Below are positions 1-64,000 of a stretch of DNA of 64,000 nt, in pieces. The stretch is from Sipunculus nudus (taxonomy: Eukaryota > Annelida > Sipuncula > Golfingiida > Sipunculidae), in NCBI GenBank assembly GCA_026874595.1, contig CM049316.1, forward strand, positions 14,325,839 through 14,389,838. The letters run 5' to 3'. The notes below the pieces were generated by a model. It was not told the DNA's origin, searched no databases, and saw only the letters and a program-made list of their open reading frames with translations. The position numbers were made by a program, and so were the translations under genes. How positions within the stretch are numbered: position 1 is the first letter of the stretch; each line of letters begins with the position of its first letter.

Positions 1-866
1 GACCTTGAAAAGTAGGTCAAGATCACCCATTTTTGAACTTGACCAAAATTTTGTAAATATCATGCATTAGCACTGAAGAAATTAAGTTCCTGTGTTGAAT
101 ACCTTTGGAGATATCCTGCAAAAAAGGCCAAAATTGAAAAATCTGATAAAAATTCATTAAAAAATCAGAAATTGTAGGTGGTGCCACCAAAATTGTGCAG
201 CACGCACAGACCATCACTCCAAATGATCATAGTAAGTTTTGTGAAAATCCACACAATGGTTCCTGAGATATAAGCTTCTGAGTGTTTTTTGTATAATCAG
301 CTCTAAAACAAAGAAAATAGGTCAAGGTCACCCATCTTTGCACTTGACCAAGATTTTGTTGATATACATCTTCACTGATGAAATAAAATTCCAACGGTGA
401 ATCCTTTTAGAGATATCCCGCTCACAAGGCCAAAATTGAAAAATCCGATAAAAATTGATTAAAAAATCAGAAATTGCAGGTGGCGCCACCAAAATTGTGC
501 AGCACGTACAGACCATCAGTCCCAATGATCATAGTAAGTTTTGTGAAAATCCACACAATGGTTCCCAAGATATAAGCTTCTGAGTATTTTTCTATAATCA
601 GCTCTAAAATGTAGAAAAATGGGTCAAGGTCACCCATCTTCGAACTTGACTGAGATTTTATCGATATACATCTTCACTGATGAGATAAAATTCCAACCGT
701 GAATCCTTTTTAGAGAAATCCTGCTCACAAGGTAAAAGTTTACAGACGCGGGCGGACGTCAGACGGACAGACAGACGGACGGACAGACGGACAGCAAGAC
801 AGACGGACAGACAGACAGCTTGGGTGACGACAATAGCCCATCAGCCTATGAGCTATGAGCTAAAAA
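1..866. repeat. Helitron-like repeat with 300-bp units, cut by window edge
   Basis: Two and a half units of about 300 bp (each with CACCCATCTTTG..., then GGTGGCGCCACC or a variant) are followed by a GACGGACGGACAGACGG tract (743-822). The tail, CTATGAGCTATGAGCTAAAAA, resembles the tails at 7950, 25884, 41511, 43230 and 51475. No gene is present. Confidence 0.7.
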
Positions 867-1592
867 GGGCTGTACATGTACATTTGTCATGAAAATTTAT
901 ATTTTTCATGCAATTTTCTATGTTTAGGAGCCGTAAAACAATCAAAAGTAAGTCAACCGTGACGAAACGCAAACTCGATCTGTAACTGGTCATTATCTGT
1001 CCACACACCAAAAATCAGGCCAATATCTGCAGGCATTGCGAAAAAAAGTCCGTACATGTGTATATTTGTCATGAAAATTTCTATTTTTTCATGAAATTTT
1101 CTAAGTTAAGGAGCCGTTAAATGGTCAAAAGTAGGCCAACTGGGACGAAACGCGATCTCGATCTATATCTGGTCATTATCTACCTACACACCAAAAATCT
1201 GGCCAATATCTGCAGGCATTGCGAAAAAAAGTCCGTACATGTGTATTTGTCATGAAAATTTCTATTTTTCATGAAATTTTCTAAGTTAAGGAGCCGTAAA
1301 ACAGTCAAAAGTAGGTCAACCGGGACGAAACGCGAACTCGATCTGTAACCGGTCATTATCTGCCCACACAACAAAAATCAGCCCAAAATCTGCAGGCATT
1401 GCAAAAAAAAGTCCGTACATGTGTATTTGTCATGAAAATGTCTATTTTTCATGAAATTTTCTAAGTTAAGGAGCCGTAAAACAGTCAAAAGTAGGTCAAC
1501 CGGGACAAAACGCGAACTCGATCTGTAACTGGTCATTATCTGTCCACACACCAAAAATCAGGCTTATATCTGCAGGCATTGCGAAAAAAAGC
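867..1592. repeat. 180-bp tandem array (four units)
   Basis: Four units of about 180 bp, with GCGAAAAAAAGTCCGTACAT recurring near 1038, 1220, 1399 and 1579. Same family and orientation as the core of 60145-61500, but the ACTAGA head is missing on this copy. 1593-2040 after it holds nothing that I recognise. Confidence 0.75.
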
Positions 1593-2040
1593 TTTCTAAA
1601 GAAGCTACTGATTTTCGCGCTGCCTTATTTGACCGTTTATGATGCACTTAAACACCAAGTAGTGCACATTGGCCTGTCTGCTTAAAAAACTGCTGATGTG
1701 ACTATCAGCCAAACAAACGCCAGTCAACAAACACTCGACAGGCATCAGGCTCCGCCAAGAAACCACGAGTTGGGCAATTATCTCTGAGTCTGTGGCCTGT
1801 TCAAACGGTCGCCGGGGCGATGAGCTGTCACACAAAACGAAATGAACAACAATGGCTCTGTGTATAACTCGCTTGGCTGGTAAACCGTTTTCTTTCCAGC
1901 ACTGGGTCTAATGTGATTGGACCAAAATACAGTGCTCCCCACTGGTGTAGATATTCAGGATACAAGGTCATAACAAACAGCGCTTACGATATAGGTAGTT
2001 GGCCTATAGATAAAGGGCTCTGTAAAGAGCGTAGAGGGGC

Positions 2041-4046
2041 TTCAGTATAGCCTAGGTGTGACTTGGTCTCTAAAAATTTAATAAAAGCTACAGTTTTTGG
2101 TCAATTGCTTTCACAATTCAGAATTTAGCAGCTGAAATCCTTATGTGTGCATAATCTGAAATTAAATCAACAGTGTTTGCAAAACTGTGGCAAAATTTAG
2201 GGTCCTGATTTTATATTTAAGCGAATAACTTTAAAAATTTATACTAGATATTTCTTGGCACCGTAGGTACCATAGTATCCCCAGACAATTAATCCCTCCC
2301 CCTTTAAGAATAGCCCCCCCCCCCCCCCCCCATCTTCAGCAACAATTAATATCAGACCACACTCTTAGAAAACGTCTCTCTCATAGAAAAGGTCATGACC
2401 CCAAATTCAATTTACATCATCCCATAACCCATGTCTATGTATATGCATAATATGAAAGAAAAGTGTCCATTAGTTTTTGACTTATAATGCTCACAGTACT
2501 GTTAAGTGGCAATGATGGGGGATTAAACGGTACGAAAACTACAAAAAGAATAACAAGTGGCGCTACCAGTTTCCGGTGCATGACACCACTATCCAAGATC
2601 TTAGGTCAAGTTGATTTTTGGACTAATCCATGCATCCCTTATTGAGATATTAATTATTTTGTGTGATTTTCACCATATATGGCAATATTCAAGGTCAAGG
2701 CCACTCTAATAGGAAAGTTCATGACCCCAGTTTATATATACATCATACAATAATCCATGTCTATGTATATGCATAATATGAAAGAAATCTGTCCATTAGT
2801 TTTTGACTTAGAATGCTCACAGTACTGTTAAGTGGCAATGATGGGGATATTAAACGGCACGAAAACAAGTAAAAGAATAACAGGTGGCGCCACCTGTTTC
2901 CGGTACATGAAATTACTATCCAAGATCTTCGGTCAAATTGATTTTTGGACCAATCCATGTATCCCTTGTTGAGATATAAATGATTTTGTGTGATTTTCAC
3001 CATATATGGCAATATTCAAGGTCAAGGCCACTCTAATAGAAAAGGTCATGACCCCAATTTAAATAAACATCATCCCATAACCCATATCTATGTATATGCA
3101 TAAGATAAAAGAAATGTGTCCATTAGTTTTTTTACTTATAATGCTCACAGTACTTACTGTCAAGTACCAATTTTGGGGGTATTAAACGGCACGAAAACAA
3201 GTAAAGAATAATAGGTGGCGCCACCAGTTTCTGGAACATGGCAACCCTATCCATGATCTTCCATCAACTTGATTTTGGGATCAATCCATGCAAAATTTCT
3301 TGAGATATTTAAGAATTTGTGTGATTTTCCCCAAAATTGGACCTACTCAAGGTCAAGGACACTCCTAGTATAGGTCATGACCTCATTTTAAATAGGCGTC
3401 GTCCTCTCACCCATATCTATACATATACAAAGTTTGGTAAAGATCCGTGAAATATTTGTTGATTTATCGCGCCAACAAGATTTATATGCGGCGGCGGCGG
3501 GACCGGTATGAAAACATAGTATTCCCCGACTTTGTCTGGGGATACAAAAATTCAGATCAAATTTTCTGTATACAATTGAATCTTGATTAAATGAAGTTAT
3601 ATCCCTGAAAAAAAGTCTCTAGGTTAAGTAATTCTTACGTTAAGTGAATAAAAAAAATTCCTGATTTTTTACAAGATGCATTATGTTCGGGCCGATTACT
3701 TCAACACATTATGCAATGCTTACCTAATTTTTGGTATGTAAATAGGAAATGTATGGAACAATATGCATATTTACTATGATCAAATTAAGATCAGTGATTT
3801 TGATATTAGGCAGTCTTGAAAGTGTTATAATGGGTTTTTCATGGAAAACGGGAGGGTTTTCCTTAATATCTTCATCTAATAAGGAAGACCTAGTGACCCC
3901 ATTTTCGGTATGGTAGGAGATTTCTGGGACATCTAACGGTATGCCGAATTTCAGATTCGTAGGTCTAACGGTTTATAAACGTGTCAGTTTAACGGACGGA
4001 CGGATTGCCGACAAACACAATATTGATGATATACGGGCCGTTTAAA
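2041..4046. repeat. dispersed repeat R, copy split by family B element
   Basis: Segments 2041-2241 and 3546-4046 match the repeat seen at 6660, 7120, 38770, 40740, 41512 and 48060 (ATTAAATCAACAGTG..., GCAAAATTTAAGGTAC, CATTATGTTTGGGCCCATAA, CGAATTTCAGATTCGTAGGTC). It ends in an ACGGACGGACGG tract. It is interrupted at 2242-3545. No coding potential was seen; the repeat is AT-rich and diverged. Confidence 0.7.
2242..3545. mobile_element. Helitron-like repeat, family B, copy 1
   Basis: The head is ACTAGATATTTC, then a small hairpin (TGGCACCGTAGGTACCA), then GTATCCCCAGACA. The tail is a stem-loop (GTATTCCCCGAC-TTT-GTCTGGGGATAC). The tail repeats the head word GTATCCCC in both arms. The core has three diverged copies of a module of about 320 bp with GGTGGCGCCACC. 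Intact copies of the invaded repeat (6781, 50931) show the empty site aatttacaaaattcag with no clear target duplication, as expected for Helitron-type insertion. GCGGCGGCGG precedes the tail. Confidence 0.7.
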
Positions 4047-4815
4047 TCTAATTTCATTCTTTTCACAAGCCCTTCCTTGCATATAGTAACATAAATATAC
4101 CCTGGAGTTACTTGTGATCTATGGGCTTCCAGGAAGCAGAATAGTTAAGGGTTTTGTCTAAACTGAGTTATCGAAATTAATATCTCCTGTTCCCCATTAC
4201 CAGTTAATTGTCGTAGTAGACCCTTAACATATCATCTCACAATGCCACCGACAGATCCCTGCATTATTTCCTGTGAACAGGCGATCTCCGTATAACTGAC
4301 ACCATATAACTAGCCGCCTGAGACAGGTCACCCCCTTGAGGTGAACAGTTAAATCCTGACTACTGGAGGGTTTTCTCGCTCTGATATGATCATTCCTATA
4401 TGGTCAGTAGATCTAGCTAAGGTCATCTGCTGCACCCTGCATAGCACATCACGCAAACACCTATCGGGTATAAGGCCTTACAGGTAACATGAGGTCTGAT
4501 GAAATATCGTAAGGTAACCTTAAGTAAATTAATTAAAGGCTATTACCGTCTAGGTCAGACCTTCGTATAAATGTAATATCATATAATATAGAGGGTCATA
4601 GGCCTATATCATGACAGGGGGTTGTAGCGGCACGTCCAAGGTCGATAGTTTTCTGCAGATCCTCCGGTTTCATCCATCCCTAGAGACTAACGTACGCCAC
4701 CATTTGTGCCATGTAGCTTGCCTAACTTTGATTATTATAACTATTCGTATAATCCGTATAAAATATAGTTTACTAATAAATATATCAGGGCTCTACGAAT
4801 ACACCGTCAGTCACC

Positions 4816-4852
4816 AAACAAGGGACCCATGGGTCACGGCGCTCAGCTGATC
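4816..4852. repeat. repeat family A head (solo)
   Basis: AAACAAGGGACCCATGGGTC, then CGCTCAGCTGA. No long copy follows; the next sequence (GTGATTGGACTATAAATG) is unrelated to 36354. 4047-4815 before it has no recognisable feature. Confidence 0.6.
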
Positions 4853-5802
4853 GTGATTGGACTATAAATGTTTCTCCACTGTGATACTATATCGAGTCGA
4901 TAAAGCTTATGAATATCATGGACATGTTGAGCTATTATAAAGGAATGTAATGTAATATGTGAGTAAATGATAAATGAAATTACCTGACTGATGGATTAAT
5001 AGAGTCAAATATAGTGGTTTATTTTTTTATTTATTTAGGAGGGGTTGAAAATTGTGATATATTTGAGCAAATATGAATGCAATGACAGCAGTAATAAGCA
5101 GTAGTAGAATGATGATAAGGCTATTTGTTGAAGGATCTAAAGTGTATGGTAGTCTGCAAGCTTTCAATTTGACAGATATGATGTTATGATTAACTATGCT
5201 GATGAAGTGATTTATGAATTTGTGACTGTATGACACAATATCTCTTTAGTCTTGACAAGGTACATTATTGTGATGCCCACTATGTCTACATATTACACAA
5301 TATTGACATAATTTCTGGCATGTACATAGGTACCTATGGACGAATAGTTATACAAAATATTAAAATATGAATATATCTGATTCATCTTGTTCTTGCTTAC
5401 TGAGGCTGACTTTGGGATGGGGTTCGGAGAAGGGAAAAGTGAGGGCAGCACAAAGGTGGATGTAGAAATATTCTATTGTAATGTTTTTCATTTATATTAG
5501 AATATGAAAAGCTAAGAGGAAAGGGGCCCTCCTACTTGGTTATAGTAAAGTTCTAAATATATGATTGCAAACTAATACTCTGACAAGACTGTCAGTAAAA
5601 GTTTTGAGATACTGTGATGCATATGAAAATTTACAGATGGACAGGCAAGTGGACAGAATGGACTAATACCTTTATTTTACTTTCAAGGGAATAATGCATT
5701 TAAGTTTAAATATAATCCTATTTTTTAAGCATATCCACTTTTTCCATTAAGAAGTTTTTATCTGAATCATTTTTTTATTTACAGGTTTTATAAATTTTTA
5801 AT

Positions 5803-5945
5803 AAAAAAACCTGAAAATATAAGTTAAAATAAAAGAATTGTTGCAAAAGTTGCAATCATTATATATACAGAGTAAAAAACTGAAACTATAAGTTAAAATA
5901 TTAGAATTGTTGCAAAAGTTGCAATCATCATATATCCAGAGTGTA
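5803..5945. repeat. 65-bp direct duplication
   Basis: Two copies share AATTGTTGCAAAAGTTGCAA and flanking TATAAGTTAAAATA. The rest of 4853-6659 is AT-rich with a poly-G run (6482-6496) and no gene that I can support. Confidence 0.7.
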
Positions 5946-6659
5946 ACTCATATTGGGTCATATTTGCATACACATATATTTTATTTTTTTTAAATCATAA
6001 ATGTTTAAACTGAATTTAAAAGAAAATAATGCCACAACATGGCATTTACAAGAATATTCCTTGTATCACTATTAAAAAGTTTGCACATGGGAGTTTTCAG
6101 TCATGCTTAATTTTATTCACCAAAATAAAATAAAAGTAAATTTGATAAAATAAAACATCTTTTTTAAAATAAAGTATACACACTGTTGGTTGAATGAGGG
6201 ACAACAATATCATTGTGCTAATTACTATCCCAGTTTTAATTTATTACTGGAATTAATAGTCAATTTCACACCTGGTGAAGTTTTTACTCTTCTGAAGTAA
6301 GGAATTACTTAGCTCATGAACATCCACACTTTCAAAGCAATACACTACTTTGTGGACACAATTAAATGTACACTTTAATCATTGTAACCCTGGTGGTACA
6401 ATACAAAATCTAAAATGTAGCATGTCCAAGAATAAAATAAAATACAGAAAATTATAACATTCTTCTAGTTTATGCACCAGCTGGGGGGGGGGGGGGGTGA
6501 GTGCAGGGCAGAGGGGAAGCCTGCTAGTAGTGGCCAAGCTGGGCCAAGCTGGGGTGGGTTACATAATGCAAGTGAAGGCTGTACTACTAGGTGGGTTAGA
6601 TGTAAACAACACTTGACATGGTGTATGAAAACATGAATAAAAGCTATTCTTTCCAATCA

Positions 6660-7950
6660 ATTTCTTTGAAATTTCAGATTTTAAAAGATTAAATCCTTAT
6701 GTATTTATGCTGTGAAAATTAAATCAACAGTGCCAAAGTTGGACAAAATTTTAGGTATTGATTTTTTATTTATGCTAATAACTTGAAAAATTTGCAAAAT
6801 TCAGATCTAATTTTGGGAAAATAATTGAATCTTGATTAAATAAAGTTATATTCCTGAAAAAAAGTCTCTAGGTTCAGCAATTCTCATGTTAGGTGAGTAA
6901 ATATATTTCCTGATTTTAAAAAAAATTGCATTATGTTTTGGCCCATAACTTCAAAATAATACCCAATACTGACCTAATTTTTGGTATGTTGATAGAAAAT
7001 GTATGAAAGAATGTGAATACTAAATACGATAAAAAAAAGATAAGTGGTTTTGATATTAGGCAGCCTTGAAGTGTAACAATGGCTTTTTTTATGGAAAACG
7101 GAGATTTTGGGGACATCTAAAATTATGCCAACAGCCTGGGGAGCATAGAGATGTGCACTGAATGACCTACAGTCATCAAAGTGGACTGCTTGACAATGTA
7201 AGGGAATACATCATGAGCCTCCAGAAAAATTCAATAACTAGCCTAATTTTGCAGCTTTTATTTTCAAATTTCCTATTTTTACAGATTAAATCCTTATGTA
7301 TACATGCTGTGAAAATTAAATCCACAGTACTTACAGGAAAAAAATGTGCCGTGGCCAAAGTTGGGCAAAATTTAAGGTACCAATTTTATATTTTTGCCAA
7401 TATTTAAAAAAATTTAACAGATTTTGATCTAATTTTTGGTATACAATTTAATTTAGATTAATTAAAGTTGTATTACTGGAAAAAAGTCCCTACCTTTAAC
7501 ACTTATGGTCTTAAGTGACCAAATATCTTCCTGATTTTTTTTACAAAGTCCATTATGTTTGGGCCCATAACTTTTTTAAATTAAATAATACTGACTTAAT
7601 ATCTGGCATGTACATAGGAACTATATAGAGGAATATTTATGGTAAATATGAAGAAAACCAGATGAGTGGTTTTGATATTAGGTAGTCCTGAAGTGTGAAA
7701 ATAGATTTCTAATAAAAAATTGAGGTTTTTCCTTAATATCTCGAAGGAACGAAGTCCTATTGACCCAATTTTTGGCATGGTATGAGATTTTGTGGACATC
7801 TAACTGTATGCCGAATTTCAGATTCGTAGGTCCAACGGTGTCGAAACGTGCCAGTCTTACGCACGGACATCCGGACAGACGGACGGACAGACAGACAGAC
7901 GGACGGACGACGGACAATGGACCACGACTATAAGTCATCTGAGCTAAAAA
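6660..7950. repeat. dispersed repeat R, two copies in tandem
   Basis: The first copy (about 6660-7120) lacks a tail. The second (about 7120-7950) starts at CCAACAGCCTGGGGAGCATA, also found at 48070, and ends with a GACGGACAGACAGACAG tract and TCATCTGAGCTAAAAA. It provides uninterrupted sequence that serves as the empty site for three insertions in the window. Confidence 0.72.
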
Positions 7951-10900
7951 TTGACTCTGAGTGCAACGCTGTGTTTAATGACTAGAGGACAAAGACTGGG
8001 TTACATAAATAGAGCGGGGCTCATTAAAGCGCATACCCCCGCCAAGGTTGGACGATCCTACAAAATCCAGATCCCTATTGTCCAGATCCCAATAAAACAA
8101 TTTAATACCTTTACGTACCCAACTACCCATTTCTCATATATCCAAGAAGTGGTTCAGAATATTGTTTTTGCATTATCCTGATAACAGACATAAAAATCAA
8201 CAAACGAATAGAGATGCCCCGGTGAAAACATATCCTTCTATGCGGAGGTAAAGAACCCAATCCGAAAATTTCATTATACCTCCATACAGACGATTCCCGT
8301 GGTGTCTAAAGACGGGGTCGTCATAAATGGAAACATAATATTGAACTAAACGAAGCTTTATCAAGGAGACCTCAGCAGTCGAACCGACCATGGTCACAAC
8401 TGTAGTCATGTATATTGCGGGAACCGGGTGGGCGCCACTACGGTTAGGACTTCTGGTTTTCGAGACCTTGAATCACAGTTCCAGACACGCAAGACATTAC
8501 AGAACCCAAACCTGGAAACATGGCAGCTGAAGCAGTGTAATTATGGTCTACACTTATAGCAGGAGGTCATTGAATTATAAATTAACCGACCCATTGTCAT
8601 GACATTGCGGTTTCAGTGCAGCTTCCATGAAAACCTAACAGGCATGTGTTTACTGGTAGGAGCTCATGTCTACAGAACATTTTTTTCGATGTTTGTGTGA
8701 CCGGATGGTAAATCAGACGACGGACAAACGGTCATCGCTCTAGCTTAGAAGACTTGCAGGCAACTATCCTGAAAACCGACACTTTCCCCAGATTATATAT
8801 TTTAGTATGTGACTGTCATCACTTGCGGCTTGCCAGCATAAGATGGTTTAGATTCTTTACATTACGATGGAGTCTTTGCATTGCTATCGCAACGACAGTT
8901 ATTACTCTAATAATTCGCACCCTTTTTAAATACCGGTTTATACCTAAGTATATACTTGTTTCATATCAAAAAGCGTCACTGTAGGGATAAAGAAGTCTGA
9001 ATAATTTGAAGAACGTAGGTCTACCTGTCTCACATGCAAAGCGTGACTAATCACAGCTATTAGTCTTTCAGTCGTGCATGTGTTACATTAACGCCCGATC
9101 CACAGCGATGACGTCATCCACTATTAGTCACTAGATCCTACACTGGTTTCAGGGGGAGGTGGAGGGATAAACATTTCCTTCCGCAAATTTAAAGCTCTCC
9201 TCAATAAATTTGTCAATTAGGTAGGCAACTCATAATCAGAGAAAATCAAGGATACGGCCTATAGTAGGTTGCTGAAAGTTGTTTTAACCAGATGTAAAAA
9301 TAAATAAAGTGTTGAAAACTGAACAATTTTATATTCCATCATATGTGGTGAGAGTGAAGAAAATTAAATAACATTGGGGGGGGGGCCTAAGTTTTATTTT
9401 TCGCCAGGGGATGTTGTCCGGACTAGACTTTGAACGGGAGTCCTAAATTTCGGGAAGGAAGGGGGGGGGGGGGGGGGGCTACTGTCATTTCTCCCGTGGA
9501 TTGTACCCCTCGCATGCTAACATGGCCTTACGTCTATATTCGTGAAATTTGAGAGGGACGACAACAACTTAAATATCATTTATACAGAACATTACAAATT
9601 AAATGTTCTGCCAAGACTCGAGGGAAGAAAGCCACTAAAATTCGCTCGTACATTTATTCAACAGAGGTTTACAAAAAGAGGAGTACGGAACAAACAATGA
9701 GTGTTTATCCAAAATTCTAGTATTTATTAACAGTCTGTCTGTCCATTGCCATCTGACGTTTTACTGAACCTATTTCTAATGTTCTCGAACTCAGCGATCT
9801 GACTTCAATATTTATAAGTCATTGGAATAAAGAGAACACGTGACCATACTTAATGGTGATCATCCAATGTTATACACGATGCGCTCAGACTTAGTGTTAA
9901 TCTGAATATAAGTTTAATATTTAAATTCTCTACGGATGAACCATATACCACAAATTCTTCTAGTAAAATTAAGACGGCAAAGTAAAATAGTTACGACTTT
10001 GAACAACAGATGTCGCTCCTTCCCTGCCGCTCGGGCAACCAATGACGTGCACAAAAACGGTGTCACCAAGATTTGGTTGCGGGAAGGAGTTACCATTCGA
10101 ATCACAGTAAGATGTGTCAATGATCTCATGACACGAACTGACAATCTCTTGGCTTTGAGTCTTGTGCTCTACCCCTAGAATACGGAACCAAGGAAATTTG
10201 CAAAGATTATGCTATGCAATTTGTTCTCATACAAAATGTGTTCATGCAGGTTCAATGCACTTCGTCCAGCCATGTCAAACCGAATCAGACAAACTCACAA
10301 ACACACACAAAGATCACCCAAAAACACCCGAATATGACCACAGAGACATCAGTGTTCCGGTATCAAAGCATGTATTTGCAAAATGTAAAATATTACCATC
10401 TTGGTATATACACTATATATACAGGCTTACCATTTCTGTCATTCAGTGACGTTTAAAAATAAAGCCAATTACTCATGAAATTACATTTATCAGCTATATG
10501 TTGACCTAAAGTCAATCTGCTTATCTTTGCCGATGATCACTTAGTGCCTCATGGCCACAACACTGCATCTTCTCAGCCTTTTCTCCTAAATACATCCACA
10601 ACATTGTCTCCATTAGTACAGTACTTCACAAGTATTGAACCAAGAGTGGATGAATAGTGCTGACAACAGTAGACTCTATCTATCGTTAAAACAAGCCTGA
10701 ATTCAACATACATCATAACAGTGCAGCTGGAAACTGTCGATGCTGGTCTTAGCTATATATTTCATGTGTGTGTATGTTCGTGTAAGTTGAATATCAAATA
10801 TCAACACAGTTGTAAAAATAATTAAGACTTGCACAAGTGAGACTGTCTACGGATATAAACACAAAAGTGTGTATGTCTCACAACATTATGAAAAACCAGT

Positions 10901-11599
10901 TTCATTATACCTGTCCTTCTTATCTGCAACAACAATATTTAAAATTTAACTGTAAAATTCCAGGATAATACAGTAAATGATATCATTAACACAAATAATT
11001 CTTTTTAAAAAGAGACAGAAAACAAATTAAACAAAATCTTGAACTCCTCAGGAAGAGACAAATTCTTTTGTTCCTTGAGCAGGAGGAAAACAAAATTACT
11101 ACTTTTAAAGTAAAAAATATTTAATTATAAAACTATCTGTATTACAAATAAGAAGCTTATTTCATTTATATTAAAGTTTTATCTTTGAATCTGCTGAATA
11201 TGATACCCCGCCAGAGTGTCATACAGATGACCTTTCAGATGATTTATTGATTATGTTATTCTTAAATTTGCTACTGCAAGTGAGATATGAAAACTTATCT
11301 CTAGACACAGCTTCAGAGACACCGATAGGATCCATCCCGGCACTATTTAATTTATGTCTTGACTGGTTTAACTCTAATACTGATTACAAATCTCTCAAGT
11401 CAAGTTTTATCTTTTAGTCAACCAGCACATAATGGAAATTATACAAAAAGTTTCTAATGATAAAAAAAATCATTTTCGACCTACAATTACTTAAGGTATC
11501 AGGACTGTTGGCCTCAACTCAATATTTGAGTCTTATTTTCTCAGAAAAGACAAGAACCATTCTGACTGAAAAACATTGCAGTTGGCAGTTTGTTGATGC
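7951..11599. other. low-copy region with no recognised gene
   Basis: I see no repeat from the rest of the window and no frame with a known protein pattern; the longest frames are under 105 codons. It contains TGACGTCA (9109-9116), a perfect CRE palindrome, and poly-G runs near 9376 and 9460. It could hold the promoter or exons of a neighbouring gene, but nothing supports that directly. Confidence 0.4.
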
Positions 11600-12739
11600 C
11601 AAAGCATTATTTATTAAGATTCATTTCTGTATTAAGTTGAGCACACTAAATTTGACATATTTAAAATTTTACGGATTAATACAGTTCTTTTATTTTTTAA
11701 ACAAAAAAGTTTTGTCAACCTTCCGGAATGATTATTGCTTCTTTTTTTTTTACCATAAAATCTAAAGGAAATTATCTTTTTGTGAACAGTCCCACAGCCA
11801 GGCAGGAGATAGTGACAAATTTCAGGAAATGTGTATAGCATGATATGCTTGTTTACCATAGGCTGTAATCACAAGTCATCTGTCAACAAGTCAGCTGAGA
11901 CCTTTACACAGGAGATATAAACATGAGAAGGTTAAAATGTATCAAAAGAAAAACACTAATAAAACAAATGCAAGACAGTATACAATTATTCCTAACTTGC
12001 ATAAAAATTAAGACAATGTTGATTACTCATCACTTATTGTATATGTAATGTTTATCTCTGTTTCCTGATTTATAATGCTAAAATATTGATATATCTTTTA
12101 AACAATAATAATTTTCCTATTATTATTCTTTCAAGTATTTCATAAATACTATATTCTTTTTGCAAAATGTTGGGTGTTAGTCTTCATAAAAAATAATTCT
12201 CTTTTACAGACACCTTATTTTAAATAGAAGTGACATTTTTGCTTGCTATAAGTACAAAAAAATATCAGCTGAACATAAAAGTCTTAATGCCAGGATATTT
12301 ACTGACAAGTTATTGTCACAGTTTCATCCTGGACCATAATTCCCCCTTAATCATCAAGCCCATGATTATATGACCTGCCTCGATCACATGACTTAACATC
12401 ACACACATACACACAACCCTGAACAGATAAAGCCTGTTTGATCACATAATTTTGTGTCAGCACTGCCTGACCCCAGCTCCCACTCCTCCCTGCAGCCATT
12501 TTGGTCACATGACATCCTGTTCAGATCACATGACCTCATCTGTCCATACAGATCAAGCCTTTGCTAAGTATATGACCTTGTATCACTTGCACTCGTCTTG
12601 ATGACCTATTAACAGTCTGGTCAACTGATTTGCATATTAGACTGAAACAGCCAATGAGAGTTGACTAGTGGTGAGAATGAGATTACCACATGAGACAAGC
12701 CATGAGGCTCATACCACAGGCATCTAACCCTCACGCGGG
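11600..12739 (-). other. probable EDC4 3'UTR region
   Basis: The sequence downstream of the stop looks low-copy. On the minus strand AATAAA-type signals occur near 11689-11694 and 11606-11611, about 1.05-1.1 kb after the stop, so the mRNA could end there. GATCACATGAC-like words recur four times at about 12384-12540. The 3' end position is a guess. Confidence 0.35.
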
Positions 12740-12914
12740 TCATCTGAGGAGGGACTTGGCGGCCATGAGGAGCATGCGCATGTTGCGGGACTCTTGCGGG
12801 TGAGCCTGGATAAAAGCCATCAACTTTTGACACAGCGCGCCCAGCACAGCTGGCATGTGTTCCCTGGTCAGAGTGTTACTGGTGTCCAAGTTCATCACCG
12901 CTTCTTCCAAGAAC
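12740..12914 (-). CDS. EDC4: EDC4 last coding exon
   Basis: The acceptor is CATCTTCAG|GTTCTTGG and the stop is TGA at 12742-12740. The first base completes Lys from exon 17, followed by FLEEAVMNLDTSNTLTREHM, then PAVLGALCQKLMAFIQAHPQ and ESRNMRMLLMAAKSLLR. This matches the family ending (YLEEAVMxLD...TRxHM...LxxFLQ...). The length is normal for the family's C-terminus, so the gene ends intact here. Confidence 0.95.
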
Positions 12915-13537
12915 CTGAAGATGGATGCAAACTTGTTAATGTTTTGACTAACTGAATAAAATAAACACATGATATTTTCACAAGGTGGATTTTGATCAAT
13001 AAAGTAAGCTATCAACAATAAGCTCATAAATTGAGCAATAACCTTAAGTCCATCTACAAGACTTGCAATCATATAATTGTAGCATCATATTTCTTTCTAC
13101 TTACTCATATTCCTATACAATAGTTTCCCTGTCACCATATTCATTATGGCATTTTTGGATCAAAATAGTCCAAGCAGTAACTTTGGACTAAACTGTTACA
13201 TGTAACAAGGCCTTTGCAGCCTATGAAGGATGCAGACAGGTGAAGATAGTGCAATTAGTTTAAAATTTGGTTCTCTTTTATAATACCCATGAGATTAAGC
13301 AAAGTTAGCAAACTGTGTCTTACTGGAGATATACCTCAACTTGAGTTACAACCAAGATGCCAATTTGAACATGTGGTGTCCTAAGACTGCTTCACCTGAT
13401 AATACTTACTTGTGTTTCTGGTGTTGCTGACAATGCTAAATTGTTTTGAGGTCTGTTGCTGATGATAATTACTTGTGTTTGAAGTCTGTTGCTGATGATA
13501 CTTACTTGTGTTTGAGGCCTGTTGCTGACAATACTTA

Positions 13538-14915
13538 CCGTAAAATCTCCACTTAAAACCACGGTTTAATCAAGAAATTCAAAATCTTGAAATCAGGTTG
13601 ATTTCCTGAAAGCACTGTGCGGTTTATACTAGAAGGGTTTCCTGAATATCTTCCTGACAGACTTCATTTTGGGGCCAGTGAGTGGGCGATAATATTGCAA
13701 CTTCCGAAGGCCGTTCTTAGCAGCAGTCTCGCATGCATGGGAGCCGTGTGTAAAATTATTATTTACGATTATTTGTTATTTATAAATTAAATATTGCTGA
13801 TTAGTTTTCCTGTGATATATAACTTGTTATAAAATTTTGGTAATTGTCACCAAATAATACGTTTACAACAACCCTGCTGTAACACACAGCGGCCCACTTC
13901 GTTGGGCATGGTCAAGCAAAATGAAATAAAAGCCTACTTTAAACCCATTTGCGGCATTATTTAGCAATGATTATTTGTTTAAAACGTAAAATGAATAAAA
14001 AGTTGACATCATAAAGAGTCACACAATGGCAGACGATCGTTTTAAAATCAAGTTTGAGTGTCGCCAAGTGCTGCTAGGAATATTTTGAACGGCTGTACGC
14101 GGTGGGTGGTAAACAGAACAGCCACCTATTTCGTCCCAGCGTGCCTTGCGTGAACACTGCCTTGACAAAATGGCTCCCCACACGGAAACTTTCTTCAGGA
14201 AAAAAAAAACTTGCTTACCCCGACTGGCCACTTTAATTTTACCTTAAAATCACTCGTTATCAAGCGTCATGTTTCCTATACGTGCGTATCTCGACAAGGT
14301 AACTTCAATTACTTTGATATTTAGTTAAGTTGACCAGCGATGTTTTCAAACGCGCCAGCAAATTGTGACATGGAGCGATGTCAGCGTACGATGTGACGAT
14401 GATAATACCGAAGTAACCGGTATGAAAATGATTTGAATCTTCCGAGTAATTCCAGAAAATGGAATTTTCATAAAAATTTTTTTAGAATTAAAATATACAG
14501 TGACTTGAAGTGGATCAGCAGCATATTTTTTTTCAAAATATAATGACAAATCGGTAGCAAACAAGAATACGGCATGGAATATAAAATCTGTATAAACAGG
14601 CAGAGGTTCATCGGCCCATACGTCTTCCCAAACTTATGCTTGAGTGACCCTGCAAAAAAGTGTTATGATGTGTTTAAATCAAATACCCAAGGAAATTAAA
14701 AGTGGACAGGAATGGCCGAGTCGCAACCTACGCGTGTTCATTTCTAGATGATAGCTTAATTGTATCTTTTGTCAAATCATTCCGTAGCGAAAGTTGGTGC
14801 GGTTTAAAAGGGGGGTTCTTAGTATTTGAGCCCCTCGCGATGTCTCACCTGGAATTTCGGCGAAGTCTGGGTGCGGTTTTAATCGGAAGTGCAGTTTTAA
14901 GTGGAGATTTTACGA
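13538..14915. mobile_element. TA-flanked element A with CCGTAAAATCTCC ends
   Basis: The element starts CCGTAAAATCTCCACTTAAA and ends with the inverted copy (TTTAAGTGGAGATTTTACGA), flanked by TA at both ends. The flanks rejoin to a normal unit of the 33-bp array (caatacTTActtgtc), so the array is the empty site. It is 1378 bp with no intact transposase. TA duplication and the ends suggest a Tc1/mariner or pogo-type non-autonomous element. Copy B (15865-16863) is the same family in inverse orientation. Confidence 0.8.
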
Positions 14916-15864
14916 TACTTGTCTTTGAAGTCTGTTGCTGACAATGCTAAATTGTTTTGAGGTCTGTGCTGATGATATTTTCTTGTGTTTGAAGTCTGTT
15001 GCTGACGATACTTACTTGTGTTTGAGGCCTGTTGCTGACAATACTTACTTGTCTTTGAAGTCTGTTGCTGACAATGCTAAATTGTTTTGAGGTCTGTGCT
15101 GATGATATTTTCTTGTGTTTGAAGTCTGTTGCTGACGATATTTACTTGTGTATCAGGCCTGTTGTTGACAATACTTACTTGTGTTTGAGGTCTGTTGCTG
15201 ACAATACTTACTTGTGTTTGAGGTCTGTTGCTGATGATACTTACTTGTGTTTGAGGCCTGTTGCTGACAATACTTACTTGTGTTTGAGGTCTGTTGCTGA
15301 CGATACTAACTTGTGTTTGAGGTCTGTTGCTGACAATGCTAAATTGTTTTGAGGTCTGTGCTGATGATATTTTCTTGTGTTTGAAGTCTGTTGCTGACGA
15401 TACTTACTTGTGTTTAAGGTCTGTTGCTGACAATACTTACTTGTGTTTGAGGTCTGTTGCTGACAATACTTACTTGTCTTTGAAGTCTGTTGCTGACAAT
15501 GCTAAATTGTTTTGAGGTCTGTGCTGATGATATTTTCTTGTGTTTGAAGTCTGTTGCTGACGATACTTACTTGTGTTTGAGGCCTGTTGCTGACAATACT
15601 TTCTTGTGTTTGAGGTTTGTTGCTGACAATACTTACTTGTGTTTGAGGTCGGTTGCTGACAATGCAAAATTGTTTTGAGGTCTGTGCTGATGATATTTTC
15701 TTGTGTTTGAGGTTTGCTGCTGACGATACTTAATTGTGTTGGAGGACTGTTGCTGATGATACTTACTTGTGTTTGAGGTCTGTTGCTGATGATACTTACT
15801 TGTGTTTGAGGTCTGTTGTTGATGATAATTACTTGTGTTTGAGGCCTGTTGCTGATGATACTTA

Positions 15865-16863
15865 CCGTAAAATCTCCACTTAAAACTGCACTTCCGATTA
15901 AAACCGCACCCAGACTTCGCAGAAATTCCAGGTGAGACATCGCGAGGTGCTCAAATACTAAGAAACCCCCTTTAAAACCGCACCAACTTTCGCTACGGAA
16001 TGATTTGATAAAAGACACAATCAAGCTATCGCGTTGAAAACATCGCTGGTCAACTTAACTAAATATCAAAGTAATTGAAGTTACCTTGTCGAGATACGCA
16101 CGTATAGGAAACACGACGCTTGATAATGAGTGATTTTAAGGTAAAATTAAAGTGGCCAGTCGGGGTAAGCAAGTTTTTTTTTCCTGAAGAAAGTTTCCGT
16201 GTTGGGAGCCATTTTGTCAAGGCAGTGTTCACGCAAGGCACGCTGGGACGAAATAGGTGGCTGTTCTGTTTACCACCCACCGCGTACAGCCGTTCAAAAT
16301 ATTCTTAGCAGAATACTGGGGCGTTTCAGCATACGGCGGCACTCAAACTTGATTTTAAAACGATCGTCTGCCTTTGTGTGACTCCTTCTGATGTCAGCTT
16401 TTTATTCATTTTACGTTTTAAACAAATAATCATAGCTAAATAATGTCGCAAATGGGTTTAAAGTAGGCTTTTTTTTCAATTTTGCTTGACCATGCCCAAC
16501 GAAGTGGGCCGCTGTGTGTTACAGCAGGGTTGTTGTAAACGTATTATTTGGTGACAATTACCAAAATTTTATAACAAGTTATATATCACACGAAAACTAA
16601 TCAGCAATATTTAATTTATAAATAACAAATAATCGTAAATAATACATTTACACATGGCTCCCATGCATGCGAGAATGCTGCTAAGAACGGCCTTCGAAAG
16701 TTGCAATATTATCGCCCACTCACCGGCCCCAAAACGATGTCTGTCAGGAAGATATTCAGGAAACCCTTCTAGTATAAACCGCACAGTGCTTTCAGGAAAT
16801 CAACCTGATTTTAAGATTTTGAATTTCTTGATTAAACCGCGGTTTTAAGTGGAGATTTTACGG
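15865..16863. mobile_element. TA-flanked element B, inverted relative of element A
   Basis: Same terminal repeats as element A, perfect here (CCGTAAAATCTCC ... GGAGATTTTACGG), and TA on both sides. It is 999 bp. Relative to A it runs in the opposite direction and lacks about 400 bp near an ACGCG word, where A reads through extra sequence (about 14355-14735). It is inserted at the equivalent TA of another 33-bp unit. The 184-codon frame over its left end and the neighbouring array is not protein-like. Confidence 0.8.
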
Positions 16864-17161
16864 TACTTGTGTTTGAGGCCTGATGCTGACAATACTTACT
16901 TGTCTTTGAAGTCTGTTGCTGACGATACTTATTTGTGTTTGAGGTCTGTTGCTGACAATGCTAAATTGTTTTGAGGTCTGTGCTGATGATATTTTCTTGT
17001 GTTTGAGGTTTGTTGCTGACGATGCTTACTTGTGTTGGAGGTCTGCTGCAGACAATACTTATTTGTGTTTGAGGTCTGTTGCTGACAATACTTACTTGTG
17101 TTTGAGGTCTGTTGCTGATGATACTTACTTGTGTTGGAGGTCTGTTGCTGATGATACTTAC

Positions 17162-17325
17162 TTGTGTTTGAGGTCTGTTGCTGTGACCAGGTCTGCTGAC
17201 AGCTGTTGTATCAGGGACAGCAGGACAGGCTGCTGCAGTGGACAGGGCACCTGGTTGAAGACTTGGGCAGGATCCACATTCTCACAAACAAATATAACCA
17301 GTTCCAGGTTAGCTGCTGACAAGGC
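17162..17325 (-). CDS. EDC4: EDC4 exon 17 (C-terminal domain)
   Basis: Acceptor TTTTTTCAG|GCCTTG, donor CACAA|GTAAGT at 17161-17160. It encodes ALSAANLELVIFVCENVDPA, then QVFNQVPCPLQQPVLLSLIQ and QLSADLVTATDLKH. This is the most diagnostic piece of EDC4. The last 22 nt and the first 11 nt of the intron together form the first unit of a 33-bp minisatellite that fills much of the next intron, so at least nine more copies of exon end plus donor follow directly. Confidence 0.95.
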
Positions 17326-18826
17326 CTGAAAAAACACAAATGTTGACACTGTTACAACACCAAGTTAAGCAGTAATATCATTAGAGGTGTAGTGATACAC
17401 TGGTATAATGTGGTACAGAGTAAATCACTGTAGCGATATCAGTATCACCATTATTAACAGTAAGCATTGTTTTTCCCTTTTTCTCATGTCTGAATATGTT
17501 GCAACTTATAATCAGCCTCAATTTTAATTTATATTCAAATAAATACATTCAGATCTAACACAAAGGACTGACATCTTGATTTCAGCTAGCTTTTTATTTC
17601 CCATGAATCACAGATACGCCTCTTGATGACCCATGTAAAGCAGGACTCGCACAGTGCATGTTTTTAACCCATATTTCCTGTGCTATGATATGCTATGTGC
17701 TTGTACAATCTGATGCTAAAATCATAATGAATAACAGTAAAGGACAACATGATTCCCTGTGACTGTTTGTGACTGACATTTGTTCAAATGGTGTCTGTAT
17801 CAGAAATCAAATTTTCAATATACACCACATTTTCATAATTTTTCAAAATTTTAAGATAATTGTTCTAGCTTTTGATGCATAAACATATCTTGACCTGAAG
17901 TTTAAAACAATCTTTATGATAATATCTATCTGCTGTTGCTTTTATATCTTATCTGAATAAATAAGATCAGACCTACTGCTCCCATGAAGCACATATGGCA
18001 CACCAAATCACAAGTGTTTTGAAGGCAAGGATGTTTGAAGAGCAAGATTTCAAGGAAAGTAGTTTTGGAGACCCCCCCCCCCCCCCCCCCGGTTAAATTT
18101 AATGTAAATATAATGAGTGTCAGAATATGTAAGACTTAAAGATTACAGCTGTGTTTCCATGTAAGCATATGCATGGAAATCACTCACAATTTTGTAACTG
18201 TGTTGTACCCGTCAGTGTCCGTCCACATATTAGCATATGTGCGTATATGCATGAAAATAGCCACAGTGGAGATAATTATGCATATGGTCTGTGTGAACTA
18301 CGAGTTTCCTGTTAAAATGACAGCTTTCCAGCTTTTTTCTTGTGGTGGGAAGATCTGATCACTTCTTGCTGTTCAGGCAAATATGCACATATGCAAACAT
18401 GAATTCATATGTATTTGTGTAGATCGAGAGAAGTGGACATCTTCACACACAAATACATAATGTTTTCATTCACTTGATTTCTTTTCCCCTTTTTGCTATA
18501 GTTATATCTTAATATGCAGTAGTCTCTGTTTTTATGTATACTGATTGTGTTCGTCCATGCATGATATGAATTTTATTTTTTTACGTATATCATATAAGTA
18601 ATACATGTATGTTGTATTCAGTCATGTTTTGTACTGTTTTATAGTGCTTAACAGTGAATTCTGGTATATTTTAGTTAATCTTATTAAAGTAATAAATATT
18701 TTCTTTTTATATTTATGCAGACAAAATGTTATTTCCAAGCTTAGGATTAATAAAGTACATTTTATCCTATCTCAATATTCACGTATGTTTGCATATACAC
18801 AAATATAGAGACACATATGAACTGAC
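17326..18826. other. EDC4 intron between exons 16 and 17
   Basis: AT-rich, with a 19-base poly-C run at 18072. From 18160 to 18420 there are several ATGCATAT/CATATGC words. No repeat family from elsewhere in the window was seen. Confidence 0.5.
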
Positions 18827-19064
18827 CTGCTGGAAAGCAGTGTTAAGCTGTCCCTGTCTGAGAAGCTGTAACAGCTGATTCTGCTGAATCTCCCGGGAGT
18901 CTGTCAGCCCAGCCATGTGTACCGGCGTTGCTGCTGGCGTCAGAGCGCTGGCTCTCACTGCATTCATCAGACTGTCACTGATACTCGTCTGCTGTTCTTT
19001 CATGGCTGTTGCCAGCTCATCCTTAACAATGTCCCGTATGTTGGTACTCATGCTGTCCTGTACA
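18827..19064 (-). CDS. EDC4: EDC4 exon 16
   Basis: Acceptor GATTACAG|TGTACA, donor CAGCAG|GTCAGT, 79 whole codons. It encodes VQDSMSTNIRDIVKDELATA, then MKEQQTSISDSLMNAVRASA and, after a linker, LQLLRQGQLNTAFQQ. The last part begins the C-terminal helical domain that mediates oligomerisation and P-body localisation in the family. Confidence 0.93.
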
Positions 19065-19786
19065 CTGTAATCATACAACCATCATATTATTATAACAAAC
19101 ATACTGTACATTCAATCTTTAAAGTTTAGCTCAGCAGAATATATTTAAGTACAGTATGTCATAAAACCACTCGGACTGGCAAAATGTGGTTTTATTGGAC
19201 AGGTGGTCTTATTAGACAGGTGGATTATGACCAATGTGTATACTTTCAGTTCAGTCAAGGGTTGATCTTGATAAATAGGTTGTCTTATTGGACAGATGGT
19301 CTTCTGGACAGGATGCCCTGTATTTTAGCAAATCTTCAACAGTAGTTTGAATATCAAGAATTGATTACATTTTGGAATTACTGCACACATGAAACAAAAC
19401 CAGGAAAGTAATTTTTTTTATTTTAGCAAGCTTGCTTATCCCCTTAGCCAAATATTAATATTTTGTTTGCAATTCAATAATCTACATTGTGTGATACATG
19501 GCATCAAACAAAATAAAAAGCCATCACATTTCAACTGCAGCATAATGTGTGGTTCAGTAAACATGAAACCCTCTGCTGGATGATAACAGCAGTGCATGTA
19601 TAATCCAGCGCTGTTAGTGTTACATTACACTGGACAGAGCTTGTGTACTCCTACACAGTAAATATAGTATATAACAACAGTTCAGATAACAACACAGCAA
19701 CTATCTCGAGTTAATAAAATTTAACTGAGATGCAAAATTCTCAACTGATCATTCTAGAGCAGTAAGGGCCATCACTGCTGTATTAC

Positions 19787-19973
19787 CTGCTCATGTAACT
19801 TTGTACGCGTGTATCAAGCTCGTGTTTGACAGTATTTACGATGTCGGACTGGATCTGCTCCGAGGAGTGTTTGAACTGATCCACCAGGTGGCACATTTGT
19901 TGCACGATTGGATCTCGAGATTCGTCTTGTCTCCGTCTGATCTGTTCTAAATGATTCTCTAGTTGCTGTACAT
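19787..19973 (-). CDS. EDC4: EDC4 exon 15
   Basis: Acceptor TTTGTAG|ATGTAC, donor GAGCAG|GTAATA, 61 whole codons. It encodes VQQLENHLEQIRRRQDESRD, then PIVQQMCHLVDQFKHSSEQI and QSDIVNTVKHELDTRVQSYM. EYxQQLExH across the junction with exon 14 is an EDC4 signature. The separate pieces are long helices, probably coiled coil. Confidence 0.9.
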
Positions 19974-21179
19974 CTACAAAGAGATAGAGAGCTGAATCAA
20001 GGAATTACTTCAATACAGTGACATGTACCTTTGTACACACTGATGCAGAATGCCACTGTAACCAAAACAATGTACATATAACTGTCAATGTGAACAAAAT
20101 TAACTGTCAGTATAATACCAACTATATACAAAACAAACAGTTAAAATGCTGCTGACAGAGCCAGTCATGAACTTGAAGCAGGAAACGAAGTAGAACCTTT
20201 CTTTATGCTTACACTCTATTTAGTTTTAGCTTTGTTATCTAGAGATAACTCCCCTACATACAGCCTAGAAGTAAGCTCTTCAGTAAACATTCAAAGAAGT
20301 ATGCAAAAATTTTAAATGCTTTTTCACATTAAATGGCATATTCCCATAGATTTACAGATTCATCAATAGAATATTATATATACAAGATCTTTCCAAACAT
20401 CTTGTACAGCCTGTAAGGTTGAGATTCTTTTTTAAATTTTCTCACAGGTGGCAACTGCCTCAGTTTTTTAAATACTATTTTAACCAGGTATTTACATCTG
20501 CAGAATTCAATTTTGGTATTAGAATATGTGACAAGAGTAGCAGTCCAACTACGCCCAGTAACTACTGACAGGTGTGGTTCTGGGTGTGTGCTCTTCTTAT
20601 TTGCTGGGTTGTATCACTAGGGAATCCCTGAAATTTAACTCATTTGTGAGTAAAACATAGCTGTGGGGCACTATCTTCCTTTAATACCAGCAGAGCACTT
20701 ATGTTGGGTGAGGCTGACAGTGAAAAATCTTACTGCTCCCCTGGCCGAGATTCATACTCATAATATTGCAGGTTTGAGTCCTATTACTCCTAAACTGCAG
20801 AAGCCAGTTGAAGTCAGAATTCCTAACTAACACCACTTATTGGTACAGTTCAAGTGATAAGCTGCACCGAAAGAAAAATTTCCTATCCTAATCCATTTCC
20901 TTTACATGTTAATGAGAAAACTCTAGCAATATTTATATTTAAATACCACAATTTTTGCTGTAACTATATCATTTCTGCTGCTACTGGAATACAGCCTAAT
21001 AGTAACAAGTGACCCATGGGTCATGACGCTCAGCTGACTGGGAAGAGATTTGCAAAAGGAAATTTTATCATCTGAATGGTAGTATATACCCATTCAACTG
21101 AAGCATCAAACAGATTAACCAATAGACCAAGATTGTGTCTGTATTTATATATATATCAAAAATAGAGAAAAAATATGTA

Positions 21180-21870
21180 AACTTTAAAAAATATACAGGT
21201 GGCTCCACCAGTCTGCAGAAACTAATAAAAACACTTAATGGTCAATATCCATGCAATGAATCATGGTGATCTCTGCATTAGTTGTTCAGATACTTCAGCT
21301 TTTGTATCAAATTTTCCATTATTCTGAGGGATACTTTGGAGTCCTATAGCTTAAAGGATATGGGAAACAGAGACCTAATTTCAGGTTTCCATTGATGCTT
21401 TTCATGGGCCTCCTTGCATGACAAGAATGAAGATTCTAGGTCCATTTGTTACAATTTGTGCCACTTAACAGATGACAGTACCCTTAAAGGTCTCAAAAAT
21501 AGAGGAAAAATTCGAAAAATTGAATAAAATATGTGGCACCACCAGTCTAGAGAAACTGATGAAACACTCCATAATCAATATCCATGAATAGAATCATGGT
21601 GATCTCTGCATTAGTTGTTCAGATACTTCAGCTTTTGTATCAAATTGTCCATTATTCTGAGGGATACTTCGGAGTCCTATAGCTTAAAGGATATGGGAAA
21701 CAGAGATCTAATTTCAGGTTCCGATAGATACTTTTCATGGGTCTCCCTGTGCGTCAAGAATGAAGATTCTAAGTCCAGTTGTTAGGATTTGTGCCCTGTT
21801 AACAGATGTTCACATTTTTAAAGGTCTCAAAAATAGAGAAAACAATTCGTAAACAAGCCAACTGTACTGA
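21180..21870. repeat. 345-bp tandem duplication
   Basis: Two copies (from about 21195 and 21538) share long blocks such as GAATCATGGTGATCTCTGCA and TTAGTTGTTCAGATACTTCA. Each begins with a GGTGGCNCCACC-like word. A family A head (21004-21040) lies upstream, so this may be the core of that repeat. No gene. Confidence 0.65.
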
Positions 21871-22219
21871 GCTTTCATAAATGATGGTCATATTTATAAA
21901 GAAATCTTTGACCCAATGCAAGATTACATTAATATGCATCCCACTGCATTCACTTTAATAGTTCTTGAGATAATATGTTCTAAAGGAATTTAAAGATGGC
22001 TTCCTGGTGGCCATATTGGATTTCTGACAGGATGGAAATTGAACAACAAACATCCTCTAAAAGGGACCAAACATCATAAAAAATCACAGAAACTGCCCTG
22101 GCAAAAGGATTTCTAAAATGGCTACCTGGCAGACATGATGGTTTTCTGATAAGTCTGACATTTGATATCACACATCCTCCAATAAGACACTAATCTTGTA
22201 GCAATTGCTCCAAAGAATG

Positions 22220-24168
22220 CAGGGCTTCCGCCAGGAGGGTAAATGGGTAAAATTACGTACCCAAATAAATTGTTAGGGTAAATGGGTAAAATTACGTACC
22301 CAAATAAATTGTTAGGGTAAAGATACGTACCCAAAAAAATGGTCTCAGAATAACCTTTTTGTATAAAGCAATATTTAACATAATGAAGGAAAAATACAAC
22401 GTCAATGAACTTTTTTATCTGAAGTATATTCTTAAATATAAACCGCTGCTGATAGTTGTACTATAGCATCTATATCACTTGCGTGTCACGGCTCACGCGG
22501 TAGCCTAGTCCTGACTCTAAAATGAGTGAGTCGGCCGTTGTATGCATGACTGTAGCGTGTGTATAAGGAATATCAATTCCGGACCACGACAGGTCCTGAA
22601 AAACGCACTGTGTGTAAGCCTAAAATATCTACAGGTCCCATGACTAGCGGCAGTCCTGGTATGATTCAGTCAAAATCAAGATTAAATTCAGGGTTTCTGT
22701 AAACGGACATTTCTCCCTGATCGATCGAAGATGTTTATTTCCCCCATGCCTCCTCTGAACCTTGGGAGAAAAAGTGTTGGTTTACCCAGATTATTCCCAA
22801 GTTTATCATGTCAGATATGAATGTACCGAGTTGGTGAGAGTTGCGGTTCTGCCAATAGTTCCACCTCATTATGTGTCATTTAGCCTATGGCTTCCGCGGG
22901 GGCAGCCCTGATACGACTTTCTCAAGTTCAAGATAAAATTTAAACGACTTCAAGAACGAAACAAAGGGGAGAAGAGTCCGTAAAATAGAGAAAAATGTAT
23001 ATGCGTTTTTGTTTTCATGGCTTCTCGTCAGTTATTTTGAAAAAGGTAATTGGAAAACCGTGTCAATGTACACAATATCGTGATATTGCAAGTCGGCTGA
23101 CAGCCACCCCGCAATATTAATTATAATTACATCGTATTGTGATCACGCGAGAAGTGTCAATCACATAATACCAAAGTATAAGTGAAGAATATAAGGGTCA
23201 TACACATCAAGAGTAGAGAATAAGCTTCCGTTTTGGAGGGTGTGACGTGTTGCGCAACTTGCAGTTACACCGCGAGATTCTGTTTCATGCACCTGCGGAC
23301 ATCGTCGGCCTCCATCCCTGACAAATTGGCCATCCCACGTGAACTTACCGACACAGTTCTGAATATTGAAAATGAATGTGAGAGGGTGCAGAAGATCACG
23401 TACTGACGATCTCTGTTTAGATTTCGTATTTGTATAAGCAATGTTTTATACACTATATGCAATTTTAAATTGTTTTCATTTTATGAGTATGGCATGATTA
23501 TATTAAATACTCTGGCCGGGAGCGATTTTATTCGGTCGTGTTTTTCACTGACAAAAATCCCGCTTCGACTGTGGCAGCTAATTGCACTCTCTGTACTTGT
23601 TCGACTCAATATACAAATTTCACGCCGCTTCACAATTCCCCGCGTGGTATTATGCAAAGTCTCGCACTGGAGGGGCACCGCGCAACAGCACATACATGTT
23701 AATTAAGCCAAGACGTTTAAAGTTAGTACATGAAGACTGATTTTTTTCTGATCAAAATATATAAGCCATTGATACTGGTGCAACGAAATGAGCGCGCGAG
23801 ATCAGTTGTGCAACGGATTACAACTCCAGCAATAATATGACTGATATCTCAATAGCACTGATACCTGACCGCCGCGCCTCGTCTGTCCATGATGCTTTTA
23901 CTTTTTAGCTATTTAAGTTCATATCGCTTGCAAGTCATGACCATCAATGAAATGAATCACCAACTGTCAAAATGGTATTCATGAAGAAAATCAAATTCGT
24001 CTCTAACTGATTAAATTAGCGCTCAGGCATCACCAAAACACGCCATTTTCGGGTCTGAAATTCAAAATTTTTTCACACCGTGGAAGGGGGGAATCCCCCC
24101 TCCCACACCCACCCCCTCACGTGCTCACCACTCCGTGGTGAGCAAATTTTTTTCTGCCGGAAACCCTG
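22220..24168. mobile_element. 1.9-kb hAT-like element, 5-bp target duplication
   Basis: The ends are CAGGGCTTCCGCCAG and CTGCCGGAAACCCTG (13 of 15 bases pair), with GAATG directly outside both ends. CAGGG termini are typical of hAT elements, but hAT normally duplicates 8 bp, so the class is open. Near the left end a 39-40 bp unit (GGGTAAATGGGTAAAATTAC...) repeats about 2.6 times (22236-22340). The interior is GC-richer than the surroundings and has no transposase that I can recognise. Confidence 0.68.
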
Positions 24169-24779
24169 GAATGTAACAGTTAAGAATGTCAAAAACAATT
24201 CAAAAGCATGATCAGGTTTAAGAGCTCTCATATCAGATTTATGAACATGCAAATGTAAAAAGTGCAAGTCCAATTTGTTTTAATTATCAGCTTGCTATTC
24301 AATGGGGTCAGCAGGGTAGGTAATCTGCAAAACCTAAAAGAAAAGAAATGCAGAAAGCATCACTAAGAGTCTTGTAATCAAATTAAGCCATCCTAAATCC
24401 AGCTACAGACCCACATATTATTAGAACAAACACTTGCTGGTTTATCTGATGACTTGTATAATAATATTCAGATATCTAGAAAACTAAGTTTATTGCTATG
24501 ATTCCATGATATAAACTGCAAAATGTTCCCATCATTTTATGAATCAGTAGCTAAACCTTAACACTTTAACTCTCATAGTCTTAATGCCTGGCCAAAGCAT
24601 TCCGGCAACAGTGTTTTTGTTATGCACTAATGATATATCCTTATCACTCCATGAGCTGATACAAAAGGGAGTCATATATTACAAGTGTCACTGACAATTA
24701 TGGGCACACAGTGAGATGTACCAGTTGTGAGTGCCATGGTTATATATACAAGAAAACAAGAAAAATAGAGATGGTCTAC

Positions 24780-25884
24780 AAAATAAGTTATTGTGAAAAT
24801 CCCTGACCTATGACCTTGGCCTTTTGCCAACATATCAACTGGATTCTTTCTAAATGATGGGTAACTACTAACCACTTACATCTGGCCGGGTGTAATTACT
24901 TGGCAACCAATGAGTGAATAACTTAGACCTGCAACCTTTAACCTCCTGACCAGCTGACCTCAAAATCAATTAGTTATTTCTTCATGCAAAAAGACCCATA
25001 AATATGAAGTTTGAATCACATTCAGTGATGCATAGATGTGGCATATGTGAAAGACTGAAGGTTTGGGTTGAACAGTTTCACTTGAAATATGTTCACAAGC
25101 ATTTAGAACAATATTGTGACCTTCACCTTTGACCTTTTGAACTCAACATCAATAGGCTTCTTCCCCTATTGGTAGGTAAGCCATATATGACAGATGGAAA
25201 GTATAGATTGAAAAGTTTGCCTGAAAATGACTCCACGCAAGAAGAGGGTGCTGTGAACTTGACCTTTGACCTCAAAATCAACAGGTTTTTTCCCCTGTTA
25301 GCAGAGAAGCGATATCAGTGCTGAAAGGTTTGGAATGAAAGGTCTAGCTTGAAATGTGTCCACAACCTTTTCAAAGAAGTGGATCCTGTGACCCTGACCT
25401 TTGACCTTGTGACCTCAACATCTATAGGATTCTTCTCCCACTTAGTAGGTGAGCTATATGTGAAAGATCAAAGAATTGGGATGAAAGGTTTGGCTTTAAA
25501 TGCATCCACAGGCTTTTCAAAGAAGTTGGTTCTGTGACCTTGACCTTTGGACCTCAAAATGATTATGGTTCTTCCCCTGTTGGTAGGTGAGCTGTATGTG
25601 AAAGATGGAAGGTTTGGGATGAAAATTTTGGCTAAAAGATTTATTTCTAGGGGGTGCAAACACACCCCATAACTTCGAGAATATAGGTCGCATTGACCTA
25701 ATTTCAGGTTTGCAAGGAGATCTTTTTAGAACCTCTAAGACTGCATAGGGTTCATGGCCCTAGCCCCTACGGTTACGATTTGTGCCCTGCTAATAGACGG
25801 ACGGCCGGACGGACAGACGGAAGGACAATGGACAAAGACCCATCGCTATAGCCCAGCATGACTGAAAGTCAGCTGAGCTATAAA
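24780..25884. repeat. repeat with 150-165 bp units and TGACCTTTGACCT words
   Basis: About five diverged units (TTCTTCCCCTRTTGGTAGGT, GATGAAAGGTTTGGC, then TTCAAAGAAGT.GGTYCTGTGAC) are followed by a tail of repeat R style: GACGGACGGCCGGACGGACAG, then AAGTCAGCTGAGCTATAAA at about 25868-25884. It ends only 20 bp from EDC4 exon 14. The left border is approximate. Confidence 0.65.
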
Positions 25885-25905
25885 TGAATCAGATTATCTG
25901 CTCAC

Positions 25906-26071
25906 ATTCTTTGGTGCCTCTCTGGAAGGATTCGTTGACTTGGTGGAACAGGTTTTGGCAGGCTCTCTCAAATGCTGGCACCACAATGCTCTGGAACGCG
26001 TCTCTGTATGATGCCTGGATTGGTCCTTGAAGGGACGACGCTGCAGCTTGGCCAATACTCTCTATGGTTTG
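25906..26071 (-). CDS. EDC4: EDC4 exon 14
   Basis: Acceptor TCTGTAAAG|CAAACC, donor AGAAT|GTGAGC. It encodes QTIESIGQAAASSLQGPIQA, then SYRDAFQSIVVPAFERACQN and LFHQVNESFQRGTKE. The SLQGPxQAxYRxAFQSxVxPAFE pattern is one of the most conserved parts of EDC4. The reading frame is open upstream of the acceptor, but alignment length to exon 13 supports this boundary. Confidence 0.92.
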
Positions 26072-26676
26072 CTTTACAGAATACACAAGGAGATGCTTAA
26101 AAAGTCTGTGATTCAACAAATTAAATGTTGCATCCAATATTGGCACTATCTAAGTATAAGCTACTGTGGTCAGTAACTAGTGCCCAAGCAATGGCCCAAA
26201 CATAATATCAGGGAAATTTGACTTTGATAATAGATTGAAATTATTATGTGCCATTTCGCAAAGTGAATGTTATTAAGAAACCTGGTATCACAGTGTTAAC
26301 TCTCGATTTTAAGAAGTCTAATATTAATTTTTATGTTATGCAACAGGTAAAATAATAATATATATTTTACATGTATACATACATACATAGATACATACAT
26401 ACCATCGTCATTTGTACCAGGAAAAATGCTTTACCAGGAAAAATCATAATAAGCATTTTTCCTATTAAACTGCCAAACTCAGCAGTACATATAACATTTG
26501 GGATCTGCACTGGTAAGATTGCAAATTGTACCAAAGGATAAGGCTTATAAATTTTGTATTTAGTAGTGCTGTCATCTACAGGCTGATTTTAGAACTTATT
26601 CATTTTATATATTAGGATCAGCAAATTACACTATATGGTTCATACTGCCTTGACTCTAACTAATATGTGGCCATAC

Positions 26677-26792
26677 CCTTGAGCGGACTAATTTGCTGAT
26701 ATTCTCTCTCATCAGCGTGTCTGTTGCAGTCAGTTTCTGTGCCATCTCCAGGTGAAGTTGGTCCTTCAGGGGCTGCAGGACACTGGTCATAT
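26677..26792 (-). CDS. EDC4: EDC4 exon 13
   Basis: Acceptor ACTTTTAG|ATATG, donor TCAAGG|GTATGG, 38 whole codons. It encodes MTSVLQPLKDQLHLEMAQKL, then TATDTLMRENISKLVRSR. The ENISKLVRSR end corresponds to a conserved ENISKxxKSK-like segment of animal EDC4 as I remember it. Confidence 0.88.
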
Positions 26793-27130
26793 CTAAAAGT
26801 AACACCATGTATCCATATTATTATAACTGACAGTGGTACCACTTTACTTCTGTAATGCAACTGCTTTCGGTTCCACACTTTGGAAATGGCTGTTTTTGGT
26901 ATTGAACTGTAAGGGGTGGTTTTCTGAAAATCAGCCTGAGAAAATGAAAATTTTTTTTTTGGCAAAGAGACTTTCCCATTGCCATCTCTCAGGAACTACA
27001 TGAACCACACAAATACAGATAATATGCTGGTGCATGTGAATATGATTAAAATAATGACACTAATCATATCTAAATCAAGCCAGATAAATTATGTACAAAT
27101 CACATGATGCATACATGTAAATATGATAAA

Positions 27131-27640
27131 CAAGAGCACCGCAAATGGTGCATAATATGCCTGTTGTGTATCTGGTGACCTCTGACTTAATTAAATATGC
27201 ATTAATTATGCTGAGAATGTAATTCAGGTGAGAAACCATATTCTTAAATATTTATAATGGGTGTCATCAAAGTCCATAAGATTTTTGGTAAGTCACTATG
27301 GTGCCAAAAAGTCAGATGACCTCTGACCTCATAAAATATGTGTGGTTCTGCTGGAAAACAAACTTAGGCGAAATATTATATTGATTAATATTCCTGTTAA
27401 GTTTTACAAAAAATTAATCCTTTTTTATACCTCATAAGTCATCGAGGCAACACCATAAAGTGGCCTGGTGACCTCTGACCTATGTGTGAATGTTGTCCGG
27501 CAAGATAATCTATTGGTAAGTAGTTATGGTGAGTTTCATGAAAATCCATCAATGCCCTGGTAAGTAATTGAAGTGACACTAAAAGTTAACAGACAGAGGG
27601 ATGGATGGACAGCCTGTGGGTATACCATTATAGGTCCCTT
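27131..27640. repeat. dispersed repeat E, copy 1
   Basis: The head is AAGAGCACCGCAAATGGTGC (hairpin GCACC/GGTGC). It is followed by diverged units with GTGACCTCTGACCT and TCATCAAAGTCCATAAG, then AACAGACAGAGGGATGGATG near the end. A second copy lies at 44989-45490. It is in the intron between exons 12 and 13. Confidence 0.6.
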
Positions 27641-27950
27641 CATGGACTGACATATAAAGATGACACTGGTAATATCTACAACAAATAATATATGATTTTT
27701 TATAAACTAATTCTGCTATGTGCTGAAACCATGTGGAATTAATTATGTAATATAAGGCAATGATAATATGCAATTTAAATCACAGAAATGTGTTACAGTA
27801 TAAGATTTTCCAGGTCAATCAAATTATATCTGACATGCTTTTCTGGAATACAGACAAAGATTTTGTACCTTAGTTAAGAGGTTTACCCTGTGGATTAAAC
27901 ATTTTTTTTGAGATCCTGCATGTTTGGATGCTTACAGCCACAACACTTAC

Positions 27951-28106
27951 TTGGCACTAGGGTATGTTTGATCTCCTGCTTGACAGTGCGGTCCACCTGC
28001 TGGGCCACGGAGGAGTTGACAGACTGTTGCAGCACCGCTATCAGACGGTCGTGTTTCTGCTTCTCCTGACTGTCCTTCTCCTTCAGTGCTGTCTGTAAGT
28101 GGCGAG
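27951..28106 (-). CDS. EDC4: EDC4 exon 12 (coiled coil)
   Basis: The acceptor is GGACCAG|CTCGCC and the donor CCAA|GTAAGT. It encodes RHLQTALKEKDSQEKQKHDR, then LIAVLQQSVNSSVAQQVDRT and VKQEIKHTLVP. It is charged and helical, like the region of EDC4 where Glu/Lys/Arg/Gln-rich helices precede the C-terminal domain. An alternative acceptor (CACTTACAG) would shorten the exon and break phase. Confidence 0.87.
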
Positions 28107-28479
28107 CTGGTCCAGCATCAAGGAAAGTATTGACAAAACAGTTTGGCAAACATAGATTCATTCAGGTACTAATGACAACCTTTCCCTTAATGTAAGCAAA
28201 GCTAAAGAAGGGGTAGACATTGCCTGAGCTGTACTGTTTACACGGCTGAAACCGGGCCAAGCCAGCTCCCTCAGCAATGTTAAAGTTGATAGTCAAGGGC
28301 TCTATAATATAGTTTTGGTCCGTTTAGAGATATCAGATGATAGGAGAGAGATAGCCTAGACTAAAATTTGTTGTAGATACCACTCAAAGCCAAGCGCAAA
28401 AGTATCTCAGATGTACAATACGGCACAGCTCAGGACCAACCCCTATCTCAGGATCCACGCCCCTTTGGGTGCAAACACC

Positions 28480-28620
28480 TGTACACCCCAGCCACCAGAC
28501 ACACTGGATACTAGGCTAGAACCCTAACAATGAACAATTTGAGAGTGTACACCCAAGCCACCAGCAAGCAGACAGTCTGGGCACTGGGCTAGGACCCTTA
28601 CAATGAACAATTTGCCTGTA
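28480..28620. repeat. 80-bp imperfect direct duplication
   Basis: Two copies share GTGTACACCC/CAGCCACCAG, GGGCTAG.ACCCT and ACAATGAACAATTTG. In the intron between exons 11 and 12. 28626-29790 after it shows nothing that I recognise. Confidence 0.6.
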
Positions 28621-29790
28621 TATGTTGTTCTAATTTGTTATTGATAAAAGCAAAGTGAATGACTCACCTGATGTGCAATTACTCATTAATATTTTTCAGA
28701 TTCTTTGGCTTAATATTATTCAATATGTCCTGATTAAAAACTCTTGATTTTACAGCTAACAGTCCTGTGCGGTTGTACTGATCTGAAAGATCCATTTCAG
28801 CAGTGTGGTTGTCAAAGATTATATGTAAAATTATTGAAACTGATCTGAAGCAAGATCCACTATTGAATTCTAAAGATTAGGAGGTAATCAGGTATCAAAA
28901 GCAAAAACTGAGAAGAATCATAAGCATGAATTTAAATATTCTCTGCACAGTAAATGTAACTGTCACAATACATACAGTGCTGCCATAACACATTATCTCA
29001 TGCTATGATACCAGTCGTGACACTTAGCTCAAGATACAATACATGATAGTGCATATGAGTAGTATTCAAATTACAGTTCAGGTTCCAGATAATTTCTCTC
29101 TTTTGTTAAGTTCTCTATTTTCTTGTCTGAATGTTTCAGGAATAATGAATAAAGAAACAGCCCCTTTAATTGGTTTAATTATGCAGTAGTTGCAATCAGA
29201 TGCTGACTGACCGATTTCTGGCAGCTGATTATTATTAAATACCAGAGATTGCTGGTGAAATGTAGTAAACTCTTTTGGTTAATCATATTTGAAAAAGGTA
29301 TCAACACCAGGACATCTGATGATGCTGACACAATAGTGGACCTTGTCCTGGTATTTAGCAGTACACCAGTTGCTGATAAGTATCAAACTAGGAGACTACA
29401 CAACTCACATGAGTTCAAATCTGCTGTTTAGTGTTTACGGGCGTCATTAACTGACCCCCACAATGCACAATGGCTTCCATAAAAATTAGCCACGTAGGTA
29501 AAAATGTCGTGAAGAGGGTAAGGTAGTCCCTTTTATTATGTTGGATTTGAACGGTTTCCAGGCAAATTGCATAAACATGGTTTTGCGGGAAGGACTTCAC
29601 TGAACAAATAATTTGTGAGATTAGGCATGTGAAAATATAAACATATGTTTCCTTGAAATGTAACAAGTTTTGATTTTAATGCTTGACAGTTGATACAAGT
29701 AGAATTTGCGGTCTCACAGTGCCCACAAGGTAGAGGTTTGTTTCAAGTAGAAACGACCTCTGATGGCAGGGTACTAGTAGACAAGGATAC

Positions 29791-29989
29791 ACTGCATGCT
29801 AGAGTGCTGGTCAAGTGCTCCTGACAGCTTGGCTGTCAGCGACCCCTCCATCGTGTCAATGCGGTCCTGCAGCTGCTGCAATCTGTCCTGTTGCTGCTGC
29901 TGGTGGCTGTTGATGCTGAGGAGGTCAGAGGTCACACACTGCTGTTGTTGTTGAACAAGACTTAGTAACTGCTCTACACACTTCTGGAG
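29791..29989 (-). CDS. EDC4: EDC4 exon 11 (coiled coil, poly-Gln)
   Basis: The acceptor is GCGTTGCAG|CTCCAG. The donor is weak and was chosen by phase (GCAGT|GTATCC); a GT two bases earlier is the alternative. It encodes LQKCVEQLLSLVQQQQQ and later SHQQQQQDRLQQLQDRIDTM. Heptad-like Leu/Ile spacing and the Gln runs fit the EDC4 coiled-coil segment. Confidence 0.85.
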
Positions 29990-31256
29990 CTGCAACGCAG
30001 AGAGATTGATTTGTTCAATAAGGCTTCTAGATGACCTTATATATCCGATATATCTTCCAAGGTGATCCATTAAAACCACCAAATACAAGGCTTTCATAGT
30101 TTAAAATCAGTCCACATTAACAGTGACTTCATATGCGTCCTCTTTTTCACTGTTCTTACGTGATTCTGTTTTAAAAAAACATGTAATACATGTATGAATA
30201 CAGCTAGCATTATTTTACATAATCCCAAGGTGGTACATTTTGTGTGACATGGGTGAAATTGCCCATGTTTAGAGAAGAAAAATTTTTTATGATCTACAAT
30301 GTAAGAGCAATCACTAACAGTAGTATCACGTCTCAGAAATGTTTTTTAAATCCATAATAAATTCTTTAACAAATTATATTTGCTATATAAGCCATATAAA
30401 TGACAAACTATAAATGGCATTTTTGGGCTGTTCAACTTTTTGCAGGAAAATCAATGTTTCTCAGAAACCTTCAATATTTTTTCTTGAAATTTTAAATAAA
30501 AAAAAAAAACAATCAGTTCATTAAGTGTCTTTAATTTCAAGCAGAAATAATGTTCCATTCCTACAATTCTAAGGTGTGATTTATCAACTGTAGTTTAACA
30601 GGACCACATGTATTTTCAGCATACGACATACATAAACAAGCTTCAGTATGTTCAGAATTAACAGTCACAGGTATCATATCCTTGTTGTCATCCAACTGAA
30701 ACTACAACTAGAGTTAAAGAGCACATAAATAATATCCCGATTGTCATCATTTCTCAAAAGGGCCCCTTTGGTCACAGCGCTCAGCTGAAATTGATTCTTA
30801 GAATATTTGTATAAAATTCTACAGTCTATTCACTCTAACCTGGCACGTGGATGAAGTGCAAGTGGTCCCTATGTGCTGTGATCAGGCTGAAAGTAGTCAC
30901 CCTGGCTGTGACAGATCACATACCACTATTTGTGAGTACACACAACCTAGTGCTCACAAAAAAGCAATATGTCATATTAATTTATACATACCTGCCTGTG
31001 GAAGTAAGTGATTCTGGTTATCAGACATAAATTATAACTTTTTGTCATTATATCTCTAATGAAAGAAATATTCTGGGCAGTTTTACCATGTGTTCTGTGC
31101 CCTGGGGGACCATCTCTACTGGGCGGTAGATTTGAAACCATGTGCATCCTTTACAATTTATGAACTGTTCTACCATTCTATCTATGTATCTATTATTCTA
31201 TGTATCTATCCTTTTTTCTACTTACCCGTTTATCCATCTCTACTGATCTTAAAATT

Positions 31257-31359
<103 letters not shown>

Positions 31360-31758
31360 GACAGTGATACAAGTAACTAAGGTTTCAAAATAATGAAAGG
31401 AAAATGCAAAATTTCAATCACAAATGCTAACAATTACCATGTCTACTTAATGAAATGCATTTATCCACTACCATTAAAAAAAAAAGAATTTTCTTATGAT
31501 AATCTCAGAGTCTATCAATACCTGTATCTCTGGTACACTTGTGTCACAGTCACTGGTATAGATTACTTATCAGATAAAGTTATATTTTATGGCAATGTTA
31601 CATATAAGGTTTGTTGCAAGTAATTTTATTTTTAATCTGATAGATTATTAACTGACCAGATCATTTGCACACCTGTGTCACAAGTTCACTGGATTTTAAT
31701 TAGCTATCAGATTTCCACTGAACTACATTGATTTTTTTTCAGTTTTGACTATAACAAC

Positions 31759-33224
31759 TTATAAAGGAGCTATTCCATGCATTTCAAAATCCTCGCCTGT
31801 TATTTCATCTTCAGAAAAATTACTAATATCACTGTCACTGTCATCATCTGTCACATTAATAATAAAATTATCAACTACGTCATCTATCAAACCATCAACC
31901 TTCCACATTTCCTCTTCAACTCTTTTCACATGGTCACAGGCCCTCCTCCAATCGTCCACTGTAACTGATTCCACTGCTTCAGCACACAGGTCAGCAACTG
32001 AAGACATCTTAAACGATGAATTGTTCCGAGCTGCATATCCCTGAACTTATGCCCATATTAGCTCAATTGGGTTCAGTTCACAGTGATTTGGGGGTAAACG
32101 TACAACAGTGTGACCACGTTCCTCTGCCCAAGTGTCAATTTTGTACTTCACAAAGGTTGGCTTGGCTTTCTTTACAAGTTCATACAGTTCTGGCTTCAGC
32201 ATGTCATGGGACCAGTGGATTTTGTGAGCTGTGAGCCAAGCGCGCATATCACCTCTCCTGGTTTTACTAGTGGGAGCTTTGTGTAATATCACACTGTGAT
32301 ATGGAGCATTGTCCATAACAATGACAGACTTGGGAGGAAGGTTTGGAACCAACTTTTCCATGAACCATGACTCAAATTGGGGAGCATCCATTTCCTCGTG
32401 GTAGTCAGCAGTTCCTTTCCTGGCTTGGAATGTCCACAAAGCATTAGGAACAAATCCCAATTCTCCCCCAGCATGGGAAATGATTAACCGTCCACCCTTG
32501 CCACTTGGCTGGTGTAATCCTGGTGACAAGTTGTCTTGCTGAGCCTTCCAAGGATTTTTGTGTACCTGTGTATCTTGCCACACACGACAAACAAAATGAT
32601 GGGCATTCAGCCAAGTCTCATCAAGGTAGACAATAGTACCTACAGATGGGTGTTCACGCAACATTCTTATCTGCCTCAGATACCTGTGTCTTCGTGCAAG
32701 GATATCTGGCTTCTCATACACAAAAATCCGCCCATTTCTTTTCTGGTATTTAAAGCCAAGTTTGTGAAGTATTTTCCATAAAGTTGTCCGCCCATATGGG
32801 AATCCACAGTCTGCTTGTTGGATGGAATTAAGCAGTTTATTTTCAAGGTTGGAACCTCATTACAATGGAAGAACTGATGCACATTCCTTCTGATCACACT
32901 AAGCATAAAATAATCAACCTGTGAAAATTGGGCTTCCCTGTTGGGTCTTTTTTTACCAGGGGTGCATAACTGATCCTTTTCTGTTCCTTCCACCCTTACT
33001 CGTGACACTGTGCGTTCACCAACACCTGTAGCTTCTGCAGTTCATTCCCTAACTTTCTTCACAGAGATTGCAGGGTGGCCGAGCTGCTTTTCTCTTTCAA
33101 AATACTGATTTACATTCAGTATAATGCCTCTTGCCTGGCTGGTTAAACACTTTCCTTGAAACTTTTTCAAAGAGCTTTTTCTGTCTTCTGGTTTCTTTGT
33201 TTTACTTGTTGGTGTTGCCGACAT
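31759..33224 (-). pseudogene. dead Tc1/mariner-group transposase, DD82E spacing
   Basis: Four reading-frame pieces line up as one IS630-Tc1-mariner transposase. The N-terminus (ATG at 33224) has a helix-turn-helix (AISVKKVRE, stop, TAEATGVGERTVSRV). The catalytic part has VYLDETW (Asp near 32622), VIVMDNAPYHS (Asp near 32316) and LPPNHCELNPIELIW (Glu near 32064). Exactly 82 residues separate the second Asp from the Glu, the spacing I recall for the Sailor (DD82E) family. An acidic tail (DDDSDSD...) ends at 31759. Three lesions kill it: TGA at 33044-33042, a one-base loss near 32840-32855, and TAA at 32049-32047 right after the catalytic block. The terminal repeats were not found. It sits in the EDC4 intron between exons 10 and 11, same strand. 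Confidence 0.85.
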
Positions 33225-35159
33225 CGTGTGCATAAGAGAAGTGTAAATACAAGGTCTGATCAGTACCATTCAAACTGACTTAATATCAGGTTTGACCCTC
33301 TGGAGTGTAACAAGATACATAATATATCTACTGAAAAGTATCAGTCCAGTGCTGAAGGAACTGCTTTCTTTAGGGACCGTTTAAAAGTTCTCATTTTCAT
33401 ACATATTTTTAATTCTGTTGTCAAATGAACCATGCCTATGTTCTGTTGAGAACAATAAAGACAATAAATGGACTAGTTTTGAGATGGTCCCCTTTGCTGA
33501 AGCACACAGCACATGCTGGTACCACAGGTCAGTTTACCCCAGTCCAACTCAGTGACAAGACCATTAATCATAGAGATATACAATGAAAGATGTTGCAAAA
33601 GAGCAGAAATCACTAATTTTTTTCAGTTGCTATTTGTAGATTGTTACATTTGAAATAAATGGAAACAATAAACCACAAATTAGAATGCAGAAATACATTA
33701 AAACTAAGACAAAACAAATGGACTAAGTTTTGTCCTTTAGTGGATACATTTGACCAGCGATGATACGTGTCAGGGAGGACAGGTCATTAAGCTCCCCCCG
33801 GGGTTAACAGATCTGATAGCAGGACCGCATCACATAGGTGAAAATGGTTGAAATCAAATCGCCGTGCCAAGCTAGACTGAATAGAGTATAGCGGTTGTGT
33901 TGACTATGCACTTTATGGACTACATGATCATATACGTGTAAATGTAAATGTTTCAGTATTTCAACTAAGTGACTGTTATATGCATGTGAATAAATCTACT
34001 TGGAATTTATAAAACATGAACTAAATTAAATAAGTTATAACAAGGTATGCATTGCATCTGTACTGTGTAATATTTGAAACTTGTGACCTGAACCATTTTA
34101 TGATGAAATAAGGAATAAAATAGTAATGGGCCCCAAGTGTTATATGAAAGGGACCATTTCAAACACCAACAAAAAATGTAAAAGTTTGAGTTCTAAATAT
34201 AGAAGGAAAAGTCAGCTAAAAATTAAATCCCATGAAAAATGACCCAATATTCTTGGCTCTGTGGTTCAGTTCACTTTATATCTGAGAAAGTACTTGATCA
34301 GGCTGGAATGCTTTACAAGCCCTTCCAATTGTTCAACCTTTTTCAATTGGTCGGTAATATGATATTTTACTAAATAATCTAAATATTTTATATACCAAAT
34401 TGAAGGTTAGGCTATGAGAATTTACATGAAAATCAAAATTTGGCAATCTAATATATCCTGCACTCATAATGAAGCAAAATGTAAAACCAAATTTAATGTA
34501 CCATGTAAAAATGATGGACATTTATAATTGTTCAACCAAATTCAGATAGCAATATTTCTCTAACCCTCAGTCAATCTAAGTTTTTTTTTGTTTCACTAGT
34601 AAGCCCAGTTTATGAGCATTATTTCATAGAGTATTGATATCTTTATGTCATATGCAAAAGCATTTCATTTGCATTCAAGCAGACTAACATGCATTTCAAG
34701 ATAAATAGGGAGAGCAAAACTCAGCCTGATAAACTGTCTCACAGGAGGCTAATTTGATGTAAATGTGCAGTTATGCAGGTCTCAATATTGGCACAAGTGC
34801 TGCAGCACATGAAATCAAGTCAGTAAAATTCAATGAAATCAGCATTAGGGTGCTGATGTAAGCAGGAATGGAAAATTTGAACATCAGCATGTCACACAGG
34901 ACATTCTAAATTTACATAAACTGCCTCAGTTTATTGCTGCCAAGCATGCCTACAGCTGTTTCTGGGAAACTGAAAATGAGTTTTGTTGAAATGAGCATGT
35001 TTTTAGCTTTCTGTTGGTATATAGAACATGGAAAGAAGACCAAGTGGAAGGGTACAGGGAACCCTACAAAATAGAAAGTCATGTTTTTTCCTAAATGTAC
35101 CAACTTGTGAAATGTGACCAAGAGAACAATTTGTGTCAGTAAGTGTTTTTTCTCACTAC
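33225..35159. other. intron DNA upstream of the DD82E pseudogene
   Basis: No gene or recognised repeat. I looked here and at 31400-31758 for the transposon's inverted ends and found no convincing pair. Confidence 0.4.
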
Positions 35160-35162
35160 ATA

Positions 35163-35632
35163 AGCCCCATTAACACACATTTTTCTGGAGCTCTCCACAT
35201 CGTTTAGTGCTCTAACTACCCCAAAGGTGGCAGATTTCAAGGCTTTTCAGTCTGGAGCGCTCTATATCTTGACCATTCTACATTCTAGCGCACGCCAGAG
35301 GCTATCTGACGCGCCTAACATTTGTGCTTAGAATTATGTAAACAGAAGTTGAGCACGCTATATAGAAGACTCGGCTGTCATGTGACTGGAATTTGCCCAT
35401 GCGCTCAAGGGGGAGTCCAATCTGGCCACGCTAGATTGCAATATTTATCTGCATGTAAATGCAATGCAGATTTTAGGCTGGGCCAAGTGCAATGCGACCT
35501 AACGTGACAGGGTAGTCCACTCCCAATGGTCACTTGGTCTGGCACAGTGTGAACCCAATGTAAAATGTAGCCTGCTCCACATTTTTCTGGACCGGTCCAG
35601 CTGTGCCACATTTTACCAGTGTAAATAGGGCT
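35163..35632. mobile_element. 470-bp MITE, ATA-flanked
   Basis: The left end AGCCCCATTAACACA is matched by the inverse of the right end TGTAAATAGGGCT, with ATA directly outside both ends (35160-35162 and 35633-35635). A 3-bp duplication again suggests a Harbinger-type MITE. It is GC-richer than its surroundings and non-coding. The inverted repeat is short and imperfect, so the call is moderate. Confidence 0.5.
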
Positions 35633-35894
35633 ATAGAATCAGTAGACTGCACATAAAATTTCATGGTGCCATCAGCACTTTTGCTTGCTTGTTAGGTCCA
35701 GATTGATCCAACTGCAGATGCTTAAAACAGCTATCAGAGGATAAATACACTAATTCCATGTAAAACTTCACATTTTTCATAAATGACATATGTTAACTTG
35801 ACAGAAGCATGAAAAGGCTTATGGTTTCAAAGTATAACTTGCATGTTAGCATGAACACTGGTGTCTTTATACACTGCAGATGCTGTAATCTTAC

Positions 35895-35943
35895 CTGGTC
35901 TAATCTCTGTGTGTCCACAGCTTGTACACCAGGGGGCGTGGTA
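35895..35943 (-). CDS. EDC4: EDC4 exon 10 (49 nt)
   Basis: Acceptor TTTTTTTCTGCAG|TACC with a strong pyrimidine tract, donor GACCAG|GTAAGA. It encodes TTPPGVQAVDTQRLDQ, and phase agrees on both sides. The end RLDQ runs into LQKCVEQLLSLV of the next exon and starts the main coiled coil. Confidence 0.85.
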
Positions 35944-36353
35944 CTGCAGAAAAAAATAAATATTACAAACGAGTAAATGGTAAAAAGCAATCTTGTTACC
36001 TGTATATGTTCTCAGGCAATAATGTGACCACATGATAGAACATTTGACACATGCTGTTCTCAATAACTCAAATCAAATTGTCATTCTCTAGAAAATAACA
36101 TAAAATGTTTTCTTGGAATAAATATGAGTAAAGAAATTGGTCTTCAGTTCAACTTCAGAATATGAAGATACATCATCAGATACGTCTGTTCAAATTTGGG
36201 ATTGCTTGTAGGTGGGGCACTGCATCACACACAGGTGACCAGTAAACTAATATTAACATCTGTTATTAAAAGCTCATGTCACATCATATTTCTATTAATC
36301 CAGTACTTTTTTCATGAACATTTACTCCAGAAAATACTAACAATCAAAGCAAT

Positions 36354-37190
36354 AAACAAGGGACCTATGGGTCACTGTGCTCAGCTGAAGTTGACCTTGA
36401 AGGTAAAAATCTAAAATAATATCAAATGGAGATAAAAGTGTATGAGGAAGAGGTAATAAAGGCCATGGTTGGTTTTTATGATTGGTTTGTATTGATGAGC
36501 AAGAAATTGTTGCAAATAATATTTTGTGACCTGACCATGTCTTTCCTAATGTTGAAACTGACGCATGTGAGCAGTTTGTGAACAAATGATCTGTACTATT
36601 ACCATGATCATTAGTTGGCTTTTTGATTAACTGTTGACATTTCAGTAGTTTACACATTTGTTCAATTGAATCTATTTTTTTGTATAATATATATTATTAA
36701 ATATATATGTATTTTTTAATGAAATGTATACAGTTGAAATATGACTAATTGACAACATAAAACAGAGCAAACAAAGCCTGATCTCAAATTCTGCTGAGGC
36801 AGGAAAATAATGAACAAACGTTTGTATTAAATCCTCATTTTTTTATCACATCAATTTTTTTTTTTAAATTTAAGTTTATATTCCTATACATTTCCAATAC
36901 AGCATATATATCCGAATATAAAAGTTGATTCATAATTCTCAATTGCATCATCATAAATCTAAATCTTGTCAGATAACACCACATCATGCATACAAATGAT
37001 TATTTATTTTTACCACAAAAATATATCTTTTAAATCAGCAAAACAATAAATATCTGAAAATAATACTTGATTTAGATTTCACAATTTTTAGTTGTGTCTT
37101 TATTTATCCATAATGTGCTTCATATTTTATCAATTTAAGCATACTGATGGGTTCAATTATATTCAATTATATTTGTTAAAATCATTTAAA
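36354..37190. repeat. repeat family A, long copy 1
   Basis: Starts AACAAGGGACCTATGGGTCA, then CTCAGCTGAAGTTGACCTTG. It is about 85-90% alike by eye to 46455-47262 over more than 800 bp, in the same direction. The AT-rich interior has no conserved protein; frames on either strand differ between the copies. In the intron between exons 9 and 10. Confidence 0.75.
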
Positions 37191-37399
37191 TTGATTTCTT
37201 TCAAAATGCTACATTACACAACATTGCATCTTCTGGATTACACCTTGAATTACTTTTTCAAGGAAAGCTTTTGCATATCGGAGTGGAAACAGCATTACAA
37301 TTAAGAAGATACAGTGAAAACAATAACAATTACTGCATGGGTTTGCGCAGGGGGGGGGGGGGGTGTGATTGGGGTGGTGATATGAGAATAACTGTACAC

Positions 37400-37490
37400 C
37401 TGTCACAGCAGGGGATCTCCCCCAGTGACTGTAACAAATCAGAAACCCTGGCATAGCTGACTTCCAGTGACCTGGAGTGGGACCCTGCAT
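37400..37490 (-). CDS. EDC4: EDC4 exon 9
   Basis: Acceptor ATTACAG|ATGCAG, donor GACAG|GTGTAC, 29 whole codons. It encodes AGSHSRSLEVSYARVSDLLQ and then SLGEIPCCD. A second possible acceptor lies 7 bp upstream, but only this one matches the phase of exon 8. A repeat head begins about 45 bp upstream of the acceptor. A poly-G run at about 37350-37364 lies in the next intron. Confidence 0.8.
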
Positions 37491-37535
37491 CTGTAATCTG
37501 TAATCAAAGCAAATGACTACAATAGAGACTCAAGA

Positions 37536-37572
37536 AAACAAGGGACCCATGGGTCACTGCGCTCAGCTGTTA
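37536..37572. repeat. repeat family A head upstream of exon 9
   Basis: AACAAGGGACCCATGGGTCA, then CTGCGCTCAGCTG. It starts about 45 bp upstream of the EDC4 exon 9 acceptor on the minus strand. 37573-38670 beyond it is AT-rich with a (CATATT)n run and no gene. Confidence 0.6.
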
Positions 37573-38045
37573 TATATGATAAAAAATATGATTTGGGAAT
37601 GAGGCACATGCTGGTTTTGTGTGGTAATAAATATAAGCTTTATTATGAGTTGTTGGTGTTTAGCTTATGTATGATTTTGATAGTATCTTTGGAGACAAGG
37701 AAGAGGATTGATTTCATTTATTTTATTAACAAATGGAGTGCTATTGTCACAGATTTTGACTTGGCCATATAACTTATAGGCAGCACATATAATAAAAGAG
37801 TTTAACTGTTTATTAAATCTTAATAACAAATATTGTGCCAATATAATTTTTATTAAAAAATAATAAGAAAATCATATGATTTTAAAAAAAAAATATAATG
37901 GAAATTATTATTAAAAATAATATTATAGAATATATTCATGAATGCATTCATGAATACATTTTAAAAGTATCTGCACTGGTGTTCAAATATTTTCATTTTT
38001 TACCTGAATTCCCATTCTTATGCAATAAAATTTTTTAATGCAGCA

Positions 38046-38076
38046 CATATTCATATTCATATTCATATTCATATTC
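38046..38076. repeat. (CATATT)5 microsatellite
   Basis: Five copies of CATATT in AT-rich intron DNA. Other simple runs: (GATA)n at 49507-49534, (CATA)n near 26375-26402, poly-C at 2316-2332 and 18072-18090, poly-G at 9460-9478 and 47942-47960. Confidence 0.9.
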
Positions 38077-38674
38077 AAATACATTTGCAAAACATTCGCA
38101 CCATGTCTAGTATTTATTTAGATTTAGCCAAACAATGATGTTGAGAATCTAGAATATACAAAATTCACAAATTTAAATAATGATCATAATTACCTGGTTT
38201 TATGGCTTTTATTTATATAAAAAAAAATAAATGTAATATATTCACTTTGAACTACTTTCACATCAATCTACACACTAGACACAGTAGGAATCTAGATTAA
38301 TATTATCAACTGCATCTTTGTCTATCATTAATATCCTTCATATGATGCCTAATGATTAGTAATGAATAATATAATTTATTTTTTATCATTAAAATTTAAC
38401 TGAAAAATACCATAGTTGATTGCATGGTGTTATTTGGAATAACACTGACAGTAACATTCTATCCATCCATACAAGATTCTTACATCATCAGTAACTGCAA
38501 ATTAATTTTCTGTTACTCATCAACTAACAAATTCCTTTCTATTAATTTTTCTTGAATTTGTTTTTAAAAACCAATATAAATTTATTAATTTATTGTTTAT
38601 TGTTATGTTGTTTTTCAAAACAACTATTAGATGAGTTGGGTTGGACACCTTGATCAACTGTGGCTGGGCATTAC

Positions 38675-38754
38675 CTGCCTGGCTGCCCCAGTGTATGTCT
38701 CGCCTCAAGCGTGCATAATTTGATAAAAGGTCAACAAGGTCAACATACAGGTGA
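38675..38754 (-). CDS. EDC4: EDC4 exon 8 (short, hidden between repeats)
   Basis: Exon 7 ends in phase 2 and exon 9 needs phase 1, so an exon was missing between them. This 80-nt segment fits exactly: pyrimidine-rich CCCCTCTTCAG|TCACC acceptor, GCAG|GTAATG donor, one base in and one base out. It encodes HLYVDLVDLLSNYARLRRDI followed by HWGSQA, a plausible helix at the start of the coiled-coil region. Repeats begin within 20 bp of its acceptor side. Confidence 0.8.
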
Positions 38755-38769
38755 CTGAAGAGGGGCTAG

Positions 38770-41511
38770 CTAGCCTGGGTCTGACATAGTCTCATTAAAA
38801 CATTAATAAAAGCTACAATATTTTGCCAATTTCTTTCAGCTTTCTAAACTACAAAGATGAAATCCTTATGTGTGCATGATATGAAAATTATATCAACAGT
38901 GCTTTCAGGAAACAAACGTGCCATGGTCAAAGTTGGGCAAAATTTAAGGTACTAATTTTATATTTACTGTAGATTCAGAAATATTAGTTGGGATTTTATT
39001 TTCGTGGTTTTCGTGGATCAAGATAATCTACAAATTCATGGTTCCAACGATAAAAAAATCACACGATCAGAGGATATACGGTATCCCAACGGCAGCTGGT
39101 GGTCGACTTTATATTTATAATTGTAACCGCTGGCTGAGTTTTCAATAAAGATACAAAAATTGTTTATTACTTTTTTATGATTGTTTCTGATACAATCATT
39201 AATACACTGAATTGCTTTTCGTAAATTACTATAAAAATACGGGATTTATAAATATTCTTTTGTCAATTAAATTATTTCCCCTAATATCGTACGAACACGG
39301 CCCCCTGATATCTTTACAATAAAACAATATCATAGTATAATTTAAACTGAAAACGTATTTTCCTCTTATCAGCATTTCGGATGAAAAATTCAAGAACAAT
39401 ACCACATTTCTGTCGAGCAAAGCGTTAGTTCTGACACGTCAAGAACGGTAAACAAGTTCCAATGTTCGTAACCATAGCTACGGAGGCACGGCTTTTTCGG
39501 AACCGGCCTTTTCAACCTTCTTTCAATAGATATTAAACGAGACTTACGCTACCTATTGGTCTAAAAGACAAGGGCCGTGTAAACACATTTGCATTACCGC
39601 GATTACCGCGGGATGCGAAAGAGCACTTATTCTGAATAAGGCGGTACTTTTTCTGAATATTGCCGATAGTGGTACATATATATGTTAGCATAAGTAAGCG
39701 CCACCGAATACTATTAGGCAAATTATTTCTTTATAATCTCCAAATATAGCTGACATGATGAATGACGAACGAACTGTGTGTCGTCTCACCGCCCCGTCAG
39801 GGATTTACAGGCGCCACATGTGACTACCGCCTAGATAAAAAAAAGTTAAAAACCTTCATGTGGATGGTCCCGTTTATTTTTTTCCTCCCGTCAAGTGATG
39901 ATTTACATTTTCTGTTAACGTGGTGTGATTGGGTGTTATAACTGATAGCCGATGTATTGGGTGTTACAACTAACAGCCGATGTATCGCCCGGCACGTGTC
40001 GGTCACGGCTGATTAATTCTTTGTTAGGCTCGGGTTGGGCGGAGCATGTTTATTCAACACTGACCTGATTGACCGCGGTACAAGTGCACCATGCGATAAG
40101 CATCTGAGCCAAACCACCTGTGTACATCAGGCTCATCTTCCTTGCGCATATGGAGGTATTAATAACCATAATTTTCTAAAGTTTTCTTTGTCTTTCCACG
40201 AATTCAAATACCCCACGATTTGTGTTTTGTACAAAAACCACGAAATTTTAAGCCCACGATATTATCTGAATCTACAGTATACTAATAATTTATAAAATTT
40301 GAAAAATTCAGAACTAATTTTTGGTATTCAATTGAATATTGATTAAATAATGTTACATCCCTGACAAAAAATCTCTAGCTTCAGCAATCCTCTTGTTAAG
40401 GGAGTAAATATATTTCTTGATTTTTTAAAAAAGTGCATTATGTTTGGGCCCATAACTTAAAACAATTACGCAATACTGACATCATTTCTGGCATGTGCAT
40501 AGCCAATGTATAGAAAAATATGTATATTATATATGATCAAAGTCAGATCAGTGGTTTTGATATCAGGCAGTCTTAAAGTGTAACAATGGGTTTTTAATGC
40601 AAAAATGAAGTTTTTCATTAATATCTCAAGGAATTAAGTCCTAGTGACCAAATTCTTGGCATGGTAGGGGGTTTTGGAGACATCTAACTGTATGCCAAAT
40701 TTAAGGAACTTAGAGCTGAAGCTGGGGAGCTGAGCTCTAGCTAACTGCATAACACTAGCTTGATGTAATCAATATGTGACATTGTGCTTGAAAACTTGAA
40801 TAAAATCTAGTTTTTGATCAACTGGTTTCAAATTTTTGGTGTTAACAGTTGAAATGCAAATAAAAACATGCTTTGAACATTAAATCCACAGCAGTTACAG
40901 GAAAAAAACGTGCCATGGTCAAACTTGGGCAAAATTTAAGGTACCAATTTTATATTTCTGCCAATATTTAAAAAAGTTTAATAGATTTTGATCTAATTTT
41001 TGGTATACAATTAAATTTTGATTAATTAAAGTTGTATTACTGAGAAAAAGTCTCTACCTTTTACACTTTTGGTCTTAAGTGACCAAATATCTTTCCTGAT
41101 TTTTTTACAAAGTTCATTATGTTTGGGCCTATAACTTTTTTTAAATTAAATAATACTGACTTAATTTCTGGCATGTACATAGGAACTATATAGAGGAATA
41201 TTTATGGTAAATATGAAGAAAACCAGATGTGTGGTTTTGATATTAAGCAGTCCTGAAATGTGAAAATAGATTTCTAATAAAAAATTGAGGTTTTTCCTTA
41301 ATATCTCGAAGGAATGAAGTCCTATTGACCAAATTTTCGGCATGGTAGGAGATTTTGGGGACATCTAACTGTATGCCGAATTTCAGATTCGTAGGTCCAA
41401 TGGTGTCGAAACGTGCCAGTCTTATGGATGGACGGACAGACAGACGGACGGACCACGGACAATGGACCACAACTATAGCTCAGATGACTTATAGTCAGCT
41501 GAGCTAAAAAT
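38770..41511. repeat. dispersed repeat R, two copies
   Basis: Copy one runs 38770-40730 and is split by the TA element at 38967-40277. Copy two (40740-41511) is whole at its 3' end, with a GGACGGACAGACAGACGG tract and a tail stem-loop AGCTCAGATGACTTATAGTC followed by AGCTGAGCTAAAAA. Both lie in the EDC4 intron between exons 7 and 8. Confidence 0.75.
38967..40277. mobile_element. 1.3-kb TA element with CTGTAGATTCAG ends
   Basis: The terminal repeats start CTGTAGATTCAG on both ends and stay similar for about 45 bp (TTTCGTGGTTTT). They are flanked by TA at 38965-38966 and 40278-40279. It interrupts a dispersed repeat whose intact copies read ttttatttatgctaataac. The 1.2-kb interior is less AT-rich and has two copies of a roughly 30-bp unit (TGGGTGTTA...GCCGATGTAT, 39931-39988). 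No transposase was seen. Confidence 0.82.
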
Positions 41512-43230
41512 CAATAACTAGCTTAATTTTCAAGCTTTTATTTTCAAATTTCAGATTTAAACAAATTAAATATTTATGTTTACATGCTGTGAAAATTAAA
41601 TCAATGGTACTTACAGGAAAAAAACGTCCCATGGTCAAAGTTGGGCAAAATTTAAGGTACTTATTTTTTTTTATGCTAATAACTTAACAAATTTACAAAA
41701 TCTAGATCTAATTTTAGGTAAACAATATCATCTTAATTAAACATAGTTATATACACAGGAAAATAGACTCTAGCTTTAAAATTGTTCATGTTAAGTGAGT
41801 AAATATTTTTTCCTGATTTTTTACAAAGTCCATTATGTTCAGGCCCATAACTTTAAGAATTTATACTTAAGCCACGGTCACACTGAATAGTACGACTGTT
41901 CAATCGTGCGATTGACCAACTATCAGGTAGTCGCACGACTAGTCTCAACAAATTTGCCCTGATTCTGAAATGGTTGAGAGTACTTGATACTGGTTGTAGG
42001 TAATCGCACGACTGGTGGCACGCTCAGTTGCACGATCAACCGTAACTAGTGACGATCGGTCGCAAGATAGGTCGTGCGACAAGTCGTTGCGATAAATATT
42101 GATCGTACGACAAGTCTTAGTGACCAGCGACCAATCGTACGACATGTCGTAATGACCTGCGACTAGTCGTTCAACTGGTCGTGCCACCAATCGTATGGTT
42201 ATGTATTCCTGGGCCCGATTTCAGCCCTAGTCATTCATTCCCAGGACTTACGTTTTCTTCTTTTTTTTCTTTTTGCTGGCTTCTTCGATGCAGAAGTGCA
42301 GCTGCGGCAAAAGTGCCAAGCTGTTGTTGTTGCTCCAGCTGTAGCATAAACTCGAGTCTACAGGGTGGCATCAGCTGATCCATGCTGACAATTGGAGGTA
42401 AATATGGCTGACTGAGCTTAGCCCTAGATCCCAACAATTTATAATAGTTGCGGAGCTGATGGCACGACCAGTCGTATGATCCTGCCACAATGCGGGAGAG
42501 ATCTTGGCAAGTCGCAATTCTGATCACAAGGTCGTACGACCAGTGGTGCCACCAATCGCGAGGTGACATGAGCAGTGGCACGACCAATCATGCAATAAGT
42601 TGTCGCACGATGATGCACAACTGGTCGTGCGATGACCAAAGACTGGTGGTACAACCTTCTTGCGAGCTCCTACAACCTCAAAATTTACAAATCAGTCGCA
42701 ACTGGATTTTGAACATGTTCGAAAACCACCTGCGATCGATTTTCCACCCGGTGATCAGCCACGACCTCTGCAATCGGTAGCAAGTTCTTGTCATGATTGT
42801 CCGGCGATTCCTCAAATTTTCAGTCGTGGACAGGTCATAACCTGGTCATATCGCTAGTGTGTCGTGGCTTTAACAGACTTAATTTCTGGCATGTACATAG
42901 GAACTATATAGAGGAATATTTATGGTAAATATGAGGAAAAACAGATGAGTGGTTTTGTTATTAGGCAGTCCTGAAGTGTGAAAATAGGTTTTTAATAAAA
43001 AATTGAGGTTTTTCCTTAATTTCTCAAAGGAACGATGTTGCAAAAACCCAGTTTTCGGCTTGGTAGGAGATCTTTGGGACATCTAACATTATGCTGAATT
43101 TTGGATTCCTAGGTCTTACGGTTTCAAAACGTGCCACATCTACAGACAGACGGACGGACTGACGGACGGACGATGGACAATGGACCACGACTATAGCTCA
43201 GATGACTTATAGTCATCTGAGCTAAAAACA
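41512..43230. repeat. dispersed repeat R, split by Harbinger-like MITE
   Basis: The left part (41512-41869) contains the empty site for the 2.6-kb element (atgTTTAcatgc at 41577-41585). The right part (42873-43230) ends in a perfect 12-bp stem-loop, AGCTCAGATGAC-TTATA-GTCATCTGAGCT, followed by AAAAA. Confidence 0.75.
41870..42869. mobile_element. 1.0-kb Harbinger-like MITE with TCGTGCGAC words
   Basis: The ends are AGCCACGGTCACACT and AGTGTGTCGTGGCT, flanked by TTA (41867-41869 and 42870-42872). A 3-bp TTA-type duplication and GGTCACAC-type ends fit PIF/Harbinger elements. The interior is full of short words on both strands (CGCACGAC, GTCGTACGAC, GGCACGACCAGTCGTA), at least 15 in 1 kb. It has no coding frame. 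It interrupts the dispersed repeat at 41512-43230. Confidence 0.72.
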
Positions 43231-43264
43231 CAAGATTCCCAAATCATACCCAGGGCAGTTTTAC

Positions 43265-43372
43265 CTGGTTTTAGGACGTGAACGGTGTATGTATCGGTGA
43301 GGTTGACGAGGACTACTGCTAGTGGAAGAACTTTCAGGCTGATCACTAGTAGCGGCAGAAGCAAGCCATTGG
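43265..43372 (-). CDS. EDC4: EDC4 exon 7 (Ser/Arg-rich)
   Basis: Acceptor ACTCAG|CCAATG, donor ACCAG|GTAAAA. The frame is fixed by phase from exon 6: QWLASAATSDQPESSSTSSS, then PRQPHRYIHRSRPKT. The composition is Ser-rich and then basic. The tail of a dispersed repeat (ending about 43230) lies only some 35 bp into the downstream intron. Confidence 0.83.
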
Positions 43373-44289
43373 CTGAGTAAAATTAACACAGGAACGTTAG
43401 GCTTACAGTCAAAGCACTAAAAGCACATATACTGCATGCATAACATACACTACTGGTTAGAAAGCAAAAAATAATGCAAGCTATATTTATTTATTAATGC
43501 AATGCATAAACAATTTATTGTTTAATTAAGTACTGCTCAGGAAAAGACTGAAGGGGAAACTGTTTCAACTGCCATACAGATCATAAATATACATTTTTGT
43601 TGTATTTTGATATCTGTTTTGTACAAATATAGAAACTGTAATACATGTTAAATTTTAAATTAAGATCTTGTGCTGGTCAGATCATAGTATCTATCAGACC
43701 CATCTGAATGATGTGAATCACATTGTAATTTTATCACAAGGAATCTAAAAAGGTAAATTATGGCTGAAGAAGCATTTTTCCTAAAAGCAGAGGTTAAATG
43801 ACCTCACATCTTATTCCACTCTTCAGCAGCAATGTTTGATCTTCAGTGGTGGGAAATGAACGCATTACATTTTAATTATGAATCTAAAATTTATTATTGT
43901 ACTGCACTTCAATTTTTCTGGTCAATCACAGGTAAAAATTATGCAGATCATACAAAGCAAAATCATGCTGCAAGGTTAGTGTACATGCTGGAAGCACCAA
44001 GAATAGCAGAGTCAGGTTACTGCACAGTATGCACAGGCTGTGGACATGTGTGTGTTTGTGTATAGGAGATTTTTAAATTCTGGGAGACTTGAGGAGAGTA
44101 TATGCAAGAGGAGATCAGCACAATTCATCAAAATGGCAGACCTGTGGCCATACTGTACATCAAACTGAGTCTGAAATTTCACCACAAATAATCTTAATGG
44201 GACTAATGTCTAGAAAAATTACCGCAATATCTCAAAGGTTATTGAGAGATTGCCAGTGAAAGGATTTTTAAAATATTTGCCTCGCAGCA

Positions 44290-44382
44290 ATGCTGGATTT
44301 AAAAGGGAGTCTAAAATTGGAAGAGGGAGGCTGAAATTGGAAAGGGGACGCTGAAATTGAAAAAGGGAGTCTGAAATTGGAA
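44290..44382. repeat. 22-bp tandem repeat, four units
   Basis: GGGAGTCTAAAATTGGAAGA and variants repeat four times. Intron between exons 6 and 7; 43373-44289 shows no other feature. Confidence 0.75.
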
Positions 44383-44702
44383 AGCACACATCCCCTTATG
44401 GGTGTCAATCTGCAGTGAAATTTTTATGAAAAAAATCACTTATTGTGCCCTGGTTGGAAAACAGATTTTGGGGAAGGTCTGTAATTTGATAGGATTCAAG
44501 CCCTGAATAACAACATGTTCAATATCCATGCATAATTGTCCAAACATGTACACACATACACAGACACGCAACTGCTCCGGCATAATTTGTGGTAGTTGAG
44601 AAATTCCCAAGCAGGCATCTGCATTAGGTTTGATACAGCAAACATATAACAGCAGAGACTACTAGTTAGCAGCTGGAATGGTTCAGTGATAATGTGACTT
44701 AC

Positions 44703-44870
44703 TTGGAATGTAGCCCCTGGTCTGCCAGCAGGAGTGGAGGCTGCTCTGCCAGCAGGAGTGGAGGCTGCTCTGCCAGCAGGAGCGGAGGCTGCTCAAGCTC
44801 TTCCTCCTGGCTCTGGTCTTCTGCCTGGATGCTGCCAGATCCATCAACAGTCTCAGCCTCTTGTTCTTTC
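44703..44870 (-). CDS. EDC4: EDC4 exon 6, with in-frame 24-bp repeat
   Basis: Acceptor TGTACAG|GAAAGA, donor TCCAA|GTAAGT, 55 whole codons. It begins KEQEAETVDGSGSIQAEDQS, then has an acidic run and three copies of the octapeptide EQPPLLLA, the last ending in D. The 24-bp repeat lies at 44721-44792 and keeps frame, so copy number could vary without breaking the protein. Confidence 0.88.
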
Positions 44871-44988
44871 CTGTACAGCATTATAAACAGTCACTGCAGA
44901 CAGCACAGCAGTCAGGGGTGATACATTAACAGGTCAGTAGTTATAAGCACTACCAGTTATTTATTAACTACAGACTTAAATCTTGTTC

Positions 44989-45490
44989 CTTTAACAGTCG
45001 TTTCTTTATCTTTTAATAAGAGCACCACAAGATTGCATAATTCACCTGTTGTAGAACTTGGACCTCTGAACTCATCTCATAAGCATCAATTTTGTCAAGA
45101 ATCAAATTCAAATGAGAAACTCTCCTGGTAAATATCTATAATGAGTTTCATAAAAGTCCATCAGTTTTTGGCAAGTCATCAATGCACCATAAAAGTCTTG
45201 TAAACAGTGATCTAATTAAACATGCATGGATTCTGCTGGAATTGAACTTAAGTGAGATATTATATTGGTTAATATATTTGTGCCGTTTCATCAAAATCCG
45301 TGATATTCCTGGAAAGTTACCACTGTGACACCATAAAGAAGCCTGGTGATCTCTGACCTCACTAAATATGCATGGACTTAGCCTAGAATCAAACTTGTGA
45401 GAAAATCTATTGGTAAAAAGTATAACGAGTTTTGTTAAAATCCATTGATGCCATTGTAAGTTATCACAGTGACACTAAAATTTAATGGAC
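44989..45490. repeat. dispersed repeat E, copy 2
   Basis: Begins near TAAGAGCACCACAAGATTGC and follows the same order of blocks as 27131-27640, ending TTAATGGACAGACAG. It lies in the intron between exons 5 and 6. No gene content. Confidence 0.55.
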
Positions 45491-45641
45491 AGACAGTTGG
45501 AAATGGGAATGGTTGTGTCATGGGTTTTCAACGGGAACTGCTGATAAATATGAGGAATATGTTTATGATAATAAAATTCACAAGTTTCATGCTGACAATA
45601 GGTTTTAACGATAAAAGGGATAAATTAGTTTTGCCACTAAC

Positions 45642-45752
45642 TGTGCCTCGTGCAGTGCTGCTGCTCTCTGGATGGCTTCTGAGGCCAGTCTCTCTGCTTC
45701 TGCATTCACTTTCTCTACATTCGGCGGCTCTGGCCAAGCACTCTTAGGTAAT
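45642..45752 (-). CDS. EDC4: EDC4 exon 5
   Basis: Acceptor TTTCACAG|ATTACC, donor GCACA|GTTAGT, 36 whole codons. It encodes LPKSAWPEPPNVEKVNAEAE and RLASEAIQRAAALHEA, a Pro-containing start followed by a helix rich in Ala, Glu and Lys/Arg. The other two frames meet stops near the acceptor. The donor is inferred from phase with exon 6. Confidence 0.87.
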
Positions 45753-46236
45753 CTGTGAAAAAAAGGTTCAGCACCTGACAGCACCTAAAACAATCCAAGT
45801 TGTCTTTCATTGTTTACGATATGTTCCTTTCATTTAAAATGTTTAAGCATTTTGACAAAATCACTCATGTATTCATTAACACTAGCAAAACCTGCCTGGT
45901 TCCTTTACCAAGTGACCCATGAACTGGTGGTTCAAAAGTTATAGCCTTCACAAATAATTTCTATTCTGGCTGATTTGACCTTGAAGATCGAGATCATGGT
46001 GACCAGTTTTCAAACTCTTCAAAGAGACTGGTTGAAACAATTTGTATTTCAAATCTGAGAAAAAAAAGTTATCGGGTTCACAAAAAATTTCTGCTGTATT
46101 TCTATATACAGCAGTGTAAGACTAAAGAAAAAGACATTAAGAGGCCAATTAAAATATGAAACTTGTGAATAAATGTGACAAAGCACACAAGTTTAACATT
46201 ATATATATACATATATAAAAACAAGACACTACATAC

Positions 46237-46447
46237 ACAGTGGTCTGTCCAAGGTCTACCAGCTGACCCTCCGGGACTACTTCTTCCTCCTCTGGTATTT
46301 TCTGTTCTTCCAGCTGGCTCTGGTCTGGCCTGGGACTGATCTTCTGTTCATTGAGATCATCAGTGTCCTCGTAAACTTGAGACTGGACCTGTTTTGTAGC
46401 TTCCCCAAGAATCTCACTCACTTCTAAGCTGGTTGAACTAGAGCTGC
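46237..46447 (-). CDS. EDC4: EDC4 exon 4 (acidic linker)
   Basis: Acceptor TTTACAG|GCAGC, donor ACTGT|GTATGT, 69 whole codons. It encodes SSSSTSLEVSEILGEATKQV and then an acidic, Gln/Glu-rich run ending EEEEVVPEGQLVDLGQTTV. A repeat head (AACAAGGGACCCATGGGTC) starts about 8 bp upstream of the exon, so the splicing tract of this acceptor is next to or inside a repeat. Confidence 0.88.
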
Positions 46448-46454
46448 CTGTAAA

Positions 46455-47262
46455 TTAAACAAGGGACCCATGGGTCACTGTGGTCAGCTGAAGTTGACCT
46501 TGAAGGTAAAAATCTAAAATAATATCAAATGGAGATGAAGTGAACGAAGAGGAGGTAATATAGGCAATGGTTGGTTTATATGATTGGGTTTGTATTGATG
46601 AGCAAGAAATTGTTCCAAATAATATTTTGTGACCTGACCATGTCTTTCCTAATATTGAAACTGAAGCATGTGAGCAAATGATCTGTACTATTACCATGAT
46701 CATTAGTTGGCTTTTTGATTAACTGTTGACATTTCAGTAGTTCACATATTTGTTCAATTGAATCTATTTTTTTGTATAATATATATTATTAAATATATGT
46801 TTTTTTATTTTATGAAATGTATACAGTTGAAATATAACTAATTCACAACATAAAGGGCAAACAAAGTTTGATTTCCAATTCTGCTCAGGCAGGAAAATAA
46901 TTAACAAATGTTTGTATTAGATCCTCATTTTTTTATCACATCAATTTTTTTCTATTATAAGTTCATATTTCTATACATTTCCAATATAACATATATATCT
47001 GAATATAAACGTTTATTCATAATTCTCAACTGCATCATCATAAATCTCAATCTTGTCAGATAACACCACATAATGCATACAAACTTTTTTTTTTACCACA
47101 AATATATATATTTTAATCTGCAAAAAAATAAATATCTAAAAAAAATAATTGATTTAGATTTAACAATTTTAAATTGTGTCTTTATTTTTCATAATGTGCT
47201 TCATATTTTATAAATTTAAGCATACTGATGGGTTTAATTATATTTGTTAAAATCATTTAAAA
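46455..47262. repeat. repeat family A, long copy 2, abutting exon 4
   Basis: Second long copy of the repeat at 36354. Its first bases (AACAAGGGACCCATGGGTC) lie 8 bp upstream of the first base of EDC4 exon 4 on the minus strand. Another head of the same family follows at 47279. Confidence 0.75.
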
Positions 47263-47278
47263 AAAAATTTTATTTCAT

Positions 47279-47315
47279 TAACAAGGGACCCATGGGTCAC
47301 ATTGCTCAGATGAAT
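47279..47315. repeat. repeat family A head (solo)
   Basis: AACAAGGGACCCATGGGTCA followed by a variant CTCAGATGA. Other short heads lie at 4816-4852, 21004-21040 and 37536-37572, with a variant at 30757-30793 (AAAGGGCCCCTTTGGTCA). Each has a palindromic GACCCATGGGTC-type core and then GCTCAGCTGA, the inverse of the tail word TCAGCTGAGC of repeat R. Confidence 0.65.
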
Positions 47316-48247
47316 TTTGGAAAATATTAGTAACTGCAAAATATTTTTATTTCTTTTGGTTTTTCTTGTATATTATCATTAGAAAAGCTATTAGAAAATG
47401 GCCCTGCTAAAATGAAACTCTGTAAATTATAGAAAAATGGACATGAGCTAAACCATTTAGTGATGCACCAAGGGAACAAATAGGCCTACCGTGTTATATA
47501 AAAGTAACATTTCACTAACAAATAATTTGTGAAGGTAGGTAAGTTTTCAAAAGTTAACTATATGGCCATATGAGTTAAAAATTAATCCCACAAAGTTTGA
47601 CAAATATTCCTTATCACACCTAGGCCCCGCCAACTTTAAGAGATATGAATGAAATGCTATAAAGTATTTATATCTTCTTAAATCTTGTCAGTTAGCATTT
47701 ACATTAGATCCTAATATTTTATCACATCTGAATATTAGGATTTAATTCCTGAAATTTTTTTCTTTAAAAAAATCATTTATTTAACATTAAAAATATAAGA
47801 TTCATCTTGTTTATTAGTCCTGTGTATTGAAGGGGTGGGTGGGGGGAGGGGTCTCTGTTGTTACTGCTCGTTGCTGAAAAAAATGTTAATTTTAAGATTC
47901 ATCTAGTTCATAGTACAGGTCTGTCAACAGAATTGGGTAGGAGGGGGGGGGGGGGGGGGGATGCCAGAGAAAAAGGCTCCCTGTGGTATGGTATTAACTG
48001 CAGACAGCCTGATCAAGCTCCGCTCAGTGGAGAGAGGGCTTGCCCTAGTGATGGGATTGCATAATATTATGCCAACAGCCTGGGGAGCATAGAGAGCTGC
48101 ACTGAATGACCTACAGTCACCAAAGTGGACTGCTTGACAATGTAAGGGAATACAACAAGACCCTCCAAAAAAAATTCAATAACTAGCCTAATTTTCAAGC
48201 TTTTATTTTCAAATTTCAGATTTAAACAAATTTAATATTTATGTTTA

Positions 48248-50828
48248 TGTCAGAGACGAGATTGAAATCCAGGCGGATTTTAAATTCGCCTAGACGAGAT
48301 TGCGATTGTGATCTCGCCTAGGCGGGATTGCAATTGTGATCTCGGCTAGACGGATTTTAAACTCGCCTAGACGAGATCACAATCGCAATCTCGACTAGGC
48401 GAGATTAAAATCCATCATGGAGCAGGCCAGGATTTTAATCTCACCTAGGCGAGTTTAAAATCCATCTGGTGTCATCCAGGCGAGTTTAAAATCTGCCTGA
48501 TATTACTCAGGCGAGTTTAAAATCTGCCTAGGCGAGGTTAAAATAGTGATCTGATCTAATTTCCTAATACTGTGGTTGCCTTTTTGTTCGTGAGGGTTTT
48601 AATTTCGCAATATTCGCGAATGGGAAATAATCGCGAAAATGAAACCCTCGGGAATAATCGGCCAATTGAGAATGTCCTTCTTATTTAGTGTAATCAATAC
48701 TTGTATGGTAATAGGTTAAAACAGAGAGAATTTTTTTAATAAATTACATCCTTGCAGGTATATGGAAATGTAAGCCTTAAATTTGAACTAAACCACCTAT
48801 GCTGTGTGTGCAGGCCTATCTTTATATAAAAAAATGTCACAAACTCATGACTTATTCTCATTTGATAATACACACAGGTATATGGCTTTGCCAAAGATTT
48901 GATATAGGTTCTTGTGAGATCGCAAAAATGAAACCCTCGCAAAACATTAAAAATGGAAAAATCGCGAAATTTCAGCCTTGCGAATATGAAGCCAACCACA
49001 GTATATTAAGCATTGTAATTGACATATGAAAGATGTTTTCACTCGGATTTTCAATATTTTAACACTGAATGGTTATATATAGTTAAAAGGTAATATATTT
49101 ATTAATATTTACAGAATATTATAGTATTAATGTAATAATTTACTTTTTTTACAGTAATGTAATAATTATTCATGTGATAATTAACATTAATTTTGGAAAC
49201 AGAATTATGAAATAGATATTTGATTATTATTTGCACCTTTGATGTGTTTCATGTGGTCTACAGCATCCTACAGCATACCAATTATTTGCTAAACATTAAT
49301 TAATCTTTATTTTTTTTCTCCAGTTTTCTTAACAACCTTGTGATTGTAAATATCACTAATAATTTTTACAAAAAAAATAATTTGTAATTGTATTTAAATA
49401 TATGGCAATTAGAGAGTAACAAGAGGTATATTGAAGCACACTTATGAGATATTATGAAAAGCAAATCTGGGGGAAAAAGTCATACACTTGCATATTGAAT
49501 CAATTATAGATAGATAGATAGACAGATAGATAGTCTAGATAGCTATTACTTCACTATTTAATGAGTATATTACACATTAACATAAACAATCATCCTATTT
49601 GACAATTCTTACAGGACAAACAGAACAAATTAGTTGGTTGATCTAGTTCAAATGTTTCTTTTCACCCAGGTATTCAACACTCAACAGTAAAAACATGTAC
49701 AGTTATGGTACAAAATATGCAGGGTATCAGTATTTATGATGGACTTTGATACACCATCCTTTTTTTTGGTAATTAAACATCATATGAGAAAAGGTAAAAG
49801 TTGACACACAGATGTATGCATGTGAATATTTCTTTGTCTTATTTAGTCTTTTCTTATAATGTATATAATATTCTTCTGATTTTTTTTTAATGTTTTGTGA
49901 AGCTTCAATATTTATGTAGACTGTGTTACAAGATAACTGCCTTTTTTTGGACAGTATTATATCATATCAGAAAAAATATGATTTCTAGATTCATAGAGTA
50001 ATAGATCATTTATGCATGTGAACATGCATTGAATTATATTGATAAAAAATAAATGAGCTATGTTCCTTTTGTCTTTTTAAAATACTACATTACTAATATT
50101 ACTAATACCAGTTTCCCTTGAAATTAATATTGACAACAAAATTATTATGTAAATAATCAGCAGCAGCCCACATCATATATAATTTGAATATGCCATATAC
50201 AATACCAATGTAAGTTTCTTATTACATAGTCTATAAATAAAAATATAAAATAAAAAAATTAATGTTAATTATTACATAAATATTATAATATTCTGTAAAT
50301 AATATTAAATATATATTACTTGTGAACTATACATAACCATATTAATAAAAAGTATATAATATAAAATATTCCATTTCCAAAATTAATGTTAATTATTAAA
50401 TTAATAATATAATATTCTGTAAATATTAATAAATATATTACTTGTGAACTATACGTAACCATTCAGTGTTAAAATATTGAAAATCTGACTGAAAACATCT
50501 TTCATAAGTCAATTACAATGCATAATTTATTGGGAAATTAGATCAGATCACTATTTTAATCTCGCCTAGGCAGATTTTAAACTCGCCCAAGTGATATCAG
50601 GCAGATTTTAAACTCGCCTGGATGACACCAGACAGATTTTAAACTCGCCTAGGCGAGATTAAAATCATGGCCTGCTCCATGATGGATTTTAATCTCGCCT
50701 AGGCGAGATTGCGATTGTGATCTCGCCGAGGCGAGATTGCAATTGTGATCTCGCCTAGGCGAGATCACAATCGCAATCTCGTCTAGGCGAATTTAAAATC
50801 CGCCTGGATTTCAATCTCGTCTCTGACA
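48248..50828. mobile_element. 2.6-kb element with long inverted arms and CTCGCCTAGGCGAG arrays
   Basis: The ends are TGTCAGAGACGAG and its inverse CTCGTCTCTGACA, flanked by TTTA at 48244-48247 and 50829-50832. The uninterrupted host repeat at 41560-41600 reads atgTTTAcatgc, so the insertion and a 4-bp duplication are shown directly. Each arm carries about 300 bp of short words such as GGCGAGATT and the palindrome CTCGCCTAGGCGAG, then continues as a long inverted repeat (to about 49200 and from about 50380). The middle is very AT-rich with no coding signal. The family is unknown to me. Confidence 0.85.
48570..49001. mobile_element. 432-bp TA MITE nested in the left arm of the 2.6-kb element
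   Basis: It begins CTGTGGTTGCCTTTTTGTTC and ends GAAGCCAACCACAG, flanked by TA. The right arm of the host element (about 50510-50545, inverted) shows the same sequence without it (cccaaTAaatta), which is the empty site. The interior has GAGGGTTTTAATTTCGC-like words on both sides. It is non-coding and of Tc1/mariner-type by its TA target. Confidence 0.85.
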
Positions 50829-51475
50829 TTTACATGCTGTGAAAATTATATCAATGGTACTTACAGGAAAAAAAGTGCCATGAACAAAGTTGGGAAAAAT
50901 TTAAGGTACTGATTTTATTTTTATGCTAATAACTTAAAAAATTTACAAAATTCAGATATAATTTTGGGTATACAATTTAATTTTGATTAATTACAGTTAT
51001 ATTACTGGAAAAAATTCCTTAGCTTTAACATGTTTTGTGTTAAGCGATCAAATATCTTTCCTGATTTTTTACAAAATGCATTGTTTGAGCCCATAACTTT
51101 TTTAAATTATATAATACAGACATTATTTCTGGCATGTACATAGGAACTATATACAGGAGTATTTATGGTAAATATGAGGAAAAACAGATTAGTGGTTTTG
51201 ATATAAGGCAGTCCTGAAGTGTGAAAATATGTTTTTAATAAAAAAATTGAGGTTTTTACTTAATTTCTCAAAGGAACAAAGTGACAAAGACCTAGTTTTC
51301 AGCTTGGTAGGAGATCTAGGGGACATCTAACATTATGCTGAATTTTGGATTCCTAGGTCTTACGGTTTCAAAACGTGCCTCATCTATGGACGGACGGACG
51401 GACAGACGGATGGACGACCGACAATGGACCACGACTATAGCTCAGATGACTTATAGTCAGCTGAGCTAAAAAGTC

Positions 51476-52630
51476 ATCAAAATTTGTGTTGGAAATCAGT
51501 TGTTATTTCATGATCTATCGTCTACTTATCAATAATCAGAAATAAATGAGTTGTTCAGGAGTATAAAACTTCTGACCATATTCTGATCTGTACATCAACT
51601 CATCTGATGCATGAGCCTACATGTTGGCTGATAATTGTGATGATTCAGTAGTGTATGTATGTGTAGAAACCTTAGGTATGAATTAATTAGTACTCTTTTC
51701 TAGAGTCTCCTTGCATGATTTAAATGAAAGAATACATATCCTGATCACAGAACCTAAGTTATGTGCAAAATTATGTAATCAATTATGGCACCAACCAACC
51801 AGTCTATCTACCATTAGCCCATCACTAACAAAAAATAAAACAATATACTTCACATATTAATATGTAAAGTACATCTAAATATTTTGTTTTCGTTATAATT
51901 ACAACCAAAAAAAATGTTTCTTTTTTTTAATATATTCTTCCAGAACCACTGGTAACACAACTATAAGTACAATAATCATGACACAAATACAAAGTATATG
52001 TGTAGTAATGATTAGTATAGACTTTTTTTCGAATAATTGTTTACTAGAAATTATGCTGGAAAAATGTGAAATTAATTGTGCTTGTCCTTTTAATGTTTCA
52101 CAAAGGCAGATGTACATCAAACATTTTGTAGCATATTCAATTACAGTAATTATGAAAAGGAAACATAAAAGACAAGGATAACTACAATGACTAGGTTGTC
52201 TAGTAAGAAACAGAGATCATTTTTTAATAAGAAAACATATTAGTAGTGACAAACAACTAATTGTTAATATATACAGGGGTTTCAAAATTCTTATGATTAT
52301 GGAACATCATTACATTTACATAATCCATCTATTGATAAAATAAATAGTCATGTTTACTATGACATATTTCTTGTTTAAAACGAATGCTTCTTATGATTAT
52401 TTATAAATTTTGCAAATAAATTATGTCAGAAATGTAATAAACACAACCATAATGAACAAGTATGGCTTTGTATACGCAACACACAGTTGCAAAAACAGAT
52501 ATATGTCTATTTGTTTTCTAAACTTCAGGAAAAAATACTCGCAGTGCTTCAAAAGTTATCACGTTCACATGAGTGAGTTTAGGTGACTGATGATGATGAC
52601 AACAGACCATGGCAGTGAAATCATATTAAA
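51476..52630. other. intron DNA between repeat copies
   Basis: AT-rich, with no recognised gene or repeat unit. Frames here are short and lack protein patterns. Confidence 0.4.
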
Positions 52631-55237
52631 ACTAGACATTTCTTGGCACCGCAGGTGCCAGAGTATCCCCAGACATAGTAGGCCCCCCCCTTTAAGAACA
52701 GACCATTTTTAGCAGCATATACTGACACTTTGCATATTTATTGTTTCTTCCATCTAACAATCCACAATCTTGTTGAAGATGTTGGTCCTGTGACCTTGAT
52801 CTTTTTACAGATGTGTCCTGTGACCTTGACCTTTGACCTCATGACCCCAAAATCAATTTGGGTCTTGCTTTTCCAATGGGACATATGCAAGTCAAGTTTG
52901 AAATCTATACATCAATAAAGCAGGAATGATCATCCAGAAACTAATTTTTTTTACAGGTGGCTCCTGTGACCTTCACCTTTGACCTTGTGACCTTAAATTG
53001 ATAGTTTTCTTCCTCTCTTGGCAGGAGAACTATATGTGCAAGATGGAAGATCTGAGATGAAATGTTTGGCTGAAAATGCATCCACATCTTTTTAAAGATG
53101 TGTCCTGTGATCTTGACCTTTGACCTCATGACCCCAAATCAATTCGAGTCTTGCTTTTCCAATGGGACATATACAAGTCAAGTTTGAAAACCATACATCA
53201 ATTAAAGCAGGAATTATCATCCAGAAACTAATTTTTGGACAGATGGCTCCTGTGACCTTCACCTTTGACCTTGTGACCTCAAAATTGATAGGGTTATTCC
53301 TCTCTTGGCAGGTGAACTATATGTGCAAGATGAAAGATCTGAGATGAAATTTTTGGCTGAAAATGCATCCACATCTTTTTAAAGATGTGTCCTGTGACCT
53401 TGACCTTTGACCTCATTACCCCAAAATCAATTCAGGTCTTGCTTTTCCAATGGGACATATACAAGTCAAGTTTGAAATCCATACATCAATAAAAGCAGGA
53501 ATTATCATCCAGAAACTATTTTTTGGACAGATGGCTTCTGTGACCTTCACCTTTGACCTTGTGACCTCAAAATTGATAGGGTTCTTCCACTCTTAGCAGG
53601 TGAACTATATGTGCAAGATGAAAGATCTGGGATGAAAGTTTGGCTGAAAATGCATCCACAACCTTTTAAAAGATGGTTCAGGTGACCTTGACCTTTGACC
53701 TCATGACCCCAAAATCAATTGGAGTTTTGCTTTTTCAATGGGACATATATAAGTCAAATTTGAAAACCATACATCAATAAAAGCAGGAATTATCATCCAG
53801 AAACTAATTTTTGGACAGATAGCTCCTGTGGCCTTGACCTTTGACCTTGTGACCCCAAAATTTATATGGATTATCCACTATTGGCAAGTGAGCAATGTAT
53901 TCAAGATGGAAGACCTGGGATGAAAGTTTGGCTTAAAATGCATCCACATATTTTTAAAGATGTGTCCTGTGACCTTGACCTTTGACCCCATGACCCCAAA
54001 ATCAATTTAGGTCTTGCTTTTCCAATGGGACATATACAAGTCAAGTTTGAAATCCATACATCAATAAAAGCAGGAATTATCATCCAGAAACTAATTTTTG
54101 GACAGATGGCTCCTGTGACCTTCACCTTTGACCTTGTGACCTCAAAACTGATAGGGGTCTTCCTCTCTTGGCAGATGACTTATATGTGCAAGATGAAAGG
54201 TCTGAGATGAAATGTTTGGTTGAAAATGCATCCACAATCTTTTTAAAGATGTGTCAGGTGACCTTGACCTTTGACCTCATGACCCCAAAATCAATTGGAG
54301 TTTTGCTTTTTCAATGGGACATATATAAGTCAAATTTGAAAACCATACATCAATAAAAGCAGGAATTATCATCCAGAAACTAATTTTTGGACAGATAGCT
54401 CCTGTGGCCTTGACCTTTGACCTTGTGACCCCAAAATTTATATGGATCATCCACTATGGGCAAGTGAGCTATATATTCAAGATGGAAGACCTGGGATGAA
54501 AGTTTGGCTTAAAATGCATGCACAGTATCTTTTAAAATGCCAGTCCAGTGACCTTGACCTTTGACCTCATGACCCTAGAACCTATAGGGTTCTTACTTTA
54601 GTGGTGGGCCATACATAAGTCATTTTTGAAATCCATATGGCTATCAACACTGGAGATATCATAAGAGGTGTGTGATTTTCACCATATATGGAAATATTCA
54701 AGGTCAAGGCCACTATCATAGGAAAGGTCATGACCCCAATTTAAATAAACATCATCCCATAACCCATACCTATGTATATGCAAAATATAAAAGAAATCTG
54801 TCCATTAGTTTTTGACTTATAATGCTCACAGTACTGTAAGGTGCAATTTTTGGGGTATTAAACGGCATGAAAACAAGTAAAGAATAATAGGTGGCGCCAC
54901 CAGTTTCTGGAACATGACAACCCTATCCATGATCTTCCATCAACTTGATTTTTGGGATAAATCCATGCAAGATTTCTTGAGATATTAAAGAATTTGTGTG
55001 ATTTTCCCAAAAATTGGACCTATTCAAGGTCAAGGACACTCCTAGTAAAGGTCATGACCTCATTTTAAATAGGCGTCGTCCTCTTACCCATATCTATACA
55101 TATACCAAGTTTGGTAAATTTCCGTTAAATATTTTTTGGGTTATCGCGCCAACAAGATTTATATGCGGCGGCGGCGGCGGCAGCGGCGGCGGGACCGGTA
55201 TGAAAACATAGTATCCCCCGACTTTGTCTGGGGATAC
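52631..55237. mobile_element. Helitron-like repeat, family B, copy 2 (long core)
   Basis: Same head (ACTAGACATTTC, hairpin TGGCACCGCAGGTGCCA, GTATCCCCAGACA) and same tail stem-loop (55211-55237) as copy 1. The core differs: 52780-54640 is a tandem array with a period near 290 bp, each unit carrying TGACCTTTGACCT words, followed by one module with GGTGGCGCCACC (54890-54901). A GGCGGCGGCGG run sits just before the tail. No coding content. Confidence 0.75.
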
Positions 55238-55676
55238 AACAATATCTTGGTTTATGACCTAAAAAGACTTAGGACTTAGAATCCAAAAGATACTGGGTCA
55301 TTATGTGTAAACTTGATCAGTAATCACAATCATAGAATCAAATGGAACATCATGTACAGGCACAGAAAAGAAAATGCAAAATTTCAAACACACAGCACAT
55401 TCTTGTAACTGCAATCAGCCAGATACAAGTGTAATTATAAAATCACTACTGCAGTTCCGCCTCACCAAAGAATGTAAAAAATTTAGATTAAATACCACAG
55501 ACCACATTTATCAAACCAACAAATAATTATTTTAACTAATTGAAGAAAAATGTTTGTACAATTTGAAACATGGAGGTGCATGGAGTGAACAGGTTCAAGG
55601 TGTCAGCCTGACTTAAAACAACTGTACTGCAGATATCCATACAACTGATGATGTCATGTTCTCATGTATCAGAGCT

Positions 55677-56020
55677 TCTGTCTAAGGAATCCAAATACTT
55701 TTATCTCAGGCATCAAAATACCTTCTGTCTAGGGCATTCAAATGCCTTCTGTCTAAGGCATCCATATACCTCCTGTCTCAGGCATTAAAATACCTTGTCT
55801 TGGGCATATCAATTTCTTCCATATCAGGCATAAAAATTCCTTCCGTCTCTCAATACCTTTTATCTCAGGCATCGAAAAACCTACTGTCTCAAGGATCTTA
55901 AGAACTTAAGTCTCAGGCATCAAAATACCTAGTCTCAGCATCCAAATACCTTGTCTCTGGCATCTAAATACCTTGTCTCAGGCATCAAAATATCTTTTGT
56001 CTGGGGCATCTAAAAATTAT
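55677..56020. repeat. degenerate 25-27 bp tandem array
   Basis: About 13 diverged units of the type CTCAGGCATCAAAATACCTT with TCTGTCT spacers. It ends directly at the pogo-like element. No coding signal. Confidence 0.8.
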
Positions 56021-56027
56021 TTATGTA

Positions 56028-59000
56028 CCGTATTTACTCGTGTATAGGACGACAAATTGGTTCCCAAATTTTGGAGGGCTTAGTGGGGGGGTCGTCCTAT
56101 TATCGGGTACAAGTTTTTCAGTCACCTGAAGCTCACCGAAAATGATAAACAAGATACCGGTAAGTATATCAACAAGTGCTGCGTCGGTAGAATACAAGCC
56201 TTAAAACGTCCGTACACAGATTCTAGTAATGACATGTATTAATTTTCTTTTTTTATGTGTCTGATATAATGTTTATAAAGCATATCATATGTTTTATTAC
56301 AAGAAGAACGTATGATGTTTATCCTTCTCACGTTACTAAATTTGTCATATCAGCGGCGTAGTATGCATGACTTGTGTTCACAAGCGGGCCGACATGTAAC
56401 CTCCCCACAAATACCCCCGGCCCAACCATAAACTATAAACATTCCCCAAAAAGGCACGCTGATATGCATATCTTCGGCAGTGTAATAATTACAAATTTTA
56501 AATCGTGTATGTCGATCGTATTTTTTACATATTTTTATCTTGTCATGGTTTAATATTCCGTATTACTGAAAAAGAATATACAAAATTGCGGTCGTCCTTC
56601 GCTTTCGCCAAGCGTCCAGACGGGTAACCTAAACGACACCGGTCACGCCCAGTTCAACGATAAGCTAATAAATTCCATTTTCATTCTCCACATGAAATCA
56701 GTTATATAAAAATCGTTATCAAAGCAAATTAGTTCCAATATAAATAATATATTTAACAAATCTCGCTGACAAACATACAACATTAAGAAAGTATGATTAA
56801 TTATCACGGAATATAATTAATGTAGCGCACATGTTTGGTTAAACAAACGAGTAAACAACTCATCAGTGACAGCTTTGATCACCTTGTGATGACGGTCACC
56901 AAAAGGACAAGGGCACGGATTACCTGATCAGTGGAGGTTTCAGGTGTGAGAATCCCCTTTGATATGGTGGTTTCTCTCGGCTTGCCTAAATCAAAGAGAC
57001 CTTATTCAGTTGACTGTGAAAGCTGCCGGTAAGTATCGCCCACTGATGCGTTGGTAACAAACAAGCGTGTTAATTTAAGAAATGTATTTATTATTTTCTT
57101 TATTTTGTCTGATATTATGTTTATGAAGCACATCACATGTTTTATTTTAAGAGAAACGTGTGATGTTTGTCCTTCTCACTTTGCAAAATGTGTCATACCA
57201 GCGGCGTAGCATGCATGACTTGTGTTCACAAGCGGGCCGACATGTAACCTCCCCGCAAATACCCCTGGCCCAACAATAAACTATAAACATTCCCCAAAAA
57301 GGCACGCTGATATGCAAATCGTCCGCAGTGTAATAATTACAAATTTTAAATCGTGTATGTCGATCGTATTTTTCACATATTTTTATCTTGTCATGGTTTA
57401 ATATTCCGTATTACTGAAAAAGAATATACAATATTGCGGTCGTCCTTCGCTTTCGCCAGGCGTCCTGACGGGTAACCTAAACGACACCGGTCACGCCCAG
57501 TTCAACGATGAGCTAATAAATTCCATTTTCATTCTCCACATGATACCAGTTGTATAAAAATTATTATCAAAGCAAATTGGTTCCAATATAAATAATATAT
57601 TTAACAAATCTCGCTGACAAACATACAACATTAAGAAAGTATGATTAATTATCACAGAATATAATTAATGTAGCGCACATGTTTGGTTAAACGAGTAAAC
57701 AACTCATCAGTGACAGCTTTGATCAACTTGTGATGACCGTCACGCTTCTGAAGAAACGTTGTCTGCTCGTGTGGGACCAGTTCCGGGGACACCTGACCCC
57801 CGCCATCAAGGCCGCTGTCAAGCAATGCCGGACTCACCAGGCCGTTATTCTCAAATGCGCATATAACATACCACTTAGACAGTGTTTGTCCACTTTAAAT
57901 GTTGATTAGAAGAATATGTATTATCCTAATAAACGGTGATACACGGGGAACGATGTCTGCTCTGGGTTTCCCCCCTGCCACGGCTGGCCGGCAGCCGCCT
58001 GTGTAACCAGTGGTAACGGGCCGTGTTTGATCAGCGAGCAAAGGTCACGCAGTTCATTGTTTCAGATTCGGAGACAGTTTCAAGCGCAAGGGTTGCAAAG
58101 TTTCAAAAGTGAGTCTTGTTTACATACTAAAACATAATATTTAGCTGAATTTCTTGGTCATTCGAATAAAGTACTATATCTCCCTTAGATTACTTAAAGT
58201 TTCCTTGTCATAAACGCACTATTGATTTTACACGATTTTTTTTCCGACAAGGGTTTGAAGTTCTCCAGTTTACTCTGAAGCTCTTATGTGGCGGTTTTCA
58301 GGGTCCTCGATACCGCCGCATTTAATGCAGCTAATGATCAGTCAGACTTTGGAGGCTTCTGAACTCAGTGTTTGTCAGAAGTTTGGCTGAAGTTTAACAG
58401 TGTGTTAGCCATTTATGATGAATGAACATTTGCATGTAATTTTGTTTTTAAGTGTGACGTGTTTATAGCCATTTTCCGGTAGTTAAGTGCTTTGATGATG
58501 ATTATTTCAGTTAATCGCTTTGTAAGTACGTTTATATCATCACAGGTGTTGAAGTCATCATTTATGATTTCAAGTTGAATTGTCGATTCCTGCAGCCCCA
58601 AAGCCTGCAAACCATAGTGCTTAATTCAGTGCTTAATGTCGTCTATATGCAATCTCTTACCTACATCAATTTGAAATTTTGTATCAACACATATTTTTTG
58701 TATGTTAAGTTTGACTGAAAACCAAAAAAAAAAAAACATTCCTTCACGCAAGTTATAATTTATTGTTTTTCATATTTAGTTAACAGCTTGCAATATATAT
58801 AGTACTTTGACAATATTTAATTGTTTATAAACAGTATTAAAAATACTTTCATAGCATCACAGCTTTTGAATTTTTTATCATTTTGTTTTGTCAGTTTAGG
58901 CAACCACAGAAATGCATCAGTGCTTAATCCAGTGCCTAATTTATTTTTATCTGGTGTTTCTTATGACATCATTTTGAATTGTATATACACATTCTTTTAT

Positions 59001-59281
59001 ATATTTAATAAAATCCTGTTTTGGTCTGTTCCATCATACATTTCCTTTTAACTTTCCTATTTTCACTTTTTTACTAATAAAAAGAAATATACCACTGAAC
59101 ATTTGAAGAATGAAATGTTATAATAGCCCAGTTTAATCATCGGTTTACATGATCATGACACATAGTGATTCAGTAGCTGACAGATCCATGGTGCTAAAAA
59201 ATAATTTGTACCCAAATTTGAGGCCTAAAATTGGGGGGGTCGTCTTATACACGGGGTCGTCCTATACACGAGTAAATACAG
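56028..59281. mobile_element. 3.25-kb pogo-like element, TA-flanked
   Basis: The left end is CCGTATTTACTCGTGTATAG and the right end is its near-perfect inverse, ending GAGTAAATACAG. TA lies outside both. A DDE fragment of pogo/Tigger type lies inside (57691-57909). An internal tandem duplication of about 715-730 bp (about 56157-56888 and 57026-57741) makes it non-standard. A short ATG frame at 56964 (MVVSLGLPKSKRPYSVD) ends in CCG|GTAAGTAT and may be a remnant first exon. Confidence 0.75.
57691..57909 (+). pseudogene. fragment of pogo/Tigger-type DDE transposase
   Basis: The open stretch reads DSFDQLVMTVTLLKKRCLLV, then WDQFRGHLTPAIKAAVKQCR and THQAVIL before losing similarity and stopping at TAG 57907. 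The LLVWDxFRxHLTxxxKxxxxxxxTxxAVI pattern is the central Asp block of the DDE_1 domain of pogo, Tigger and jerky-type transposases. The helix-turn-helix and the remaining catalytic part are missing, so it is dead. Confidence 0.72.
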
Positions 59282-59882
59282 TAAGTATCATAGCTTTTTA
59301 GATGGTCACAGATTCCTGACACAAATATCAGTCCTCTCTGTCCACGATATCAGTTTTTTCAAGGCATGACATCAAGGCCTTTAACCAATATGGTAACAGG
59401 TTCCTGGCACAGGTGTCAGCACGTCTGTTACTAATGTCCAGAGGAATTCTCCTGGGTGATCTAAGGTTCCAGGTACAGATATTCGAGCCTCTATCCATGG
59501 CATTCAGACACAGGTATCTGGGCTATGCCCAGGGTGGTCAGAGAGATACCCGAGTGCTCACCCTGGGTGACCCAACATTACAGTTATTAGGCTTAGCCTA
59601 AAGTGTGCCTTTTGTCAGTGATTTTCCAGACACACCTGTGATGAGTGTCCATTTAGTCAAGTTAAAGAAATCAGACATTTGCTCAAGTTGAGTATGAACA
59701 ATGACTTAAAACACCATAACCAGGGCTAGGTAAATTATTAATGAATATGCAGTATGGCCCCAAGACCACCAGGTTTAGGAGGGAGTAAAGAGAGTCCCGT
59801 CTACCTGTACTTCTAAGCAGAACTCTACGACTGTAACCAGTGCCCCGATCCATGCAGTACTCTACACTAGTGCTCCTCTCAC

Positions 59883-60020
59883 CCTCAGAAGCGGGCCGTG
59901 CTGCCCCCGTACCCTTGCCTGTGCTGGCGGCCACTGGCAGCGTCTGTGACACCGCGGTGTCGAACATCTGACTCAGCTCCTGGGATGAAGCCTGGTCCCC
60001 AACGTCTTCTGATAAGGTAC
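59883..60020 (-). CDS. EDC4: EDC4 exon 3 (linker)
   Basis: Acceptor ACTGCAG|GTACC, donor GAGG|GTGAGA; phase 1 in and phase 1 out, 45 whole codons. It encodes TLSEDVGDQASSQELSQMF and then a Gly/Ala-rich part ending ARPASEG. The open frame continues past the donor, but only this donor restores phase with exon 4. The next intron is 13.4 kb. Confidence 0.85.
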
Positions 60021-60144
60021 CTGCAGTACATCCTATAATATTATGTTCACTTAATGTGTCTGCACGGACCAAAATCATAACAGCGCCATACTGACAGTGT
60101 CTTTTATATAGGAATTCAGGAGGTATATATCAACTAATTACAGA

Positions 60145-61500
60145 ACTAGATGTGTCGGAACGACACGAATGCCCCCGCCTTGGGCAAATTAGAAACATTT
60201 GTAAAATTTTGAAAATTTTTTTAAGTTCAGGAGGTGTCGTATGGTCAAAAGTAGGTCAACAAGGGCAAAATGCAAACTCAATCTGTAACAGGTCATTATC
60301 AAGCAACACACCAAAAATCATGCCAGTATATGCAGGCATTGTGAAAAAAAGTCCATACATGTGCATTTTCCATAAAAATTTCTGTCTTTCATGAAATTTT
60401 CTATGTTTAGGAGCCGTAAAACAATCAAAAGTAGGTCAACCGGGATGAAACGCGAACTCGATCTGTAACTGTCATTATCTGCCCACACATAAAAAATCAG
60501 GGTGGTATCTGCAGACATTGAGGAAAAAAAGTCAGTACATATGCATTTGTTATGAAAATTTATATTTTTCATGAAACTTTCTATGTTCAGGAGCAGTCAA
60601 ATGGTCAAAAGTAGGTCAACTGAGAGAAAACAAGAACTCGATCTGTAACTGGTCATTATCTGCCTACACACCAAATATCAGGCCCGTATCTGCAGGCACT
60701 GCGAAAAAAAGTCCATACATATGCACCTTTTTATGAAATTTTCTATGTTAGAGCACCGTCAAACGGTCAAAAATAGGTCAACTGGGACAAAACGTGAACT
60801 TGATTTGTAACTGGTCATTATCTGCATACACACCAAAAATCAGGCTGATATCTGCAGGTATTGTGAAGAAAAGTCTGTACAAGTGTATTTGTCATGAAAA
60901 TTTATGTTTTACATGAAATTTTCTATGTTCAGGAGCTGTAAAACAGTCAAAAGTAGGTCAACCAGGACGAAATGCAAATTCAATCTGTAACTGGTCTATA
61001 TCTGTCCACACACCAAAAATCAGGCCAATATCTGCAGGCACTGCGAAAAAAAGTCCGTACATGTGTATTTGTCATGAAATTTCATATTTTTCATGAAATT
61101 TTCTATGTTCAGGAGCCGTAAAACAGTCAAAAGTAGGTCAACCAGGACTAAACGCGAACTCGATCTGTAACTGGTCATTATCTGCTCACACACCAAAAAT
61201 CAGGCCAATATCTGCAGGCATTGCGAAAAAAAGTCCGTACATGTGTATCTGTCATGAATATTTCTATTTTTCATGACATTTTCTAAGTTTAGGAGCCGTA
61301 AAACGATCAAAAGTAGGTCAACCGGGACGAAACGCGAACTCGATCTGTAACTGGTCTATATCTGCCCACACACCGAAAATTAGGCCAATATCTGCAGGCA
61401 TTGCGAAAAAAAGTCTGTACAACTGTTTGATTTCGGAATGACGGAATGACGGACATGGGTAAAACTATATGCCCCGGCCACTTTGTGCCCCCGCATAAAA
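60145..61500. repeat. Helitron-like repeat, family C, 180-bp tandem core
   Basis: The head ACTAGATGTGTCGG has a perfect small hairpin (GTGTCGGAACGACAC) followed by AATGCCCCCGCC. About seven tandem units of roughly 180 bp follow (GGAGCCGTAAAACAGTCAAA ... GCAGGCATTGCGAAAAAAAG). The right end has ATGCCCCGGCC and TGCCCCCGCAT after a GACGGAATGACGGA tract. The same unit forms the array at 867-1592. Bivalve pearl/HINE repeats have this kind of layout; that link is from memory. Confidence 0.72.
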
Positions 61501-61960
61501 ACCTGGCTGAATCGTAGTCGAAGGGACTAACAATAAATCTTCAACTTATCCCAGATTTTATACAAGTGGGTTTTAAACAGTTACAAGTTTAACTCTGATA
61601 CAAGTAGGTTATTGTATTTAAGTTAGTTCAACACAACAAAGAGTCACTGTGTATCTTGCTCCATATGCATATCTGAAAATACCACATAAAAGATTACTTT
61701 CCCTTGGGTTACAAAAAGGAAATCCGTCACAGAACTAGATGGGAAAGTCTACAGAATAATTTTTTAACTTTCCAGTCGATACTAAGTAATACCTCCCAAT
61801 AACAGTTTTTGTTCTGATGTTTTTTCTAACTTGACATTACTAAAACTACATACACAAAGCATTTAATACACATACTATAAATAAGTAACATGCATGTATT
61901 TATCATTTTACACGTGCTAATTAGATAATCAAACTGCCAAAATTGAATGGTCAAACAAAC

Positions 61961-62178
61961 CTAGACGGCCAGGTGCTGACGTGGGAGTTAAATGTGGTGA
62001 ACCATGTGACATGTCATGTGATGAGGCAGGGGTCAAGGTCAGAGAGCTGACGGGAGAGTCCTGCTGTTTGACGGACTCGTGGGGAGTCATGAGATCTTCG
62101 TTCATGGCAGTGACCTGGGTGAAGCTTGAGCTACTGCTGCTGTGTAGGTGGTCACCCATCTGGTGGGCATCAGGCCGT
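61961..62178 (-). CDS. EDC4: EDC4 exon 2 (Ser-rich linker)
   Basis: Acceptor TTACAG|ACGG, donor CTAG|GTTTGT. One base completes the Arg codon from the previous exon, followed by 72 codons and one spare base. It encodes a low-complexity Ser/His/Pro linker (HLHSSSSSSFTQ, PVSSLTLTPASSHDMS) with many SP/TP sites that could be phosphorylated. The family has a poorly conserved Ser-rich linker here. Confidence 0.85.
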
Positions 62179-62242
62179 CTGTAATGACATCACCAAAATA
62201 AGTAAACACACATATAATATTTGTGTTTGAACACAACAAAGC

Positions 62243-62385
62243 TCACAGGAACACAAAACAGACTAACGCACAGGATAACAAAACAGACTAACGCACAGGA
62301 TAACAAAACAGACTAACGCACAGGATAACAAAACAGACTAACGCACAGGATAACAAAACAGACTAACGCACAGGATATCAAAACT
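62243..62385. repeat. 25-bp tandem repeat, five to six units
   Basis: Unit AACAAAACAGACTAACGCAC plus AGGAT, nearly identical copies. It lies 65 bp upstream of EDC4 exon 2, in the intron after exon 1. High identity suggests recent expansion. Confidence 0.9.
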
Positions 62386-62946
62386 GTTATCCTGAATCAA
62401 GTACACTAGTCTGACTTTGAAAGCTCATATAAAATTTGTGTGTGCAGATCCTGGCCTCAAAACTGGGCACTGCAGCCCTTGTGCACCCAGACAGACTTAA
62501 ACTGAACTCTGGACTAGAACAGAAGCCTGGAACAAATTAACTCAGATCTCTGTTATTCAAAACTGCCCGGAGGGCCTGTCAGGAGTATCCCATTTAATAG
62601 GTTGTGATGATGTGGAAAAATTCTCCACACTGTTCCTTATAACCCAGGGTGAATTTGTTTGGATCACTGACAGCACACCTGGTCAATCAAAATTTGACAC
62701 TGTCATTGAACAAATCATCATTTTTAACATTTGCAATATTATACTTCTACACTAGAGGATAAGTGAAATTATATAACTGACCTTGTAAAGACAACATGAT
62801 CAAATAAGTTATGTTTTACATCATAAACAGAATGAATGGTATGAGCAGATACAGTTACACAGACTGATCTGAAAGGCACCTTACTTAAAACAACCACATA
62901 TAAACATTTGAACATGTATCCTAGACCACAGGTGGACCTTACAGAC

Positions 62947-63133
62947 CTTGGGCTGGATGCTGTGAAAGCATCAGGGGTCATGAGGAGGGGCTGCGGCAGT
63001 GACTCTGCCGAGTGTGTGGACTTGGAGCTGGCATGAAGAGACTGGTCGCTGTGACGGGATCGGTCGCTCAACCGTCCATCACCGTCAGACATGCCCACAT
63101 CCATGCTCATGTCTGATAGACCATCTCGCAAAG
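62947..63133 (-). CDS. EDC4: EDC4 exon 1 of window (linker, LMTPDAF)
   Basis: The acceptor is TTGTAG before CTTTGCG and the donor is AAG|GTCTGT. The exon enters with two bases of a codon and leaves with two. It encodes a Ser/Asp/Met-rich stretch (LRDGLSDMSMDVGMSDGDG) and ends in PQPLLMTPDAFTASSPR. The LMTPDAF motif resembles the LLTPDAF motif of the EDC4 linker. Upstream exons, including the WD40 region, must lie beyond 64000. Confidence 0.85.
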
Positions 63134-63890
63134 CTACAACATGAAATAAACATGTCCAGATTGGCCATTGCAGAAAACTACAGATACTGAAATAGCAATT
63201 GCACTTTGCGACATATATAAAACAAACCGTGGAATTTATGTCCTGAGATTCTGACTTTTGTTATTTTAGGTTCCTGTGATATTCATGCTTCTCAATATGT
63301 TTAAGTATTCATTTTCCTCTGAAGATGTCTCCATATGTCATAGTGCCTGTGTTTTAGTTTTCATTGTCCCCTAAATATGTCTCCAGTATAACTGCAGTTC
63401 AGTACCTGCTTTTGGCACAATTTTTCAAAGTATTAAGAATTCATTATATTCAGTCCTGTACCATGTATGTGTTAAAGTCACTTAAAAATCAATATTTTAC
63501 TGTGCATCTGCTATTAAGTGTGATTTCAACAGAATTTTATTTTCCTGTGTACATATAACATACAAAACCATCATTATACAAGACATCATAATTAAAAGCA
63601 CTCACATTGTGGATGAAAATATCTAATTTAATAACTGACAATGCAGAGCTCATATATCCATTCACACATATACATCCACATTACCCTTTTGTTAATGGAT
63701 GTATGGTTACACATTGTTAATAACACCTGGGAAAGGTAACGGCAATAGGGCGTATGCACTTAAGCCACGGGCAAGCTGATGTAGGGTCAAACAAGCTAGG
63801 GGCACAGCATCTGGACATCGGTCAGATGCAGGCTGTATCACTAGCTGACTACTCGGCGAATACAGTCCTATCATTGATCAATCATTAAAT
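63134..63890. other. intron upstream of exon 1 and 5' flank of the SAP-like frame
   Basis: Nothing coding. At 63758 the sequence TTAAGCCACGGGCAAGCTGA begins, whose first 11 bases equal the TTA plus AGCCACGG terminus of the Harbinger-like MITE at 41867. It lies 133 bp before the SAP-like ATG, so it may mark the end of a mobile element that carries that frame. Confidence 0.35.
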
Positions 63891-64000
63891 ATGGATGCAA
63901 ATTTCAGCAAAAAATCTGTTAAAGAGTTACAGTTGTGTCTGAAAGAAAGAGGGGTTGTAGCAGCACAAGCAAAGAAAGCTGAGCTAATTGACTTGTGTAA
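63891..64000 (+). CDS. start of a protein with SAP-like motif, cut by window edge
   Basis: An ATG at 63891 opens a frame to the window end with no stop (36 codons): MDANFSKKSVKELQLCLKER, then GVVAAQAKKAELIDLC. The pattern S/TVKELQxxLKERG...KKAELIDLC is that of a SAP motif, a short helix-turn-helix DNA-binding element. From memory, invertebrate genomes hold many repeat-encoded proteins that start with such a motif, some with a YqaJ-type nuclease domain further on. The rest of the protein is outside, so its role is unknown. It lies antisense inside or just upstream of the EDC4 intron before exon 1, and could be an intronic mobile-element gene. Confidence 0.6.
   Translation, partial: MDANFSKKSVKELQLCLKERGVVAAQAKKAELIDLC

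Follow-up and report, generated by a model that had tools for sequence, protein, structure and literature searches.

The 64-kb window of the Sipunculus nudus genome analyzed here (the whole stretch of 64,000 nucleotides) carries on its minus strand the gene for EDC4/Ge-1, an RNA-decay protein. The peptide of its last two coding exons matched Pfam EDC4_C (6.8e-43) and fly Ge-1 (PDB 2VXG, 5.1e-19). A search of the 1.43-Gb genome with this peptide gave two matches, which are the two exons of this locus. The intron between them holds a tandem array.

17162..17325, minus strand: penultimate EDC4 exon, 164 nt, ending in ..ACAGACCTCAAACACAA before the donor GTAAGT
12915..17161, minus strand: array-holding EDC4 intron, 4247 nt
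12740..12914, minus strand: last coding EDC4 exon, entered after cag with G TTC TTG GAA.. and running up to the stop

Modelled splicing from 17162 to 12914 joins the exons in frame and yields ..LSADLVTATDLKHK followed directly by FLEEAVMNLD... A preliminary description of this DNA had taken the first unit of the array for the genuine exon border, and both the in-frame join and the EDC4_C match bear this out.

The array consists of 43 units of 33 bp in three blocks (TRF and unit delimitation), which sum to 1412 bp and are separated by two copies of a transposon.

17149..17181, minus strand: unit 0, straddling the exon border; authentic donor GT at 17161-17160; in-frame read-through gives AAG TAA
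16864..17183, minus strand: array block A (TRF), units 0-9, unit 9 cut by transposon copy 2
15865..16863, minus strand: transposon copy 2, 999 bp, terminal inverted repeats (TIRs) of ~25 bp, TA target duplication, orientation opposite to copy 1
14916..15865, minus strand: array block B (TRF), units 10-38, higher-order periods of 130 and 163 bp, unit 38 cut by transposon copy 1
13538..14915, plus strand: transposon copy 1, 1378 bp, TIRs of ~22 bp, TA target duplication
13396..13538, minus strand: array block C (TRF), units 39-42, the final unit degenerate

Each unit comprises 22 nt of exon and 11 nt of intron. The exonic part matches the exon's final 22 nt at 22/22 positions. The intron opens with the 11 nt GTAAGTATCAT, which are one base off the array consensus. 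The description of about 40 copies of an exon end was thus correct as to the repeat itself but not as to its being one array. It had also credited every unit with a donor. GTAAGT is intact in only 19 of the 43 units (the true donor counted), 7 have another GT, and 17 have none. Extra donors are present, but a row of some 40 strong ones was an overstatement, as 18 are intact among the 42 extra units. Within the window, GTAAGTAT has 21 minus-strand occurrences, 19 of which lie inside the array, and 3 plus-strand ones. Units that lack a donor recur blockwise together with their neighbors (unit string; TRF periods of 130 and 163), which is the mark of higher-order tandem growth. This pattern, in one assembly, is compatible with length or somatic instability.

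It is highly improbable that the array is an artefact of assembling a tandem region. Such regions do assemble poorly and the copy number may be off, but the units differ, with 24 haplotypes among 40 compared (units 9 and 38, which are cut by transposons, and the degenerate last unit are left out of the column counts). Moreover, the interior is anchored by the two transposons with their target duplications, and other loci carry similar arrays.

The two insertions belong to one DNA transposon, their copies agreeing at 943 of 980 aligned bases, and together they make up 2.38 kb of the span. No transposase frame was seen in them among the listed open frames. By both flanks, the insertion point is the TA of a unit's GTAAGT. 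Array units flank the transposons on both sides in unchanged orientation, which indicates that the array was already long when they arrived. The transposons are younger than the growth of the array.

Other repeats and mobile sequences were seen in the window. A DDE_3 transposase frame at 32047-32856 (minus strand; Pfam 2.4e-9) belongs to a mobile element different from the array transposon. Arrays of seemingly one ~180-bp unit lie near both window ends (872-1591 and 60244-61421), and a 288-bp array lies at 52799-54575. At 44717-44794, a 24-bp repeat (96% matches) that reads as an EQPPLLLA peptide repeat on the minus strand stands directly before a donor-like AAGTAAGT at 44704; it may be a coding repeat at the end of another exon.

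The exon is the source of the array, as had been proposed from the sequence. In addition to the 22/22 exonic identity, the exonic part of the unit codes TDLKHK, and a motif search found this stretch in 46 of 59 EDC4 homologues. A 101-base, mostly-array query from the far end of the array gave at least 17 genome matches, all at the EDC4 locus; a second locus of the repeat was not found among them. The converse order, in which the array came first and an exon border was captured from it, has in its favor that a single site separates unit 0 from the array consensus. We consider it scarcely credible, given that TDLKHK-like codons and the exon border are common to EDC4 of other animals and that the repeat was not found elsewhere among those genome matches.

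Among the 46 homologues with the stretch, 23 stop exactly at the border residue, 5 continue into LEEA, and 18 diverge afterwards. Ending at the border residue is expected of unspliced gene calls if the same intron follows, so these 23 imply the same intron. We read this as an intron at the TDLKHK border in other animals too, with a donor that would often read G-stop. If so, the stop after TDLKHK was not created by the array.

The open frame of the EDC4 exon runs past the first donor to end at 17158. When five later donors were tried, the protein ended in ..TDLKHK and lacked the latter half of EDC4_C; the conserved C-terminal domain is in frame from donor 1 only. Since later donors run straight into TAA, full-length EDC4 can come from the first donor only. 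The computed U1 pairing energy is equal for all intact donors, including the true one (-7.5 kcal/mol), so strength by itself gives the first donor no advantage. We infer that splicing uses the donor at the exon. These same properties could also serve regulation: later donors might yield EDC4 mRNA with a stop after TDLKHK, either truncated or targeted by NMD, and so tune output. The 18 extra intact GTAAGT would be available for this, units 1 and 2 sit only 33 and 66 nt from the true donor, and TAA comes immediately after read-through from a later donor.

The genome was searched for further arrays with a pattern of three donor octamers in a row with gaps of 10-40. For AAGTAAGT, there were at least 13 arrays among the matches listed, and 11 were examined, omitting a microsatellite on contig C1 and C3:52616319. 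For AGGTAAGT, there were at least 22 among the matches listed on contigs C1-C4, and 22 were examined. The arrays examined were the first listed places on the first contigs, with no selection. Of these 33 arrays, 17 adjoin an exon-like end and 14 copy that end; where there is no homology, an end was called "exon-like" if an open frame followed an acceptor-like AG, a judgement made with knowledge of the hypothesis.

Three AAGTAAGT arrays copy the exon-like end (L049, 20/21 exonic nt; L040, 20/20; L042, 26/26), two start at the donor (L045 and L041), and L044 starts ~30 nt past an exon-like stretch. No exon-like end was seen at L039, L043, L046, or L048. The unit of L047, CNPCPAQPMCKPSK, looks by eye like a Cys-rich open frame that continues through more than three units. 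L047 was therefore rejected as a clean case, and whether it is a coding repeat or an exon-border array is ambiguous. Among the AGGTAAGT arrays, 21 of 22 were resolved, L093 being the other. Eleven copy the exon-like end: L052 (30/30), L054 (20/21), L056 (21/21), L057 (29/29), L065 (30/30), and L073 (23/23), together with L064 (29/30), L085 (22/26), L087 (30/30), L091 (14/15), and L092 (13/15), these last five compared with the next copy. L088 is of an intermediate class (20/25), and at L050, L055, L078, L079, L083, L084, L086, L089, and L090 no exon-like end was seen.

Homology supports five of the 17 exon-adjoining arrays. The exons belong to annexin (L049, 3.4e-15), XPD (L045, 8.4e-16, where the match to human XPD chains stops at residue 730), PKA RI (L065, 2.6e-24), ABCC (L057; PDB 9e-9, and Pfam 3.4e-5, which is below the cut-off), and Lips (L040; two successive profile pieces at 3e-6 and 2.9e-4, neither of which reaches the curated cut-off). 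Matches were weak for L056 (PH, 0.016) and L044 (MAP4K3, 0.018). No clear Pfam family was found for L041, L042, L052, L054, L064, L073, L085, or L087, and a PDB search with L042 gave no clear match.

Two further observations concern individual arrays. The exon ends at L091 (C3:73793300) and L092 (C3:73830880), ..GSISDQDFDDYL, closely resemble each other, lie 37 kb apart, and are each followed by a 22-bp donor array, perhaps one common to paralogues. At C1:1041372-1046191 there is a long AGGTAAGT array whose 58-bp period is beyond the gap range of the pattern. No exon-like stretch was seen in the ~570 bases before its first listed donor, and its units begin earlier.

A control octamer one base from AGGTAAGT, AGCTAAGT, gave 67 matches genome-wide, grouped in 13 arrays. 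On contigs C1-C3, there were 20 AGGTAAGT arrays versus 3 AGCTAAGT arrays, while the octamers themselves differ twofold in abundance (45,924 versus 22,947); given these frequencies, the excess of AGGTAAGT arrays has P = 0.027. In 2 of the 13 control arrays, inspected by eye, no exon-like stretch was seen. Reversed octamers argue against enrichment, with more matches than the forward pattern for AAGTAAGT (2938 versus 1127) and only somewhat fewer for AGGTAAGT (538 versus 687). Furthermore, should the twofold excess of the octamer reflect genuine donors, then even without any preference one would expect about half of the arrays at donors, which is near the 12 of 21 resolved. A preference of minisatellites for donors is therefore suggested, and we make no strong claim of a hotspot. 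A broader reading is that minisatellites in this lineage arise preferentially at exon-intron borders and that donor-bearing tandem arrays form a genome-wide class, which repeatedly expands a single 5' splice site into a donor ladder. We hold this to be possible but somewhat doubtful. If it were true, EDC4 would be one long, transposon-broken example. By extrapolation, if C1-C3 are typical, the two donor octamers sampled would account for some 80 arrays at exon-like borders.

The preliminary description knew of no case of this form, but related ones exist. Tandem repeats that span exon-intron boundaries have been described in amphioxus as "mirages" (PMC3087553; PMC3902484), in Adh3, the globins BflGb6 and BflGb9, TnC, and PGBD5, the last two from PMC3902484. 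The EDC4 array resembles them as these papers describe them: it is minisatellite-like, its unit spans the boundary, many but not all copies keep the splice signal, and units evolve in concert within a cluster. The amphioxus Adh3 units are given as 10-72 bp, a range that takes in the 33 bp of EDC4. As mirages occur in several genes of one genome, so the exon-adjoining arrays above recur across the genome of S. nudus. The differences lie in the host, mirages being reported in cephalochordates only in the accounts cited; in copy number, 43 versus 3 and 6 in the reported BflGb6 haplotypes; and in the two transposons, which, unlike the mirages described, break the EDC4 array. Length and somatic instability are reported for the Adh3 mirage, whereas EDC4 is known from one assembly. 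Among the open-licence papers listed in a literature search, no boundary-spanning array was recognized in another animal group. The mirage form is thus already known, EDC4 is a further example, and the recurrence is the interesting part.

Other systems bear on the comparison. Turri, Cuin and Porter (1995) described a minisatellite that supplies multiple splice donors to an interferon-induced human transcript, and a citing phrase speaks of it as "interfering with gene splicing." Like EDC4, it is described as having several donors within one minisatellite, and this lends the idea of regulatory donors at EDC4 a precedent. The human transcript is reportedly 6-16/IFI6, with 12-nt units and donors used in frame, whereas the EDC4 unit is 33 nt and its later donors run into TAA. 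Intron gain via tandem genomic duplication of AG/GT proto-splice sites (PMC3087553; PMC4974935) likewise copies a splice signal by duplication, but as described it makes a new intron inside an exon, while at EDC4 an old intron merely grows; relatives do not lack this intron, as the homologues that stop at the border residue imply. Minisatellite-like repeats in a gene, along with exon duplications, are reported for earthworm metallothionein (PMC12783039), and tandem repeats altering human gene structure are treated in PMC2812944.

If donors were retained as U1 sites, GTAAGT would diverge less than the unit's other hexamers; if they were purged as decoys, it would diverge more. In a held-out test on nine exon-border arrays, those with enough sequence (L054, with three copies, and L064 were left out), GTAAGT diverged like other unit hexamers (mean fractional rank 0.41, P = 0.20; each unit was scored at the better of its two placements). 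L042 and L052 were on the strongly diverged side and L057 was on the conserved side. In the EDC4 array, distinct changes per column tended to fall in the donor hexamer (8 of 18 possible versus 19 of 81; odds ratio 2.6, P = 0.084). A first cross-array count had given 0.148 mismatches per site in the donor versus 0.079 elsewhere, the donor being higher in 8 of 9 arrays, but its seed had spared the donor and it was set aside for the held-out test. There the excess was gone on average, with L042 and L052 still among the most diverged. Productive use of later donors should favor unit lengths that are multiples of three. These were found in 4 of 11 exon-border arrays, matching chance, and in 5 of 16 when five later-measured arrays (42, 44, 40, 22, and 22 nt) were added.

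Together, these results argue against the tuning of EDC4 output by later donors. The hexamer is retained no better than the rest of the unit, GTAAGT is lost in 24 of 43 units, and unit lengths modulo three are unbiased. Published mirages, moreover, are reported to leave splicing undisturbed, with no aberrant mRNA (PMC3087553; PMC3902484). We therefore regard such regulation as unlikely. The absence of preferential retention bears equally on a second possible role, in which donor-like sites would recruit U1 snRNP and keep transcripts from being cleaved and polyadenylated prematurely within the long terminal intron. Telescripting is a known activity of U1, and the array does offer nineteen strong U1 sites in a 4.2-kb intron. 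With only one AATAAA and four ATTAAA, the intron nevertheless has few polyadenylation hexamers to suppress, and we judge this role to be very improbable.

Since the array behaves as neutral sequence, we take it to be a mirage that is spliced out whole. Very probably, it is a neutral minisatellite seeded at the exon border, grown, split by transposons, and removed with the intron. Its history would have begun with a tandem duplication of a segment bridging the end of the penultimate EDC4 exon and its 5' splice site. Slippage or unequal exchange, to which the higher-order blocks point, would then have enlarged and partly homogenized the array, and the two transposon insertions split it afterwards. 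In the present gene, the first donor is probably used, and everything downstream of it would leave as intron. The extra donors would be silent or would yield low-level truncated RNA that is degraded, and the array would have no selected function. The same process appears to have operated at other exon borders of the S. nudus genome.

Mirage arrays may be a source of variable intron length and cryptic isoforms, and they have been proposed as a source of new introns for the amphioxus globins (PMC3087553). If mirages are common outside the cephalochordates, splice-site choice could be studied in natural genes with up to tens of near-identical donors ~20-50 nt apart. In such genes, the rule that the exon-adjacent donor wins could be tested directly in vivo.
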